This document shows, piece by piece, positions 1 through 64,000 of a DNA stretch of 64,000 bases. The position numbers and the translations under genes were made by a program. The DNA lies in the NCBI RefSeq assembly GCF_037943105.1, contig NZ_CP149803.1, positions 248,001 through 312,000 of the forward strand, in the 5' to 3' direction. Source of the stretch: Pseudomonas sp. TMP9. Its GTDB lineage: Bacteria; Pseudomonadota; Gammaproteobacteria; Pseudomonadales; Pseudomonadaceae. The first letter of the stretch is position 1; each line of letters starts with the position of its first letter. The notes under the pieces were generated by a model. The model saw nothing but the letters and a program-made list of their open reading frames with translations, was not told the origin of the DNA and made no database searches.

Positions 1-22
1 GCATGCGTAGTTGCTCCGTGTA

Positions 23-796
23 TTAGTGATTGCTGGACATGAATTGTTTGCAGCGTGCCGAGCTTGGGTTGTCAAAAACTTGCTCCGGGGAGCCTTGTTC
101 TTCAACCAAACCCTGATGCAGAAACACCACTTCGCTGGACACTTGACGGGCAAAGCCCATTTCATGGGTGACCAGCAGCATGGTGCGACCTTCTTCGGCG
201 AGCGCGCGGATCACATTAAGCACTTCTTGTACCATTTCCGGGTCGAGAGCCGAAGTCGGCTCATCAAACAGAATAACTTTCGGCTGCATGGCCAGGGTGC
301 GCGCAATTGCAGCGCGCTGTTGCTGCCCGCCGGAGAGTTGATTCGGATAAACATGGCGTTTGTCGGCGATCCCGACCTTGTCCAGCAGCGCTTCGGCTAC
401 CTCAATGGCCTCGGCCTTGGTCTGGCCAAGCACGCGACGCGGCGCCTCGATGATGTTGTCGAGCACGCTCATGTGCGGCCATAGATTGAAATTCTGGAAG
501 ACAAAACCGATCTCGCTACGCAGGCGGTTGATCTGTCGGCTGTCGGCAGCGACCAAGTCACCATTCTTCGCGGCTTTTAGCTTGAGCTCTTCGCCGGCGA
601 GGAATATCTGCCCCTTGTGTGGGTTTTCCAGCAGGTTGATGCAGCGCAGGAAGGTCGATTTACCGGAACCAGAAGAACCTAGAATGGAGATTACATCGCC
701 ATCGCGCGCGGTGAGGGAGATACCCTTGAGCACCTCAAGGTCGCCGTAGCGTTTGTGCAAATTGCGAATTTCCAGCGCGGGCGTGGCCTCAGCCAT
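23..796 (-). CDS. Polar amino-acid ABC transporter ATP-binding protein (HisP/AotP type)
   Basis: 257-residue cytoplasmic ATPase that would energise uptake of a basic or polar amino acid through a two-permease, one-binding-protein ABC importer. The Walker A motif GSSGSGKS lies near residue 40, the signature LSGGQQQRAAIAR near 155, Walker B VILFDEPTSALDP follows, and the H-loop is in LLVTHEMGFA. The insertion after the first strand (EELKLKAAKNGDLVAAD) is typical of the HisP/AotP branch. The start is supported by an AGAGGA box about 7 nt upstream. The permease and binding-protein genes would lie outside the window to the right-hand side of the minus strand order or elsewhere; none is adjacent here, so the substrate (histidine, arginine, lysine, ornithine) cannot be fixed. 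Confidence 0.93.
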   Translation of the reverse strand: MAEATPALEIRNLHKRYGDLEVLKGISLTARDGDVISILGSSGSGKSTFLRCINLLENPHKGQIFLAGEELKLKAAKNGDLVAADSRQINRLRSEIGFVFQNFNLWPHMSVLDNIIEAPRRVLGQTKAEAIEVAEALLDKVGIADKRHVYPNQLSGGQQQRAAIARTLAMQPKVILFDEPTSALDPEMVQEVLNVIRALAEEGRTMLLVTHEMGFARQVSSEVVFLHQGLVEEQGSPEQVFDNPSSARCKQFMSSNH

Positions 797-979
797 GGGG
801 GGTCCTCTTCTTATCTGGAGTTCTAAGGCGTTGCGTTGCCGTCCCGGTGATGCGTCAAGCTAGCATAGCGATTCCCTCACAGCCAAGCCGTTTACCGGCC
901 ATGGGGTGCTCGACCGATCATGCTGTCGCTTGGTTGCAGCTGGCTGTCGCGCAAGCACAATTTGAGTGCTGACAAGAGC

Positions 980-1001
980 CTTGGCAGGCCGCCCTGCCAA
1001 G
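980..1001. other. 9-bp stem-loop in the ABC ATPase / tRNA-Phe gap
   Basis: Perfect inverted repeat CTTGGCAGG / CCTGCCAAG with a 4-nt loop, just beyond the tRNA-Phe terminator in the direction of tRNA transcription. There is no U-tract, so it is not a classic terminator. It may be a backup terminator stem or an RNA-processing site. The rest of the gap (797-1014) shows nothing else I can support. Confidence 0.35.
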
Positions 1002-1014
1002 AATTACGGGCAAC

Positions 1015-1052
1015 AAAAAACCCCAAGGAATTTTGCTTCACTTGGGGTTTTT
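1015..1052 (-). terminator. Rho-independent terminator of tRNA-Phe
   Basis: Arms AACCCCAAG and CTTGGGGTT flank a short AT-rich loop. Read on the minus strand, the stem ends in a run of six U. It lies about 10 nt past the tRNA 3' end. It also carries T residues on the plus side, so it could act in both directions. Confidence 0.8.
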
Positions 1053-1061
1053 CGATATTCA

Positions 1062-1137
1062 TGGTGCCCGGGGACGGAATCGAACCGCCGACACGGGGAT
1101 TTTCAATCCCCTGCTCTACCGACTGAGCTACCCGGGC
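1062..1137 (-). tRNA. tRNA-Phe (anticodon GAA)
   Basis: 76 nt on the minus strand, with CCA encoded at the 3' end (TGG at 1062-1064 on the plus strand). The acceptor stem GCCCGGG pairs with CCCGGGC. The D-arm contains AGCTCAGTCGGTAGAGC, the anticodon loop reads TTGAAAA inside the stem GGGGA/TCCCC, and the T-arm contains GGTTCGATTCC. It is monocistronic, with its own promoter 12 bp upstream and a terminator just downstream. Confidence 0.98.
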
Positions 1138-1149
1138 TAACGGGGCGCT

Positions 1150-1178
1150 ATTAGACGGATTTGAGGGGTAGGTGTCAA
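1150..1178 (-). promoter_or_regulatory. Sigma-70 promoter of tRNA-Phe
   Basis: On the minus strand: a perfect -35 TTGACA (1173-1178), a 17-bp spacer, and -10 TCTAAT (1150-1155, 5 of 6 to consensus). The predicted start is about 6 nt before the tRNA 5' end. The GC-rich stretch after the -10 could serve as a stringent discriminator. Confidence 0.8.
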
Positions 1179-1238
1179 GCGTGGTTTTGAAAATATTTAA
1201 TTAATACGGGCGGTTAGGGCCGGGTGCGAGGTTTGCTT

Positions 1239-1373
1239 CCCGGATTACGCTGGGGGCTTATCCGGGCTACGGGATTTGGTGCGTCGCTGGGGTTATGGTT
1301 ATTGAGGGGCGTGCAGCGTGTGAGTTGCTTTGGTGTGCGGCGGCCTCCCGGATTTCGCTGGGGCTTATCCGGG
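1239..1373. repeat. Two degenerate CCCGGAT...ATCCGGG palindromic repeats
   Basis: Copy 1 (1239-1266) and copy 2 (1347-1373) share arms CCCGGAT and ATCCGGG around GC-rich loops with a common CGCTGGGG core. They lie in the gap between tRNA-Phe and yggX. Repeats of this form (CCCGGATTnCGC...ATCCGGG) are dispersed in many Pseudomonas genomes as REP-like units. Both copies have drifted, which points to old insertions. Confidence 0.5.
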
Positions 1374-1402
1374 AGATGTGGAGTGTTGTTAGCTGTAGCC
1401 GG

Positions 1403-1675
1403 TTACTCGCTAGGCGGGACATAACCTTCGGCTTGGGCGTATTCCTCGCCGGAGAGGAATTTGTCCATCTCGACTTGGAGGAATTTGCGGTCTTCAGCGT
1501 TCATCATGTTTAGGCGACGTTCGTTGATCAGCAAGGTTTGGTGCTTCTGCCATTCGCCCCACGCTTGCAGGGAGACGTTGTTGAAGATGTCTTCACCTTT
1601 GGCGCCTGGGTAGGGTGGGCGCTCAAGGCCGGCGAGCTCTTGTTTGTGTTTGCGGCATTGTACGGTGCGGGTCAT
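1403..1675 (-). CDS. yggX: Probable Fe(2+)-trafficking protein YggX
   Basis: 90 residues, the usual family length. The N-terminal [13 protein letters not shown] contains the single conserved Cys7, followed by the GLERPPYPG and [12 protein letters not shown] motifs that define YggX. The family protects Fe-S clusters from oxidants and helps repair or supply iron. The start codon overlaps the mutY stop by 4 nt (ATGA), so the two are translationally coupled; MutY itself carries a 4Fe-4S cluster, which makes the pairing sensible. Last gene of the asmA-mutY-yggX operon. Confidence 0.96.
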
Positions 1676-2751
1676 GGCATTTCTCCGATGTTCGGGGTTG
1701 TTGCGAGTGCGTCGGCCGCGCGTTTCAGTAATTTCTTCACTGGCGCAGCAAGGCCCAGGCGCGGCGGGGTGGCGAGGTTATACCAGAGCCAGTCGGCCTC
1801 GGCCACGCTGGCCGGCGCGACGTCGACGTGGATCAGCCAAGGTTCAATGGCTAATTGGAAGTGGCTAAAGGTGTGGTTTAGCTCGGCTTGCGGCTGGCGC
1901 GTGCCGAGGTGCAAATTATGGCGGCTGGCCAGGCCGTCCAAGGCTGTTAGGTCGTCCAGTTCCGGCAGGCTCCACAGGCCGCCCCAGAGGCCGCTGGACG
2001 GACGGCGGTAGAGCAGCACCTCGCCATTACGGTTGGCGAAGATAGGCATCAGGGTGCGCTTTTGCGGCAGCGTTTTGCGTGGTTTAGGGATGGGGTAACG
2101 AATCTCCAGCCCGAGCAGATGCGCCTGACAGCCGCTTTTTAGCGGACAGAGCAGGCAGCTGGGTTTGCTGCGGGTGCAGAGCGTGGCGCCCAGGTCCATC
2201 ATCGCTTGGGTGTAGTGATTGACGCGCACCTGCGGCGTGAAGCGTTCGGCTACCTCCCACAGTTGTTTGGCCACCTTCGGCTCGCCCGGGTAGCCTTCCT
2301 GCGCCACGTAGCGCGCCAGCACGCGTTTGACGTTACCGTCGAGGATCGGTGCGCGCAGGCCCATGCTTAGGCTGGCGATGGCGCCGGCAGTGGAGCGGCC
2401 GATGCCGGGCAGCTCGGTGAGCTGGTCGACATCGTGGGGGAATTCACCGGCATGTTCGCGCACAACGATTTGCGCGGTCTTTTGCAGATTTCGCGCGCGG
2501 GTGTAGTAACCCAGGCCCGTCCACAGGTGCAGCACTTCATCTTCCGGCGCGGCAGCGAGGTCGCTGACCGTCGGTAATGCGGCCATAAAGCGGTCGAAGT
2601 AGCCGAGCACAGTGCTGACCTGAGTCTGCTGCAGCATGATCTCCGAGACCCACACGCGATATGGCGTGATGCCCTGTTGCCAGGGCAGGTCTTTGCGCCC
2701 GTGGTTGTCGTACCACGCGAGTACGGCGCTGGAAAACTGCTCGGGGTTCAT
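1672..2751 (-). CDS. mutY: A/G-specific adenine DNA glycosylase MutY
   Basis: 359-residue base-excision repair enzyme that removes adenine mispaired with 8-oxoguanine. The catalytic Glu is in [10 protein letters not shown] (near residue 37), the helix-hairpin-helix is [12 protein letters not shown], and the catalytic Asp is in [12 protein letters not shown]. The 4Fe-4S ligands are spaced C-x6-C-x2-C-x5-C in [19 protein letters not shown]-terminal NUDIX-like domain (from about residue 230) reads the 8-oxoG, with the expected HTFSHF motif. The start overlaps the asmA stop by 4 nt and the stop overlaps yggX by 4 nt. Confidence 0.97.
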
Positions 2752-4982
2752 CGGTTGAACAAGCCCTTGAGTGCGTCTTTCAGCTCGGGGCTGACTTTGT
2801 CACCGAGCTTTTCATCAATCTTCTCGCTGAGCTTGTTACCGGCCAGTTTGGTCGCGACTTTGCCCAACCCGTCTTGGTCCAAGCGGCAGGACTTACCGCC
2901 CATTTCTAGCGGGCCACGGCAGCGCACGGGCCACTCGATGCCCACAAAGCGCTCGTTGAGCTGGCAGGCGGGGTCGGGCATCTCGTGCTGATCGCCGGTG
3001 ATGGTGATGCCGATACGGTAATCAAGGCCGAGGATGCGCAGGTCAATGTCGCCATTACCACTGACCGCAAGGCCGGGAATGCGCGCCTTGAGGTCGGGGT
3101 TATGGGCCACACCATTACGCAGCGTGATGCTGCCTTGCAGGGTTTCGAAGGGTGTGTCTTTGCCGCGCGGATCAGTGCTGAGGGCTTTGCGGTTGAGGGT
3201 GGCAATGCCGCGGCACAGTTGTTGTTCCAGGTTGGCGTCGACCAGCACGCCGTCATTGAGGACAAAGCTGGCGTCGCCATTAAAACCGTCGATCCAGGCA
3301 CGCTGGCTGTTGCCGCTGGTGCTGAGGCTGCTGTTGAGGTCGAGCAAACCTTTGATCGGCGAAGGCTGCTCGGGCTTTTTCAAGAAGGGTTCGAGCTGAA
3401 TGCCGCGCAAGTTCTTTTGCACGCTGAGCAGCGGCACGCTCGGGCGCACATCAATGCTGGCCTTAACGTCGACACTGCCGCTGCCGATTTTCCCGCGAAC
3501 TTCTTGCAGGGTCAGCAGGCCGCCTTTGGCCTGCGCTTTGGCGCTGAAATTGCTGATCATCTGCTGTTGCACGGTCAGCTGGTCAAGGTTGAGGCTGAGT
3601 TGGGCGTCCAGCTTGCGCAGCAGGGCGATGGGCAACACTTCGCTGCTGCTCCAAGCATGCTGGGTTGGCGCATCGGGCAGCGGCGTGCTGCCGCTCTGGC
3701 CGGCACTTGCGACGCTGGCCTTAACTTCTGCCTGGCGCGCGGAGGTCGCATCTTTAGCGTCCTTGGTGGGCGCAGGCAGGTAGCGATCGAGGTTCAGTTG
3801 GTCGCCTTTGAGTTGCACGCGCAGGGCTTGCTTGGCGAAGTCGGCAATCGCCAGTTGGCCAGTGAAGGTGCTGTCATCCAGTTTCAGCGTGAGCTCTTCA
3901 AGCGTCAGGCTGCTAGTGCTGCCGCTCAATCGGGTGACCAGCTCGAACTGGTTGAGGGTTTTCTCATCATTCATCGGGGGCAGTTTTTGGCCGATGGTGG
4001 CGAGGAATTCACGCAGGTTAAGCGGGGCGATGGACAAGCCACCGCTGAGTTTGGGCTGCGTGTCGAGGTCGCGGACTTTCAGCTCGCCGAGGGCGCGCAG
4101 CTGATTGGCAGAAAGCTTCAGGCCGTTCCACTCAGCGATCTGTGCCGCCAGGTCAACCAGCAATTGGCCTTGAGCTGAGTAAGTCAGGGTCTGGCCATCG
4201 AAGGGTTCGCCGGACACTTCGCCGGAGAATTTCGCATCTTCCAACTGGTAGCGTTTGAGGGCGCGGTCGAAGCGCAGCTCACCCTGCAGTTCGCTGCGCG
4301 CGCGCAGCACCGGTTTGTTGATGCCGAAGAAGGCGCTGAGTTTGATTGGGATGCTGGCGCCTTCACGAATGGCGCCGGTGGTCAGTTGGATGCTTTCGGC
4401 ACTGAATTGCTGACCTTTCTGCACATCGTGGTAATCGATACGTGCGCTGTTGATGATGAGGCTGTCGATATCCAGCTTCAGCGGCTGGCTGCTGCTCTCT
4501 GCTGCCAAGGGTGTGCTGTCGGCGGGCGCACCTTCGGGCGTTACTAGTGGTGCGTCGGGTGTGCGGGTGGCGACGGTGGCGGGTTTGCCGACATGCTCCC
4601 AGTTGCTGCGGCCCTTTTCGTCGCGCTGCAGGTTGAGGTTGAGGCCGTCAATGCGGATATCGCTCATCTGCACCTCTTTGCGCAGCAGCGGCAGCACTCG
4701 CACTGACAGGCCAAGCAGGCGCAGGTCGGCAAAAGGTTGCTCTGGGGTGCTAAGGCTCGCGAGGCTGGCGTCGGTCAATTCAAGGCCAAGCCAGGGGAAC
4801 AGGCTCCAGCCGATATCGCCTTTGAGGGTCAGCTCAACGTTGGCCTTGTCGCGCGCCAGTTGGCGGATTTCATCTTTGTAGTCGTTGGGATCGAACAGGT
4901 GGGTGAGGGCAAAGCCCAGGGCCACAATGATCAGCAACAGCCCGAGGAAAAACAGGCCAATGATTTTGCCGAGCGCTTTCAT
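2748..4982 (-). CDS. asmA: AsmA family outer-membrane assembly protein
   Basis: 744 residues. It has one N-terminal transmembrane anchor (about residues 6-28, [20 protein letters not shown]), then an AsmA N-terminal domain ([16 protein letters not shown]), a low-complexity Ala/Ser/Thr linker and a long beta-rich periplasmic part ending in the AsmA C-terminal domain (about 560-700). AsmA-like proteins are bridge-like proteins implicated in lipid or LPS transport across the periplasm. First gene of an operon with mutY and yggX. The large plus-strand ORFs over this gene are antisense shadows. Confidence 0.92.
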
Positions 4983-5346
4983 GTGCGAATCCTTGTTTCA
5001 AAGCAAGAGGGTGAAGAGCAGCTATGCCGGTCGAGGAGTATAGCGCCAGTGCTTTTGCCTGGGCCGCTGACAGTCTCGATTGCGCGGCGATTTTGCAAGT
5101 GACGTTTGTTGCACCAGCGTTTGGCGCTGAGCATGGCCGGGTAATGGCTGGCGAGCAACCGCGGGCCTGAGTCCGAGCGTTTGGAGTGTTAAGTCGCAGG
5201 CCGGTTCCCTGTGCATGCTGGGTTTTGCTGGAGGTGCTGGGCGGACAGCGGTGGCGTTTTTGGTGCTGTTGATTGGCGGGTTTGGCTGCGGCTCGCGGGT
5301 GGCGCAGGGATTAGGCTGTGAGCCAGAAGAATAAGACGAGGTGCCC
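4983..5346. other. Intergenic region between asmA and the hydroxylase gene
   Basis: 364 bp between divergent genes, so it must hold both promoters, but I find no convincing -35/-10 pair. It contains a 39-codon plus-strand ORF (5215-5334) with a hydrophobic middle, ending 12 nt before the next gene. That ORF lacks a Shine-Dalgarno sequence and a good lipobox and is left uncalled. Confidence 0.4.
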
Positions 5347-6600
5347 ATGAGCGTCGCGATTATGGCTTTTCCGCTGTATATCCTGCTGATACTGCTGGAG
5401 CTGGCTTACGAGCGCTACAGTGGCCGGCATACCTATCGCCTGGCGGATGCCAGCACCAGCATCAATACCGCGGTGTTGCGGGTATTGCTGGAAGGGCCGC
5501 TGCGCCTGCTGCTGATTCTGCCCTACGCCTGGCTGTATGAGCATGCGCGGCTGTTCGACTGGAGCAGCCAATCGCCTTGGCTCTGGTTGGGCGGTTTTAT
5601 TGCGGTAGATTTCTGCTTTTACTGGGCGCATCGCAGCCTGCATCGTTACAACCTGCTGTGGGGCGCGCATCAGCCGCATCACTCCAGCGAGGACTTCAAC
5701 CTGTCGACTGCGTTGCGCAAGGGTGCATTTCAGACTGCCTTCGATTGGCCGTTCTACTTGCCGCTGGCCTTGCTCGGCGTGCCGTTGCCGGTATTTCTTG
5801 TGCTGCTCGGCGTGCAGCTGGCGTATCAGTTCTGGATTCACAGTCAGCATGTTGGCAGGCTGGGCTTGCTGGAACGGGTGATCATCACGCCAAGCCACCA
5901 CCGCGTGCATCACGGCCAGAACGACTGTTATATCGACAAGAACCACGGCGGCGTTTTCATCTTCTGGGACAAGCTCTTCGGCACCTATGCCGAAGAGCGG
6001 GAGCCAGTGCGTTACGGGGTGACCACGCCGGTCAGTAGCTTTGACCCGATCCGCGTGCAGTTTTCTTGGTGGCGCTTGCTTTGGGCCGATGCGCTGGCGA
6101 CCCAGTCGTGGTGGGACAAGCTGCGTTTGTGGTGGATGCCCACTGGCTGGCGGCCGCAGGATGTGTGCGAGCACGTGTGGCCGAAAATGAGCGAGGGGAA
6201 ATTCCAAAGCCACTATCCAGCAGCGCTCAAAGCTTATGCTTTTACTCAGTTTTTGCTTATCAATCTGCTGGCGCTGAGTTTTCTTGCCAGCGTCAAAAGC
6301 GCGGCAGTGTGGGAGCCTTGGTTGCTGGTCATAGTGATCCTTGGCAGCTGCATCAGCTTGAGTCGGTTGTTTGAGGGGGGGGCGCAGTTGTGTCGCATCG
6401 AGTGCATACGCTTGCTGCTGATGGCTGCGGTAGCGCTGGCGTGGGGCTTTTGGCTGGCGCCGGAGCAATGGCTGGCCGCGCTTTGCATGGCCGCGGTATG
6501 TGTTGCCAGCTTGCTTTGGCTGCTGTGGTTGCAGGCACGAACAGTCAGCAATAGTGAGCCTATGCCGCCGATAGTCACGGCCACTGGCCAAGGTCGGTAG
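5347..6600 (+). CDS. Sterol desaturase / fatty acid hydroxylase superfamily membrane protein
   Basis: 417-residue polytopic inner-membrane protein. The superfamily uses a di-iron centre held by histidine clusters, all visible here: HRSLH and HQPHH around residues 98-115, HSQH near 163, and HHRVHH near 185. It is about 100 residues longer than minimal members; the extra C-terminal part holds 3-4 more hydrophobic segments. The length and added helices recall alkylglycerol mono-oxygenase-like members, but the substrate cannot be told from sequence. I chose ATG 5347, preceded by GACGAGG; a GTG at 5341 is also possible. It ends 61 bp before hisB and does not belong to the histidine pathway. Confidence 0.85.
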
Positions 6601-6621
6601 CCGCCCAGACGGATGCCCGCC

Positions 6622-6627
6622 TATAAT
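6622..6627 (+). promoter_or_regulatory. Candidate -10 element of the his operon
   Basis: A perfect TATAAT, 34 bp before the hisB ATG. No recognisable -35 hexamer lies 16-18 bp upstream. This is either an activator-dependent promoter or chance; position and perfect match favour the first. Confidence 0.4.
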
Positions 6628-6661
6628 GGCCGACTTTTGTGAGCTATTTCTGGAGCTGGTG

Positions 6662-7255
6662 ATGGCCGAACGTACGGCAACCGTCGAGCGTAATACCCTG
6701 GAGACCCAGATTAAGGTCTCGATCAACCTGGATGGGACCGGTAAGGCCAAGTTTGATATTGGCGTGCCGTTCCTAGAACACATGCTTGATCAGATTGCCC
6801 GTCACGGCCTGATCGACATGGACATCCAGTGCAAGGGCGACCTGTATATCGACGACCACCACACCGTGGAAGACGTCGGTATCACCCTCGGCCAAGCATT
6901 CACCAAAGCCATCGGCGATAAAAAGGGCATGACCCGCTACGGTCATTCTTATGTGCCACTGGATGAAGCTTTGTCGCGCGTGGTGATTGATTTCTCCGGT
7001 CGTCCGGGTCTGCAGATGCACGTGCCGTTCACGCGCGCGGTAGTTGGCGGCTTCGATGTGGATCTGTTTCAGGAGTTCTTTCAAGGCTTCGTCAATCACG
7101 CCTTGATCAGCCTGCACATTGATAACCTGCGCGGCACCAACACCCACCACCAGATCGAAACCGTTTTTAAAGCCTTCGGGCGTGCTCTGCGTATGGCCGT
7201 GACGATGGATGAGCGCATGGCCGGGCAAATGCCGTCGACCAAGGGCGTTCTGTAA
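6662..7255 (+). CDS. hisB: Imidazoleglycerol-phosphate dehydratase HisB
   Basis: 197 residues, monofunctional (no fused histidinol-phosphatase as in enterics). It dehydrates imidazole glycerol phosphate to imidazole acetol phosphate, step six of histidine synthesis. The manganese-binding histidine motifs [11 protein letters not shown] (near residue 64) and the later NTHHQIE are intact, and FLEHMLDQ carries another ligand. The start at 6662 is set by GGAG 6 nt upstream; an upstream in-frame extension from 6626 overlaps the -10 box and lacks a ribosome site. Its stop is followed with no gap by hisH. Confidence 0.97.
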
Positions 7256-7894
7256 ATGCAAACGGTAGCGGTTATCGACTATGGCATGGGTAACCTGCAC
7301 TCGGTGGCCAAGGCGCTTGAGCACGTCGGTGCTGGCAAGGTGCTGGTGACCAGCGATGCTCGGGTGATCCGTGAGGCTGATCGCGTGGTGTTCCCGGGCG
7401 TTGGTGCGATTCGCGATTGCATGGCCGAAATCAAGCGTCTGGGTTTTGACCAGCTGGTGCGCGAAGTCAGCGCTGACCGGCCGTTTCTGGGTATTTGCGT
7501 GGGCATGCAGGCTTTACTTGAGCACAGCGAAGAGAACGATGGCGTCGACTGCATTGGCCTGTTCCCTGGCAAGGTGCGTTTCTTCGGCAAGGACATGGTC
7601 GAAGACGGCGAACCACTCAAGGTACCGCACATGGGCTGGAACGAAGTGGCACAGTCGGTCAAACACCCGCTGTGGCATAACATCCCGGACCTTGCGCGCT
7701 TCTACTTCGTGCACAGCTATTACATCGAGGCCGGTAACCCCAAGCAGGTGGTTGGTCGCGGTCATTACGGCAAGGATTTCGCCGCCGCGCTGGCCGATGG
7801 CTCGCGCTTTGCGGTGCAGTTCCATCCGGAAAAGAGCCACACCCACGGCCTGCAACTGCTGCAGAACTTCGCTGCCTGGGATGGCCGCTGGTAA
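7256..7894 (+). CDS. hisH: Imidazole glycerol phosphate synthase, glutaminase subunit HisH
   Basis: 212-residue class I glutamine amidotransferase that feeds ammonia to HisF. The nucleophile Cys81 is in FLGICVGMQ and the His/Glu pair in QFHPEKS completes the triad. The N-terminal [11 protein letters not shown] is the HisH signature. The start codon directly follows the hisB stop, and its own stop directly precedes the DUF2164 ORF, so translation is coupled throughout. Confidence 0.97.
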
Positions 7895-8155
7895 ATGAGC
7901 CGGGCCAAAGCGCAACCGCTGATCATGACCTTGAACGTTGAGCAAGAGCGTCAAGCCTGCCAGGCGATTAAGCAGTTTATGGACGAGCGCTTTGAGCTGC
8001 AGTTAGGCAGTTTTGAGGCCGCCGAAGTGCTCGAACTGTTTGCCCGCGAGATTGCACCGCACTACTACAACCGAGCCGTTTTCGATGTGCAAACTCACCT
8101 GAAAGAACGGTTCGAGAGCATCGAAAGTGACCTCTGGGCGCTTGAGAAAAGCTGA
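7895..8155 (+). CDS. DUF2164 family small protein
   Basis: 86 residues, soluble, acidic, predicted largely helical. The core AIKQFMDERFELQLGSFEAAEVLELFAREIAPHYYN matches, from memory, the DUF2164 family, whose function is unknown. It begins directly after the hisH stop; a second in-frame ATG at 7925 (MTLNVEQ) is a possible alternative and is closer to where family homology begins. Its place inside the his operon suggests co-expression with HisH/HisA/HisF, not a catalytic role in the pathway. Confidence 0.8.
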   Translation: MSRAKAQPLIMTLNVEQERQACQAIKQFMDERFELQLGSFEAAEVLELFAREIAPHYYNRAVFDVQTHLKERFESIESDLWALEKS

Positions 8156-8191
8156 CCCACCGAATTAACACGACTTGAGCAGGTTCAACCG

Positions 8192-8929
8192 ATGCTGATT
8201 ATCCCCGCTATCGATCTTAAAGACGGCGCCTGCGTGCGCCTGCGTCAGGGCCGCATGGAAGACTCCACGGTGTTTTCTGATGATCCGGTGGCCATGGCTG
8301 CCAAGTGGGTTGAGGGCGGTTGCCGTCGTTTGCACCTGGTCGATCTAAACGGTGCTTTTGAAGGCCAGCCGGTTAATGGCGAAGTGGTTACCGCCATCGC
8401 CAAGCGCTACCCGAAGCTGCCGATTCAGATTGGCGGCGGCATCCGCACCCTCGAAACCATCGAGCACTACGTGCGCGCCGGGGTCAGCTACGTGATCATC
8501 GGCACTAAGGCGGTGAAAGACCCGCAGTTCGTTACCGATGCCTGTAAAGCCTTCCCGGGGAAAGTCATTGTCGGTTTGGATGCGAAAGACGGTTTTGTCG
8601 CCACCGACGGTTGGGCTGAGGTGTCCACCGTTCAGGCGACTGATCTGGCTAAGCGCTTTGAGGCGGATGGCGTCAGCGCCATCGTTTATACCGATATTGC
8701 CAAAGACGGCATGATGCAAGGTTGCAACGTCGAGGCCACTGCGGCCTTGGCTGCAGCCAGTCGCATTCCGGTAATCGCCTCCGGCGGCATCCACAACCTG
8801 AGTGATATCGAGAAGCTGCTGCTGGCGCGTTCGCCGGGCATCATCGGCGCCATCACTGGGCGTGCGATCTATGAAGGCACCCTAGACGTGGCCGAAGCGC
8901 AGACTTTCTGCGACAACTTCAAGGGCTGA
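8192..8929 (+). CDS. hisA: Phosphoribosylformimino-5-aminoimidazole carboxamide ribotide isomerase HisA
   Basis: 245-residue (beta/alpha)8 barrel performing the Amadori rearrangement of ProFAR to PRFAR. The catalytic Asp8 is in IPAIDLKDG and the second Asp is in VGLDAKDG. Phosphate-binding loops GGGIRT and ASGGIHN occur in the two half-barrels. It lies 36 bp after the DUF2164 gene. Downstream, a 94-bp palindromic repeat separates it from hisF. Confidence 0.97.
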
Positions 8930-8936
8930 TCTGAGC

Positions 8937-9030
8937 GTAGGGTGGGTTAGCCGCAGGCGTAACCCACCATTGTTTGTTCAGGTATGGCGGCGGCGGCGGA
9001 TTACGTCGCTGCGCGTCTAACCCACCCTAC
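8937..9030. repeat. 94-bp palindromic element with 14-bp terminal inverted repeats
   Basis: Outer arms GTAGGGTGGGTTAG (8937-8950) and CTAACCCACCCTAC (9017-9030) are perfect inverted repeats. Inside the left half, GGTGGGTTA and TAACCCACC (8941-8949, 8960-8968) form a second hairpin, so the unit looks like a REP doublet or small MITE. The right half has decayed. Sequences of this type are dispersed in Pseudomonas and other proteobacteria. It fills the hisA-hisF gap and its right edge abuts the hisF ribosome site. Confidence 0.75.
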
Positions 9031-9042
9031 AAGAGCATTGTT

Positions 9043-9813
9043 ATGGCACTGGCTAAACGCATCATTCCCTGCCTCGACGTCGACAACGGTCGCGTCGTCA
9101 AAGGCGTGCAGTTCGAGAATATCCGCGACGCCGGCGACCCGGTGGAGATTGCCCGGCGTTATGACGAGCAGGGTGCCGATGAGATTACCTTTCTCGACAT
9201 CACGGCCAGCGTTGATGGCCGTGACACCACGCTGCATACCGTTGAGCGCATGGCCAGCCAGGTATTTATCCCGCTGACTGTCGGCGGCGGCGTGCGCACC
9301 GTGCAGGACATTCGTAACCTGCTGAATGCCGGCGCGGACAAAGTGTCGATCAACACCGCGGCCGTGTTTACGCCGGACTTCGTTGGCGAGGCCGCTTCAC
9401 GTTTTGGCTCGCAGTGCATCGTGGTGGCCATCGACGCCAAGCGCGTCTCCAAACCCGGTGAAACGCCGCGCTGGGAAATCTTCACCCACGGCGGGCGCAA
9501 ACCGACCGGGTTAGATGCAGTGCTGTGGGCAAAGAAAATGGAAGACCTTGGCGCCGGTGAGATTCTGCTGACCAGCATGGATCAGGACGGCGTTAAAAGC
9601 GGCTATGACCTAGGTGTGACCCGCGCCATCAGTGAAGCAGTCGGCATCCCGGTGATCGCCTCTGGCGGTGTGGGTAACTTGCAGCACCTGGCTGACGGTA
9701 TTATTGAAGGTAAAGCCGCCGCCGTTTTGGCAGCGAGTATTTTTCACTTTGCCGAGTACAGCATTCCCGAGGCCAAGGCTTACATGGCCAGTTGCGGGAT
9801 TGTGATGCGCTAA
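9043..9813 (+). CDS. hisF: Imidazole glycerol phosphate synthase, cyclase subunit HisF
   Basis: 256-residue (beta/alpha)8 barrel that uses ammonia from HisH to convert PRFAR to IGP and AICAR. The catalytic acids are Asp12 in [15 protein letters not shown] and the Asp in VVAIDAKR; the phosphate loops GGGVRT and ASGGVGN are intact. I place the start at ATG 9043 (MALAKR), the usual family N-terminus; the longer frame from 8974 reads through the palindromic repeat. The AAGAG box begins at the last base-pairs of the repeat, so the element may have reshaped translation initiation. Confidence 0.96.
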
Positions 9814-9904
9814 GGGCAATTAGTTTTAAAACTGGATGTTGTTTTGCTGAGTAGGCGCATGTGCACATTTTTGCCGCCGCCCCTGAATTTGAGCTGGATT
9901 AGAC

Positions 9905-10867
9905 ATGCAAATAGATGCCGTGATCACTTGGGTTGATGGAGGCGATGCAAATTGGCGGGCCAAGCGTCAACATCACTCACGCGAACCTCAGCGCGACCTT
10001 TTACCCTTTTCAAATGGTGAGGGCCGGTATCGAGATAATGATGATTTGTTGTTTCTACTTCGCTCGATGGAAAAATTCTGGGGCATTGATGGCAACATCT
10101 TCCTCGTTACCGATCAGCAAGTGCCGAGTTTTATCGCGCAGCACCCTCGGCTGCGCATCGTTGATCATTCACAGATTCTTGATGCGCAGTACCTGCCGAC
10201 GTTCTCATCCAGAGCGATCGAGTCGGCGCTGCACCACATCCCGGACTTGGCTGAGCACTTCGTTTCATTCAACGATGACCAAATGCTCACCCGGCATGTC
10301 CAGCCCAAAGACTTTTTCAGTGCTGTCGGCTCTATGGTTTTTTTAACCCGAGAGCCCATTCCAACTATTGATGCTGATCTGCAGCTGTCTGGCCATAACG
10401 ATGCCAGTAATGCGCGCAGTTGGATGCAGAAAACCTATGGCGCATCGACGATCGAGTTCATCCCTGAGCACGCGCCGAAAAGTATTCGCAAAAGCTGGAT
10501 GATGGAACTTGAGAGCGCTCATCCGGACGTTTTTGATGAAGTGCGCCAGGAAAAATTCAGGCGTCGCACTGGTCAGAGCATCCTGGCAAACCTCTACCTT
10601 GATTGGTGCGCGACACACGGCCGGGCGGATATCGGTTGGGAGCAATGCCGCTACCTGCTAACCGATGATGTGGAAAACGATACCGTCGGCTCGCTGCTGG
10701 ATTCGCTCGGGCATCACTTATGTGTCTGCATCAATGACACCACCGACGACCGCTCCGATGTCGCCAAAATGCGCGATAAGCTCGACAAAATACGCTCAGA
10801 GCTGTTCCCCCGGCCAAGCTACTTTGAGTCACCGGTCAGCCAGGCTTACGCTCGCGCACAGGCATAA
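9905..10867 (+). CDS. Stealth-family sugar-phosphate transferase
   Basis: 320 residues, no signal peptide, cytoplasmic. The four conserved regions of Stealth proteins are recognisable: CR1 DAVITWVDG at residues 4-12; CR2 about 40-150, with RYRDNDDLLFLLRS, the VTDQQVP turn, LPTFSSRAIES and SFNDDQML; CR3 around 185-235; and a short CR4 near YLLTDDVEND. Stealth enzymes transfer sugar-1-phosphates to make phosphodiester-linked capsules or glycans and are related to human GlcNAc-1-phosphotransferase. It stands alone after hisF with no other glycan genes nearby, which is odd for a capsule gene and suggests acquisition. Acceptor and donor are unknown. Confidence 0.85.
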   Translation: MQIDAVITWVDGGDANWRAKRQHHSREPQRDLLPFSNGEGRYRDNDDLLFLLRSMEKFWGIDGNIFLVTDQQVPSFIAQHPRLRIVDHSQILDAQYLPTFSSRAIESALHHIPDLAEHFVSFNDDQMLTRHVQPKDFFSAVGSMVFLTREPIPTIDADLQLSGHNDASNARSWMQKTYGASTIEFIPEHAPKSIRKSWMMELESAHPDVFDEVRQEKFRRRTGQSILANLYLDWCATHGRADIGWEQCRYLLTDDVENDTVGSLLDSLGHHLCVCINDTTDDRSDVAKMRDKLDKIRSELFPRPSYFESPVSQAYARAQA

Positions 10868-11159
10868 CCGTTCGTCTAAACCCGCGGCCCCAGCGCGCCT
10901 GCATGCTGGCTGGTCGCGTTACCGGCCACTGCTGCGGCGCAGTCCACAGCAAAATCTCGACTGCGTCGCTAAAATCCAAGCCCATGGGTTCGGCTGATGT
11001 GGCTTTAAGCTGACTGTGCTGGAATGAATATCTGTCCGCCGCGCGCTCAGCCTCGCCAATGCACGCTAATGTCTATCCATGCGTGGAGTTAATCCCGCTT
11101 GAGCTACACCAACCGCGCTGAGTGCTTGCTTCTCAGCCCCACTACTGATGTGAGACGTC

Positions 11160-11915
11160 ATGTTTAAACAACTATTAGCCGCCCTCGTCGGCACAGTTAT
11201 GCTGCTTGTGGGCAGCGCTCAGGCAGAAGTCGACCCCAATTACCGCATGGTTCTGCTGACCGAAAACTTCCCGCCTTACAACATGGCGATCAACGGCAAG
11301 AATTTTGCCCAAGAAGACAATATTGACGGCATCGCCGTGGACATTGTCCGTGAGATGTTCAAGCGCGCGAACATCCACTACAACATGACCCTGCGTTTCC
11401 CTTGGGATCGTATTTATAAGCTGGCGCTGGAAAAGCCCGGCTATGGCGTGTTCGTCACGGCGCGCCTGCCGGAGCGTGAAACGCTGTTTAAATGGGTCGG
11501 GCCGATTGGCCCGGATGACTGGGTGTTGCTCGGTAAGGCGGACAGCCCGATTACGCTGACTAGCCTGGATGACGCCAAGCAATACAAGGTCGGCGCCTAC
11601 AAAGGCGATGCGATTGCTCAGCATCTAGTGGAAAAAGGCCTGGAGCCGCTAACCGCTCTGCGCGACTCAGAAAATGCCAAGAAGCTGATGGCTGGGCAAA
11701 TTGATCTGTGGGCCACTGGCGACCCCGCCGGCCGCTATTTGGCTAAGCAGGAAGGTATTTCTGGGCTGAAAACCATTTTGCGCTTCGACAGTGCTGAGCT
11801 GTATCTAGCCCTTAACAAAGAAGTGCCTAATGAAGTTGTAGAGAAGCTGCAAGCTGAACTGGACAAGATGCGCAGCGAAGGCTTTGTTGACGATATCCTG
11901 AACAACTATCTGTAA
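11160..11915 (+). CDS. Periplasmic solute-binding protein, family 3 (copy 1)
   Basis: 251 residues. The signal peptide MFKQLLAALVGTVMLLVGSAQA is cleaved before EVDPNY. The mature protein has the SBP_bac_3 fold seen in amino-acid binding proteins (TENFPPYNM, DGIAVDIVREMFKRA, LRFPWDRIYKLAL) but lacks the canonical arginine/aspartate amino-acid signature in a form I can place. It belongs to the short subgroup often found without transporter genes. It is a tandem paralogue of the next gene, with high similarity along the whole length. No permease or ATPase is adjacent. Confidence 0.88.
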   Translation: MFKQLLAALVGTVMLLVGSAQAEVDPNYRMVLLTENFPPYNMAINGKNFAQEDNIDGIAVDIVREMFKRANIHYNMTLRFPWDRIYKLALEKPGYGVFVTARLPERETLFKWVGPIGPDDWVLLGKADSPITLTSLDDAKQYKVGAYKGDAIAQHLVEKGLEPLTALRDSENAKKLMAGQIDLWATGDPAGRYLAKQEGISGLKTILRFDSAELYLALNKEVPNEVVEKLQAELDKMRSEGFVDDILNNYL

Positions 11916-11944
11916 TAGGTAAACCAGCCTGTAATAGGTAAACC
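11910..11944 (+). repeat. 16-bp direct repeat at the end of the first binding-protein gene
   Basis: CTGTAATAGGTAAACC occurs at 11910-11925 and again at 11929-11944, a 19-bp period. The first copy contains the stop codon TAA of the gene. It probably arose by replication slippage. Weak hairpins follow in the gap up to the second paralogue (CCCTGC-ccta-GCAGGG at 12011-12026). Confidence 0.7.
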
Positions 11945-12067
11945 TGCGAGCGGGCTAAACCCCAGCTCGCGGCGATGGACGGCTGAAACCCCGCCCCACA
12001 GTCACCGGGCCCCTGCCCTAGCAGGGATGTCGCGAGCCATAATCACAATCATGCGAGCGAAAAACCT

Positions 12068-12823
12068 ATGTTGAAAACCCTGAAAGCCGGTCTTTTCTTA
12101 GGCCTTGCGCTGAGTGCATGCGTAGCCCATGCAGAGCTTCCCGCCGATTACAAAGTGGTGCTGCTGACTGAGAACTTCCCACCGTTCAATATGGCCGTTG
12201 ATGACAAGAATTTTGCCCGTGATGATGGTATTGACGGCATTAGCGCTGAAATTGTCCGGGCGATGTTTAAGCGTGCTGGCATCAACTACACCTTAACCTT
12301 GCGCTTCCCCTGGGATCGTCTTTATCGGCTGACCCTGGATAAAGCCAACTACGGCCTGTTCTCCACCACCTTCACCCCTGAGCGTCAGCCGCTGTTTAAG
12401 TGGGTTGGGCCGTTGGCCAAGACCAGTTGGGTATTGTTAGCCGCGCCGGGGAACAACATGAGCGTCGCCAGCCTTAAAGATGCCGCGCAATACCAGATTG
12501 GCGCCTACAAGAACGATGCTGTCAGCCAACATCTGGAAAGTCAGGGCCTGACTCCCAATAACGCCCTGCGCGATCAGGAAAATATCAAAAAGCTGCTCAG
12601 CGGCAAGATTGACTTGTGGGCCACTACTGACCCGGTGGGTCGTTACTTGGCCAAACAGGAAGGCGTCAGTGGCCTAAATACTGCGCTGCGTTTCAATGAG
12701 GCAGAACTGTATCTGGCCCTGAATAAAGACACTCCGGATGAGGTGGTGCAGCGTTTGCAAAAAGCCTTGGATGAGCTGCGTGCCGAAGGCTTTATCGACG
12801 ACATGACCAACAACTACCTGTAG
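12068..12823 (+). CDS. Periplasmic solute-binding protein, family 3 (copy 2)
   Basis: 251 residues, exactly the length of copy 1. The signal peptide MLKTLKAGLFLGLALSACVAHA ends before ELPADYKV. Shared blocks with copy 1 include VLLTENFPP, MAV/AI-D/NGKNFA, RFPWDR, FKWVGP, IDLWAT-DP-GRYLAKQEG and the C-terminal AEGFIDDM-NNYL. Differences concentrate around residues 95-125 (TARLPERETLFKWVGPIG versus TTFTPERQPLFKWVGPLA), where ligand specificity may differ. A strong terminator follows at once, so this is the end of the transcription unit. Confidence 0.88.
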   Translation: MLKTLKAGLFLGLALSACVAHAELPADYKVVLLTENFPPFNMAVDDKNFARDDGIDGISAEIVRAMFKRAGINYTLTLRFPWDRLYRLTLDKANYGLFSTTFTPERQPLFKWVGPLAKTSWVLLAAPGNNMSVASLKDAAQYQIGAYKNDAVSQHLESQGLTPNNALRDQENIKKLLSGKIDLWATTDPVGRYLAKQEGVSGLNTALRFNEAELYLALNKDTPDEVVQRLQKALDELRAEGFIDDMTNNYL

Positions 12824-12837
12824 AGATAGGGTTTATG

Positions 12838-12875
12838 AAAAAGCCCGGCCCTGAGTGATCAGGGCCGGGCTTTTT
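12838..12875. terminator. Bidirectional terminator between binding protein and ctpA
   Basis: Perfect 15-bp stem AAAAAGCCCGGCCCT / AGGGCCGGGCTTTTT with an 8-nt loop. The A/T ends give a U-tract in both directions, serving the convergent binding-protein and ctpA units. Confidence 0.93.
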
Positions 12876-12909
12876 GTTTGGCGTTTGCAGCGCCTATCGC
12901 AGGGCTAGG

Positions 12910-14211
12910 TCAGTCACCGCGGGTAATATTTAGGCCTTTGAGCAAGTTGAGCGCTTGGCTCAACTGGTAGTCATCATCTTGCGGGCGTGCTAGGGAGCCG
13001 GTTTTGCTCTTGCTTGGCTTGTCAGCGCCGCCGTTGCCGTTGCCCAGGTGGCCTTGCAGGTCGGCCTCTTTAATGCCGCTTTCATCTTTTTCACGCGTCA
13101 GCTTAGCGCGCGCCACCTCGATATCCGGAACGATGCCTTGGGCTTGAATCGAGCGGCCGTTAGGGGTGAAGTACAGCGCCGTGGTGAGCTTCAGTGCGCG
13201 GTCATTATTCAGCGGCAGCACCGTTTGCACCGAGCCCTTGCCGAAGCTATCGGTGCCCATCAGCACGCCGCGTTTATGATCCTGTAGGGCGCCGGCGACG
13301 ATTTCCGAGGCCGAAGCGCTGCCGCCGTTGATCAGCACCACCAGCGGTACGCCTTCGCTGGCATCAACCGGGTCGGCATTGAAGCGCAGCTCAGAGTTGG
13401 CGATACGGCCTTCGGTGTAGACGATCAGGCCTTCTTTGAGGAAGTGGTCAGTGACTTCCACTGCCGCTTGCAGCACGCCGCCTGGGTTGTTACGCAAATC
13501 GAGTACCAGCCCGCGGAGCTTCTTGCCGTTTTCTTTGCGCAGAGCCGCCAGCGCTTTGCCAACTTCGCCGCCACTGTTGACTTGGAATTGGGTGATGCGC
13601 ACATAGCCGTAACCGTCATCCAGCAGCTGGCTTTTCACGCTTTTGACCTTGATCACTGCGCGGGTCAGCTCGACATCGAAAGGCCTGCCGCCCTCACGCA
13701 CCAGCGTCAGCTCGATATCACTGCCGGCCTTACCCCGCATTTTTTCGACCGCTTCCATCAACGACAAACCTTTGGTCGGCTGGCCATCAATTTTCACAAT
13801 CAGGTCACCGGGTTGGATGCCAGCCGCAGACGCCGGGGTGTCGTCAATGGGCGACACCACTTTAAGAAAGCCATCTTCGCTGCCGAGCTCAATGCCCAGG
13901 CCACCGAATTCGCCACTGGTACTTTCCTGCAGGTCACGGAACGCTTGCGGCTCCAAATAGGCTGAGTGCGGGTCGAGATTGCTGAGCATGCCTTTGATCG
14001 CGTTTTCCAGCAGGGTCTTGTCACTGACCGGCTCGACATAAGCAGATTTGATGCGGTCCATTACTTCGACAAACGTGCGCAATTCATCCAGCGGCAGCGG
14101 CGCACTGTCATTGGCCGTAGCGGTGGCTTGCTCCGGCGCGGCGAAGACGGCAGTGCTGCCCAGCAAGGTAATGGCCAGCGCGAGGGCGGTGAGGCGGAAC
14201 AGATGCGGCAT
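12910..14211 (-). CDS. ctpA: Carboxyl-terminal processing protease CtpA (S41)
   Basis: 433-residue periplasmic serine protease. Signal peptide about 1-24 (ends VFA-APEQ). A PDZ domain (about 90-175, FGGLGIELG and GIQPGDLIVKIDG) is embedded before the protease core. The catalytic Ser is in GGSASASE, the Lys in FGKGSVQT, followed by the conserved Gln. In P. aeruginosa, CtpA works with the outer-membrane lipoprotein LbcA to degrade peptidoglycan endopeptidases; that is family knowledge, not visible here. It lies 40 bp downstream of the EnvC-like gene, which fits a shared role in cell-wall hydrolysis control. Confidence 0.95.
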   Translation of the reverse strand: MPHLFRLTALALAITLLGSTAVFAAPEQATATANDSAPLPLDELRTFVEVMDRIKSAYVEPVSDKTLLENAIKGMLSNLDPHSAYLEPQAFRDLQESTSGEFGGLGIELGSEDGFLKVVSPIDDTPASAAGIQPGDLIVKIDGQPTKGLSLMEAVEKMRGKAGSDIELTLVREGGRPFDVELTRAVIKVKSVKSQLLDDGYGYVRITQFQVNSGGEVGKALAALRKENGKKLRGLVLDLRNNPGGVLQAAVEVTDHFLKEGLIVYTEGRIANSELRFNADPVDASEGVPLVVLINGGSASASEIVAGALQDHKRGVLMGTDSFGKGSVQTVLPLNNDRALKLTTALYFTPNGRSIQAQGIVPDIEVARAKLTREKDESGIKEADLQGHLGNGNGGADKPSKSKTGSLARPQDDDYQLSQALNLLKGLNITRGD

Positions 14212-14251
14212 GTGGAACGTACTCCTGGTCCTGAATTAGTAATCGCGGCAC

Positions 14252-15496
14252 TTACCCTTGTGCGCGGCACCATTGAGCGGGGTCAATTGGGCGGCCCTGC
14301 TGGCGAATTGCGAAATACAGCGCCGAGGCGTTCTGGCCACCGCTGTTGCCGACAGTGGAAATGGCATCACCGGCTTTGACCACATCACCGGCATCCCTGA
14401 GCAGGCTTTGATTATGCCCGTAGAGGCTTAAGTAACCATTGCCATGGTCGAGAATGACCAGAAGCCCGGCGCCGCGCAACCAGTCGGCAAATACCACACG
14501 GCCACCGTGCACTGCATGCACTTGGCTGCCGGCGGACGCGCCGATCAACACGCCGTCCCATTTGGTTCGGGCGTCATCACCGCGCGGTGTGCCGTAGCGC
14601 GCCACTAGCCGGCCATTGACGGGCCAAGGCAGCTTGCCCCGTGCACTGGCAAAAGGTCCGCCGAAACTGGCACCGGCGCTGACCAACGGGCCGCTGCTGA
14701 GGGGTTGTGCCGTGTTGGCCGTTTGCTCCTCGCGTGCCGCGAGTAAGGCCTGTTGGCGCGCTGTCTCGGCTTCGCGGGCCTGGCGGGCCAGGGTCGCTTC
14801 GATGGTTTTTAGCACCTGCGCGAGGTTGGCTTGTTCTTGCTGGCGGGCTTTGAGCTTGCGGTCACGGGCGGAGAATTCTTTATTCAATTTGGCCAAGGCC
14901 AGCTGGCGTTCTTTGCGGACGTCAGCCAGTTGGCCACGGCGGTTATCGAGCGCGCTTTTCTGTTCGAGGAGCAGGCTCTGCTGGTTGACGATTTCCAGTT
15001 CGACATTGGTCAGCTGACGCAGGGTTTCGTTGAAGGCGTCGAGTTGTTCCATGCGCGCTTCGCTGAGGTAATCGTAATAGGTCAGGGTGCGCGAGAATTT
15101 TTCTGGGTTTTGCTGATTGAGCAGCAGCTTGATGTATTCCTGGCGACCGCTTTGGTAGGCGGCGCGGGCCTGAATACCGATCAGGCGTTGTTGTTCAAGG
15201 CGGGCGCCCTCAAGTTTTTTTTTCTCATTGTCGAGGCGCTGGATTTCCTCTTCGCTTTTTTTCAGGTCGTTCTGCAAGCCTTTGACCTGCTTTTCCAGTT
15301 GGCCCATCTCGCTTTCAGTTTTTTTCAGGTCTTTCTGCACGTCAGATTTTTGCAGTTGCAGCTTGTCCAGCAGTTGCTTGAGTTCGCTAACGTCGGCGCG
15401 GGCAGCGTCCAGTTGCTTCTGCGCAGCGCTTTTCTCATCAGCGCTGGCGGGCATCAGCAAAAAGGTCAAAAAAATAAGGGCAAGGGCACGAAACAT
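14252..15496 (-). CDS. EnvC-like murein hydrolase activator with degenerate LytM domain
   Basis: 414 residues: signal peptide (MFRALALIFLTFLLMPASA), two long coiled-coil stretches (about 22-120 and 150-250) and a C-terminal LytM/M23 fold (about 310-414). The M23 zinc ligands are missing: the HxGxD-type motif reads WDGVLIGAS and the HxH position reads ALYFAIRQ. As in E. coli EnvC, it should therefore activate amidases instead of cutting peptidoglycan. I place the start at 15496, where the signal peptide begins; a longer frame to 15598 has no signal sequence. It is upstream of ctpA and downstream of gpmI. Confidence 0.92.
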   Translation of the reverse strand: MFRALALIFLTFLLMPASADEKSAAQKQLDAARADVSELKQLLDKLQLQKSDVQKDLKKTESEMGQLEKQVKGLQNDLKKSEEEIQRLDNEKKKLEGARLEQQRLIGIQARAAYQSGRQEYIKLLLNQQNPEKFSRTLTYYDYLSEARMEQLDAFNETLRQLTNVELEIVNQQSLLLEQKSALDNRRGQLADVRKERQLALAKLNKEFSARDRKLKARQQEQANLAQVLKTIEATLARQAREAETARQQALLAAREEQTANTAQPLSSGPLVSAGASFGGPFASARGKLPWPVNGRLVARYGTPRGDDARTKWDGVLIGASAGSQVHAVHGGRVVFADWLRGAGLLVILDHGNGYLSLYGHNQSLLRDAGDVVKAGDAISTVGNSGGQNASALYFAIRQQGRPIDPAQWCRAQG

Positions 15497-15669
15497 GGGG
15501 CTGAAGCTACCTGAATTAAGAACGCGCTTAGTATGCCTAAAAAATGCCGAGGAGCCATTTTTAACATCGCGCGGCCACAGCCAACAGGCTGCTGCCACGG
15601 GCGGCAGGCGATTAATAGCGCTTGATTGCGCGCGGATCAGGCGTTGTACCTGACCTGCAGCGCGACGGT

Positions 15670-17205
15670 TTAGTTCAGCTGGAGAATGCTAGTGCCGGTC
15701 ATCTCGGTTGGTATCGGCAGGCCCATCAGGGTCAGCAACGTTGGGGCCACGTCGGCCAGGACGCCGTCCGGACGAATCGTCACTGAGCGTTTGCCAACAT
15801 AAATGAAGGGCACCGGCTCGCAGGTGTGCGCGGTGTGGGCCTGACCGGTGCTGGCATCGGCCATTTGCTCGACATTGCCATGGTCGGCGGTGATTAACGC
15901 TTCGCCGCCGACTTTGTCCAGCGCCGCGACAATACGGCCGACGCAGCTGTCGAGGCATTCTACGGCTGCCACTGCAGCGGCAAACACACCGGTGTGGCCG
16001 ACCATATCGCCATTGGCGTAGTTGACGATGATTACGTCAAAACGCTGATTTTCGATGGCGTCGACGATCTTGTCGGTGACTTCTGGTGCACTCATCTGCG
16101 GCTGCAAGTCATAGGTTGCAACGTTGGGCGAGGGAATCAAAATGCGTTCTTCGCCAGCAAACGGCTCTTCGCGACCGCCGGAAAAAAAGAAGGTGACATG
16201 GGCATACTTCTCGGTTTCGGCGATGCGCAGCTGGGTTTTGCCGTTATTGGCTAAGTATTCACCGAGCACGTTGGTCAATGCTTGTGGTGTGTAGGCGCTG
16301 GGCGTCGGGATGCTTGCAGCGTACTGGGTGAGCATGACGACCTCGGCCAGTTGTGGTACACGCTTGCGCTCGAACGCTTTAAAACTGGGCTCAACGAAGG
16401 CGCGGGTCAGTTCGCGGGCGCGGTCGGCACGGAAGTTCATAAACACCACGGCGTCGCCGTCGGCTATCTGCACCGGCTCGCCGATGGTGGTGGCTTTGAC
16501 GAACTCGTCGCTTTCGTCGCGGGCGTAGGCCGCGCTCAGGCCCTCGACGGCAGTGGCCGCGTTGAATTGGCCGTTGCCGTCGACGAGCAGTTGATAGGCT
16601 TGCTCGACACGGTCCCAGCGATTGTCGCGGTCCATGGCAAAGTAGCGGCCGATCAGGCTGGCGATGCGGCCCTTGCCCAGCCTGGCAAACGTCGCATCGA
16701 GCAACTCAATCGATGCTTGCGCGCTTTTGGGCGGTGTATCGCGGCCATCGAGAAAAGCGTGCAGGTAGATTTTTTCCGCACCGCGCTGCGCGGCCAGTTC
16801 GGCCATGGCCACCAGATGGTCTTGGTGGCTGTGTACGCCGCCATCGGAGAGCAGGCCGAGGATGTGCACTGCTTTGCCTGCACGGACAGCCTTGTCCACA
16901 GCGGCGGTAATGGTTGGGTTGTCGAAGAACTCACCCTCGCGTATGGCTTTGGTAACACGGGTGAAGTCCTGATACACCACCCGGCCAGCGCCCAAGTTCA
17001 TGTGGCCGACCTCGGAGTTACCCATTTGGCCGTCCGGCAGGCCAACATCCATGCCTGAACCTGAGATCAGGCCATTCGGCTGGGTGGCGCATAAATGGTC
17101 ATAGACCGGCGTACTCGCGGCCATGATGGCGTTGGACTCGGGGTTATCACTGTGGCCGAAACCATCGAGGATGATCAGTACCGTGGGTTTGGGCATGGCG
17201 CTCAT
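15670..17205 (-). CDS. gpmI: 2,3-bisphosphoglycerate-independent phosphoglycerate mutase
   Basis: 511 residues, normal for iPGM. It interconverts 3- and 2-phosphoglycerate in glycolysis and gluconeogenesis, using two Mn(II). The N-terminal metal site [10 protein letters not shown], phospho-acceptor Ser64 in [12 protein letters not shown], the HQDH histidine motif near residue 125 and the C-terminal metal motif [11 protein letters not shown] are all present. The ATG at 17196 (MPKPTV) is an equally good start. Divergent from the rhodanese gene with 143 bp between. Confidence 0.97.
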
Positions 17206-17289
17206 AAAGCAGGCTCGCTCTGCGTGAGGGGCGAATAGAGGCTGGCTATTTTAAGGCCAAGTGGCGCAAACGTCACCGTCGGGCGGGGT

Positions 17290-17317
17290 TTGGTCGACCT
17301 GTGCGCCTGTGTATACT
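17290..17317 (+). promoter_or_regulatory. Candidate sigma-70 promoter for the rhodanese-grxC-secB unit
   Basis: -10 TATACT (17312-17317) with a weak -35 TTGGTC (17290-17295) 16 bp upstream. It lies 31 bp before the rhodanese ATG in the divergent gap with gpmI. Confidence 0.4.
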
Positions 17318-17348
17318 GGCCCCCATTTTACCGCCCCGGAACCGCATA

Positions 17349-17762
17349 ATGCTCGCTAACTTGATTGAATTTGCCACTGCACACTATGTACTGAGCGGAT
17401 TGTTCGTGACCCTGCTTGCATTGCTGATCTTCACTGAAGCACGCAAGGGCGGGCAGAGCCTGAGCAGCCGCGAGCTGACCGCGCTGGTTAACAGCGAACA
17501 GGGCATGGTGTTGGATATTCGCGGGCAGAAAGACTTTTCCGCCGGGCACATCGTCGGCGCATTGAATATCCAAAACGAAAAACTGGTCAGCCGTATGGCT
17601 GAGCTGGAGAAGCACAAGGCCAAGACGCTGATTGTGGTCGATGCCATGGGCCAGCACTCCGGTACGGTTTGCCGTGAGCTGAAGAAGGCCGGTTTCACCG
17701 CCGCCAAGCTGTCCGGTGGCATCGCCAGCTGGCGCGGTGACAACCTGCCGTTGGTGAAATGA
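17349..17762 (+). CDS. Membrane-anchored rhodanese-like protein (YibN type)
   Basis: 137 residues: one N-terminal transmembrane helix (about 12-30, YVLSGLFVTLLALLIFTEA) and a cytoplasmic rhodanese fold (VLDIRGQKDFSAGHIVGALNI, GGIASWRGDNLPLV). The active-site loop reads VVDAMGQHS, with Asp where catalytic rhodaneses have Cys, so sulfurtransfer is unlikely. E. coli YibN, which also neighbours grxC and secB, has the same replacement as I recall. The start at 17349 is chosen because GGAA precedes it and the upstream extension lacks one. It is two bases from grxC. Confidence 0.9.
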   Translation: MLANLIEFATAHYVLSGLFVTLLALLIFTEARKGGQSLSSRELTALVNSEQGMVLDIRGQKDFSAGHIVGALNIQNEKLVSRMAELEKHKAKTLIVVDAMGQHSGTVCRELKKAGFTAAKLSGGIASWRGDNLPLVK

Positions 17763-17763
17763 T

Positions 17764-18018
17764 ATGAAGCCGGTGGTGATTTACTCCAGCGATTGGTGCC
17801 CCTATTGCACCCGCGCCAAGCAATTGCTGGCGAAGAAGGGTGTGGCATTCGAAGAAATCAAGGTCGACGGTAAGCCGGATGTTCGAGCCGAAATGACCCG
17901 TAAAGCACGTCAGACCTCAGTGCCGCAAATTTGGATCGGTGACGTCCACGTGGGTGGCTGCGATGATCTTCACGCTCTAGAGCGCGCCGGCAAGCTTGAC
18001 GCGCTGCTTAAGGCCTAA
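17764..18018 (+). CDS. grxC: Glutaredoxin 3 GrxC
   Basis: 84 residues with the dithiol active site WCPYC at residues 10-14, the TSVPQIWIG cis-Pro loop and the GGCDDL glutathione-binding motif. It reduces protein disulfides and glutathione mixed disulfides. It starts one base after the rhodanese stop and is followed closely by secB, the conserved rhodanese-grxC-secB order of gammaproteobacteria. Confidence 0.96.
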
Positions 18019-18058
18019 CTCTTCCTTTATATATACCCAACGACAAGAAGGCTTTGCC

Positions 18059-18550
18059 ATGACAGAACAAGTTAGCAACGGCGCCGCTCAGGGCGAACAA
18101 AACCCACAGTTCTCCCTGCAGCGTATTTACGTGCGTGACCTGTCCTTCGAAGCACCGAAGAGTCCGGAAATTTTTCGCCAAGAGTGGACGCCGAGCGTCG
18201 CCATGGACCTCAACACCCGCCAGAAGCCTTTGGACGGTGATTTCCACGAAGTGGTGCTGACGCTCTCGGTTACCGTGAAAAACGGCGAGGAAACGGCCTT
18301 TATTGCTGAAGTTCAGCAGGCTGGAATCTTCCTGATCAAGGGCCTGGACGCCGCATCCATGAGCCACACCTTGGGTGCGTTCTGCCCGAATATCCTCTTT
18401 CCGTATGCCCGTGAAACTTTGGATAGCTTGGTGGTGCGTGGCTCGTTCCCGGCGTTAATGCTGGCCCCGGTGAACTTCGATGCCCTCTACGCACAAGAGC
18501 TGCAGCGTATTCAGCAGGCTCAAGCTGGTGAGGCTGCAACGGCTCACTAG
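18059..18550 (+). CDS. secB: Protein-export chaperone SecB
   Basis: 163-residue cytosolic chaperone that holds preproteins unfolded and hands them to SecA. Family blocks [23 protein letters not shown]-like [31 protein letters not shown] and [15 protein letters not shown] are intact. Start at 18059 with AGAAGG 7 nt upstream; the in-frame extension overlaps grxC and is not used in the family. A terminator follows 15 bp after the stop. Confidence 0.97.
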
Positions 18551-18565
18551 GCCATTGCTGCTCCT

Positions 18566-18592
18566 TAAAAGCGCCTTCGCGGCGCTTTTTTT
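18566..18592 (+). terminator. Terminator of the rhodanese-grxC-secB unit
   Basis: Stem GCGCC / GGCGC with a 5-nt loop TTCGC, flanked by AAAA and a run of seven T. It lies between the convergent secB and trmL genes and could serve both. Confidence 0.9.
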
Positions 18593-18599
18593 GTGCGCG

Positions 18600-19064
18600 T
18601 TAGGGCGTCATCGCGAAATCGTGCTGGCGCCACGCCTCGTAGACCGCCACTGCAACGGTATTTGACAAGTTGAGGCTGCGGCAGCCTTCACGCATCGGCA
18701 GGCGCAGGCACTGCTCAGGCGGCAGGCTGTCGCGAACCTCTTGCGGCAGCCCACGGCTTTCTGGACCAAAGAGAAAGGCGTCACCCGCTTGGTAGCTGAC
18801 TTGATGAAAGGCGTGCGAGCCTTTAGTGGTGAAGGCGAATACCCGTGGCTGGCCGAGGCTTTCCAGGCAGCTGGCCAGGTCAGGGTGGCGCTTGAGGGTG
18901 GCGTACTCGTGATAATCCAGGCCGGCGCGGCGCAGGCGCTTGTCATCCAGATCGAAGCCTAGAGGCTCGATCAGGTGCAAGTGGCAGCCGCTATTGGCGC
19001 AGAGCCTGATAATGTTGCCGGTATTAGGTGGTATTTCCGGTTGGAACAGGATGACGTGAAACAT
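18600..19064 (-). CDS. trmL: tRNA (cytidine/uridine-34-2'-O)-methyltransferase TrmL
   Basis: 154-residue SPOUT methyltransferase that 2'-O-methylates the wobble base of tRNA-Leu. Start MFHVILFQPEIPPNTGNIIRL; knot motifs FGPESRGLP and LPMREGCRSLNLSNTVAVAVYE bind S-adenosylmethionine. The frame is open further upstream but family homology starts at 19064. Its CAT start anticodon (19062-19064) shares two bases with the ATG of the divergent gene at 19063. Confidence 0.96.
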   Translation of the reverse strand: MFHVILFQPEIPPNTGNIIRLCANSGCHLHLIEPLGFDLDDKRLRRAGLDYHEYATLKRHPDLASCLESLGQPRVFAFTTKGSHAFHQVSYQAGDAFLFGPESRGLPQEVRDSLPPEQCLRLPMREGCRSLNLSNTVAVAVYEAWRQHDFAMTP

Positions 19065-19494
19065 GCGCGGCTCCGAGCTTGAAAGCGAGCAGTATCTTAC
19101 AGAACCGCGGCCTCGTCCGTGGATGCGGGTGATTGCTTCATTGGCGGTTTTTGGTTTTCTGATTGGCTTGATGGTGGGCCGGATGTTCCAGCCTGAGCCG
19201 CTGTTTCTTGAGCGCGTTGAGGTGGTGGAACAAGGCTTAGCGCTGTGGTTCAACAATGAGCCCCACCCACAGGAAGAGCATGTCGGCGGTGTGGTGAATC
19301 TGCGCTTGGAAAGTTTTGGCCGTCAGTTTAACGGCCAGCTCAACATCAACGGACGCCAGGCTAACTGGCGGTTTCAGCGCGAGCGCCGTGATCTGGTGTT
19401 GCGGGTAGTGGCGGCGCGTCCATTGCACGCCGAGTGGCATGCTGAGGAAGTGGACGGAAGCTGGCGGCTGATGGTTAACCTGTCGGAGCAATAA
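19063..19494 (+). CDS. Hypothetical single-pass membrane protein
   Basis: 143 residues; I do not recognise the family. One transmembrane helix at about 22-42 (RVIASLAVFGFLIGLMVGRMF) follows an arginine-rich cytoplasmic tail, and the remainder is a small beta-rich periplasmic domain (LWFNNEPHP, GVVNLRLESFGRQFNGQLNINGRQANWRFQ). A gene at this position next to trmL is, from memory, also present in PAO1 (PA5126). The start at 19063 overlaps the trmL start in the palindrome CATG; an internal ATG at 19123 just before the helix is an alternative that would remove the overlap. The stop codon overlaps the left 33-bp repeat. Confidence 0.65.
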   Translation: MRGSELESEQYLTEPRPRPWMRVIASLAVFGFLIGLMVGRMFQPEPLFLERVEVVEQGLALWFNNEPHPQEEHVGGVVNLRLESFGRQFNGQLNINGRQANWRFQRERRDLVLRVVAARPLHAEWHAEEVDGSWRLMVNLSEQ

Positions 19495-19525
19495 AGAGGG
19501 GATTCCCCGGCCTGCCAATACCAAG
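19493..19525 (-). repeat. Left copy of a 33-bp repeat bracketing the MSHA locus
   Basis: 33 bp beginning at the stop codon of the preceding gene and matching 37466-37498 at 30 of 33 positions in the same orientation. The differences are one C/T and one adjacent pair (AA/TG). The core GGGGATTCCC is palindromic. The right copy sits inside a candidate sRNA gene, so this copy may be a stranded distal module of that RNA. No clear promoter or terminator goes with it. Confidence 0.85.
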
Positions 19526-19962
19526 TCATTCTGACTGTAGGGATCGCTATTTTTGATGATTTAGCCGAGTACAGTGCAAGTGCTGTGTGTGATCTGCTAT
19601 CAATTGGGTCGAATAGCTATATTTTTTCCAGCGCAGTTGTAGCTGGCATCGATGGTGGCGCCAGAATCCTGCCGTAGACGCTTTGTGCTATATATTCCGT
19701 CAAAGATTAATGGCGTTTTAATGCCATCGGCTTGTGGTCTTTAATCGTTTGCGGTGCAAGCGCTTATCATCTGGCTCGAGTAGCGGCGGCTTAATCATGT
19801 GTTAGTAGCGTTTGGTGTTGGCGCAACGCGGATAATGCTAGCGGCGCTCTAGGGGATTCCTATGAGGGGCCGAACGAAATGGAGTATCGGTTAGGCTCAG
19901 GAGTAGACAATTATTCAGCCGTGAGCAGCTGGCAGTGTTGAGTTGGTTGGGGAGTCGCTAAG
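19526..19962. other. Leader region upstream of the MSHA operon
   Basis: 437 bp with no gene I can support and visibly richer in A+T than the flanking genes. It should hold the msh promoter, but no good sigma-70 pair or plus-strand sigma-54 site is visible. ATGGC-N8-GCCAT (19710-19727) forms a small hairpin. AGGGGATTCC, the core of the 33-bp repeat, recurs at about 19851-19860. Confidence 0.5.
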
Positions 19963-20883
19963 TTGGCATGGTTTGCTAGAAAAAAAATAACGGCAGCCAA
20001 CGGTTTGTTGGGTATTGAGACCGGTCCGGAGGGCATCGCGCTCGCGCGGGTGGTGCGTGAGCCCGGGCAGCCGGCGACTCTGCTTGAATGTCAATTCCAT
20101 CCAGCAAGCCTGGCTGAGCAGCCTGCGCTGCTGAAGCGCCTGGTCGATGAACTGGGTTTTGTTGGCATGCCGGTTAATTTGCTGCTTCACCCCGCCACTT
20201 ACCAAATGCTCCTCCTCGACAGCCCCGAGGTGCCAGTCGAGGAGCTGCGCGACGCCCTGCGTTGGCGTATTAAAGAGCTAATTTCTGAACCCATCGACGA
20301 CGTTGCCCTCGATGCCTTCATCTTGCCCGAAGATGCGTATCGTGGCCGCTCACGCATGGCCTATTGCGCGGTATTGAACAAAGTACGCATGCACGCCTGG
20401 AATGGTATGTGTGCGAATGCTGGGTTGCAGTTACGCAGTATCGATGTCACCGAAATGGCGTTTCGCAACCTAGGCTTGCTGGCCGGCTGTAATGGTATGA
20501 GCCTGGCCATGCTGCGTTTACGCTCAAGTGAAGGGTTGATCACGGTGCAGCATGGTGCTGACCTCTATATGGCGCGCCGTATAGAGCAAGGCCTTGATCA
20601 GGCCGCGCAGGACTTTTCTACCATCACCCTAGAGATTCAGCGCTCGCTGGACTACTACGAAAGCCAGCTCGGTAAAGGTTATATAAATCGCCTGCTGCTG
20701 CTGCCTATGAAGCGTAACGGTGAAGCAGCATTACAGGCCTTGTCCAGCGGGCTTGCTGTGAAGCTACAGGCACTGGGTTTGCGTGATCTGTTTCCCGACC
20801 AACTCGGCGCTGAGGTGTCTGAGCAAGAGCAGGCTTACTGCATGGCAGCCGTTGGCGCGGCGCTGCGCCAGGAGGTTGGCTGA
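19963..20883 (+). CDS. mshI: MSHA biogenesis protein MshI (PilM-like actin-fold)
   Basis: 306 residues, a PilM/MshI-type cytoplasmic actin-fold protein that links the pilus alignment subcomplex to the inner-membrane machinery. N-terminal MAWFARKK then GLLGIETGPEGIALARV (first phosphate-loop-like segment); later NLGLLAGCNGMSLAMLRL and ITLEIQRSLDYYESQ typical of PilM-type folds. The start is TTG, supported by GGGGAG 8 nt upstream; no in-frame ATG is available nearby. First gene of the msh operon. The stop overlaps the next start by one base (TGATG). Confidence 0.88.
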   Translation: MAWFARKKITAANGLLGIETGPEGIALARVVREPGQPATLLECQFHPASLAEQPALLKRLVDELGFVGMPVNLLLHPATYQMLLLDSPEVPVEELRDALRWRIKELISEPIDDVALDAFILPEDAYRGRSRMAYCAVLNKVRMHAWNGMCANAGLQLRSIDVTEMAFRNLGLLAGCNGMSLAMLRLRSSEGLITVQHGADLYMARRIEQGLDQAAQDFSTITLEIQRSLDYYESQLGKGYINRLLLLPMKRNGEAALQALSSGLAVKLQALGLRDLFPDQLGAEVSEQEQAYCMAAVGAALRQEVG

Positions 20884-21491
20884 TGCAGAACCTCAACCTT
20901 TTTCAAGTTGAGCGCAAGCAGCGCTCAGGGCCGCGTAATCGCCATATTTTGATGGGGCTGGCTGCAGTGCTGTTGCTCTGTGTTGTGCATGCCAGCTGGC
21001 AAATGTGGCAGTTAAAGGCAGGCGCGCAGCGCTTAGAAAAGGTGCAAGCGCTGGCTCAGGAACAAGAGGCAAGCCTTGAGGTTGCACGGGGCAGTTTTAT
21101 TGAGCCGCAGATGGATGAGCGTCTACCTCTGGAGTTGTCTGTAAGAGAACGTGATAACCGTGAGCTGCAACGCTTGATCGCCTATCTGCAATTGCTCAGC
21201 AGCCAGCGTAATGCAGGATTTGTGGCCCCTTTGCTGGCGTTGACTGAGCACCATCCCGCCACTGGCTTGTGGCTCAGTGGCATCAGTTTACGTGAGGGTG
21301 GTCGGCACATGCGTTTGCAAGGTCTCAGTCAGGATCAGGAGTTGTTGCCTGCGTATTTGCAGCGTTTAGGCCAGAGCCCAGTGTTCAGTGGGCGCGAGTT
21401 CGCGCGTTTCGATGTACAGCGCGGTGACGACCACTTGTTGCATTTTGACTTGTCCTCAATGCTCAAGGATCAGGAGGTCGACGATGAGTAA
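20883..21491 (+). CDS. MSHA biogenesis PilN-like protein
   Basis: 202 residues: short cytoplasmic N-terminus MQNLNLFQVERKQ resembling the PilN peptide that contacts PilM, one transmembrane helix (about 23-40, ILMGLAAVLLLCVVHAS), a coiled-coil segment and a small periplasmic ferredoxin-like domain. In MSHA loci this gene sits between mshI and mshJ and is sometimes called mshI2. It starts on the mshI stop codon and its end overlaps mshJ by 8 nt. Confidence 0.82.
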   Translation: MQNLNLFQVERKQRSGPRNRHILMGLAAVLLLCVVHASWQMWQLKAGAQRLEKVQALAQEQEASLEVARGSFIEPQMDERLPLELSVRERDNRELQRLIAYLQLLSSQRNAGFVAPLLALTEHHPATGLWLSGISLREGGRHMRLQGLSQDQELLPAYLQRLGQSPVFSGREFARFDVQRGDDHLLHFDLSSMLKDQEVDDE

Positions 21492-22161
21492 GTGGCGGCA
21501 ACGCTGGTATGCCATGGCGCCCCGCGAGCGCTGGTTAGCCTTTGCAGTAGGGTTGGGCGTATTGGGCATGCTTTATGTGCTGTTGATCGGCGACCCGCTC
21601 AACCTGCGCCTGACAAAACAAAACAGCGGTTGGCAACTGGCTGAAGGTCGACGTTTGAGTGCTGAAGCTGAGCTGCTTGAGCTACAGGCGCGCTTGGCTG
21701 CTGACCCTAATATGCAATACCGCAGTGCTTTGCTGGCGGCGTCTGCCAGTCGCGGAGAGTTGATTCGACAAATCGATCAGTACACCGCTGAGCTGGTCAC
21801 CCCGCAGAAAATGCAGGCGGTACTGCAGGCGTTGCTGCGCAAACAGCCGCAGCTAAAGGTGGTGGGCATGACCAGCTTCAGCGAGCCGGTAGAGCTGACA
21901 AGCGCTGAACCTGCCGCGTCGCCAGACCCGCAAGCGGTTGTTGCGGCGCCGGCTGTAACGCTTTATCGGCATGGCCTGCAGCTGCAACTGGAAGGGGGTT
22001 ACTTCGATCTGCTTAGCTACTTACAGGCTGTGCAGGCCAGTGGCTGGCAGCTCAACTGGGACAGCCTCGAATACCAAGTCGGCGAAGCCGGGCCCACAAA
22101 AGCCACTATCCAGCTCAAGCTCTACACCTTGAGCCGCCATGCGGGGTGGGTCGGTGTATAG
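21484..22161 (+). CDS. mshJ: MSHA biogenesis protein MshJ (PilO-like)
   Basis: 225 residues: cytoplasmic MSKWRQRWYAMAPRERW, one transmembrane helix (about 18-37), a periplasmic coiled coil (LSAEAELLELQARL) and a C-terminal ferredoxin-like domain (GLQLQLEGGYFDLLSYLQAVQASGWQ). PilO family members pair with PilN in the periplasm to align the secretin with the inner-membrane platform. I place the start at ATG 21484, where the conserved N-terminus begins; it overlaps the upstream stop. The 3' end overlaps mshK by 23 nt. Confidence 0.88.
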   Translation: MSKWRQRWYAMAPRERWLAFAVGLGVLGMLYVLLIGDPLNLRLTKQNSGWQLAEGRRLSAEAELLELQARLAADPNMQYRSALLAASASRGELIRQIDQYTAELVTPQKMQAVLQALLRKQPQLKVVGMTSFSEPVELTSAEPAASPDPQAVVAAPAVTLYRHGLQLQLEGGYFDLLSYLQAVQASGWQLNWDSLEYQVGEAGPTKATIQLKLYTLSRHAGWVGV

Positions 22162-22477
22162 AGCCCTTTTATTCAGTCTTTTGTTCTGTGCCAGCATAAC
22201 GTTTGCGGCCAACCCTGGCCGTGACCCGACGTTGCCTCCGCAGAATCTGCTGCCTGCCACGGTAGCTGCAAGCGACAACGCGCCGATGGTGCTGCAGGCC
22301 GTCGTTCGTGGTGCAAAGGGCAGTCAGGCGATGATCGCCGGGCAGACACTGCGTGTCGGCGACACCGTCGCCGATGCTCGCGTGTTAGCCATATATGCAC
22401 ATTCCGTATTGATTGAGCGTCAGGGCCAGCGTCAGCTGCTGCGTCTGGCAGAACCCGTTATGCAACCGAGCCGATGA
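22139..22477 (+). CDS. mshK: MSHA biogenesis protein MshK (PilP-like)
   Basis: 112 residues: signal sequence about 1-23 (ALLFSLLFCASITFA), then the RDPTLPP motif common to PilP/MshK/GspC-type proteins and a small beta domain (MVLQAVVRGAKGSQAMIAGQTLRVGDTV...ARVLAIYAHSVLIERQGQR) that should contact the secretin. A GTG at 22154 is an alternative start that shortens the overlap with mshJ. The stop overlaps mshL by 4 nt. Confidence 0.86.
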   Translation: MRGGSVYRALLFSLLFCASITFAANPGRDPTLPPQNLLPATVAASDNAPMVLQAVVRGAKGSQAMIAGQTLRVGDTVADARVLAIYAHSVLIERQGQRQLLRLAEPVMQPSR

Positions 22478-24081
22478 TGCCCATGATCAGATTTCTGCCC
22501 AGCGCCTGCCTGCTGAGCCTGGCCTGCCTGCTGACCGCCTGCCAGACCTTTACCGATGGCGATAAGCAGCTCTACGAACAGAGTAACAAGCTGCTTGATG
22601 AAAGCCTCAAGCAGGCCCAGGCCGAGCGCAAGGTTGCGCCGCCAAAAGCAGTACAAGCTGCTTTATTGCCGCCTATTAGCAGTAGCTACAGCACTGGCCC
22701 GCGGTTTGATGTGGCGGCCAAGGACCTGCCGGCCCGTGACTTCTTTCTTAGTTTGATGGAAGGCGCCGGACAAAACCTAGTGGTGCATCCGGAAGTGGCT
22801 GGCACCATCACCTTCAGCCTGCGCCGTGTGACGCTTGATGAGGTGCTGGCTGCAGTTCGGGACAGTTACGGCTATGACTTCCGCCGAACTAGCTACGGTT
22901 ATCAAATCCTGCCCAACAAAGTGATCACCCGCAGCTATGACCTCAACTACCTGAACTTGCAGCGCATGGGTCAGACCGATACGCGGGTTAGCTCGGGTCA
23001 AGTGGAAAATAACAACAGCAGTAATTCGGGTATCACCAATACGGCTGGCAATACTGGCAACGGCGGTAGCTCTGCCACGACCCTAAATGCCAGTCAGGTC
23101 AGCACCACCAGTAATGTCGATTTCTGGAGTGAAGTGCGCTTGGTCGTCGAGATGATCGTCGGCGCAGATACCAATAGCAGCGTGATGATCAACCCGCAGG
23201 CCAGCTTGCTCGTGGTAAAGGCTAACAGCGCTGCACAGGAAGACGTTGCTCGATTCCTAGAGCAGGCGCAGGCCAATTTGCAGCGTCAGGTGATACTGGA
23301 AACCAAGATTTTGGAGGTGCAACTCTCTGATGGTTTTCAAGCAGGTATCAGTTGGGATCAGTTGGGCGGGGATGTCAGCAGCTCACTCAGCAACGCAGCA
23401 TTAAGTGGGCCGACTGGCGTGAACGGTGTGTTTGGCGTGGCGCTGAGCCTGGGTGACTTCACCGGGCTAATCGAGTTGCTGGAAACTCAAGGCGATGTAC
23501 GCGTACTGTCTAGCCCGCGGATCTCAACGCTGAATAATCAAAAGGCGGTGATTAAGGTTGGTACGGATGAGTTCTTTGTGACTAACGTCTCGTCCACCAG
23601 TTCAACCACTAACGCCGGTGGTGTGACTGAACCGACGCAAGACATTACCTTAACGCCGTTTTTCTCTGGCATCTCTCTGGACGTTACTCCGCAGATTGAC
23701 CAGAACGACACCGTCACCTTACACGTAAGGCCAACGGTTAGCCGAGTGCGCGACCAGAATAAGGTGATTACGCTGGGCCAGGACAACGTTTTCAACTTGC
23801 CACTGGCACTCTCTACCACGCGCCAGTCCGACTCGATTGTGCGCGCGCGCAGTGGTCAGGTGGTGGTCATTGGCGGGTTGCTGCAGAACAACAATGAAAA
23901 TACTGATGCCAATATTCCTTGGGCTAGCAGACTGCCAATCATTGGCAGTCTGTTTCAGCAGCAGCGTAAATCGCTGCAGCAGAGCGAGTTAGTGATTCTT
24001 ATGCGCCCACAAGTGGTTAACGATGAGGTGTGGCTGAATGAGTTGCGCAAAAGTGCGCAAACGTTCAAAGAGTTGAGATAG
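22474..24081 (+). CDS. mshL: MSHA outer-membrane secretin MshL
   Basis: 535-residue lipoprotein secretin (GspD/PilQ superfamily), the outer-membrane pore for the pilus. Lipobox LLTAC with lipidated Cys23. A secretin/TonB short N-terminal domain (about 75-135, FFLSLMEGAGQNLVVHPEVAGTITF), an Asn/Ser/Gly-rich loop (about 178-210), then the secretin core from about 270 (VILETKILEVQLSDGFQAGISW) to the end, with VRVLSSPRISTLNNQKAVIKVG and the lip motif VVVIGGLLQ. Four-base overlap with mshK, 4-bp gap to mshM. Confidence 0.95.
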   Translation: MMPMIRFLPSACLLSLACLLTACQTFTDGDKQLYEQSNKLLDESLKQAQAERKVAPPKAVQAALLPPISSSYSTGPRFDVAAKDLPARDFFLSLMEGAGQNLVVHPEVAGTITFSLRRVTLDEVLAAVRDSYGYDFRRTSYGYQILPNKVITRSYDLNYLNLQRMGQTDTRVSSGQVENNNSSNSGITNTAGNTGNGGSSATTLNASQVSTTSNVDFWSEVRLVVEMIVGADTNSSVMINPQASLLVVKANSAAQEDVARFLEQAQANLQRQVILETKILEVQLSDGFQAGISWDQLGGDVSSSLSNAALSGPTGVNGVFGVALSLGDFTGLIELLETQGDVRVLSSPRISTLNNQKAVIKVGTDEFFVTNVSSTSSTTNAGGVTEPTQDITLTPFFSGISLDVTPQIDQNDTVTLHVRPTVSRVRDQNKVITLGQDNVFNLPLALSTTRQSDSIVRARSGQVVVIGGLLQNNNENTDANIPWASRLPIIGSLFQQQRKSLQQSELVILMRPQVVNDEVWLNELRKSAQTFKELR

Positions 24082-24085
24082 GGCG

Positions 24086-25018
24086 ATGTATGAAGCCTTT
24101 TTCGGTCTGCACGAAAAGCCCTTCGCGCTGACTCCTAATACCGGTTTTTTAGTGCAGTTGGCGCCTTATCAGGCATGCCTCAATCTGCTGCGTGTAGCGC
24201 TGGATGAGGGTGAAGGTTTCATTAAAGTCACCGGCGAGGTTGGCACAGGCAAAACGCTGTTGTGTCGAACGCTACTCAATCAGCTAGACGATGCGCGCTT
24301 CCAGTTGGCCTACCTGCCTAATCCCGAGATGAACCCTGTGGGGCTGCGTCAGGCGATTGCCCGCGAACTGGGAGTGGCTGATGCTGAGGACTCGGATGCC
24401 CAAGGCTTATTGGAGGCATTGCATCATCGGCTGATTGAGTTGGCTGTCACGGGTAAAAGTACGGTGGTGTTGATTGATGAGGCACAGGCGCTCCCCCCCG
24501 AGACGCTTGAGGCGTTGCGCTTGTTGACCAATCTGGAAACTGAACAAGCCAAGCTGTTGCAGGTAGTGCTGTTCGGCCAGCCGGAGTTGGATGAAACGCT
24601 GGCGCGTCCGGAGTTTCGCCAGTTGCTACAGCGCATCACCTTTTCTTATAAGTTGCGGGCGTTGGATGTGAGGGATGCTACTCGCTACCTGAGTGAGCGT
24701 CTGGCTGTTGCGGGTTATCGTGGCGAGCCGCTATTCGCCCCAGCCGCCGTGCAGCAGTTGGTGCACGGCAGTGGCGGTATTCCGCGCTTGCTCAATATTC
24801 TCGCGCACAAGGCGCTGATGGTGGCGTTTGGTGAGGGCGTGCGTCAGGTTCGCAGTCGTCATATCAAACGTGCGCAGATGGACACCGATGGTGCTCAAGC
24901 CTTTCTTAAACGGCGTTCGCCTTGGTTGGGGGTTGGTATGGCTGCGGGCGCGTTTTCCATTGTGCTGATAATCGGTGTCTGGCCTTGGCTGGAGCGCTGG
25001 CGGGAGTTGCTGCCATGA
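24086..25018 (+). CDS. mshM: MSHA biogenesis ATPase MshM (ExeA-like)
   Basis: 310 residues. AAA+ ATPase of the ExeA/GspA group: Walker A GEVGTGKT (50-57), Walker B VVLIDEAQ (near 130), sensor region FGQPELDETL and RITFSYKLRALD. A C-terminal transmembrane helix (about 285-303) anchors it in the inner membrane; no peptidoglycan-binding domain follows, unlike full ExeA. Likely helps secretin assembly through the cell wall. The mshN start overlaps its stop (ATGA). Confidence 0.92.
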   Translation: MYEAFFGLHEKPFALTPNTGFLVQLAPYQACLNLLRVALDEGEGFIKVTGEVGTGKTLLCRTLLNQLDDARFQLAYLPNPEMNPVGLRQAIARELGVADAEDSDAQGLLEALHHRLIELAVTGKSTVVLIDEAQALPPETLEALRLLTNLETEQAKLLQVVLFGQPELDETLARPEFRQLLQRITFSYKLRALDVRDATRYLSERLAVAGYRGEPLFAPAAVQQLVHGSGGIPRLLNILAHKALMVAFGEGVRQVRSRHIKRAQMDTDGAQAFLKRRSPWLGVGMAAGAFSIVLIIGVWPWLERWRELLP

Positions 25019-26376
25019 GCCTGGTTAACGACATGTTGCGTGACTTGGAAGCCCGTCGTGCAGCGCCTGCCGAGCGCGTGCAGCTGGATGGCCTGTATGC
25101 CGTGGATGAAGTGGCGGCAGCACGGCGTGACCGCTATGCGCTGTTACGCCGTGGCGTTCTCTGGGCTGCAGCGGTTATTTTGATCAGTGCGCTGGTCTGG
25201 CTTGGCATCGGTCATGTAGTCAACAGCGCACCACCGGTAGCCACTGTCACCGAGCCCGTCGAGCAGCCGCTGGCGGTGGTTGCACCGGTGCAGATTCTTG
25301 ATGTTCTGCCGCAGCACGATGCGCGCGGTCTGGTCTTACAGCTGCTGCTCGATAGGGCTGTGTCTTATCAGCGTAGCGAAGAAAGTGGTGTCGTCAGTTT
25401 GCGTCTGCAGGCTACGCAGCTGCCTGGTGAGCTGCAGCAGGGTCGCGTGCAGCGTGATGGGCGCAGCATGTCCTGGCGGGTCGAGAACAAGGGTGCAGAT
25501 GTAGACATTCTGTTGGTAGGGCTGGGCGATAGCTTGGAAGTGCGCGACCGCCTAGAGGTTGCTGGCGATCGTTGGATGCTTTGGATCGAGGTGCCTTTAA
25601 CCGCGCCGCTGGACACCATAGACGCGCCCCTGGCATTACTGGACCTGCCCGCCGCTGAAACAGCCTCGGTGAATACTGAATCCCTATTACCCGCCTGGGT
25701 GAGCGCTCCTCTGGTAAGTGACGGGGTTGCACCTGCTTCCGCAGAACCGTTAACGCTGCCGGCTGCTGAAGCGCGGCCTATTGGCCCGCCCCAAGTTAAG
25801 ATTGAAGCGTACCGTCCGAATGGCTTGGAGTTAGCTCGGCAAGCGTTGCAGAGCGGCGATACTGCCCGGGCCATTAATGAGTTAGAGGCCTTACAGAAAA
25901 CCCGAGGGCAAGACCCAGAAGTATTGCGCTGGTTGGCACGAGCTTATTTGGCTGCAGACGATCAGCAGCGCTTGCTCACGTGGTTGCCTGAGCAGTTAGT
26001 GCAGCTGCCCTATGACAGTGAGCTGCGTTTGTTGTTGGCTCGCTCGCAGCTTCAAGCCGGTGATGCGCAGGCCGCTGCTGCAACACTGGAACAGAATCCG
26101 CCTCGCCTAGAGCAAGAGCCGAACTATTTTGCGCTGCTCGCGGCTGTCTATCAGCAAACCGAACAGTGGCAGAAGAGCGCCGACGTGTACCGGCAGATGA
26201 TTGTTCTGCGGCCCAGCCAAGCGACTTGGCAGCTGGGCTTGGCCATTGCGCTTGAGCAACTTGATCAGCCCTCTCAGGCAGGGCAGCATTATCGCTTGGC
26301 GTTGCAGGGTGTGGGTTTGGATGACAGTTCACGGCGTTTTGCCAGTGAGCGCGGCAACGTGTTGGGGAGTGAGTGA
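25015..26376 (+). CDS. mshN: MSHA biogenesis TPR protein MshN
   Basis: 453 residues: conserved N-terminus MSLVNDMLRDLEARR, a transmembrane helix (about 43-65, GVLWAAAVILISALVWLGIGHVV), an AMIN-like beta domain (about 85-200: GLVLQLLLDRAVSYQR, GVVSLRLQATQLPGELQQGRV) and C-terminal tetratricopeptide repeats (about 265-440: ARQALQSGDTARAINELEAL, LLARSQLQAGDAQAAAATLEQ). Likely a periplasmic scaffold, possibly contacting peptidoglycan through the AMIN-like part. Ends on the mshE start codon (TGATG). Confidence 0.88.
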   Translation: MSLVNDMLRDLEARRAAPAERVQLDGLYAVDEVAAARRDRYALLRRGVLWAAAVILISALVWLGIGHVVNSAPPVATVTEPVEQPLAVVAPVQILDVLPQHDARGLVLQLLLDRAVSYQRSEESGVVSLRLQATQLPGELQQGRVQRDGRSMSWRVENKGADVDILLVGLGDSLEVRDRLEVAGDRWMLWIEVPLTAPLDTIDAPLALLDLPAAETASVNTESLLPAWVSAPLVSDGVAPASAEPLTLPAAEARPIGPPQVKIEAYRPNGLELARQALQSGDTARAINELEALQKTRGQDPEVLRWLARAYLAADDQQRLLTWLPEQLVQLPYDSELRLLLARSQLQAGDAQAAAATLEQNPPRLEQEPNYFALLAAVYQQTEQWQKSADVYRQMIVLRPSQATWQLGLAIALEQLDQPSQAGQHYRLALQGVGLDDSSRRFASERGNVLGSE

Positions 26377-28100
26377 TGAGTCAGGATGATGTTCGTCAAC
26401 GTAAGGTTCGCCTTGGCGACTTGCTGATTCAGGCCGGACTGCTCAGCGATGCACAGCTGCAACTGGCCCTGCAGGATCAGAAGCGCACGGGCTCGAAACT
26501 GGGGCGAACCGTCATCGACATGGGCTTTGTCGACGAGGGCCGTCTGCTGACGGCGTTGTCCGAGCAGATGAAGATTCCATTCATCGACCTCAAGCACTTC
26601 AAATTCAATCAAGAGCTGGTGCAGCTTCTGCCAGAAGCCATGGCCCGCCGCTTTCGTGCGTTGGTGCTGTCGCGGGAGGGCGGCGGCCTGCTGGTCGGCA
26701 TGTCCGACCCGCTGGATCTGTTCGCGCTGGACGAGATGGACCGCATCCTTAAAGTGCGGGTGCAGCCAGCGGTGGTGCGTGAAGCCGAACTGCTGGCGAC
26801 CTTGGATAATGTGTACCGACGCACCAGTGAAATTGCATCGATTGCCGGTGAGCTGGAGGGCGAACTCAAGGACAGCGATTTCGACCTGTCCAAACTGGGT
26901 GCCGACAGTAACACCGACGCGCCGGTGGTGCGCCTGCTACAAACCCTGTTTGAAGACGCCGTGCAGATGAAAGCCTCGGACATTCACATTGAGCCCGATG
27001 AAGGCCTGGTGCGTATTCGCCAGCGGATCGACGGTGTGCTCAACGAGCAGGTAATGAAAGAGGCGCGGGTTGCATCGGCGTTGGTTATGCGCTTGAAAAT
27101 CATGTCCGGTTTGGATATTTCCGAAAAGCGTTTGCCTCAGGACGGGCGCTTCAATATTCGGGTTAAGGGCCGCGCTATCGATGTGCGGGTCTCAACCATG
27201 CCGGTGCAGTTCGGCGAATCCGTGGTGATGCGTCTGCTCGACCAGAGCGGTGGCGTGGCCAATCTAGATGCCAGCGGCATGCCGCCAGATATGCTGGTGC
27301 GCTTCCGTCGACTTTTGCAGCGCCCTTATGGCCTGGTGCTCGTCACTGGCCCTACCGGCTCGGGTAAAACCACCACGCTGTACGCAGGACTTGCTGAGCT
27401 AAACAGCCCAGAAAAGAAGATCATCACCGTGGAAGACCCGGTTGAATACCGCTTGCCGCGGGTCAACCAAGTTCAGGTCAATGCCAAGATCGACTTGAGT
27501 TTCGCCCGCGTGCTGCGCGCCGCCCTGCGTCAGGACCCAGATATTGTGCTGATCGGAGAGATGCGTGATCAAGAGACCGCAGAGATCGGCTTGCGCGCCG
27601 CCCTTACCGGTCACCTGGTGTTGTCGACCTTGCACACCAACGATGCGTTGACATCAGCCATGCGTCTAATAGACATGGGGGCTGAACCTTTTCTCGTGGC
27701 CACCTCATTGAATGCTGTGTTGGCCCAACGGCTGGTACGTCGCGTATGTGAAAACTGCATGCAGGAGCATGTGCCGGAGCCGCGTCAGGTGGTCTGGCTT
27801 GAAGCGCTGTACAAAGCGCCGCTGGCTGGCCGAAGCTTCAAACGCGGGGCGGGTTGTCATCAGTGCCATAACACCGGCTATGCCGGACGAGTCGGCGTCT
27901 TCGAGTTACTGGAAATGGATGAGGGTATGATTGCTGCCCTGCGTCGCAATGACCCGCAAGGTTTTGCTGAGGCGGCACAGGCCAGCGCCAATTATCGACC
28001 GTTGGCCGCCTGTGCCCTGGACTATGCATTGGCTGGAGTCACCAGCATCGAGGAGGTGCTGAAAGTCTGCGCCACCCTGACCGATGAGCTAGCCGGCTGA
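26376..28100 (+). CDS. mshE: MSHA pilus extension ATPase MshE with c-di-GMP-binding MshEN domain
   Basis: 574 residues, GspE/PilB-type hexameric motor. The N-terminus holds two 24-residue c-di-GMP-binding motifs: residues 12-35 begin RLGDLLIQAG and end ALQDQ; residues 41-64 begin KLGRTVIDMG and end ALSEQ. The motor has the Asp box EDPVEYR, Walker A GPTGSGKT (about 325-332), Walker B-like DPDIVLIGEMRD and the His box HLVLSTLHTNDA. A zinc-type tetracysteine (CENC near 458, CHQC near 494) precedes NTGYAGRVGVFELL. I chose ATG 26376, which shares one base with the mshN stop; a GTG lies one codon upstream. Confidence 0.96.
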   Translation: MSQDDVRQRKVRLGDLLIQAGLLSDAQLQLALQDQKRTGSKLGRTVIDMGFVDEGRLLTALSEQMKIPFIDLKHFKFNQELVQLLPEAMARRFRALVLSREGGGLLVGMSDPLDLFALDEMDRILKVRVQPAVVREAELLATLDNVYRRTSEIASIAGELEGELKDSDFDLSKLGADSNTDAPVVRLLQTLFEDAVQMKASDIHIEPDEGLVRIRQRIDGVLNEQVMKEARVASALVMRLKIMSGLDISEKRLPQDGRFNIRVKGRAIDVRVSTMPVQFGESVVMRLLDQSGGVANLDASGMPPDMLVRFRRLLQRPYGLVLVTGPTGSGKTTTLYAGLAELNSPEKKIITVEDPVEYRLPRVNQVQVNAKIDLSFARVLRAALRQDPDIVLIGEMRDQETAEIGLRAALTGHLVLSTLHTNDALTSAMRLIDMGAEPFLVATSLNAVLAQRLVRRVCENCMQEHVPEPRQVVWLEALYKAPLAGRSFKRGAGCHQCHNTGYAGRVGVFELLEMDEGMIAALRRNDPQGFAEAAQASANYRPLAACALDYALAGVTSIEEVLKVCATLTDELAG

Positions 28101-28164
28101 TGCAGGCATATTTCCGCACAATTAATACGCAATGGCTCCCTGCGCGCATGGGTGTGTACTTGCC

Positions 28165-29403
28165 ATGAGCCAATTCCGCTTCACCGGCCGTGATGCTCTG
28201 GGCGGTAAGATCAGTGGCAGCCGCGAAAGCACCTCAGCCGACAGCCTGGCCAGTGAGCTGCTGGCGGAAAAAATCACTCCGCTGCAGATCGAGGCACAAG
28301 ACGCTTCGGGTGAAGACGTTGATGTGCTGGCATTGATCACTGAAGCGCTGCGCAGCAAGAAAGTTGAGCTGGAGGAGCTGATCATCTTCTGCCGACAGAT
28401 GTACAGCTTGAGCAAGGCTGGGGTTCCGATTATCCGCGCTATAGGTGGTCTGGCCGAATCGCACCGTAATCAGTTCTTCCGCGAAGTGCTGTTAGAAGTG
28501 CGCTCCGATCTGGAGAGCGGTATGAGCATGGCGGTGTCGCTTAACGCGCACCCCAAAGTATTCAACACCCTGTTTATCAGCATGATCAGTGTGGGTGAAA
28601 ACACCGGTCAGCTCGATCAGGCATTCAAGCAGTTGTCCGGTTATCTAGAGATGGAGCGCGAGACGCGCAAGCGCATCAAACAGGCTACCCGCTACCCACT
28701 GTTCGTGATGTCGGCCATGGCGGTGGCGTTGGTGGTGATTAACATTTTTGTGATCCCAGCCTTCTCCAAAGTGTTCGAGCAGTTCCGCGCCGAACTGCCG
28801 TTGCCCACACGTATTTTGATCGGTACTTCGCAGTTTTTTCAGGATTACTGGTGGCTGATGCTGATCGTTTTAGTTGGCGCTATCTTCGGCTTTATCCGCT
28901 GGAAGGAAACCGACGCCGGCGCGCTCAAGTGGGACCAGATCAAGCTGCGCCTGCCCATCGTCGGTGGGGTATTTGAGCGCATCGCCTTAGCCCGGTTTAC
29001 CCGCACTTTCGCGATGATGTACCGCGCAGGCGTTCCGCTGTTGCAAACCCTTTCGATCAACAGTGCCACGGTAGGCAACCGCTACATCGGTCAGGCCATT
29101 CTGAGCATGCGCGAAGGCGTGGAGCGGGGTGAGGCGCTCACCAATACTGCTTCCGCCAGTGGCCTGTTTACACCGCTGGTGTTGCAAATGATTGCGGTGG
29201 GAGAAGAGACCGGTGCGCTTGATGACCTGTTCGTTGAAGTGGCAGATTTTTACGAAGAGGAAGTGGATTACGACCTCAAGCAATTGGCCGATGCCATCGA
29301 GCCGATCCTGATCGTGGCCATGGGTATCCTCGTGCTGATTCTTGCACTTGGCGTATTTCTACCGATGTGGGAGCTGTCCTCGGCGGCTAAGGGGGGCGGT
29401 TGA
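28165..29403 (+). CDS. mshG: MSHA inner-membrane platform protein MshG
   Basis: 412 residues, GspF/PilC family with two repeated T2SSF domains (about 75-195 and 275-400) and three transmembrane helices (about 172-195, 222-242, 378-402). Motifs IIFCRQMYSLSKAGVPI and ARFTRTFAMMYRAGVPLLQTL mark the two repeats, each followed by the GEETG-type turn (GENTGQLDQAF, GEETGALDDLF). The start is MSQFRFTGRDALG, the family N-terminus. A 64-bp gap after mshE is the largest early gap in the operon; its stop overlaps the TTG of mshF. Confidence 0.95.
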   Translation: MSQFRFTGRDALGGKISGSRESTSADSLASELLAEKITPLQIEAQDASGEDVDVLALITEALRSKKVELEELIIFCRQMYSLSKAGVPIIRAIGGLAESHRNQFFREVLLEVRSDLESGMSMAVSLNAHPKVFNTLFISMISVGENTGQLDQAFKQLSGYLEMERETRKRIKQATRYPLFVMSAMAVALVVINIFVIPAFSKVFEQFRAELPLPTRILIGTSQFFQDYWWLMLIVLVGAIFGFIRWKETDAGALKWDQIKLRLPIVGGVFERIALARFTRTFAMMYRAGVPLLQTLSINSATVGNRYIGQAILSMREGVERGEALTNTASASGLFTPLVLQMIAVGEETGALDDLFVEVADFYEEEVDYDLKQLADAIEPILIVAMGILVLILALGVFLPMWELSSAAKGGG

Positions 29404-29918
29404 GGGGGGAATACCAACTTGATGGTCGGGTGCGTTTTGCACGCCAACTGGGCTGGGCCATTACCTGGCTTATACTGTTTACGACAGTGCTGGCGCTGGG
29501 TTGGAAAATTGCCCAGGTCACTGAGCGCCGCGCGTTAGAGGCGACGCATGAGCACCTGACCACAGGATTGAACAACCTGGTAGCCGAGCAAATGGCGAAG
29601 AATCAGGTGCTGGATAAAGCCTGGCGCAATTCAAATCCGTTCGTGCTGTTGCGTTGGCAGCAGGACAACTACTGCGGTGAGTTGGCCGCAGCTGAAGAGC
29701 CGCAGAGTGGCTGTTGGTATTGGCTAACCGGGCGTGCCTGGGTGTTGTATCAGCAGCGCTTTAGCGACGAATGGGCAAATGAAACGCGTGAGGTGCGCGC
29801 GTGGCGGCTGGTAGATGTACCCGGCAGCGCGACAACTGCGTCACACTCCAAAGGCACTGGTTTTGCCCTAGAGCTTGCAGAAATTTCTGCAGACGAGTTG
29901 TCTGCGGCGGGCTATTGA
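29400..29918 (+). CDS. mshF: MSHA biogenesis protein MshF
   Basis: 172 residues: one N-terminal transmembrane helix (about 18-38, LGWAITWLILFTTVLALGW), then a periplasmic domain with a CxxEL...GCWYW cysteine pair (Cys near 92 and 104) that could form a disulfide. Sequence is poorly conserved in the family; the call rests mainly on position between mshG and mshB and on the topology. Start TTG 29400 follows a G-rich ribosome site and overlaps the mshG stop; GTG 29430 is an alternative. Confidence 0.75.
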   Translation: MRGEYQLDGRVRFARQLGWAITWLILFTTVLALGWKIAQVTERRALEATHEHLTTGLNNLVAEQMAKNQVLDKAWRNSNPFVLLRWQQDNYCGELAAAEEPQSGCWYWLTGRAWVLYQQRFSDEWANETREVRAWRLVDVPGSATTASHSKGTGFALELAEISADELSAAGY

Positions 29919-29936
29919 CGTGAATGAGGACAATGC

Positions 29937-30449
29937 ATGAAGAACAATAAAGGCTTTACCCTGATCGAGTTGATCGTCGTAATTGTGGTTCTGGGTATTC
30001 TCGCTGCCGTGGCACTGCCACGGTTTATTAACGTCACCAAAGATGCGCATGAGGCGGCTGTAAAAGGTGCTGGTGGCGCGCTGGCCTCAGCTGTGTTGCT
30101 GGTGCGCGCCCAGTGGGAAGTCAATCGCAATAATGGCTCAGACCCTACGCCCAATACCAATGTCACCGGTTTTGGAGACGGTTTGGTGGATGTGAATGCT
30201 TCGGGATGGCCTCTGGGCACCGGCGCTACGCTTGACTGTGTGCAAGTCTGGACCAGCATCCTGCAAGGCTCTGCGCCGACGGTTGGTTTGGCTTCGACCG
30301 CTGCAGCTCCCGTAGATTATGTAGCCACTACGGCAGGCACTACGTGCACGTTCGCCTATCAACTTGACCCACCAATCAGTGCGACCACAGGTGATCGCAT
30401 TGTTTACAACTCCGCCACCGGTGCTGTAACCACTACCTTTGTGCCTTAA
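29937..30449 (+). CDS. mshB: MSHA pilin-like protein MshB
   Basis: 170-residue class IIIa prepilin. The short basic leader MKNNKG is cut by prepilin peptidase between Gly6 and Phe7; Glu5 of the mature chain is present in FTLIEL. The hydrophobic helix IVVIVVLGILAAVALPRF follows, then a globular domain with Cys near 100 and 138. It strongly resembles mshA at the N-terminus and probably serves as a minor or paralogous major pilin. It is separated by 24 bp from mshA. Confidence 0.92.
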   Translation: MKNNKGFTLIELIVVIVVLGILAAVALPRFINVTKDAHEAAVKGAGGALASAVLLVRAQWEVNRNNGSDPTPNTNVTGFGDGLVDVNASGWPLGTGATLDCVQVWTSILQGSAPTVGLASTAAAPVDYVATTAGTTCTFAYQLDPPISATTGDRIVYNSATGAVTTTFVP

Positions 30450-30473
30450 GACCTAAATTTTATTGAGGTAATA

Positions 30474-30911
30474 ATGATGAGAAATCAACAAAGTGGTTTT
30501 ACCTTGATTGAGTTGATCATGGTGATTGTTATCCTTGGCATCTTGGCTGCATTCGCCTTGCCGAGGTTTGCCAATTTGGGCGGTGAAGCACGGCAGGCCT
30601 CACTCAGTGGTGCTTTAGGTTCCGTGCGCTCGGCTAGTGCCATCGTTTATTCGGCAGCCCTGGCGACAAATCAAACCGCAGCGACGGGCACCGTGACCCT
30701 GGAAGGGACAGATATAGCCACTGCATTTGGTTACGCGACCCAGGCTTCCATTATTACCGCTGCGCAGTTGAGTGCCGATTTCAATACGGCAACAGCAGGC
30801 ACCATTACGTTGGGCACCTGCAGTTTCACATACACGGCTGCTACCTCAGCTGCCGTACCTGCAGTAATCAGCGTCATCACGGATACTGACCTTACTACAC
30901 CGGGCTGTTAA
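30474..30911 (+). CDS. mshA: MSHA major pilin MshA
   Basis: 145 residues (mature about 137). Leader MMRNQQSG, cleavage before FTLIEL, helix IMVIVILGILAAFALPRFANLGGEAR typical of MshA, Ala/Thr-rich globular domain, and a C-terminal disulfide pair (TLGTCSF and TTPGC-stop). The ribosome site GAGG favours ATG 30477 (spacer 8) over ATG 30474 (spacer 5); the difference is one residue. As major pilin it should be the most strongly expressed gene, yet I see no terminator or separate promoter around it. Confidence 0.92.
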   Translation: MMRNQQSGFTLIELIMVIVILGILAAFALPRFANLGGEARQASLSGALGSVRSASAIVYSAALATNQTAATGTVTLEGTDIATAFGYATQASIITAAQLSADFNTATAGTITLGTCSFTYTAATSAAVPAVISVITDTDLTTPGC

Positions 30912-30917
30912 GCCAGA

Positions 30918-31358
30918 ATGCGCGGCTTTACCCTGGTCGAGTTGATTATGGTGATTGTGATCACCGGCATCCTCGCGGCAGTGGTGGGGCCGCGCTTCTT
31001 CGATCGGCAGGTGTTCGATGAACGTCTTTTCTACGAAGAAAGTCTGGCAGCCGTGCGTTATGGGCAAAAGCTGGCCGTGGCCAGTGCTTGCCTGACCCAA
31101 GTCAGCTTGAACGCTGGCGGCTATCGCCTGCGTCAGGCCGCTAACTGCAGTGCCGATGCCTCCTATACCCGTGAGGTGATTGGCCCCGACGGCGCAAGCC
31201 CTTTCGCCAATCTGCAAGTACCCAATGGCGTAACGGTTACGCCAACTAATTTCCCCGTAATATTTGACTCCGAAGGTCGTCCGTTAGGCGGTGCAGCCAG
31301 TGCCGTTATCGGCAGCTTCACCATCAACGTAGCGGGTGAAACTGGAATGGTGCAATGA
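30918..31358 (+). CDS. mshC: MSHA minor pilin MshC
   Basis: 146 residues. Very short leader MRG, cleavage before FTLVEL, helix IMVIVITGILAAVVGPRFFDRQVFDERLFYEE. The VGPRFFDR...F...F motif is typical of MshC. Two cysteines (Cys near 58 and 77) can form a disulfide. Lies 6 bp after mshA and overlaps mshD by 4 nt. Confidence 0.9.
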   Translation: MRGFTLVELIMVIVITGILAAVVGPRFFDRQVFDERLFYEESLAAVRYGQKLAVASACLTQVSLNAGGYRLRQAANCSADASYTREVIGPDGASPFANLQVPNGVTVTPTNFPVIFDSEGRPLGGAASAVIGSFTINVAGETGMVQ

Positions 31359-31843
31359 CCCGCCAGCGCGGTATGACCCTGATTGAGCTGGTGATCACTA
31401 TTGTGATTATCGGCATCGCCGCCGCAGCGCTTTACAATGCCATGGCCGCTATAACCGGGCGTTCTGCTGACCCGTTGCTGCGTCAGCAGAGCCTGACGAT
31501 TGCCGAAGCCTATTTGGAGGAAATTCTCCTCTTACCCTATCTCGATCCAGCTACCCTGGCGGCTTGCCAAACTGTGCCGGCCAGCCGTGATGCATTTAAT
31601 GATGTGTGTGACTACCGTGGCCTGAGTGACAACGGTGCGCGCAACGCGCGTGGCATCGCCATTGCGGCGCTGGCCACCTACCGGGTTGATGTCAGCGTGC
31701 AGGCGCTGCCTAACTGGAATGGTGTTGCAGCGCTGCAGGTAGATGTTCAAGTCACTGATCCGGGCAACCAGTCACTGTTGCTCAGCGGTTATCGCACCTG
31801 CTACGGCGAGCTAAACGTGGCGGGGGTTGATCAATGTCCCTGA
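31355..31843 (+). CDS. mshD: MSHA minor pilin MshD
   Basis: 162 residues. Leader MTRQRG, cleavage before MTLIEL (mature residue 1 is Met, acceptable to prepilin peptidase), helix VITIVIIGIAAAALYNAM. The globular part has four cysteines. MshD resembles GspI/PilV-type minor pilins of the initiating tip complex. It overlaps mshC by 4 nt and mshO by 10 nt. Confidence 0.9.
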   Translation: MTRQRGMTLIELVITIVIIGIAAAALYNAMAAITGRSADPLLRQQSLTIAEAYLEEILLLPYLDPATLAACQTVPASRDAFNDVCDYRGLSDNGARNARGIAIAALATYRVDVSVQALPNWNGVAALQVDVQVTDPGNQSLLLSGYRTCYGELNVAGVDQCP

Positions 31844-32724
31844 GCCGCAGTCGCGCGTTTACCTTGGTTGAGTTGGTGATTGTGATTGCCTTGGCTGGCA
31901 CGGTGGCGGTGATGGTCAGTGCGGTGCTGTCTCGACCCTTAAATAGCTTTGTTGATCAAAGCCGTCGCGCCGTATTGGTTGACCAGGCCGCCGGTGCGCT
32001 GAGTCGAATGACGCGTGATGTGCGGCTGGCCATTCCGAATTCCGTGCGGGTGTCCGCTGATGGTCAGGCCATGGAGCTTCTGCTTATCCACAGCGCCGCG
32101 CGTTATCGGCCCAACAGGATCGGCGGCGATGGCTTGCGATTTTCCAGCGCGCCTGGTGGTTGCGGCAGTAGCACTGTTGATGGGAGCTGTAACACCGTGC
32201 AGGTGCTGGACCCTGCGTTTAACCCCGCGGGCGCGCGTTGGCTGGTGATGTACAACACCGGTGCGCTGTCGGCGGGTAATCCAGTTCTTGGAGGGAATGT
32301 GTGGGCTCCAGCTAATCCCGGCGTCATGAGCCTGACTGGCACCACGTTTAGCCTCCTCGGCGGTGCGCCGAGCAATGAAAGCCTGATTGCCTTGGGCAGT
32401 ATGCCGGGAGGCAACTTTGACTTTGTATTTGCCTCGCCGCAGCGCCGTCTGTACCTCGCTGAGACGGTCGTCGGCTATCGCTGCCAGAACAGCCAACTGG
32501 TGCGCTACAGCTACAGTCAACTCTTGAATGCAATCCCAGCGGCTCCACCTGCGGGGTCTGCCGCGCAGCCAGTTGCCAGCAGCGTGAATTGCGCCCAAAG
32601 CGGTTTTGAATATGCACCAGGCACTACTCAGCGCGCCGGGTTGCTCAATTTGAGTTTGAGCATCAGCCAGGCCGGGGAAAACCTGCAGTTACTCCAACAG
32701 GTACATGTCGATAATGCGCCCTGA
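31834..32724 (+). CDS. mshO: MSHA minor pilin MshO
   Basis: 296 residues, PilW/GspJ-like. Leader MSLSRSRA followed by FTLVELVIVIALAGTVAVMV. The residue before the cleavage site is Ala, not the usual Gly; prepilin peptidases tolerate Ala in some natural substrates but processing may be slower. Globular domain has several cysteines (GCGSSTVDGSC, YRCQNS, NCAQSG). Overlaps mshD by 10 nt and mshP by 20 nt. Confidence 0.88.
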   Translation: MSLSRSRAFTLVELVIVIALAGTVAVMVSAVLSRPLNSFVDQSRRAVLVDQAAGALSRMTRDVRLAIPNSVRVSADGQAMELLLIHSAARYRPNRIGGDGLRFSSAPGGCGSSTVDGSCNTVQVLDPAFNPAGARWLVMYNTGALSAGNPVLGGNVWAPANPGVMSLTGTTFSLLGGAPSNESLIALGSMPGGNFDFVFASPQRRLYLAETVVGYRCQNSQLVRYSYSQLLNAIPAAPPAGSAAQPVASSVNCAQSGFEYAPGTTQRAGLLNLSLSISQAGENLQLLQQVHVDNAP

Positions 32725-33133
32725 AAAAAGCGTGCCCGCCAAGGTCAGAGGTTTCGGGTTGGTGGCGGCGATGTTCGTGATGATTGTGATCAGCATGGTG
32801 GTCATCGCCATGTCACGCTTGTCGATTACTCAGCACGGCAGCAACAGCTTGGCTATTCAGCAGGCGCGCGCCTATCAGGCTGCTCGCGCCGGGTTGGAGT
32901 GGGGCATTAGCCGCGCCTATAAAACCGCCAGCTGTGCAGGGGGTGCCCCTAGCCAAGCGGGCAGTGCTTTAGCTGAGTTTTCAGTAAGCGTCGTCTGTAC
33001 GGCGAATAGCTACACGGATAACGAGGGTCGCCCAGTACAGATATTTCGTCTCACTGCGACGGCACAGAACGGCTCGCCAGGCGGTCGTTCTGACTATGCC
33101 TATCGGCAACTGACGGCGGTGGTGGAGCGATGA
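32705..33133 (+). CDS. mshP: MSHA minor pilin MshP
   Basis: 142 residues. Leader about 16 residues (MSIMRPEKSVPAKVRG), then FGLVAAMFVMIVISMVVIAM. The mature position 5 is Ala, so the Glu5 that normally pairs with the preceding pilin's N-terminus is missing, as in GspK/PilX-type tip subunits. QQARAYQAARAGLEWGISRAY is the PilX/MshP signature. ATG 32714 is a possible alternative start. The stop overlaps mshQ by 4 nt. Confidence 0.87.
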   Translation: MSIMRPEKSVPAKVRGFGLVAAMFVMIVISMVVIAMSRLSITQHGSNSLAIQQARAYQAARAGLEWGISRAYKTASCAGGAPSQAGSALAEFSVSVVCTANSYTDNEGRPVQIFRLTATAQNGSPGGRSDYAYRQLTAVVER

Positions 33134-36100
33134 AAAAGACGATACTGCGCGCGCTTAGCCTGTTGGCACTGCTGGGGTCGGCCAACGCATTGGCTGTCAC
33201 GTATACCTTTAATACCGCTGGCACACCGTTGGTCAGCGGTGCTCCCTCTATTTGTTCCGGTACTTGGAGTCGTTCGGGAACAACCTTTACGTGTAATGGG
33301 GTCCTCGCTACGGCATTGGGTGATGTGCTGGCGGTGTCAACCGCGACGACAATTAGCGTTGTCGCGCGCTCCCATACATTAATAGCAACCTTGGTCGGTG
33401 CAGCTGATCGCAACATCAACCTGACTGCCACCTCCAATCCCTTTAGCGCCACTAATAGCACCATCAATGGAACCGTTACGGCCACCTCAGGTGCTATCAG
33501 TTTGATTGGCGGTAGCGTGACCGGACAGGTACTCAGCAGTTGTTGTGACGTCATCACCAATGGCACGAATCTGCAAGGCGGGGCCCGCTCTAACTCCTCG
33601 GGTATCAGCATCACTGGCGGTACGATACAAGGTGGATTCTTCGCGGCGAACAACACGGCCACGTTCTCAGGCGTGACGATGACCGCTGGTACGATAAGTG
33701 GTGCCAGTACCGTGAATATTAGTGATAGCAGCCTAGGTAGCCTTAACACCCTTGTTTCCGTCAGCGCAGTCAGCGGTGCGATAACCCTGAACAACACCAA
33801 TGCTTACGGTAACTTCAACGCGCCAAGTTACTCGACCATTAACGTTAATAGCCCCAGCACGGTTACTGGTACTTGTCTGCCCAGCTCTACGCCAGCCAAC
33901 ACGTGTTCGTCAGGTCCTGTGCTCAGCTGGTTGTTGGACGAAACCACTTGGTCAGGCGCTGGCGGCGAGGTTAAGGACGCTACACCCAATGGCCTCGACG
34001 GAACAGTATTAGGCGGTGCAGTTACGGCCAATGCGAGCCCAGCCCTACCTGAAGTGAATGCTATGGGTACGTGCGGCTATGGCAGTTTTGCCAGCTCGGC
34101 CAGTCAGTACGTGCAGCGTGATGACACTAATCTATTGGATCTGCAGGGCAGCTTTACCATAGGCCTGTGGGTCAAACCGCGCAGTTTGCCTAGCACTGGC
34201 TTGATGACGCTGGTGTCAAAGGATGAAAACTACGAGTTTCATCTCAACCCCAATGGCACCATTAATTGGTGGTGGCAGACAACCAGCCCAAGCGCCACCC
34301 GGCAGTTCAACAGTACAACAGCTATAACTGCGGGGCAGTGGAGCCATGTACTGGTGCGCTTTGCTCCGGGTGACCAGCGTATCTACATCAACGGTAATCT
34401 GGCGGGGCAGGCCAACTTCGATGGTACGCCACTGGCCAACAGCGATCCTCTTCAGCTGGGCTCAGACCAGAATTTTGCCGGGCGTTACTTTGACGGCGAC
34501 ATGGATGAGTTGCGCATCTACAACATGGCGCTGAGCCCGGCGCAGATCAGCGTGCTGTATCAAGACCGGCATCAATGCGCGCTGCGGTTGCAGTGTTTCA
34601 GTGACAATTTTAATAACCCTACATTGGGTACAGACTGGGCGGTGGCCAGTCGAGGGAACACGGCCTTCACCCCGACGGTTAGCAATCAGCGCATGCGCCT
34701 GACCAGTAATCAGGGCAATGTCGCCACTGCGTCAACCCTGCAGCGTTTGTTCCCAGCCGCGGGTAACTTCATTCAAATAGAGTTCAAGCATTATGCCTAC
34801 GGCGGCAGTGGGGCTGACGGCATGGCTGTGGTGCTCTCTGATGCGTCAGTAGCACCCCAGCCTGGCGCCTTCGGTGGTCCGTTGGGCTACGGTACTCGGG
34901 GTAATGCGGCCAATCCTGGTTTTGCAGGCGGCTGGCTAGGCGTTGGTATTGATGAGTTCGGCAATTTTTCCACAGAGGGCGGCCTAGGCGGGCCGGGTCA
35001 ACGCATTGATTCAGTAGCAATCCGTGGTTCTAGTGTAAGTCCCTATACCGCCGGTTATCGCTATATCGCCGGCACCCCGGCCAACCTCAGTCCTGGCATT
35101 GATATATCAGACACTACCCCTGGTCCTGGGCACACCTACCGCATCACTGTTGATGGTCGTTTTACCAGCCAAGCGCTGGTCACAGTCGAACGTAATAGTG
35201 GCAGCGGTTTTGTTGTATTGCCCAACCTCAATGCAGTCAACGTGCTGGCGGCGGCTAATAGTCAGGCGGCGTTGCCCGCTGACTTTTACCTGTCACTGAC
35301 AGGCTCTACGGGGGGTTCGACCAACTTCCATGAGTTGGACGACCTGCAAATATGCGCCTCGACCATCAAGCCGCTTGCGCAGCAAATCGATCATTTTGAG
35401 TTCAGCTATGCAGGCTCAGCGCTGACCTGTAACCCGCAACCGGTGACCATACGCGCCTGCCTTAACAGCAGTTGCAGTACCCTGTTCACCGACCCAGTCA
35501 GCGTTACGCTCAATCCAGCGAGCTACTGGTCTGCCGTTGCGCCTGCCACCGGCAGTGGCAACGTCATCAACTTCAGCGGTGGCACTGCCCAGGCTCGATT
35601 GAGCATTACTACGCCCAGCACCGTTAGCTTAGGTGTGCAAACGTCGATACCTTCGACCAAGCCGCTCAGCGTACCGATATGCTCGACCACTGGCTGCCGG
35701 ATTACATACGCTGACAGCGGCTTGCTGCTGCAGGTGCCCAATATGCTTGCGGCCAAGCCTACTGCTGCGACCATCAGTGCGGTGCGCAAGTCAGACAATG
35801 CCCTGCAATGTGTGCCAGCCTTCGCTAACGTGACGCGCAACATAAACTTCACATCGGCCTACACCAACCCATCTACCGGCACCCAACCGGTGATGGTCAA
35901 TGGCAGTAATGTGCGCGGTACAGCTGTGAGCTTGAACCTCAACTTTGATGCCACAGGCACCGCGCCACTGACTGTGCGTTATGACGATGCGGGGCAGGTG
36001 ACGCTTAACGCCAGTTACGCGGGTAGCAACGCCAATGCGGACCCAGGATTGACCCTGACTGGTTCAGACTTGTTCGTCAGTAAACCCTATGGATTGTGCC

Positions 36101-37419
36101 TGCAGACCGACAGCATCTGCAGCAGTGCAGACGAAAACTGCGCGGTATTGCCCGGCATTCGGGCCGGCGACAGCTTCCCATTACGCGTTCGTGCGGTGGG
36201 CTGGCAAGCCGATGGAGAGGCGCTGACCGCCGCGCAGTTATGCACGGGCAATATCACCACGCCGAATTTCATCCATTCCGGCATCCTGCTGAGCAGTGCG
36301 GTGCAGGCTCCAGCTGGCGGCGCTAATGGCGCGATGTCGCCGCCAATTTATGCCCATGCGCTGGGCACTCAGACCACCTCGAATACGTCGATCTCGGAAG
36401 TGGGTGTGTTCACCATTATTGCCACCCCGCCAACCGGCGGCTACCTGGATGGTGAGACGGTCAGCGGCGGCAGCAGTGCCCTTGCGGGTCGCTTTATTCC
36501 TGCCTATCTGGGTGCTGTTGGTAGCGCCAGCCTTACTCCCAGTTGCGGCAGCGCCTTTAGCTATCAGGGCCAGCCGCTAAGCTTTGCCAGCACACTGCCA
36601 CCGAGCCTGGCCATCACCGGCTTCAACCGTGCGGGTGGCGTGACCACTAACTATGATCGCGGCGCCTTCTGGAAGTTAGCCGCCCCCGCTGTGGGCAGCT
36701 ATAGCTCGTTCACTGGCAAGGCGGCGCTTGATGCGCGCCTTGCCAGTCAGGGTGTGGCCACCCCTAGTACGACTGGCGCCGGCGATGGTGACGGCCGGCG
36801 CACTTACAGTTGGAGTGGTGAGCAACTGCTCTATCAGCCAGGGGCCTTGCTCAGCAGTGATGATTATCCATTTCTGACCAAGGTAAGGCAGGGCTTTACC
36901 GCAGCGATGCTGACCGACGCCGATGGTGCCTGCTATGGAAGCGGTAGCGGCTGCACCGATTACAGCTACGACTTCAGCGATAATCCGGGCAGCGAAGTGC
37001 GCCTGGGCCGCCTGCGTATCGGTAATGCCCATGGTTCCGAGCTGCAGAGCCCAAGCCTGCCGCTGGTGCTGGAAAGCTGGCAGAGCACCGCGGGGGGTAG
37101 TTTCCAGACCGAGGGGCTGGATACCTGCACCACCAGCAGCGTGTTGGGTGCGCCCGATCTCTTCAGCTACATCGGCAATTTGTCCGCTAATGAAACTACG
37201 CCGAGCCTAACCGCGCCTGTTGCCGGTTTAGGTCGCGTGCAGTTGAGTGCGCCGGGCAATGGCAACGATGGTTCGGTGCAGGTGCGCTTCCCCAGTGCGC
37301 CGAGCTGGCTGCACTATCCGTGGAATGGTGCTGCGCGCCAGGCGGCAGTTGGCTTAGCCAGCTTTGGTATCTACAAGGGCTCGCCGCCGTTGATATTCCG
37401 TCGAGAGATATACCGCTGA
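33130..37419 (+). CDS. mshQ: MSHA biogenesis protein MshQ, large secreted lectin-like protein
   Basis: 1429 residues. Signal peptide about 1-22 (ILRALSLLALLGSANALA). A Thr/Ser/Gly-rich repeat region (about 25-255) with beta-helix-like runs such as SGGTIQGGF; a LamG/concanavalin-type domain (about 262-482, ending YFDGDMDELRIYN); an L-type lectin-like jelly roll (about 488-742, DNFNNPTLGTDWAV ... HELDDLQICAS); then a C-terminal DUF6701-type module with many paired cysteines (about 745-1429). Probably surface-exposed, perhaps an adhesive tip. Last gene of the operon; terminator 5 bp after the stop. Confidence 0.87.
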   Translation: MKKTILRALSLLALLGSANALAVTYTFNTAGTPLVSGAPSICSGTWSRSGTTFTCNGVLATALGDVLAVSTATTISVVARSHTLIATLVGAADRNINLTATSNPFSATNSTINGTVTATSGAISLIGGSVTGQVLSSCCDVITNGTNLQGGARSNSSGISITGGTIQGGFFAANNTATFSGVTMTAGTISGASTVNISDSSLGSLNTLVSVSAVSGAITLNNTNAYGNFNAPSYSTINVNSPSTVTGTCLPSSTPANTCSSGPVLSWLLDETTWSGAGGEVKDATPNGLDGTVLGGAVTANASPALPEVNAMGTCGYGSFASSASQYVQRDDTNLLDLQGSFTIGLWVKPRSLPSTGLMTLVSKDENYEFHLNPNGTINWWWQTTSPSATRQFNSTTAITAGQWSHVLVRFAPGDQRIYINGNLAGQANFDGTPLANSDPLQLGSDQNFAGRYFDGDMDELRIYNMALSPAQISVLYQDRHQCALRLQCFSDNFNNPTLGTDWAVASRGNTAFTPTVSNQRMRLTSNQGNVATASTLQRLFPAAGNFIQIEFKHYAYGGSGADGMAVVLSDASVAPQPGAFGGPLGYGTRGNAANPGFAGGWLGVGIDEFGNFSTEGGLGGPGQRIDSVAIRGSSVSPYTAGYRYIAGTPANLSPGIDISDTTPGPGHTYRITVDGRFTSQALVTVERNSGSGFVVLPNLNAVNVLAAANSQAALPADFYLSLTGSTGGSTNFHELDDLQICASTIKPLAQQIDHFEFSYAGSALTCNPQPVTIRACLNSSCSTLFTDPVSVTLNPASYWSAVAPATGSGNVINFSGGTAQARLSITTPSTVSLGVQTSIPSTKPLSVPICSTTGCRITYADSGLLLQVPNMLAAKPTAATISAVRKSDNALQCVPAFANVTRNINFTSAYTNPSTGTQPVMVNGSNVRGTAVSLNLNFDATGTAPLTVRYDDAGQVTLNASYAGSNANADPGLTLTGSDLFVSKPYGLCLQTDSICSSADENCAVLPGIRAGDSFPLRVRAVGWQADGEALTAAQLCTGNITTPNFIHSGILLSSAVQAPAGGANGAMSPPIYAHALGTQTTSNTSISEVGVFTIIATPPTGGYLDGETVSGGSSALAGRFIPAYLGAVGSASLTPSCGSAFSYQGQPLSFASTLPPSLAITGFNRAGGVTTNYDRGAFWKLAAPAVGSYSSFTGKAALDARLASQGVATPSTTGAGDGDGRRTYSWSGEQLLYQPGALLSSDDYPFLTKVRQGFTAAMLTDADGACYGSGSGCTDYSYDFSDNPGSEVRLGRLRIGNAHGSELQSPSLPLVLESWQSTAGGSFQTEGLDTCTTSSVLGAPDLFSYIGNLSANETTPSLTAPVAGLGRVQLSAPGNGNDGSVQVRFPSAPSWLHYPWNGAARQAAVGLASFGIYKGSPPLIFRREIYR

Positions 37420-37423
37420 ACGC

Positions 37424-37453
37424 AAAAAGGCCACCTGACTAGGTGGCCTTTTT
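37424..37453. terminator. Bidirectional terminator of mshQ and of the minus-strand sRNA candidate
   Basis: Perfect 13-bp stem AAAAAGGCCACCT / AGGTGGCCTTTTT with a 4-nt loop GACT. U-runs occur on both strands, so it ends the msh operon on the plus strand and a transcript from the sigma-54 promoter at 37528-37543 on the minus strand. Confidence 0.93.
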
Positions 37454-37465
37454 GGCTGGGATGTA

Positions 37466-37498
37466 AAAGAGGGGATTCCCTGGCCTGCCTGTACCAAG
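37466..37498 (-). repeat. Right copy of the 33-bp repeat
   Basis: Matches 19493-19525 at 30 of 33 positions in the same orientation, 17,973 bp away. It lies inside the sRNA candidate just past the mshQ terminator. Outside the 33 bp the two copies do not align. This fits either a module repeated within one sRNA or a duplication made when the msh locus was inserted. Confidence 0.85.
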
Positions 37499-37527
37499 GT
37501 CCCCGAAACTGGGATTACCTGAGCCTA

Positions 37528-37543
37528 TGCAGGCTGTGTGCCA
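37528..37543 (-). promoter_or_regulatory. Sigma-54 promoter of the sRNA candidate
   Basis: Minus-strand TGGCACACAGCCTGCA: TGGCAC at -24 and CTGCA at -12 with the obligatory 10 bp between GG and GC. It matches 10 of 12 specified consensus positions. It faces away from ntrC, toward the 33-bp repeat and terminator. Confidence 0.75.
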
Positions 37544-37545
37544 AT

Positions 37546-37705
37546 CGCATTACATTGGCTACAGGCCACGTAAATACTGAGCCATAGGCTTTTAAAGGAG
37601 GTTTGCTATAAGCGGAAACCGGTTTCAGTGAACCGCTGCCGTGCACCCGATTAGATCTGGTGCATTGCCCTGGCGCATTTTCTGAGGGCTCCGCTCGGGA
37701 AAACG
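37546..37705. other. Remainder of the ntrC / msh intergenic region
   Basis: Apart from the NtrC-like sites it contains the 10-bp palindrome AAACCGGTTT (37616-37625) and an AAAGGAGG stretch near 37595 that is not followed by a usable start codon. No gene is supported. Confidence 0.4.
37629..37677 (-). promoter_or_regulatory. Pair of NtrC-like enhancer sites for the sRNA candidate
   Basis: Against TGCACC-N5-GGTGCA: TGAACCGCTGCCGTGCA (37629-37645, 10 of 12) and TGCATTGCCCTGGCGCA (37661-37677, 9 of 12). Their centres are 32 bp apart, about three helical turns, at roughly -119 and -151 from the predicted start. An overlapping TGCACC...GGTGCA pair with an 11-bp spacer (37642-37664) is also present. 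The spacing mirrors the glnA enhancers. Confidence 0.6.
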
Positions 37706-37727
37706 AAACGGGCCATAAGGCCCGTTT
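37706..37727 (-). terminator. Terminator of ntrBC
   Basis: Stem AAACGGGCC / GGCCCGTTT with a 4-nt loop ATAA, 24 bp after the ntrC stop. Read on the minus strand it is followed by a mixed T-rich stretch (CGTTTTCCC), so termination may be only partial. Confidence 0.75.
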
Positions 37728-37750
37728 CTTGGATCTGCAGAATGAGGTGC

Positions 37751-39184
37751 TTAATCGTCGTTATCCTCGTCATCGGCGCTGGCGACGTTCATACCCAGTT
37801 CTTTTATCTTGCGCGTTAGGGTATTGCGGCCCCAGCCCAGTAGCACGGCGGCGTCGCGGCGGCGGCCGGCGGTGTGCTTGAGGGCAGTTTCGATCATGAT
37901 TCGCTCGAAAGCTGGTACGGCAGTTTCCAGCAGGTTGGATTGCCCGCGTGCCAATGCTGAGTCGGCCCACTGACGCAGGCCTTGTTCCCAATTACTGACG
38001 GGGGTGCTTTCCTGGGGTTGGCTGAGCAGTTCGGGCGGCAGGTCACTGACATGCACTTCACGGCCTGAAGCCATGACGGTGATCCAGCGGCAGGTGTTTT
38101 CCAGCTGGCGCACGTTGCCGGGCCAAGGCAGGTGTTTGAGGTAGTCCTCGGTTTCGCTTTTCAGCAGTTTGGGCTCGACTGCCAGTTCCAGCGCCGCGCG
38201 GCTAAGGAAATGCCGGGCCAGCGTTGGGATGTCTTCGCGGCGATCAGACAGCCTTGGAATATGAATGCGGATGACGTTGAGGCGGTGGAACAGGTCTTCA
38301 CGGAACTTCCCAGCCTGTACCAGAGTTTCCAAGTTTTGGTGCGTGGCGGCGATGATGCGCACATCGACTTTGACTGGGGTATGGCCGCCAACCCGGTAGA
38401 ACTCACCATCCGCCAGCACGCGCAGCAGGCGGGTTTGTGTGTCGGCCGGCATATCGCCGATCTCATCAAGAAACAAGGTACCGCCGTCGGCTTGCTCGAA
38501 ACGCCCGCGGCGCTGGTTAGCTGCTCCGGTAAAGGCGCCTTTTTCGTGACCGAATAGCTCAGACTCCATCAGGTCCTTAGGGATCGCCGCCATATTCAGC
38601 GCGATAAACGGTGAGATCGCCCGCGGGCTGTGGCGGTGCAGGGCATGGGCCACCAGTTCTTTGCCGGTGCCGGATTCGCCGTTGATCAGCACGGTAATAT
38701 TGGAATGCGAAAGACGACCGATGGCGCGAAACACCTCCTGCATAGCCGGCGCTTCACCGATGATCTCTGGCGTGCGCGGTTGCTCGATCGGTACGCTCAA
38801 ACTCTGCTGTTCTTGGGCGTGCTGGTTGGCGCGCTTGACCAGGGAGACGGCTTCGTCAACATCAAAAGGTTTAGGCAGGTATTCAAATGCACCGCCTTGG
38901 TAGGAGGCCACGGCGCTGTCCAGATCGGAGTGCGCCGTCATGATGATCACTGGCAGGCGCGGGTGCATCTCACGAATGCATGCCAGCAACTCAAGACCGC
39001 TGGCGCCCGGCATGCGGATATCAGAAATGATCACATCAGGTTGCTGGCGGCTCAGGCGGCTGAGTACGCCATCCGCGCTGTCGAAGCTTTGGGTGGTCAT
39101 GCCTTCTTGTTGCAAGGCTTTTTCCAGTACCCAGCGGATGGAGCGATCGTCATCAACAATCCAGACGGTTTCACTGCGACTCAT
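37751..39184 (-). CDS. ntrC: Nitrogen regulation response regulator NtrC
   Basis: 477 residues, the standard length. Receiver domain with phospho-acceptor Asp55 in SDIRMPG; sigma-54-activating AAA+ domain with Walker A GESGTGKE, the GAFTGA sigma-54 contact loop and [13 protein letters not shown]-terminal Fis-type helix-turn-helix ([20 protein letters not shown]). It activates sigma-54 promoters under nitrogen limitation; candidate targets in this window are glnA and the nrsZ-like RNA. I place the start at MSRSETVW (39184); it overlaps the ntrB stop by 4 nt. Confidence 0.98.
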
Positions 39185-40266
39185 GGCGTCGTTACTCCTT
39201 GTTCCAGCGGTAGGAAGATCGAGAACACGGTATGGCCAGGATGGCTTTCGCACTCGATCAAGCCTTGGTGCTGGCTGATGATGTTCTGGGTGATAGCCAA
39301 GCCAAGACCGGTACCGTCGGCCCGCCCGCTGACCATGGGAAAGAAAATGGTTTCCTGCAATTCAGGCGAGATGCCTGGACCGTTGTCGATAATCTCGATC
39401 TTGGTTACGAGGCGGTGACGGCAATGGCCGATGGTGAATTGGCGCAGAGCGCGCGTGCGCAGGGTGATGCGGCCTAGGCGCAGATCATGTTGCGAGCTGA
39501 TGGCCTGCATAGCATTGCGCACGATGTTCAGAACCGCTTGGATCATCTGCTCACGGTCGATCAGTACATCGGGAATACTCGGATCATAGTCGCGCACCAA
39601 AATGATGCTGCCCTGGCTCTCCGCCTCCACCAGACTGCTGACGCGCTCCAGCACTTCATGCACGTTGGTGAGCGCCAACGATGGCAACTTGTTTGAGCCG
39701 AGCATGCGGTCGACCAAGTTACGCAGGCGGTCGGCCTCCTCAATGATCACGTTGGTGTAATCCTTGAGGCTCTCCTCGGGTAACTGGCGTGCCAGCAACT
39801 GCGCTGCGCCGCGGATGCCACCCAGCGGATTCTTGATTTCGTGTGCCAGGCCGCGCACCAGCATTTTGCTGGTTTCCTGCTTAGACAGTTGCGCTTCTTC
39901 CTTGGTGATACGCAGCAGGCGGTCGCGTGGATGCACTTCCAGCAGCAACAGGGTTTCGCCTCGGCTCAGCACAGGCGTCACCGCGTAGTCGACGGTCAGC
40001 GTCTGCCCGCTGACTGAGGTCAGCACCGCTTCACGCTTGTTGAACGGGTGAGCATGTTCAACGGCTTGGCGCAGGGCGCTGAGTGCCTCGCTGGATTCGG
40101 TGAACAGTTCGCTGATGAATTGCCCGTGACTGCGCTGGCCACTGACGGCCAACAGCATCTCCGCCGCAGGGTTCATGTACTCCAGGCGCAGGTTGTCATT
40201 GAGCAGCAGCGTGGCAGTGGTCAGGTTATCCAGCAGCAGGCGATGCAGTGCGTCGTTGATGATCAT
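39181..40266 (-). CDS. ntrB: Nitrogen regulation sensor kinase NtrB
   Basis: 361 residues, soluble. PAS domain (about 5-115), phospho-accepting His142 in RGLAHEIKNPLGG, and HATPase motifs N-box NIVRNAMQAI, G1 DNGPGIS and G2 GTGLGLAI. It phosphorylates NtrC when nitrogen is short and is switched by the PII protein GlnB/GlnK. I place the start at MIINDALHRLLL (40266), the family N-terminus; the frame is open upstream to 40389 without homology. Overlaps ntrC by 4 nt. Confidence 0.97.
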   Translation of the reverse strand: MIINDALHRLLLDNLTTATLLLNDNLRLEYMNPAAEMLLAVSGQRSHGQFISELFTESSEALSALRQAVEHAHPFNKREAVLTSVSGQTLTVDYAVTPVLSRGETLLLLEVHPRDRLLRITKEEAQLSKQETSKMLVRGLAHEIKNPLGGIRGAAQLLARQLPEESLKDYTNVIIEEADRLRNLVDRMLGSNKLPSLALTNVHEVLERVSSLVEAESQGSIILVRDYDPSIPDVLIDREQMIQAVLNIVRNAMQAISSQHDLRLGRITLRTRALRQFTIGHCRHRLVTKIEIIDNGPGISPELQETIFFPMVSGRADGTGLGLAITQNIISQHQGLIECESHPGHTVFSIFLPLEQGVTTP

Positions 40267-40497
40267 ATGGAATGTCGCAGACCCTTGGGTTCCAGCATTA
40301 CTGCTAGAAAATGCAAGAAGCAAACCAAAGCCCCGAAAAGACGCGCAGTTAGCTTTGTAATGGCGTAAATGGGCTGCTTTGAAGCGCAATAGGCTGACCC
40401 AAAACAGGGAGCGTATAGAAATGCCCGGTTTTTTTGCACTTAATTGGTGCGGGGCGGCCTGCCTGTTTGGGTGTCCGGGCGTGAACAGTAACAGTGC

Positions 40498-41118
40498 CTA
40501 GAGGAATGGCACGAAGGGGATGTCTTTCTTTTCCGCTGGTTTGTCTTTGAGCGGGCATTCGGGGCGTACGCCGTAATCCACCTTTTTGCACGGGTTAGCG
40601 TTGCGCTTTTGTACGAGGGATATGCGCAGCATGTGGAAGGGCTGGCTGGGTGTGCGCTCGATAATGCGATCTTGCGCGTCGATGATTTCCACGGCCAACT
40701 GGTGGGTGCCGCGGTCAATGTTGCTCAGCGGGAATACCGGGCTGCTGCCGACTTCGCCCACCGGTTGACCGTCTATAAGCAGGCGATAGCGGTGTTGCGG
40801 GAAGAGTTTTGGCTCACTGTTAACACTGACAATCAAGTTGCCCGCGCTGTCGCGGATACTGGCGTCAGGCTGTGGCACCAAAATTCTCAGCAAGCTATAA
40901 CGCAGGCTGGGTTCTGGCGGCGGTAAAAAAGTGGGTGCAGGCGGGGCGCTGGGCGTGGCCGACATCGAGTTACTCGGCGCCAGTTGCACGCGCTCGGCTT
41001 GGCTGGACGTGGGTTGGTCGGTGAATACTCGATTACCCTCGGCATCTATATAGGTATAAACCTGCGCCAATGTGGGCAGGGCGAGCAGCATCAAACAGCA
41101 GAACAGCAGGTTGCGCAT
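40498..41118 (-). CDS. DUF4124 domain periplasmic protein (second of pair)
   Basis: 206 residues. Signal peptide about 1-18 (LLFCCLMLLALPTLA), then a DUF4124 domain (QVYTYIDAEGNRVFTDQP), a Pro-rich linker, a beta domain (SIRDSAGNLIVSVNSEPKLFPQHRYRLLIDGQPVG) and a lysine-rich tail with a cysteine pair (NPCKK, PECPLK). DUF4124 is common in envelope proteins of gammaproteobacteria and has no known function. Same architecture as the gene 3 bp upstream, so an old tandem duplication. Confidence 0.85.
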   Translation of the reverse strand: MRNLLFCCLMLLALPTLAQVYTYIDAEGNRVFTDQPTSSQAERVQLAPSNSMSATPSAPPAPTFLPPPEPSLRYSLLRILVPQPDASIRDSAGNLIVSVNSEPKLFPQHRYRLLIDGQPVGEVGSSPVFPLSNIDRGTHQLAVEIIDAQDRIIERTPSQPFHMLRISLVQKRNANPCKKVDYGVRPECPLKDKPAEKKDIPFVPFL

Positions 41119-41121
41119 AGG

Positions 41122-41682
41122 TTAGGGGGCTGGCTTTGGTTTTGCGGGTGGGGCCGGCGGCCGGAGGGCTGGGCTGCTGGTGTTGACGCGCTGGACGGTG
41201 AAATTCACCGTGGCGCTTTGCTGGAGCGAAGATTCACCGCTTAACACTTCCACGGCCAAGCTGTGCTCGCCACGATCAGCGTTGCTGACCTGCAGGCGCG
41301 GCACGTTGCTCGGTTGACCGTACGGCTTACCATCGAGCAGCAAACGCAAGCGATGGTTGCTGGCCAGGCGGGGCTCAATAGCCACGCCCACACTGAAGGT
41401 ACCGTTGTTGGCGCGCAGGGCTTCATCGCTAGGAATGTCAGTCAGTTGCAACATGCTGTAGGGCGCTGCTTGCTCAGTTGTAGCGGCGCTTGCAGCGGCG
41501 GGCTGGCTGGGCACGGGCATCGACACACTGTTGGTTGCAGGCAGCTCAACATTTTCGGTCACCTGGCCTTCCGGCGGCTGATCGGTGAATACCGTATTGC
41601 CATTGGCGTCGGTGTAGGTATAGATCTGCGCAGCGGCCGGTAGGGCCATGCTCAGCAACAGACAGATGAGTAAAGAGCGCAT
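41122..41682 (-). CDS. DUF4124 domain periplasmic protein (first of pair)
   Basis: 186 residues. Signal peptide about 1-18 (LLICLLLSMALPAAA), DUF4124 motif QIYTYTDANGNTVFTDQPP, an Ala/Pro linker, and the same C-terminal beta domain as its neighbour (ALRANNGTFSVGVAIEPRLASNHRLRLLLDGKPYG, then NADRGEHSLAVEV). Ends in a proline-rich tail. It lies between glnA and ntrB, as I recall for DUF4124 genes in Pseudomonas; co-regulation with nitrogen genes is possible but unshown. Confidence 0.85.
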   Translation of the reverse strand: MRSLLICLLLSMALPAAAQIYTYTDANGNTVFTDQPPEGQVTENVELPATNSVSMPVPSQPAAASAATTEQAAPYSMLQLTDIPSDEALRANNGTFSVGVAIEPRLASNHRLRLLLDGKPYGQPSNVPRLQVSNADRGEHSLAVEVLSGESSLQQSATVNFTVQRVNTSSPALRPPAPPAKPKPAP

Positions 41683-41814
41683 ACCTGACTCTCCCGGTTA
41701 ATGAGACCTAAGCCTTGCACTGCTCGGGCGCTCTGGCAAGCGCGTTGATGAGATGGCGTGTACCCGCGCATAAAACAGCGGAGCGAAATGCGCACCGGGC
41801 TCGCGGCTAAACGC

Positions 41815-41840
41815 AAAAGGCCACCCTAAGGTGGCCTCTT
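41815..41840 (-). terminator. Terminator of glnA
   Basis: Stem AGGCCACC / GGTGGCCT with loop CTAA and a T-run on the minus strand, 15 bp after the glnA stop. The stem is nearly the same as that of the mshQ terminator (AGGCCACCT/AGGTGGCCT). Confidence 0.88.
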
Positions 41841-41855
41841 GTGACGCGTGCTGGA

Positions 41856-43262
41856 TTAGACGCTGTAGTACAGGTCGTATTCCAGTGGATGCACAAAGGT
41901 GCGTACTTTAATTTCTTCTTCGGATTTCAGCTCGATGTAGGCATCGATAAAGTCGTCGGAGAACACACCGCCTTTGGTCAGGAAGGCACGGCCCTTGTCC
42001 AGTTCTTCCAGGGCTTCTTTCAAGCTGCCGCACACTTGCGGGATCAACTTGCCTTCTTCTGGTGGCAGGTCATACAGGTTTTTGTCAGCCGCATCACCAG
42101 GGTGAATCTTATTCTGAATGCCGTCGATACCGGCCATCAGCAGAGCGGCGAAGGCCAAGTATGGGTTGGCAGCCGGATCAGGGAAGCGTGCTTCGATGCG
42201 GCGTGCTTTCGGGCTGGACACGTACGGGATACGGATCGAGGCCGAACGGTTACGCGCCGAGTAAGCCAGCATCACTGGGGCTTCAAAGCCTGGGACCAGA
42301 CGCTTGTAGGAGTTGGTCGACGGGTTGGTGAAGCCGTTCAACGCTTTGCCGTGCTTGATGATGCCGCCGATGAAGTACAGGGCGATGTCGGACAGGCCGG
42401 CATAGCCTTCGCCAGCGAAGGTGTTCTTGCCATCTTTAGCGATGGACAGGTGCACGTGCATACCCGAACCGTTGTCGCCGTAAAGCGGCTTCGGCATAAA
42501 GGTCGCAGTTTTACCGTAGGCATCCGCCACGTTGTGTACGCAGTACTTAAGGGTCTGAACTTCGTCAGCCTTTTTAACTAGGGTGTTGAACTGCACGCCA
42601 ATTTCGTTCTGGCCAGCAGTCGCGACTTCGTGGTGGTGAACTTCAATGACCAAACCCATTTCTTCCATGGCATTACACATGGCAGTACGGATTTCATGGT
42701 CATGGTCGAACGGCGGAACAGGGAAGTAACCACCTTTGACGCCTGGGCGATGACCTTTGTTACCGCCTTCAACGTCCTGATCGGACATCCAGGAGCCTTG
42801 CTCAGAGTAGATTTTGAACATGGAGCCAGAGATATCGGATTTGAACTTCACTTCGTCGAAGATGAAGAACTCAGGCTCTGGGCCAACGAAAACGGTGTCA
42901 CCGATACCTGTGGTTTTCAGGAATGCTTCAGCGCGCTTGGCGATCGAGCGCGGGTCGCGGTCGTAGCCCTGCATAGTGCTTGGCTCGATGATGTCGCACA
43001 CGATGATCAGCGTTGGTTCTTCGGTGAACGGGTCCATTACCGCGGTGTCGTCAACCGGCAGCAGGATCATGTCCGAGGCTTCGATGCCTTTCCAGCCATG
43101 GATAGAGGAGCCGTCGAACATTTTGCCGACTTCGAAAAACTCGTCATCCAGCGCGTCACGCGCCGGCATGGTGATGTGGTGCTGCTTACCCTTGGTATCG
43201 GTGAAGCGCAGGTCTACCCACTTCACGTCGTGTTCTTTAATGAGTTGAATCGACTTCGACAT
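41856..43262 (-). CDS. glnA: Glutamine synthetase type I
   Basis: 468 residues, forming dodecamers that make glutamine from glutamate, ammonia and [12 protein letters not shown], the metal ligands in [10 protein letters not shown] and HHHEVA, the [14 protein letters not shown] active-site motif and the adenylylation site Tyr397 in NLYDLPPEE (so controlled by GlnE) are all present. GGAGG lies 6 nt before the ATG at 43262; the longer frame to 43382 runs into the sigma-54 promoter. Regulation is by NtrC and sigma-54, with sites described separately. Confidence 0.98.
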
Positions 43263-43360
43263 GCTGTCCTCCAGGTGGCTAAAGCTCGAGTGCTGAGCCC
43301 TTGATAAATGTGGTGCTGACCGGCGGTCATAGTCCCTCGGCGCATCCTGCCTCACAAGGA

Positions 43361-43376
43361 AGCAAATTGCATGCCA
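43361..43376 (-). promoter_or_regulatory. Sigma-54 promoter of glnA
   Basis: Minus-strand TGGCATGCAATTTGCT: 11 of 12 specified positions of TGGCACG-N4-TTGCW with exact spacing. The predicted start is near 43350, giving an 88-nt leader. An NtrC-like inverted repeat with one extra spacer base, TGCACGAGAATGGGTGCA (43378-43395), abuts the -24 element. Confidence 0.92.
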
Positions 43377-43448
43377 GTGCACGAGAATGGGTGCAAGGCC
43401 TGAACATCACGGCTAGCGAGGGCTGCATGGTAATGCATAGCTAATATT

Positions 43449-43496
43449 TGCACCGTTATGGGTAGCTATATTTCACGATCGCACCAAATAAGTGCA
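43449..43496 (-). promoter_or_regulatory. NtrC enhancer pair upstream of glnA
   Basis: CGCACCAAATAAGTGCA (43480-43496; GCAC-N7-GTGC perfect) and the weaker TGCACCGTTATGGGTAG (43449-43465, 8 of 12). Their centres lie at about -138 and -107 from the predicted start, 31 bp apart, which is close to the -140/-108 arrangement of E. coli glnAp2. Confidence 0.78.
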
Positions 43497-43544
43497 CGCT
43501 TTGTCGGTGTGAGGATTTTTGATCAAAGCGTGAGCAATTTCCGC

Positions 43545-43550
43545 TATAAT
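43545..43550 (+). promoter_or_regulatory. Retained -10 element of the former thiI promoter
   Basis: Perfect TATAAT 43 bp before the thiI remnant's ATG. The -35 side is poor (TTGATC with a 20-bp spacer). If active it now transcribes only the remnant and perhaps typA. Confidence 0.4.
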
Positions 43551-43592
43551 CCGCGCCCCTGTTTTTTCGCAGCTTCGGCACCCACTGTTTTC

Positions 43593-43770
43593 ATGAAACT
43601 GATCGTTAAAGTCTTCCCAAGCGTCACTCTAAAAAGTCGGCCGGTGCGCAAGCGCTTGATCCGTCAGCTGGAGAAGAACACCGGTTCGGTTTTGTCTGAG
43701 CGTGACCACCCGCAGCAGGTCAGCGGCTAATGAGGGGTATGCCAGTGCGCGCGTTTATCGTCCGACATAA
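43593..43770 (+). pseudogene. thiI: thiI deletion remnant (tRNA 4-thiouridine synthetase)
   Basis: Codons 1-45 (43593-43727, [20 protein letters not shown]...) follow the start of ThiI, including KVFP...T-KSRPVR and RLIRQLEKN. They then hit a stop, and 43732-43770 in another frame reads EGYASARVYRPT-stop, matching the ThiI C-terminus (SEG...VRVYRP as I recall it). About 1.3 kb encoding the rest of the THUMP domain and all of the PP-loop and rhodanese domains is gone, so the product cannot make s4U8 or donate thiazole sulfur. glnA-thiI-typA is the PAO1 order, so this is a loss in place. Confidence 0.82.
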
Positions 43771-43821
43771 GACGCCCGGGTTGAATGGCGGCAGCATCCG
43801 CCATCGCCCTCCCGACATACC

Positions 43822-43850
43822 GGCGGCGTGATTTACGCTTTCACGCCGCC
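43822..43850 (+). other. 10-bp hairpin after the thiI remnant
   Basis: GGCGGCGTGA / TCACGCCGCC with a 9-nt loop, 51 bp after the remnant's stop. No T-run follows, so it is either a decayed thiI terminator stem or an attenuating structure in the typA leader. Confidence 0.4.
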
Positions 43851-43926
43851 TGGCAGAAATCGCAGTTAGTTAATATTCGCCCCCTACACTAGGCGGCACA
43901 CCGAATCCTCTGATCGAGATACACAC

Positions 43927-45747
43927 GTGATCGAAAATCTACGCAACATCGCCATCATTGCCCACGTTGACCACGGTAAGACCACCCTGGTGGACAAGCT
44001 CCTGCGCCAGTCCGGCACCCTTGAGCGCAACGAGCTCAACGACGAGCGCGTGATGGACAGCAATGACCAGGAAAAAGAGCGTGGCATTACCATTCTTGCC
44101 AAGAACACCGCGATCAACTGGAACGGCTACCACATCAACATCGTCGACACCCCCGGCCACGCCGATTTCGGCGGTGAAGTTGAGCGCGTGATGTCGATGG
44201 TTGACTCCGTGCTGCTGCTGGTTGACGCCCAAGACGGCCCGATGCCACAAACCCGCTTTGTGACCAAGAAGGCCTTCGAAGCCGGCCTGCGTCCAATCGT
44301 GGTGATCAACAAGGTTGACCGTCCAGGCGCGCGTCCGGATTGGGTTCTGGACCAGATCTTCGACCTGTTCGACAACCTCGGTGCCACCGAAGAACAACTG
44401 GACTTCAAAGTCGTCTACGCCTCCGCCCTGAACGGCATTGCCGGTCTGGAACACACCGAGATGGCTGAAGACATGACACCGCTGTACCAGTCCATCGTCG
44501 ACAACGTGCCGTCCCCTAAGGTGGATGTCGATGGTCCGTTCCAGATGCAAATCTCGGCGCTGGACTACAACAGCTTCCTCGGCATTATCGGTGTTGGCCG
44601 TATCGCCCGTGGTCGCGTCAAGCCGAACACCCCAGTGGTCGCCATCGACGCCGACGGCAAGCGCCGCAACGGTCGTATCCTCAAGCTGATGGGCCACCAC
44701 GGCTTGCACCGTATCGACGTTGAAGAAGCCACCGCCGGTGACATCGTCTGCGTCAGCGGCATGGACCAGCTGTTTATTTCCGACACCCTGTGCGACATCA
44801 ACAATGTCGAAGCAATGAAGCCGCTGACCGTCGACGAGCCAACCGTATCCATGACCTTTCAGGTCAATGATTCGCCGTTCTGCGGTAAAGAAGGCAAGTT
44901 CGTCACCAGCCGTAACATCAAAGAGCGTCTGGACAAAGAGTTGCTGTACAACGTGGCATTGCGTGTTGAGGAGGGCGACTCGGCCGACCGTTTCAAGGTT
45001 TCTGGCCGTGGTGAGCTGCACCTCTCGGTACTGATCGAAACCATGCGTCGCGAAGGCTTCGAAATGGGCGTGGGTCGCCCGGAAGTGATCATCCGTGAAG
45101 TTGCCGGCGTGAAGCAGGAGCCGTTCGAAAACGTCACCATCGACGTGCCGGAAGAGTCCCAGGGCAAGGTCATGGAAGAGATTGGCGTGCGTAAGGGTGA
45201 CCTGACCAACATGGTGCCGGATGGCAAGGGTCGCGTTCGTTTGGAATACAACATCCCTGCTCGCGGTCTGATTGGTTTCCGTAACCAGTTCCTGACCATG
45301 ACCAACGGTGCAGGCATCCTGACCTCGATCTTTGATCGCTACGACACTATGAAGTCCGGCCACATGTCCGGCCGTCAGAACGGCGTACTGGTATCGGTCG
45401 AAACCGGCAAGGCTTTGACTTATTCCCTAGAAACCCTGCAGGCGCGCGGCAAGCTGTTCGTTGAGCACGGTCAGGAAATCTACTACGGTCAAATCGTCGG
45501 TCTGAACAGCCGCGATAACGACATGGGTGTTAACCCAACCAAAGGCAAGAAGCTCGACAACATGCGTGCTTCCGGTAAAGACGAAACCATCGCTCTGGTG
45601 CCACCGGTGAAGTTCACCCTGGAACAGGCCCTGGAGTTCATCCAGGACGACGAGCTGTGCGAAGTCACGCCGAAGTCGATCCGTCTGCGTAAGAAAATCC
45701 TCGACGAAGGCGAGCGCACCCGCGCTGCCAAAAAGTCCAAGAACTGA
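43927..45747 (+). CDS. typA: Translational GTPase TypA/BipA
   Basis: 606 residues, GTG start. Ribosome-associated GTPase involved in 50S assembly at low temperature and stress. G1 [10 protein letters not shown], switch region [11 protein letters not shown]3 DTPGHADF, G4 NKVDRPGA, then EF-G-like domains II, III and V and the BipA-specific C-terminal domain ([39 protein letters not shown]). Preceded by the thiI scar and followed 17 bp later by a strong terminator. The long minus-strand ORF over it is a codon-bias shadow. Confidence 0.97.
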
Positions 45748-45764
45748 TCCAGTTCTAGCTGACT

Positions 45765-45802
45765 AAAAGCCCCCGCCGGCGTGAGCCTGCGGGGGCTTTT
45801 TT
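45765..45802 (+). terminator. Terminator of typA
   Basis: Perfect 12-bp stem AAAAGCCCCCGC / GCGGGGGCTTTT with a 12-nt loop and a T-run of six. Confidence 0.93.
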
Positions 45803-46092
45803 AATCCTGTGCATAAATATTCAATAGAGTTGGCTGATATGCGCCCCCAGAGCTTGTCTGCTTTAAGGTGCGCAGTGCAGGGCTTCATCTATAGAAGGGC
45901 GGGTATCTGCGCGTCAAATAGGCGTGTGCCATTGATTTGACATTATGTTTCAGATTAAATCGCTTCGTTAATGGATCGTTTTGTTCTCATGGATCGAGTG
46001 ATTGTTGTCAGCTAAACCCCTAGCCCAACGTTCTCTGCTCTGAGTGCCATCCGATTCGTTCGACTGCCAATCAGAATTAGATGGAGCAACGG
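45803..46092. other. Intergenic region before the unrecognised envelope gene set
   Basis: 290 bp, A+T-richer than the flanks. It contains a perfect TTGACA at 45937-45942 but no -10 at proper spacing. No gene seen. The promoter of the downstream gene set presumably lies here. Confidence 0.35.
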
Positions 46093-46998
46093 ATGAGCCT
46101 ATTCAAAAAAACCGGTCACTTAGCCCTTGGCGCCTGTATTGCCAGCGCCGCAGGTTGCGCCAACATGTCGCAAAACGAGTGGCTGAATCAGGAAAATATT
46201 GGGGCGGTCGCGGGTGCTGCCGCTGGCATTCTGATTGGTAGTCAGGTGGGCAGCGGCAGCGGCCGCACCGCCGCTATGCTCGTTGGCGCTTTGGCTGGCG
46301 GTATGTTGGGTAAGACCATCGGCGCCAAGCTCGATGACCGCGATCGTCAGGCCTTGGCGGCGCAGACCCAGCAAGTGCTGGAGTCGGGTAAGGATGGCCA
46401 GGTTACCAATTGGACGTCGACCCACAGCGGTGCGACCGCGCAGATTACCCCCGTGAGCACCAAGACTGAGTCACGCCAGGTGGCGGTGAAGCGTACTGCG
46501 CAGGTTCAGGCAGTGCCCAATATGAAACTGCTGAACAGCTCTTACCGCGCAATTAAATCGGCCAACGTGCGCAGTGCCCCCAACCAGAGCGCCGAAAAAG
46601 TTGGCGGCCTGGCAGCAGGCAGCACCTTTACCGCCATTGGCCGCACCGACAATGACTGGATCATGGTCGGTCGTCGTGGTGTCAGCGTGGGCTATGTTTA
46701 TGCCCCATTGGTGGAATTGGCTTCTGAGCGCAAAACGCCCGCCGCTGTAGTCGCCGCTGCAAACAAAACTGCAAACCCTGCCGCGCCGGCGGCGGAAGCC
46801 ACCGATCTGGATGCCCTCGATGTGGTGGCGGCCAAAGAGCAAGGTTTCGATCTGGACAGCATGAATGTGGTTGAGGAGACAGTTGCCGCGCAAACCACCT
46901 GCCGTACCGTCAATTACAACGTCACCACTAAAGGCAGCAGTGAGCAGCAAGCGATCCAGGCTTGTCAGGCGGCCGATGGCGCTTGGGAACTCATCTGA
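46093..46998 (+). CDS. Lipoprotein with glycine-zipper and SH3-like domain
   Basis: 301 residues. Lipoprotein signal MSLFKKTGHLALGACIASAAGC; a glycine-zipper hairpin (about 35-78: AGAAAGILIGSQVGSG, MLVGALAGGMLGKTIG) as in SlyB/Rcp-type outer-membrane lipoproteins; a bacterial SH3-like domain (about 145-215: YRAIKSANVRSAPNQSAEKVGGLAAGSTFTAIGR...GYVYAPLVEL); and a C-terminal domain with two Cys (TTCRTVNYNV, AIQACQ). The start is ATG 46093, set by GGAG 6 nt upstream. Probably periplasmic face of the outer membrane, binding peptidoglycan or another protein. First of the gene set to 52243. I recognise domains, not a named family. Confidence 0.8.
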   Translation: MSLFKKTGHLALGACIASAAGCANMSQNEWLNQENIGAVAGAAAGILIGSQVGSGSGRTAAMLVGALAGGMLGKTIGAKLDDRDRQALAAQTQQVLESGKDGQVTNWTSTHSGATAQITPVSTKTESRQVAVKRTAQVQAVPNMKLLNSSYRAIKSANVRSAPNQSAEKVGGLAAGSTFTAIGRTDNDWIMVGRRGVSVGYVYAPLVELASERKTPAAVVAAANKTANPAAPAAEATDLDALDVVAAKEQGFDLDSMNVVEETVAAQTTCRTVNYNVTTKGSSEQQAIQACQAADGAWELI

Positions 46999-47012
46999 CA
47001 GGGGCGGTAGTT

Positions 47013-48860
47013 ATGCACAAGTTAATGTTGCTCAGCCTATTGGCCCTGAGCATGTCTGCCTATGGCGCAGATAAAAGTCACCGGCTTGCCTATTCCAAGG
47101 CAGAAAATGTTGAGGTGTTTGTCGATCACTCCGAGGCGCAGCCTTGGTGCAGCGAGACGCTTAATTTGCGTTTTGCCTTCAAGGCTGAGGCCAATATGGC
47201 CAGCGTGGAGCGCTTACTGCCCAAACTCGGAGGTTTGTTCGGCGCGCAATGCCCCGCGGCCAGTGAGTTGAGTTGGCAAAGCCTTAACCAGAGCGGCCAG
47301 TTGCAGGCTCAGGGCAGTGCCAGCAAGTCGGCTGGTTGGGTGGCGCAAATCGCGCAAAGCGCCGCGCCTGTCGCCGCCGTTCCTGCTGTGGTAACTGAGA
47401 CTGTACCTGTGGTTGCAGCGGTTACTGCGCCTAAGGTTGCCGCCTCCGTGACTGCTGAGCCAGTTATTGAAACGCCTGCGACCATGACTCCAGAAGTGCT
47501 TGCGGATGAGCCGGTCCCTGGGCCTGCTCCAGCCATTGTGGCTGAGTCGGTTCCTGCACCTGTCGAGGCTGAGCCGGTCAAAGTCGCGGCACCGGTTGTG
47601 GTCGATGACTTCGCGGTCGCTGGCTGGAAGATTCCGCTAGAGAACGACGTGCTGGCGGCGGCCACATTCCTGACCGTATTGCAGGACCAGAACGGTTGCA
47701 AGTTCCGCACAAGTTACAAGCCCGAAGATGCCGGCGCGGCGCTTTCCGCCCAGTCGGAGGGTATTACCTGCGGTGCCGATGGCTTTGCCTCCGGTACCGG
47801 CGAGTTACGAGTGCAGCGTTCTGACGGGGTTGAGTTGAAGCGCTTCAAGGGCTCGTTCAACAAGGGGTTTGCAATTGCTGACGGCATTGCCGAGCTGCCG
47901 ATTGTTGCCTTTGATGACCAGCGCAATATGTTTATGTTGCTCAGCAGTGACCCTGTGAGCCGTGTGCATTATCTGGTGCGTGCAACCCACAGCTCCTACT
48001 CTGGCACCTGGAACATGAACGGCTTGATGGTCGTGGCCTTGACTGAAAATGTGGAGTTGTTCCGCCAGATCGAGAGCATTCGCACAGCCCTGTTTGCGCC
48101 GATGAGCAAGTTGGAGAAACTACGTCCGCGCGAGAACTATGTGCAGATGTACGCCATGCGTGACCTGACTAAAGGGCTCAAAGGCGACCGCGACACGTGG
48201 TTGTACGAAGTTCAGTTGCAGCGCGGTTACAGCAATAAATTGTGGGATTTCAACCCCAACAATGCCAGTAATCACTTGTTCAACTTCGAGCGTAAACAAG
48301 CTCAGATCGCTCAGCAGGAGGCCGAGCAAAAGGCCCGTGAAGAGCAACGTCAGCGCGAGCAACTGGGCTATCAAGCCAAGGAACAGCTGCGGCTTTTTCA
48401 GGCCATGCAAGAGCAAAGCCGTAATCCTAAGCAGTTGATGGCCAGCTTGGTTGATGATGTCAACCTAGATAATGGCTACCGAGCGTTGGTGAGTGGTCGC
48501 AGCGGCGAGATCCGCCAAATTGTGCATATCAATGGCCGCGACGATAACGGCTGGACCCTCGACTACCCCTACGAAGCGGTGCTGACAGCCGCTGAGGCAG
48601 AAAGTGAGCCGGATACAGGCTGGTATGTGATGGCCGGTAAGGTAAGCCTGGACATGAGCAAACGCGACCAGCTGGACCTGCCCCTTACGCAGATTGCGGC
48701 GACTTCCTTGTTGGCATGCGAGGCGGATGGCTGCAGCGATTTTCGTGATCCGCTGAAGCTGACCCGCCAGCGTCTCAATGACCCACAGTGGACACCTGAA
48801 GATGCCAAGAGTCAGGTGCGGGCGGCATGGCCCGATGACAACCAGCAGGACCAGGAGTGA
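47013..48860 (+). CDS. Unrecognised secreted protein with linker and coiled coil
   Basis: 615 residues; family not recognised. Signal peptide MHKLMLLSLLALSMSAYGA; a small domain with two Cys (about 20-120: PWCSETLNLRFAF, FGAQCPAASELSW); a Pro/Val/Ala/Glu-rich linker (about 125-205); a beta-rich domain (about 208-420) with a Cys pair (NGCKFRTSY, ITCGADGF); a charged Gln/Glu/Arg coiled coil (about 428-475) and a last beta domain to about 600 with CEADGC. The start is ATG 47013, directly before the signal sequence. It is 14 bp after the lipoprotein gene and probably works with it in the periplasm. Confidence 0.72.
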   Translation: MHKLMLLSLLALSMSAYGADKSHRLAYSKAENVEVFVDHSEAQPWCSETLNLRFAFKAEANMASVERLLPKLGGLFGAQCPAASELSWQSLNQSGQLQAQGSASKSAGWVAQIAQSAAPVAAVPAVVTETVPVVAAVTAPKVAASVTAEPVIETPATMTPEVLADEPVPGPAPAIVAESVPAPVEAEPVKVAAPVVVDDFAVAGWKIPLENDVLAAATFLTVLQDQNGCKFRTSYKPEDAGAALSAQSEGITCGADGFASGTGELRVQRSDGVELKRFKGSFNKGFAIADGIAELPIVAFDDQRNMFMLLSSDPVSRVHYLVRATHSSYSGTWNMNGLMVVALTENVELFRQIESIRTALFAPMSKLEKLRPRENYVQMYAMRDLTKGLKGDRDTWLYEVQLQRGYSNKLWDFNPNNASNHLFNFERKQAQIAQQEAEQKAREEQRQREQLGYQAKEQLRLFQAMQEQSRNPKQLMASLVDDVNLDNGYRALVSGRSGEIRQIVHINGRDDNGWTLDYPYEAVLTAAEAESEPDTGWYVMAGKVSLDMSKRDQLDLPLTQIAATSLLACEADGCSDFRDPLKLTRQRLNDPQWTPEDAKSQVRAAWPDDNQQDQE

Positions 48861-48865
48861 TGGCA

Positions 48866-49915
48866 ATGAAATATCAGAAATTCATTATTCCGGGCGCCAT
48901 TGGTTGCCTTTTACTGGTGAGTTATATCGGTCTGGGCATTTACCGCAGTGGTCAGGAAGAAAAGCGGCTCGAAGATTGGCTGTACGACAATGAGCTGGAT
49001 GGGTTCGTGCAGTGGCAGTCTGTCAGCGCCAGCCCATTTGGCTCGACTGTTACTGTCAGTGGGGTTGAGGTGGTGGTCGATGCAGCAACCTTTAAGGGTC
49101 TAGAGGTCAGCGTGGAAGAGTTGCGTATTAAAGACTCTACCAATGAACCTGATTTGAAAAGTATTGACCTGGAGTTCGAGGGCGTAACCTTCCCCGCATC
49201 TGACGATCAGCCTTCGGCCGTGGTGAAACTATTGTTTGCTGAGCTGCTGGCCGGCAGCGGTCGAGACCAACTGCAGCCGCTTGATCTGAGTATTCAGGCG
49301 CGCTATGACGACGATACGTCCGAGGCTGACATGAGCTTCAGCCTTCGTTTGCCGGAGTTGTTCGCCGCCGCAGGCAGCGCCCAAGTGGCTAACGTGCGCA
49401 ATCTTGATAGCTTGTTAGAAGGTGTTACGACCCAGGCCGTTGATTCCTCTTTTCTAGGGTCGCGCGACCTGCGGCGTATGCTGGCTAATCAGCTAGGTGT
49501 GCTCGATGATCTCAACGAGGCTGAGCGCCGCCTGCGCGGGATCGAGCTGGGTGATAGCAGCTTTATGCTCGAAGACCTGGGCTACTTTAAGCGCCGTAAC
49601 CTGCTTAAACAGCGCTATGACTATGCCCTTGATCCAGTTAAAGGTGATGCCGATGAACAACGGCGCGAGGCCTTTGAGCGCGACCTGCGTAAACAGGAAA
49701 AAGAATGTCGCGAGAAGCTGCCGCGGGGGATGGACGATGGCGAGCAAGCCTGCGCCGATATACTCGCGCTGCTGAACGGTCAGAGCGATGGCTTTAGGGT
49801 GATCAGTGAGCCCGAAGAGCGCGTGCGCCTCGGCGATCTTGAGCTTGCACTGCAAAAGCCGGAGCGCGCCTCGCGCCTGGTAGAGCGCCTTAATCAGCGG
49901 GTCGAAGCGCTCTAG
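48866..49915 (+). CDS. Unrecognised single-pass membrane protein
   Basis: 349 residues; family not recognised. One N-terminal transmembrane helix (about 6-26, FIIPGAIGCLLLVSYIGLGIY), then a periplasmic domain with repeated beta strands (FGSTVTVSGVEVVVDAATFKGLEVSVEELRIKD...IDLEFEGVTFP) that faintly recalls AsmA/YdgA-type lipid-groove folds, and a charged helical C-terminal half. The start at ATG 48866 is chosen because AGGAG sits 8 nt upstream; ATG 48860 and GTG 48857 are too close to that box. It is coupled to the previous gene. Confidence 0.7.
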   Translation: MKYQKFIIPGAIGCLLLVSYIGLGIYRSGQEEKRLEDWLYDNELDGFVQWQSVSASPFGSTVTVSGVEVVVDAATFKGLEVSVEELRIKDSTNEPDLKSIDLEFEGVTFPASDDQPSAVVKLLFAELLAGSGRDQLQPLDLSIQARYDDDTSEADMSFSLRLPELFAAAGSAQVANVRNLDSLLEGVTTQAVDSSFLGSRDLRRMLANQLGVLDDLNEAERRLRGIELGDSSFMLEDLGYFKRRNLLKQRYDYALDPVKGDADEQRREAFERDLRKQEKECREKLPRGMDDGEQACADILALLNGQSDGFRVISEPEERVRLGDLELALQKPERASRLVERLNQRVEAL

Positions 49916-50005
49916 CAGTTATTCCCCTCGAACCAGCAAATCGGTCCGTGCTTATGGGCCGATAGGCTGGCTACAGCCAATCGTTTTTAGTTCAAGGAAG
50001 GCCCG

Positions 50006-51757
50006 ATGTCCTATGACTATGGTTCCCAGTCGCTGGGAATTGCTAATCCGTTTCGCCTAGAAGGTGCGTTGATTGCCCTGCGGGGTGCGCTGTTAGGGTT
50101 GACCGGGCTGTACAGCTTGCTACAAGTGGCCGGACTAGTGAGCCGTGGCCGCGAGCTGGAGGGCTGGATTTCAGCTGGGCTGGGCTTGTTACTGCTGATC
50201 TGGGGCTTGGTCGCGTTGGGGCAGGGATTGTTCAAACTGTTTCGCTTTTATGTTGGCCGCAGCGTGCCGGCCAGCCTGGCGCCTAACCATGTCGATAACG
50301 CCAGCAAAGATCGTCTTGCCTACCGCAGCAACGAGCTGCATGACATGTTAATGGGGCGCAAGAACACCACCTTCAAAGAGCCAGAAAGCCTGTTTTCCCG
50401 GTTGGTGCACAGCCTCATGCCACGGCTATTGTTTATGCCTCCGGTGTATCGTGCCCTAACGGAAAATTTGCTCTTCAGCCTGAGCGTTTCGATCTTCATG
50501 TTGCTGGCCTTTGCTCTGGCTTGGTTCGCCAGTGCCACAGGCCTCGCGCGCCTGGACAATACGCCAGTGATGGCTTGGCTGGGGGTGATTCTGACCCTCT
50601 ACCTGCTGAAGTTGTGGCTGAGCATGCGTAATCCCTTCCGCCATTTCAGCCGCGGCGGCATGGACATCAGCCTACTGCGTATTGGTGTGCTGCTAGCCTT
50701 GGCGGTTTTACTGCCGGCGTTGCTCGCCTACGTGCATCGGCATGTGCAGGCCATCCCGCGATTGCCGGTTAATACCCTGCCGTATTTGTTCACCTTGCTG
50801 TTTCTCGCAGCCTTGACCTCGGCGCTGGGTTTGTATTTGGTGCTGCAACGCATGCGCCTTGCTCAACCGCAGACAGAGGTGTCGGAGCACCGCGATAATT
50901 GGCAGAAAAACCTGATGCCACGCGAACTGTTTATTCACCTCGACTCACATATCCTGGCCAATCGTCGCTTTCAGGAAATCCCTAATCGGATTTACCAGAA
51001 CTTTGATCCCTCTTTGCAGCAGGAGGGTGGCAGCGAAAAGGGGGCGTTCACCGGGCGAACCCTGGTCGAAACTCAGCCGGTAGTCAGCGAAATTGCTCAC
51101 TCAGCCGGATTCAAATGGACGCGCATCATGACCAGTGTGCTCGGTCAGTTGCTATTGGCAGGCGGAGCCTTGTGGCTGGCCAGTCTGGCGGATGACCTGG
51201 CGCGTATTCGTCAGCAGCCGGAAGTGTTGACGGTGCTGATCATGCCATTCCTGCTGCTGATATTTGGCACCGTGATCAGTACCATAGGTAATGCCTTCTG
51301 GGCGGAAATGCAGTTTCGCTCCCTGTTGCTGGAGTTGAGTATTGAGGGGACTTATACCGAGTCGCGACTCTCAACCGGCAACAGCATTTACGACAGCACG
51401 CGCTCCGAAAATGTCGTCGTACGTTCCAATATCACCCCCTGGTTCCTGCTCAGCAATTTGCTGACCACCACCTTTGCCGTATCCGGCAATATGAATTTGG
51501 AGCAGGAGCGCTACATCCTGTCGCTGAACAAGGCCGACGACACCTTGGCCGAGGTGTTGAGTGAGCTGGATGACTTCTTTGCTAGCCGGCAAACCATTGC
51601 AGGGATCAATGAGGTGGATTTGCAGTCGGCTAGCCAGATATTTCAGATGAATGAGAAGACTCGCTTCCAGCCCAGCCAGCCCGCTGCACCGTTGGCAGTA
51701 GTCGCGGAACAAGCGGCCGGCCGTCTGGCTCAGGATGAGAGGAACGAGCCAGCCTAG
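50006..51757 (+). CDS. Unrecognised polytopic membrane protein
   Basis: 583 residues; family not recognised. About eight hydrophobic segments: around 20-45, 55-78, 153-175, 186-205, 222-245, 257-280, 378-400 and 411-435. A soluble loop (about 285-370) and a C-terminal cytoplasmic tail (about 440-583) separate them; the tail contains STGNSIYDSTRSENVVVRSNITPWF. AAGGAAGG lies 5 nt before the ATG. It is 90 bp after the preceding gene, still in the same direction, and may be the membrane core of the envelope system encoded here. Confidence 0.72.
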   Translation: MSYDYGSQSLGIANPFRLEGALIALRGALLGLTGLYSLLQVAGLVSRGRELEGWISAGLGLLLLIWGLVALGQGLFKLFRFYVGRSVPASLAPNHVDNASKDRLAYRSNELHDMLMGRKNTTFKEPESLFSRLVHSLMPRLLFMPPVYRALTENLLFSLSVSIFMLLAFALAWFASATGLARLDNTPVMAWLGVILTLYLLKLWLSMRNPFRHFSRGGMDISLLRIGVLLALAVLLPALLAYVHRHVQAIPRLPVNTLPYLFTLLFLAALTSALGLYLVLQRMRLAQPQTEVSEHRDNWQKNLMPRELFIHLDSHILANRRFQEIPNRIYQNFDPSLQQEGGSEKGAFTGRTLVETQPVVSEIAHSAGFKWTRIMTSVLGQLLLAGGALWLASLADDLARIRQQPEVLTVLIMPFLLLIFGTVISTIGNAFWAEMQFRSLLLELSIEGTYTESRLSTGNSIYDSTRSENVVVRSNITPWFLLSNLLTTTFAVSGNMNLEQERYILSLNKADDTLAEVLSELDDFFASRQTIAGINEVDLQSASQIFQMNEKTRFQPSQPAAPLAVVAEQAAGRLAQDERNEPA

Positions 51758-51886
51758 GCGATTACCGAACTTGCCCCGCCTTATCTGGGGAGGGGGTGAG
51801 TGCTTGTTTTTGATCAGTACAGCGTCGGGTGCTTTGCTAGGGAGTTCCAAAACTATCAAAGCATGAGCATGCCCTTGGAGATTCAA

Positions 51887-52243
51887 ATGAAATTCGTTTC
51901 CACACGCATGATTGGAACGTTTGGTTTAGTGCTTTCTATCGCGGTACTGACAGGCTGTTCGGATTGGCCAAGCAATAGCGAAGTGATGGATTCAATAATT
52001 GCGCAACAAAACAAGCAAATGGAAATGTTGCAATCCATTGGCGGCAAGGACGCAGCCAAAATGCTCCGCAGCATGGTTCCGGCGATCGAAAGTGTTGATG
52101 TGCAGGACTGCGAAGAGGTTCGTAAGGGTACCTATCGTTGCTCCGTGGAAGTTGAGACGAGCTTCGACGGTGAGGTGAGCAGTGAAGTAAGCAGTGCCAA
52201 CTTTGCACAGCGCAAAGATGGTTCGTGGGCAATCACGGACTAA
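51887..52243 (+). CDS. Small lipoprotein
   Basis: 118 residues. Lipobox AVLTGC with Cys at about 24; a helical segment (EVMDSIIAQQNKQMEMLQSIGGKDAAKMLRSM) and a short beta domain (VDVQDCEEVRKGTYRCSVEVET) with a Cys pair. The layout resembles small DUF4878-like lipoproteins but I cannot assign it. The start is ATG 51887, with GGAG 6 nt upstream; the open frame upstream has no signal sequence. Last gene of the set. Confidence 0.72.
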   Translation: MKFVSTRMIGTFGLVLSIAVLTGCSDWPSNSEVMDSIIAQQNKQMEMLQSIGGKDAAKMLRSMVPAIESVDVQDCEEVRKGTYRCSVEVETSFDGEVSSEVSSANFAQRKDGSWAITD

Positions 52244-52294
52244 TTTGCGCTTACGTAGATCAGGCATAAGCGCCTACGACATATGTTTTATTAG

Positions 52295-52348
52295 CCAACA
52301 AAGCACTTCATGGTGTCTGCTGGTCACCCAGCAAGCTCGCTTTGTTGG
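52295..52348. repeat. Nested inverted repeat
   Basis: Outer arms CCAACAAAGC (52295-52304) and GCTTTGTTGG (52339-52348) enclose an inner hairpin TGCTGG-TCAC-CCAGCA (52318-52333). No T-run follows. It lies in the 290-bp gap before the phosphoethanolamine transferase gene. Could be a remnant of a small mobile repeat or a cruciform-type regulator site. Confidence 0.5.
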
Positions 52349-52533
52349 TCAAGAATCAGGTCCGCCAGGGGCGGCAGGCGCCGCCTTCACCTTTTGCAAA
52401 GTCAGAAAGTCTGGCTCAGATTTTCCTGAAGAGGATAGGGCAACAAGTTGCTCACTCCGGCAGGGTTTTTGACGGAATTTTCACGGGCCGGATGGCATAA
52501 AGACGGCGGTTATTTGGATGTCATGAGGTCGTT

Positions 52534-54294
52534 ATGTCTGCAGCATTACAAGTGTCGCCACGCCAGCGGGTGGATTGGGCTGGGTTAGGTTGGGCCTTTT
52601 TGTTCTTTTGGTATTTTTCAGGCGTCACCCAGTTACTGATTCAGCTAACCGGCACGGCTGGGTTTTCTGGCTTTCGCCAGGCATTTTTGGCCAGCGCATT
52701 ATGGCTGGTGCCTGTGCTGTTATTCCCTGGCCGCGCCCGGCTAATTGCTGCGGTGGTGGGCGCGCTGTTGTGGCTGTGCTCATTGGGTAGTTTTGGGTAC
52801 TTCTTGGTCTACGGCCAGGAGTTCTCGCAGAGCGTCATTTTCATCATGTTCGAGTCGAACATTAATGAAAGCCGCGAGTACCTGATTCAGTATTTCGCTT
52901 GGTGGATGCTGCCGGCGTTTCTCGCCTATGGCCTGGGTGGTTGGTTGCTTTGGCGCAAAGTGCGCCCGGTGTATCTGTCGCGCCCTGGTGCCTTGTTTGC
53001 GGCAGCGTTTGCGCTGTTTGTGTCGGTGGGTTATCCGGCGCTACGCCAGTTCACTAAGCACGACAGTTGGCAGGCGGGGCTGGATAACTTCGCCCAACGC
53101 ATTGAGGCGGCGACGCCTTGGCAGTTGGTGGTGGGCTACAAAAATTACCGCGAGCAACTGGCTAATATGCAGGCCATGTTGGATGAGAATGCCAGCATCC
53201 TGCCGTTGGGTAATTTGCAGGATGCACGGGCCGGGCAGCCAGCCACGCTGGTGCTGGTCATCGGTGAGTCAACCAACCGTCAGCGCATGAGCCTATATGG
53301 TTACCCGCGCGAAACCACGCCGGAGTTGGACGCTTTGCGTGACCAACTGCAGGTGTTCGATAACGTAGTAACGCCGCGCCCTTACACCATCGAAGCCTTA
53401 CAGCAGGTGCTGACCTTTGCCGATCAGGAGCACCCTGAGCGTTACCTGACCACGCCTTCGGTGATCAATCTGATGAAGCAGGCGGGCTACAAAACCTACT
53501 GGATCACCAACCAGCAGACCATGACCAAACGCAACACCATGCTCACGACTTTTTCTGAGCAAGCCGATGAGCAGTTCTACCTGAACAACAACCGAGCGCA
53601 AAATGCTCGCCAATACGACGGTGATGTACTGGCACCTTTTGCCAAGGTGCTGGCCGATGCAGCGCCGCGCAAATTTATCGTGGTGCACCTGCTGGGCACG
53701 CATATGAGCTATCAGTACCGCTACCCAGCTGAATTTGAGCGCTTTACTGACCACGCCGGTGTGCCGGCAAATGTAACAAGCGATCAGTTGCCCACTTACA
53801 ACAGCTATGACAATGCCGTGCTTTACAACGACCATGTGGTCGCCAGTCTGATCAAGGATTTGGCTGGGCAGCAGCCCAACAGCATGTTGCTGTACTTGGC
53901 AGACCACGGCGAGGCGGTCTTCGATGCGCCCAAGCCGGATGTCTTGGGGCGTAACGAGGCCGCACCGACTAGCCCGATGTACACCGTGCCGTTCATCCTG
54001 TGGAACTCACCGCAGTGGCAGGCGCAGCAGGCACGGGACTTCACGGCCACGCTGTCGCGGCCCTACAGTTCATCGCACTTTATCCACACCTGGGCCGACC
54101 TAGCCGGCCTGCGCTTTGATGAGTACGAGTCGAGTAAAAGCTTGGTCAGTAATGACTTTCGGCCAATACCGCTTCTGATTGGCAACCCGCAACAGCCCAA
54201 GAGTTTGATCGACTTCAGCTTGATCAAGCCCCAAGGCGTTACGCGCAACACTCAATTAGCGCAGCGTGATAAGACGGCCAAGCCTGAGCGTTAA
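52534..54294 (+). CDS. Phosphoethanolamine transferase, EptC/CptA type
   Basis: 586-residue inner-membrane enzyme with a periplasmic alkaline-phosphatase-fold catalytic domain. About five transmembrane helices lie in residues 15-175. The catalytic domain (about 230-560) begins with LVLVIGESTNRQRMSLYGYPRETTPEL, containing the nucleophilic Thr; zinc-ligand motifs include LADHGEAVF and SSSHFIHTWADL. The GESTNRQRMSLYGY form is that of CptA/EptC enzymes acting on LPS core or surface protein, not the EptA lipid A type. A Leu/Trp-rich N-terminus matches. Convergent with the oxidase gene downstream. Confidence 0.9.
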   Translation: MSAALQVSPRQRVDWAGLGWAFLFFWYFSGVTQLLIQLTGTAGFSGFRQAFLASALWLVPVLLFPGRARLIAAVVGALLWLCSLGSFGYFLVYGQEFSQSVIFIMFESNINESREYLIQYFAWWMLPAFLAYGLGGWLLWRKVRPVYLSRPGALFAAAFALFVSVGYPALRQFTKHDSWQAGLDNFAQRIEAATPWQLVVGYKNYREQLANMQAMLDENASILPLGNLQDARAGQPATLVLVIGESTNRQRMSLYGYPRETTPELDALRDQLQVFDNVVTPRPYTIEALQQVLTFADQEHPERYLTTPSVINLMKQAGYKTYWITNQQTMTKRNTMLTTFSEQADEQFYLNNNRAQNARQYDGDVLAPFAKVLADAAPRKFIVVHLLGTHMSYQYRYPAEFERFTDHAGVPANVTSDQLPTYNSYDNAVLYNDHVVASLIKDLAGQQPNSMLLYLADHGEAVFDAPKPDVLGRNEAAPTSPMYTVPFILWNSPQWQAQQARDFTATLSRPYSSSHFIHTWADLAGLRFDEYESSKSLVSNDFRPIPLLIGNPQQPKSLIDFSLIKPQGVTRNTQLAQRDKTAKPER

Positions 54295-54371
54295 CGCTGA
54301 ACCCCAAGCTCAGGAAATTTGAGCCCGCGCCGCCAGCCTTGCTGGGAGCGCTGCGAATGGCTCGCTCAGGG

Positions 54372-55778
54372 CTAGCGCATCAGCCGCTGCATGGCGTCAG
54401 CTAATACGCTGGCCATTGTGCGTCGCCAAGGCGCGCTGTGCGGGTTGGCCAGCACGTGATCTTCGTGGCTAAAGCTTTGGGCGACCACGTTGTAACCGAG
54501 CCAGCGCAACGGTTCAGGTTCCCAGCGTGGCAGCGTTTCTAGAGGTTGGTCGCCAAGCACCCAAGGTTGCGCGGTCAGCTCGCTGTGTCGGTCGAGGATG
54601 AGGTCAGCCAGGGTGCGTCCACCGAGGTTGCTCGCACCGACGCCCTCGCCACCGTAACCTGCGGACAAGGCGATGCCATTACGTCGATCAATCAGCATAT
54701 GTGGGCGAAAGCGCCTGGCCATGGCCAAGTTGCCGCCCCAGGCGTGAGTGATGCGCACCTGCTTAAGTGGCGGGAACAGCGCGCTAAACAATAAGCGGCG
54801 AAGGTCGCGTTCAGCTTCGCTGAGTGTAAAGTCGTGGCGTAAGCGCCCGCCAAAACGGTATCCACCCCGAGCACCGAACACCAAACGGTCGTCGGCACTG
54901 CGTTGGCCATAAGTGACATGTCGGCTGTTTTCACTAAACGCTTGGCCGCGTTCCAAGCCTATATCCGCCCACACTTCTTTGGGCAGCGGTTCGGTAGCCA
55001 CCAGCAAGCTTTGTACCGGTAGTTGATACGTGTCTAAGGGCGGTAATTCGGCGGCATAGCCTTCCACCGCAGGCACGATCCAGTCAGCGCGCACGCTGCC
55101 GCCTGCGGTGCGCACCCGACCGGTTTGCCAGTCGATTACCCGGCTTTGCTCATACACCTCAACGCCCATGGCAGTCACGCAGTCTGCCAGGCCACGCACC
55201 AGCTTCGCCGGTTGGATGGTGGCGCAGTGCGGTGAGTAGATCGCCCCATAGGCATTGGCCAGTTGCAGTTGTTTGCCGAGGTCGAAAGGGGTCAGCCAGC
55301 GGTAATCCGTTTCATCTAGGCCAAGGGCGCGCAGTTGCGCCAGTTGCTGGCGCAAGCGGGTCAGCTGCTCAGGGTAGCGTGCGGCGCAATACAGCACGCC
55401 GCCTTTGCGGTAATCACAGCTGATCTGTTCGCGCTGCAGCACGCTGGCGACTTCATCAGGAATGCCGTGCAGCAACCTATAGGCACGCTGGCGCGCTGCG
55501 CTGGGCTGACCGGCGAGCAGGTGATCCTGGCCCAGCAGGTTGCCCATCAGCCAGCCACCATTACGCCCGGAGGCGCCGAAACCGGCAATCTCGCCTTCGA
55601 GGATGACGATGCGCAACTGCGGCGCTTGGCGCTTGAGGTAATAGGCGGTCCACAAACCCGTATAGCCCGCACCGATAATAGCCACGTCGGCATGAATATC
55701 GGCCTGCAGTGCGGCTCTGGGGTGCAGCGAGCCGCTCAGTTGGTCCATCCACAAACTGATGTTCTGCCACTGGCTCAT
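54372..55778 (-). CDS. FAD-dependent oxidoreductase, DAO / gamma-glutamylputrescine oxidase-like
   Basis: 468 residues. N-terminal FAD-binding GxGxxG (VAIIGAGYTGLWTAYYL, about 33-50), the GASGRNGGWL motif of the PuuB/OrdL branch, and a C-terminal ISAGYGGEGVG-like ALSAGYGGEGVGASNLGGRTLADLI that closes over the flavin. Members oxidise amines or N-methyl and gamma-glutamylated substrates to aldehydes with release of H2O2. No glutamylation or transport genes flank it, so substrate is open. It is followed on the same strand by no other gene. Confidence 0.88.
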   Translation of the reverse strand: MSQWQNISLWMDQLSGSLHPRAALQADIHADVAIIGAGYTGLWTAYYLKRQAPQLRIVILEGEIAGFGASGRNGGWLMGNLLGQDHLLAGQPSAARQRAYRLLHGIPDEVASVLQREQISCDYRKGGVLYCAARYPEQLTRLRQQLAQLRALGLDETDYRWLTPFDLGKQLQLANAYGAIYSPHCATIQPAKLVRGLADCVTAMGVEVYEQSRVIDWQTGRVRTAGGSVRADWIVPAVEGYAAELPPLDTYQLPVQSLLVATEPLPKEVWADIGLERGQAFSENSRHVTYGQRSADDRLVFGARGGYRFGGRLRHDFTLSEAERDLRRLLFSALFPPLKQVRITHAWGGNLAMARRFRPHMLIDRRNGIALSAGYGGEGVGASNLGGRTLADLILDRHSELTAQPWVLGDQPLETLPRWEPEPLRWLGYNVVAQSFSHEDHVLANPHSAPWRRTMASVLADAMQRLMR

Positions 55779-55844
55779 GCGCGGTTACCTGGGTCGCAGG
55801 AGAATAGCGCCTAGGGTAAGCCCTTTCAGGCGCATGTGCGGTAT

Positions 55845-56240
55845 TCAGCTTTTTGGCTTGTACGCGCAATAGCCCGGACGTGGGCCGATTTTGGGGTGGT
55901 TACGGCAGGTGTCTGGGCGCTTTTCGTAGATGGTGCACAGGCGGGTTTTGCGGTCCAGGTACAGGCAGTCATTGTTGCTCATACGCACCAGGGTGAAGAT
56001 GCCTGTTTTTTGATGGAAACGTTCGACGATGCCGTCTTTTTGCAGGCGCTTGGCGATGTTCTTCAGCGGCTCGCTGCGCTCGAATTCGTCGACCACGCCG
56101 ATACGGATCAAATCGTTCAGGCGCGCTTCAACCGGCAGCGTGCAGCAACTGGACATGCAGCTGTGGCACATGTCAGCGGTGTATTTGGCCCAAGTGTCTA
56201 GGCGGTCGAGTTCGGCGGCGGCAATCAGGTTGTTTTTCAT
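55845..56240 (-). CDS. YkgJ-family cysteine-cluster protein
   Basis: 131 residues with the cysteine pattern CHSCMSSCC near residue 25, then CLYL, CTIYEKRPDTC and GYC: at least eight cysteines suited to bind zinc or an Fe-S cluster. YkgJ/DUF-type proteins of this pattern are widespread but functionally undefined. Basic, soluble. Located 66 bp upstream of the FAD oxidase on the same strand, so possibly co-transcribed. Confidence 0.88.
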   Translation of the reverse strand: MKNNLIAAAELDRLDTWAKYTADMCHSCMSSCCTLPVEARLNDLIRIGVVDEFERSEPLKNIAKRLQKDGIVERFHQKTGIFTLVRMSNNDCLYLDRKTRLCTIYEKRPDTCRNHPKIGPRPGYCAYKPKS

Positions 56241-56555
56241 CGGGCGTGGCAGGCGTCAGTTGGGCGGCGGGCGATAATAACGGGCCTAAAATATTTTTGA
56301 ATGACAATCTGCCCGCTGGTCACGGTTTACACGGGGCGCGCGGCGCGAATTTTTATGGCGGACATCCACAGCGCGCAGCTTTTGGGCCGTTGCCGGGTCA
56401 TGTATAGAGTGGGTACGGTAATTTCTTTCTGTGCTGTGATGCGTGCGGCATTCACGTTTATGAGGATGCTGTGGGGTGCCTCTTATACTGCTGCGCAGTT
56501 GGCGTCTGCCGTTGGGCAGCGCAGGTTTGGATTTGACTAAATAGGAACGCGCTGC
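56241..56555. other. Intergenic region between ykgJ-like and DUF2339 genes
   Basis: 315 bp between divergent genes. It contains a 79-codon plus-strand frame (56301-56540) with no ribosome site or recognisable sequence, which I do not call. TATACT near 56485 could be a -10 for the DUF2339 gene but lacks a -35. Confidence 0.35.
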
Positions 56556-59500
56556 ATGCAATGGATCTTCATGCTGGTGGGCTTGCTGCTCGGGGCGTTG
56601 GCGGATGAAACGTTGAGCGGCTCGCTGCTTGGGGCTTTGCTCGGTCTTGGCCTGGGTCAAGCGCTTAGGCTACAAGGACTTGCCCGCGAGAATGCCGCGC
56701 TGACGGCTCAGCTTAAGGCGTTTTCCCTGCGCTTCGAACAGGGCACTGCAGCACTTTATGAGCGGCTGCTCACGCTGGAGCGGGGCGCGACGCCAGCGTC
56801 TGAGGCTTCATCAACACCTCAGTCGGCTAGTGCTGTCCCGCAGCCCATACCTGTTCCCGAGCCTGTCGCCAGTCCCGAAACGACTGAGCCTGAGCCTGAG
56901 CTGGACTGGACGCTAGATTTTGTCCTGCCCGAGCCTGCTGCTGCGCCAGCAGTTGCCACGTCGGCTGCAACTGAGCCCGTCGCAGCTAGACCGATTACGC
57001 CGCCAGCTCCGCCTTGGAAGCCTGCTGAACCGCATCAGCCAAGCGTGTTTGAGCGTGGTTTTACCGCGGCTAGGAACTGGCTGCTGGGTGGCAATACAGT
57101 GCTGCGCGTGGGTGTAGTGCTGTTATTTCTCGGCTTAGCCTTCCTGCTGCGCTATGCCACCGAGGGCGTAGTCGTGCCGGTGGAGTTGCATTATGCCGGC
57201 GTGGCCGCCAGTGCTGTGGCCTTGCTGGCGCTGGGCTGGTGGTTGCGCCTGCGTAACCCAAGTTATGCGCTGATGCTGCAAGGCACTGGGGTTGCAGTGC
57301 TGTACCTGACGGTGTTCGCCGCCATGCGCCTACACCCGCTACTAGACCCCGCTATGGCGCTGGGCTTACTGGTAATGGTCACGTTTTTTTCAGCTATTTT
57401 GGCGGTCAAACAAGACGCCTTGGGTTTGGCTGCCGCTGCCGCTTTAGGCGGTTTTGCCGCGCCGATCCTGACGTCTACTGGCAGCGGCAACCATGTGATG
57501 TTGTTTAGCTATTTCGCCTTGTTGAATATCGGCATCTTTACCATTGCCTGGTTCAAGGCCTGGCGCTTGCTCAATCTGATTGGCTTTGTCGGCACCTTCG
57601 GCATTGGTTTCGCCTGGGGGATACGCGCCTATACGCCTGATTTGTTGTGGAGTACTGAGCCGTTTCTAGTGCTGTTTTTCTTGATGTATGTGGCCATTGG
57701 TTTGTTGTTTGCACGGCGTAAATTGCGCGAGGCGGTTGACGCGCCCAGTAACCCTGACGAGTTGCTGCTGTGGGCGGCGCGCAAAGGCGACTCTATCGAC
57801 GCCACGGTGTTGTTTGGCCCGCCCTTAGTGGGTTTTGGTCTGCAGTTCGCACTGGTGCAGCACATTGAGTTTGCCGCTGCCTATAGCGCGTTGGCGCTGG
57901 GGCTGTTTTATCTGGTGCTGGCGCGGCTGCTGGTCGGTCGTACGGGAGATCGTGCGGTACTGCTGGTAGAAACCTGCTTGGCGCTGGGCGTGGTATTCGC
58001 CAGTTTGGCGATTCCCTTAGGGCTGGATGCTCGCTGGACCTCGGCCGCCTGGGCGGTTGAAGGGGCGGGTATTTTTTGGCTGGGCTTGCGTCAGCAGCGC
58101 AAGCTGGCAAGGGCATTTGCCCTGCTGCTGCAGTTTGGTGCGGCGCTGGCGTTTGTCATCGGCTTGCGCGTTGGTGAGTTGACCCTGCTGGACGGCGCGC
58201 CTCTGGGCGCATTAATGCTCGGCGCAGCGTTGCTGTTTAGCTACTGGCAATTGCGCCAGAATGCGTCCCAAGCCAGCCGCTGGGAGGTCCGTGGTTTGCC
58301 AGTGCTGGCCTGCGCCGGGCTGGCGTTTACTTATCTGGTTGCACCGCTGCTGTTTACCGCACAAGGCACAGCGATCAGTTGGGCGCTGGCAGGCCTGCTG
58401 ACCTTGTGGCTAGGTTTACGCCTGCAGGCCCGCAGTTTCCTGTTCAGCGCGTTTGCCGTGCAGTTGCTCGGTGGCCTGCTGTTTATGCTAGACATGGCCG
58501 ACCATGCAGCGGCGGGTGCGGGCGGTTTTGCTGCCGGCTGGCAGGGCTTGTTGACCTCCTCGCTGATTGGCTTTGGCCTGATCGCCGGCATGTTGCTGGC
58601 GGCGCGTGATCCGCAGGTCGGCGCGGATCATCGCCTGTTGCGCGGCCTGTCGGTGGTGCTCTTGGTGGGACTGGTGTTTATCAACCTCGCGGTGCTGTTT
58701 GTGTTGCCCTGGGCTACGGCCAGTGCGGTATGGGGTGGCAGCGGCCTGTTGATCATCTGGCTCAGCCTGCATCTGCAGCAGCGCGCCAGTTTTGTCTTCG
58801 GCTTGTTGTTGCAGGTGTTGGCGGGGCTGGTGTTCCTCGCGGTCAGCCCGTTGCTGTTCGGTCAGCTGTCGGCCGAAGGGCTTCGGCCGCTGGCCCATAT
58901 GGATTTCTGGACGCCGCTGGTGCTCGGCATGGCCGCTTTGGTCGGCGCCTGGCGCTTGCAACAGCTGGCCCGTCGCGAGGCGCCCAGCGCCCTTGGCAAT
59001 TTCAGTTTGCTTGGCCTGGCGCAACTGCTGCTGGTATGGGGTGCAGCATGGTGGGCGCTGGCGCTGAGCAGCGAGGTGCTGCGCTTTGTCGCCAGTGAAT
59101 GGCAGACGAGTGGCCTGCTAGCGGTGTTGGTGGCGAGTGTGGCGCTGGCGGCGTTTCTTGCGCCGCGCACCCGCTGGGCTGAACTGGCGCTGCTATGTTG
59201 CCTGCTTACGCCCCTGGCTGGCGTGGTTGTGTTGCATGCTTGGCACCCTGAGTTTCATCCGGCGGCGCAGTTTGGCTGGCTGGCGTGGGCACTGCTGTTT
59301 GTCGTGCACTTCTGGGCGTTGCGGCGCTTGGCCACACAACTGCCGGCGGGTGCGCTAAGCGCGGCCCATGTGCTCGGCTGCTGGTTGCTACTGGGTGTAC
59401 TGGCGCTGCAGTTACGTTACCTGTTCTTGACCCTATCAGAGCATTACAACGCGTGGCGTTGGCTGGGCTGGGCGCTGTTACCGAGTGCCTATTTATGGCT

Positions 59501-60176
59501 GATGGCTCCGCGGCCGATGGCGGTGCCGCGGCGTTGGCCTTGGCCGTTAGCGGCTTATCCGCGCGAATATCGCGTGTTAGCGGCCGCTCCGCTGGTCGTT
59601 TTGATGCTGGGTTGGTTTTGGTTGGCCAATATCGCCAGTGCGGGCGACGCCGAGCCGCTGGCCTATTTGCCATTACTGAACCCGTTGGAGCTGGGCCTGC
59701 TGTTTGCGCTGGGGGCAATGTTCGCATGGGCGCGCACGGGGCTGGTCGAGTTGGGAGTGAGCGCGGTACGCAGTCAGTGGCTGACACAGTCGCTGGCGGG
59801 GGCGTCGTTGTTCGCCCTGCTGACGGCGATGGTGATGCGCACCGTACACTATTGGAGTGGCGTGCCTTATCAACTGGATGCCTTGCTTGCTTCGATGCTG
59901 GTGCAGGCGGGGCTGTCGATTGTTTGGACGCTGATTGCGCTGCCGTTGATGGTCGTCGGTAACCGCTTGGTTCGGCGTGAGCTGTGGTTGATCGGTGCGA
60001 CCTTAATTACAGTGGTCGTGGCCAAGCTGTTCTTCGTAGAGTTGAATAATCGCGGGGGGCTGGAGCGCATCGTGTCGTTTATTGGTGTGGGTGTATTGCT
60101 GTTGGTGGTGGGTTATTTCGCGCCCTTACCCGCGCGCACGAAAGAGGCTGATCAACCGCAGGAGCACGCATCATGA
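56556..60176 (+). CDS. DUF2339 giant polytopic membrane protein
   Basis: 1206 residues. An N-terminal glycine-rich helix (MQWIFMLVGLLLGALADE), a coiled-coil segment (about 45-80), a Pro/Ala/Glu-rich cytoplasmic linker (about 85-165), then from residue 175 to the end roughly thirty hydrophobic helices, the DUF2339 signature layout (NTVLRVGVVLLFLGLAFLLRYA near 180). Function unknown; related proteins have been suggested as transporters or polysaccharide-related, without proof. Ends by overlapping the DUF3999 gene by 4 nt. AGGA lies 9 nt before the ATG. Confidence 0.9.
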   Translation: MQWIFMLVGLLLGALADETLSGSLLGALLGLGLGQALRLQGLARENAALTAQLKAFSLRFEQGTAALYERLLTLERGATPASEASSTPQSASAVPQPIPVPEPVASPETTEPEPELDWTLDFVLPEPAAAPAVATSAATEPVAARPITPPAPPWKPAEPHQPSVFERGFTAARNWLLGGNTVLRVGVVLLFLGLAFLLRYATEGVVVPVELHYAGVAASAVALLALGWWLRLRNPSYALMLQGTGVAVLYLTVFAAMRLHPLLDPAMALGLLVMVTFFSAILAVKQDALGLAAAAALGGFAAPILTSTGSGNHVMLFSYFALLNIGIFTIAWFKAWRLLNLIGFVGTFGIGFAWGIRAYTPDLLWSTEPFLVLFFLMYVAIGLLFARRKLREAVDAPSNPDELLLWAARKGDSIDATVLFGPPLVGFGLQFALVQHIEFAAAYSALALGLFYLVLARLLVGRTGDRAVLLVETCLALGVVFASLAIPLGLDARWTSAAWAVEGAGIFWLGLRQQRKLARAFALLLQFGAALAFVIGLRVGELTLLDGAPLGALMLGAALLFSYWQLRQNASQASRWEVRGLPVLACAGLAFTYLVAPLLFTAQGTAISWALAGLLTLWLGLRLQARSFLFSAFAVQLLGGLLFMLDMADHAAAGAGGFAAGWQGLLTSSLIGFGLIAGMLLAARDPQVGADHRLLRGLSVVLLVGLVFINLAVLFVLPWATASAVWGGSGLLIIWLSLHLQQRASFVFGLLLQVLAGLVFLAVSPLLFGQLSAEGLRPLAHMDFWTPLVLGMAALVGAWRLQQLARREAPSALGNFSLLGLAQLLLVWGAAWWALALSSEVLRFVASEWQTSGLLAVLVASVALAAFLAPRTRWAELALLCCLLTPLAGVVVLHAWHPEFHPAAQFGWLAWALLFVVHFWALRRLATQLPAGALSAAHVLGCWLLLGVLALQLRYLFLTLSEHYNAWRWLGWALLPSAYLWLMAPRPMAVPRRWPWPLAAYPREYRVLAAAPLVVLMLGWFWLANIASAGDAEPLAYLPLLNPLELGLLFALGAMFAWARTGLVELGVSAVRSQWLTQSLAGASLFALLTAMVMRTVHYWSGVPYQLDALLASMLVQAGLSIVWTLIALPLMVVGNRLVRRELWLIGATLITVVVAKLFFVELNNRGGLERIVSFIGVGVLLLVVGYFAPLPARTKEADQPQEHAS

Positions 60177-61540
60177 ATGGTTTAACCCGAGCGGCGCTGT
60201 GTTCAGCACTGGCTGGCCTGCTGTTTAGCGCCGTAAGCTTGGCTCAGGCGCAATTGGATGACTTTGCCGTGCAGCTGCCGCTGACGCTTGCAGGTGAAGG
60301 CCCTTGGTACCGCCTCGAGGTGCCGATGGCGCTGCATTTTGCAGCGCGCTATGGCGACCTGCGCGACCTGCGGGTGTTCAATGCTGAAGGCCACGCGCTG
60401 GCTTACGCGCTGGTCGCGGGGCAAGAGACGTCGCGTGACAGCCAGCAGGAACAAACGGTGAAATGGTTTCCACTGTACGCCGAGCAGGGTGACAGCACCG
60501 CCATGGCCAACCTGCGTGTGCAGCGCAGCACCACGGGCACCTTGATCGAGCTGCTCGATCAGCCAGATACGGCCAACCAGCCAGCCTTGCGGCGTGGCTG
60601 GCTGTTAGATGCAAGTGCGTTGCAAGCGCCGTTGATTCGCTTGCAGTTGAACTGGGCGGACGGCCAGGAGGGGTTTCAGCGCTTCAGTATCGAGGCCAGT
60701 GATGACCTGCAAGCGTGGCAGCCTTGGGGTATTGGGCAGTTAGCGCGGGTGTCGTTTGACGGTGAGCGTGTTGAGCAGCGTCAAGTCGAACTGCCAGGGC
60801 GAAAAGCGCGCTACCTGCGTTTGCTCTGGCAAAGCCCCCAACAGGCGCCGCAATTGACGGAAGCGAGCCTGATGAGCCAGCGCAGTGACAGTGCGCCGGC
60901 GCCATTGGTGTGGTCGCAGCCACTCAGCGCGACCCTTAATGCGGACGGTCAGTATCAATGGCAGTTGCCGCTGGCCTTGCCGTTGCAGCGCGTGCATGTG
61001 GAGCTAAGCCAAGCCAATAGCTTGGCGCCGGTCCGTGTCAGTGGCCGCAGTGAAACCAAGGGTGCTTGGCAATATTTAGCTCAGGGCCTGCTTTATCGGC
61101 TACCGGAGAACGGCCTAGAAATTCGCCAGGAGGAGTTATCGCTCCCCGGCGTAGCGATGCAGCAGCTGCGCCTGCAGGTGGACGAGCGTGGTGGTGGCCT
61201 CGGCAGTCAACCTCCGCAAATCAAAGTGGCCGTACGCGCCACGCAGCTGGTGTTTCTGCAGCGCGGCAGCCCGCCTTATCGACTGGCGCTGGGGCGTGCT
61301 GGCACTGAATCAGCCGCATTGCCGTTGACCACACTCATCCCTGGTTACCAGTCGCAACGTTTGCAACAACTGGGCACAGCCGAAGCGCAGCTGCAAAGCG
61401 ATAACCCCGTGCAGCAGGCGCAAGCCAAGGCGAGCGATGGCCAGTGGCGACGCTGGGGCCTGTGGGTGGTGCTGTTGCTTGGGGTCGGCTTGCTGGCGTT
61501 GATGGCAGTCAGCCTGTTGCGTAGGCCACGCTCGGAATAG
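60173..61540 (+). CDS. DUF3999 periplasmic protein
   Basis: 455 residues. Signal peptide about 1-26 (ends AQA-QLDDFAV); a long beta-rich periplasmic part with two jelly-roll-like halves (FSIEASDDLQAWQPWG and WQLPLALPLQRVHVELSQANSLAPVRVSGRSE, resembling discoidin-type carbohydrate-binding folds); and a C-terminal transmembrane helix (about 430-449) ending in RRPRSE. It always seems to follow a DUF2339 gene in Pseudomonas, and the 4-nt overlap here supports a complex of the two. AGGAG lies 8 nt before the ATG. Confidence 0.9.
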   Translation: MNGLTRAALCSALAGLLFSAVSLAQAQLDDFAVQLPLTLAGEGPWYRLEVPMALHFAARYGDLRDLRVFNAEGHALAYALVAGQETSRDSQQEQTVKWFPLYAEQGDSTAMANLRVQRSTTGTLIELLDQPDTANQPALRRGWLLDASALQAPLIRLQLNWADGQEGFQRFSIEASDDLQAWQPWGIGQLARVSFDGERVEQRQVELPGRKARYLRLLWQSPQQAPQLTEASLMSQRSDSAPAPLVWSQPLSATLNADGQYQWQLPLALPLQRVHVELSQANSLAPVRVSGRSETKGAWQYLAQGLLYRLPENGLEIRQEELSLPGVAMQQLRLQVDERGGGLGSQPPQIKVAVRATQLVFLQRGSPPYRLALGRAGTESAALPLTTLIPGYQSQRLQQLGTAEAQLQSDNPVQQAQAKASDGQWRRWGLWVVLLLGVGLLALMAVSLLRRPRSE

Positions 61541-61980
61541 AGCTGTTAGCTAGCAATAAAGCGCTGCCGCCTAAACTTTTTTCAAGAGGGTTTGCAGCTT
61601 AAATTGCTCGGCGTTTGAGGCCAGAAAGGCCATGGCGTAATTTAATTTCCCCCTGTCTTTGCGTGGCCCCGAGCGTTTGCCTGAGCTATCTGGCAAACGG
61701 TTGGTGGCGGGTAGCGGCGAGTCTGGGAATGGTTACGCAGGTGCGCCGTGCAAGATGTTCTGGTCCAATATGGTCTGACCGGGGGGCTCCCGATGCCCAC
61801 GCTCTGGGCAATTTTACTCTGGCATTACGTCAACAGCATGCGCCAGTTGCTGCTGCTGCCGCTGCGCAGCACCCTAGGGCTGTCACGGCGCCACTGAGTG
61901 ATTAGCCGATTGCGCCGATTCGCTGTCATCGCAGGCCGCCATTCTTCGTCGTCGCTTATGTCTATTTATTAATAAGCTTC
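61541..61980. other. Gene-poor stretch after DUF3999
   Basis: About 440 bp with no supportable gene. A 96-codon plus-strand frame (61615-61905) is Arg/Ala/Pro-rich and has no ribosome site. In PAO1 I recall estA at about this place; nothing like EstA is visible here. Confidence 0.4.
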
Positions 61981-62004
61981 TGCTGGGATGATTATTGTTG
62001 CGCG

Positions 62005-62430
62005 CCTGTTTGACCTGCCGCCAGTGGTCCGTCATCTGCTGCCAGATGCCTTACTCGATCCGGCGCTGGTGATGGATGCGTAATTGCGCGTGATTGAGGC
62101 TAACGCTGACAGTGCTGAAGCTGGTTGGTCTAAGCAGTTGCAGGTAAGGAATGCGGCTATTTGACTGGTTAATTCTGCACGTTCTTTCGAAGTGCGCATT
62201 CGCGCCATAGCGCTGCACTCTGAAGCTGGGGCAAATGCTTTAACGGCGTGATGCCACTCAGCGTCATCTCAGTGAATTGAAGCTGGCCTCAGCCTTGGTC
62301 TTAAGCGAGGGGCGCTTGCCCAGCAACCCGTCTGAATCGGCAGCGGCAAGAGTAGGCGCTGTGCGGCCTGCTTATCGGGCTGAGCAACCGCCTCGACTTG
62401 GATGGTTTTTTCCGGCGAGCTAGCAATGGC
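62005..62430 (+). pseudogene. Decayed coding sequence upstream of fbp
   Basis: Reads as protein in two successive frames with interruptions. The first frame gives DLPPVVRHLLPDALLDPALVMDA, a TAA at 62081, then LRVIEANADSAEAGWSKQLQ and further stops. From 62244 another frame gives RRDATQRHLSELKLASALV, then LPSNPSESAAARVGAV, up to a stop near 62422. Codon use looks coding-like but stops and a frameshift break it. I cannot name the family. Confidence 0.4.
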
Positions 62431-62594
62431 TGATGCGGCGCTCAATTGGGCTAAGCGTGAGGGTCGAAATCATGGGTGTTGCAGAGTCTGAGCCGCCGTG
62501 TGCGTTAGCGTGACCGTCCTTCTATCCAGTGCTAGGGCGTTGCGCCCGTTAAAGGGGTAGACTGCGCTCGATTTCAATCCCTCCGGAGCCGTCC

Positions 62595-63602
62595 ATGTCT
62601 CGCGTTACCCTTAGCCGTTACCTGATCGAGCAGACCCGCAGCAATAACACGCCAGCCGATCTGCGTTTCCTTATCGAAGTGGTCGCACGGGCCTGTAAGG
62701 AAATCAGCCATCAGGTATCCAAAGGCGCATTGGGCGGCGTGCTAGGCAGTATGGGCACCGAAAACGTACAGGGCGAGGTGCAGAAAAAGCTCGACGTGAT
62801 TTCCAATGAAATCCTGCTCGAAGCAAACGAATGGGGCGGTCACTTGGCCGGCATGGCCTCAGAAGAAATGGACAATGCCTATCAGATTCCCGGTAAGTAC
62901 CCCAAAGGTGCTTACCTGTTGGTATTCGACCCGCTGGATGGCTCCAGCAACATTGACGTTAACGTATCAGTTGGCACTATCTTCTCGGTGTTGCGTTGCC
63001 CTGAGCGCAATGGTGATGAAGGTGACTTGGGCGAAGAAGCCTTCTTGCAGCCGGGCACCGAGCAGGTTGCGGCCGGCTATGCGATTTATGGCCCGCAAAC
63101 CATGCTGATGTTGACCCTCGGTGATGGCGTTAAGGGGTTCACTCTTGACCGCGAGTTGGGCAGTTTTGTGCTGACCCACGATGACATCAAAGTGCCCGAA
63201 GCGACCAAGGAATTCGCCATCAACATGTCCAACCAACGCCACTGGGAAGCACCAGTGCAACGTTACGTTAGCGAGCTGTTGGCAGGCGAAGCAGGCCCGT
63301 TGGGTAAGAACTTCAATATGCGCTGGGTCGCGGCTATGGTCGCCGATGTGCACCGTATCCTTACCCGTGGCGGTGTGTTTATGTATCCGCGTGACAGCCG
63401 TGACCCTGCAATGCCGGGCAAGCTACGCCTGATGTACGAGGCTAACCCGATGGCGATGATCATCGAGCAGGCCGGCGGTGTGGCCACCAACGGCACTCAG
63501 CGCATCCTTGATATTCAGCCGACCTCACTGCACCAGCGCGTTGCGGTCTTCCTTGGTTCTAAAGAAGAGGTGCTGCGCATCAGCGCCTACCACCGCGACT
63601 GA
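62595..63602 (+). CDS. fbp: Fructose-1,6-bisphosphatase class 1
   Basis: 335 residues. Gluconeogenic enzyme hydrolysing fructose 1,6-bisphosphate to fructose 6-phosphate, Mg-dependent. The metal and phosphate motif [13 protein letters not shown] (near residue 112), [14 protein letters not shown] and the C-terminal [21 protein letters not shown] are intact. GGAG lies 7 nt before the ATG. Together with gpmI it reflects the gluconeogenic carbon flow important in pseudomonads. Confidence 0.97.
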
Positions 63603-63903
63603 CCGCCGTTGCCCGGTACGACGGCTGCCGCAAGGGCAGCCAGTCGCTCGGCTTTTCTGTTTGCCGTTCGGGCCGCAAGAATAATCCGCTCTTCGTGTTG
63701 CTTGGCCATTGGCCGATTCACGCCGAGCGCATCAGCCGGCTATTGCCCCGTACTCGCCATATTCCGCAGGGGTTCGGGCGCAGTTTAAATACTGAGCAAT
63801 CTTAATTTGCGCCGGAACCCAGCACACGTTTCTAGCGTCGAACCCGGCAAGCTCGGCATTGCTATGCTCAGCTAAGCATGGTCATTTTCTCAGGAGTTTC
63901 CCT
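63603..63903. other. Intergenic region after fbp
   Basis: 301 bp. GGCTGCC-N5-GGCAGCC (63623-63641) is a 7-bp stem, 21 bp after the fbp stop, with a short T-run about 12 nt further on. It may be the fbp terminator, though imperfect. No other gene or site is evident. Confidence 0.4.
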
Positions 63904-64000
63904 ATGTCTCTGCGTGTCGTTGCACTTCTCGCTGCTTGTCTGCTGTTGGCTGCCTGCAACAAGATCAGCCAGGATAATTACGCCCAACTCAAACCGGGTA
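63904..64000 (+). CDS. Lipoprotein, N-terminal fragment (runs off the window)
   Basis: The first 32 codons are visible: signal MSLRVVALLAACLLLAAC with lipobox LAAC and lipidated Cys18, then NKISQDNYAQLKPG. AGGAG lies 7 nt before the ATG. The NKISQ-NY-KL-G start resembles a small conserved Pseudomonas lipoprotein next to fbp (PA5109 in my memory). The remainder is outside the window. Confidence 0.8.
   Translation, partial: MSLRVVALLAACLLLAACNKISQDNYAQLKPG

Follow-up and report, generated by a model that had tools for sequence, protein, structure and literature searches.

A one-module NrsZ homologue between ntrC and an mshQ-like gene in Pseudomonas sp. TMP9

In the window (the whole 64,000-nucleotide stretch of DNA analysed here), the gap between ntrC and an mshQ-like gene holds a homologue of the small RNA (sRNA) NrsZ that has a single module. 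We hold with good confidence that this gene is an NtrC/sigma-54-switched one-module NrsZ whose loop would pair with its targets, that it is probably no remnant, and that the one-module form is likely ancestral and the arrays later. In the proposed mechanism, phosphorylated NtrC on two upstream sites would act on sigma-54 RNA polymerase at the promoter, and the transcript would consist of a short leader, a single hairpin with a ACAGGCAG loop, a U-rich tail and a terminator common to the mshQ-like gene. Under nitrogen limitation the loop would pair with target mRNAs, as excerpts of published reviews describe for the first module of P. aeruginosa NrsZ on rhlA, and the arrays of P. aeruginosa and many other species would be later expansions of the one-module NrsZ.

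Anatomy, identity and distribution

The original prediction described an NrsZ-like sRNA preceded by two NtrC-like 17-mers with centres 32 bp apart and by a sigma-54 promoter, extending over about 95 nt to a perfect 13-bp terminator, and all these elements stand in the sequence on the minus strand (Table 1). The best matches of NtrC in 27 other genomes are 89–94% identical to the protein of the window. The hairpin after ntrC (37705–37728) would part this gene from the sRNA gene, whose 5' end would lie at about 37517 judging from the promoter position. The palindromic terminator separating nrsZ from the convergent mshQ-like gene (the name mshQ is taken over from the prediction) is probably bidirectional. 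Small ORFs within the sRNA were looked for by eye. A simple scan listed nothing in this gap; it was limited to sigma-70 promoters, and its terminator rule did not catch these palindromes.

Table 1. Features of the nrsZ locus and of the far end of the msh locus (positions in the window)
Feature	Position	Strand	Basis and remarks
ntrC, 477-aa NtrC	37751..39184	-	ORF; upstream same-strand neighbour of nrsZ; stop at 37751
Terminator-like hairpin after ntrC	37705..37728	-	10-bp stem GAAACGGGCC/GGCCCGTTTC, then GTTTT; from sequence
NtrC-like site 1, TGCGCCAGGGCAATGCA	37661..37677	-	9/12 against consensus
NtrC-like site 2, TGCACGGCAGCGGTTCA	37629..37645	-	10/12 against consensus; 32 bp centre to centre from site 1
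Sigma-54 promoter TGGCACACAGCCTGCA	37528..37543	-	against consensus; similar site at 188/191 NrsZ loci
One-module NrsZ-type sRNA, about 95 nt	37424..37518	-	Rfam RF02695 match and fold
Module, 12-pair hairpin with 2-nt bulge	37471..37504	-	fold, module alignment, covariation
Loop ACAGGCAG, proposed pairing seed	37485..37492	-	conservation given in the text
U-rich module tail UCUUUUACA	37462..37470	-	ends ACA, the commonest ending of internal array modules
Palindromic 13-bp terminator	37424..37453	both/unstranded	perfect stem, 4-nt loop, A5...T5; from sequence
mshQ-like gene, convergent neighbour of nrsZ	33130..37419	+	DUF6701 and Laminin_G_3 domains; stop at 37419
Decayed second NrsZ module	19492..19526	-	31/35 to module core; same orientation as nrsZ
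143-aa ORF	19063..19494	+	no Pfam match; stop codon abuts the tail of the decayed module

With permissive filters, the Rfam NrsZ model (RF02695) matches the locus at 53.1 bits (E 1.6e-12; 37398–37515, minus strand), which agrees with the predicted identity, and this is its sole match in the single-contig genome (E up to 0.001), so that the covariance search places NrsZ at this site and nowhere else in the genome. The score misses the curated gathering cut-off of 76.9 bits because the first module of the model alone is present: the alignment follows this module almost base for base and deletes most of the remaining positions of the 236-position model. An Rfam search of the whole window at gathering thresholds gives one tRNA and no NrsZ. 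Matches to Phe_leader, RNAI and other Rfam families near the site score far under their cut-offs and were rejected. We also built a covariance model, R1, from 45 distinct first or only modules; with this model the window reaches 71.1 bits (E 1.6e-22), the window itself being one of the building rows.

Compared with the traits of the family, the window has one module of about 95 nt in place of several tandem modules. The first stem-loop with its ACAGGCAG loop is present, the sigma-54 site lies 52 bp before CAGGCAG (family range 50–76), two upstream NtrC-like sites form by sequence a 32-bp pair with a sum of 19/24, and the gene is directly downstream of ntrC, an adjacency that is not universal in the NrsZ family. 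On these sequence features the locus is a one-module NrsZ homologue and not a member of RF02695 by cut-off; membership is stated in this form because no target was found here.

RF02695 matches exist in 98 of 99 genus genomes, 67 of them above the cut-off, which about one third of genus members therefore miss. In the family, 127 of 198 genomes and 13 of 19 genera have matches, while in the order 8 of 194 sampled genomes do, all 8 within the window's family. The lone genus genome lacking NrsZ (G036) has no match by RF02695 or R1; a relative of the convergent ORF still lies 263 bp after its ntrC (L219). R1 detects further modules in genomes of genera g5, g6, g11 and g13. The four g5 loci read have one module each and a sigma-54 site of 10/11 at 51–52 bp; the g6 locus read has a site of 11/11 at 52 bp and the g11 locus one of 9/11 at 55 bp, and exact CAGGCAG is absent from the two g13 loci. 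Divergent one-module NrsZ genes below the Rfam cut-off are seen in g5 (L245 and L349–L352). R1 matches 21 of 293 order genomes (E up to 0.01), 13 inside the family and 8 outside; in the 6 of these 8 that were read the sigma-54 score never exceeds 8/11, so these were taken as chance.

Module number and ancestry

The original prediction called the sRNA truncated, and this part is not supported: one-module NrsZ occurs in several genera, and parsimony favours a single-module ancestor by 1–3 steps per node. In the genus sample of 98 loci, 30 have one module, 14 have two and 54 have three to seven. With further loci of the genus included, 43, 20, 43, 11, 6, 1 and 2 genomes have 1 to 7 modules, respectively; loci outside the genus sample were chosen, low-scoring genus matches being picked deliberately, so the fair one-module frequency is 30/98 only. 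One module is found at all 31 counted loci of nine genera (g2, g4, g6, g8, g10, g11, g14, g15 and g17), two of which come from a single g14 genome. Genus g9 has 1 to 5 modules, with one module in 1 of 23, and includes L099 (259 bits), which is probably P. aeruginosa; g12 has 3 to 5 (4 genomes), and one g16 locus falls outside the counting rule. A near relative of the window's clade carries a five-module array (L039 of G001; six by a looser count), with a period of 43 nt that is shorter than in the other arrays listed.

The direction of change was inferred from a codon tree of one gene, ntrC, with 160 tips, of which 66 were single, 86 multi and 8 unknown. At equal costs, parsimony counts 6 gains against 4 losses, and every node from the root to the window is single-module. 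When a gain costs twice a loss, the margin is 1 to 4 steps per node; at a cost ratio of 3 the root ties and inner nodes flip to multi. The node of the window's 12-tip clade remains single at all three gain:loss cost ratios (1, 2 and 3), all 11 other tips having one module, and every tip in the 8-tip clade of the window (bootstrap 100) is single. The parsimony result stays the same, apart from a firmer root, when G102, G113 and G165 are scored as single in line with R1; G102, which belongs to the window's family, is grouped with outgroups at the root of the tree. Relatives suggest that the short one-module form is the original NrsZ design and not a broken one.

The same tree bears on the main alternative, in which an ancestral array lost all but its first module, perhaps upon arrival of the msh locus. 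Losses to one module do occur (the 4 of equal-cost parsimony, e.g. G057 among relatives with 3–4 modules), at a gain:loss cost ratio of 3 inner nodes above the window's clade turn multi-module, the UUUUACA tail of the window's module is of the internal type, and the opposite end of the msh locus holds a relic of a module. Against this stand the one-module tips of the 12-tip clade with their stable node, and the occurrence of one module, a separate terminator and an mshQ neighbour together in four genera (g1, g10, g14 and g15). We regard truncation as unlikely. As for the statement that the sRNA "now" shares a terminator with mshQ, the palindromic terminator does lie between the two convergent genes, and "now" is not supported, given such loci in several genera.

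The relic (19492–19526) keeps its 3' half, and its 5' arm and loop are spoiled; no promoter was seen for it by eye. Scores to the module core in the window are 34 of 35 for nrsZ, 31 for the relic and 23 for the third place, and by covariance models alone the relic is weak (10.5 bits, E 2.2; 15 bits, E 0.74). It sits between the 143-aa ORF and mshI, and relatives of this ORF lie downstream of nrsZ at most of the family loci inspected. In G159 and G243, an intact nrsZ lies between a relative of the 143-aa ORF and mshI; near ntrC of these genomes, where mshQ follows 62 and 177 bp on, the best module match is at most 19/35. G111 has two intact nrsZ copies, one adjoining mshQ and one near trmL. The simplest account would be that two nrsZ copies of the same orientation once flanked the msh locus, and that one was lost differently in each lineage.

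Promoter, hairpin and terminators

Judged against the sigma-54 consensus and the NtrC consensus TGCACCN5GGTGCA, single motifs within the window are no more than chance: the sigma-54 pattern occurs once (0.44 expected), and NtrC-like 17-mers with at most 3 mismatches occur 54 times (57 expected). The above-chance signal is the combination of motifs plus its conservation. Among 191 NrsZ loci (including the window's own, and with 3 genomes counted twice), 188 have a sigma-54 site of 10 or 11 of 11 at 50–76 bp before CAGGCNG, with a mode of 52, versus 1 of 1332 CAGGCNG anchors outside NrsZ; the exceptions are L141, L150 and L153. The distance from this site to the ACAGGCAG-type loop of first modules is 48–75 bp, and the promoter of the window lies 51–52 bp ahead of the seed loop.

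At least one NtrC-like site of 9/12 or better lies within 200 bp upstream in 138 of 183 scored genomes, compared with 234 of 1637 control pieces. Pairs spaced by 20 bp and summing to at least 17 are found in 44% of 183 genomes and in 0.2% of 1695 control pieces. The pair of the window sums to 19, and 32-bp-spaced pairs with sums of at least 17 occur in 0.06% of 1695 control pieces; sums of 18–19 are also reached by 32-bp pairs in the relatives G074, G243 and G259 and by 31-bp pairs in G159, G278, G081 and G059. The sequence signs of the predicted NtrC/sigma-54 control, an NtrC-like pair and a sigma-54 site, are thus present. Genera g10 and g15 have weak pairs (best sums 13–16), as do the one-module genus members G027, G092, G013, G053, G191 and G290 (14–15), so NtrC control is no family-wide rule by sequence, and nrsZ of g10 and g15 may have a different activator. 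The g10 and g15 loci (L137–L144, L158–L168) have one module and a sound sigma-54 site along with their weak pairs, and at those compared ntrC is located elsewhere.

These weak pairs would fit a further alternative, in which the window gene is an NrsZ-type sigma-54 sRNA with a non-NtrC activator or another action, e.g. protein titration via repeated loops, and arrays of up to 7 equal loops would suit such a sponge. We think this improbable, somewhat more so than truncation: the pair of the window is strong by its control rate and lies beside ntrC, and a single loop, enough at 30 of 98 genus loci, fits a sponge badly.

For the 95-nt strand the predicted fold has an energy of -39.3 kcal/mol (z -3.88), and 0 of 200 shuffles are as good. 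The module alone is unexceptional, both in the window (z -1.60; 14 of 200 shuffles as good) and at L099 (118 of 200). A longer piece of L182 takes an alternative fold, and L351 (g5) folds into a 14-pair stem. Of 431 modules, 413 have the exact loop ACAGGCAG, an exactness partly built in because the module-counting rule admitted up to 2 loop mismatches. In the 45 distinct modules, 91.9% of cells pair, and changes on both sides are found in 5 of 12 pairs; the covariation score is 0.246 versus 0.189 shuffled, with 0 of 500 shuffles as high. Slid partners pair in 37–74% of cells, and with a slide of +3 the score is still 0.228; two inner pairs are not formed in 18 and 20 of the 45 rows. The covariation of the hairpin is modest.

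One-module loci have two kinds of end. Of 75 one-module loci, 45 have a UUU(U)AUU tail, 40 of them without a further terminator in the stretch searched, and 30 have another tail, 27 of them with a separate terminator (Fisher p 3e-12, relatedness ignored). These counts rest on a replacement for a first terminator finder, which missed many. At 36 of the 45 AUU-tailed loci the stop codon of a convergent ORF (at least 140 aa) lies inside the U-tail, so the stop codon may be a reason, besides termination, for retaining AUU; the sRNA and the convergent gene meet tail to tail, for example, at L182. In arrays, AUU tails are found in 87 of 108 last modules, 18 of 105 first modules and 6 of 136 middle modules; 105 of 109 arrays have no further terminator, and for 20 of those neither an AUU tail nor a terminator was found. 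All 21 mshQ-adjacent loci, the window included, have a separate terminator, and 20 of them (the window among them) combine it with a non-AUU tail and one with an AUU tail; by the search used, no mshQ neighbour was found among the 109 arrays. Each of the four g5 loci read has a module that ends in T7-8 and carries CAGGCAG in its loop. From these tails we infer that the module would be an intrinsic terminator in itself, with the seed in its loop.

That the region is a terminator only, a hairpin punctuating between ntrC and mshQ with no functional sRNA, is very unlikely, since ntrC has its own terminator-like hairpin, the almost invariant loop is needless for a terminator and the sigma-54 site is kept even at nrsZ loci far from ntrC, although the module is terminator-like (as in g5) and a palindromic terminator forms the second hairpin.

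Returning to the one-module NrsZ as a sigma-54-fired sRNA, we tentatively raise a wider possibility, which we would not call probable: NrsZ would be a sigma-54-fired terminator hairpin with a seed in its loop, arrays would be tandem copies with weakened tails, and two copies would once have flanked msh. Polymerase would read through the weakened internal U-tails (commonly UUUACA), while the last module usually keeps UUUUAUU; the short NrsZ species reported in P. aeruginosa could in part arise by premature termination and not by processing, and a copy number of 1–7 would set the dose. Should modules be leaky terminators in tandem, their number would be a dosage dial open to testing.

Targets and known systems

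For candidate targets, the window's own genome has 46 places at which CTGCCTGT precedes an ATG by no more than 30 nt, and 1 of 30 assessed passed the rule (ORF of at least 70 aa, short open frame upstream). The site at L268/L269 was rejected as a target: it has no Shine-Dalgarno-like box and its frame looks spurious. GGA-box seed sites in 59 genus genomes were also set aside, being by eye, among the matches listed, mainly recurring coding sequence. No seeds were found near the Shine-Dalgarno-preceded starts of 53 window ORFs.

Excerpts of two reviews (PMC8395346, PMC9308961) describe the 226-nt NrsZ of P. aeruginosa as transcribed from the ntrC–PA5126 gap in dependence on NtrB/C and RpoN, with the first 60 nt as the functional part, the motif ACAGGCAG and rhlA as target. 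NrsZ is also listed in an Hfq CLIP study, with a difference between conditions that is not significant. In the literature searched, this motif together with Pseudomonas led to one NrsZ review and the identifier RF02695 was not found; module-number variation was not found in the excerpts of the NrsZ literature, and Wenner et al. 2014 may discuss it. If the excerpted reviews hold, many species form a natural experiment, carrying just the unit reported as sufficient (the first 60 nt), and one-module NrsZ is a minimal RNA for study of the loop, free of processing and module redundancy. This suggests conserved targets older than rhamnolipid control.

The window sRNA is like NrsZ of P. aeruginosa PAO1 in its strand, its place downstream of ntrC, its sigma-54 promoter, its upstream NtrC-like sites and its ACAGGCAG hairpin loop, and it corresponds roughly to the 60-nt first part described as functional in the excerpts above. 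It differs in having one module in about 95 nt, in line with the prediction of a much shorter RNA, whereas the PAO1 sRNA has 226 nt and three modules; it also ends at a palindromic terminator beside mshQ and scores below the Rfam cut-off. CrcZ titrates Hfq/Crc via A-rich motifs and is set beside the window sRNA by description only. With CrcZ-type CbrB/sigma-54 sRNAs the window sRNA would share activation by a two-component regulator via sigma-54, CrcZ of Pseudomonas being described as activated by CbrA/B in an excerpt of PMC9308961. Another nitrogen-linked sRNA, compared here by description, is that of Enterobacteriaceae, which according to the part of the report consulted (eLife 2022, PMC9731577) is released from the glnA 3' UTR; this sRNA is freed from an mRNA, whereas the window sRNA would be transcribed from its own predicted promoter.
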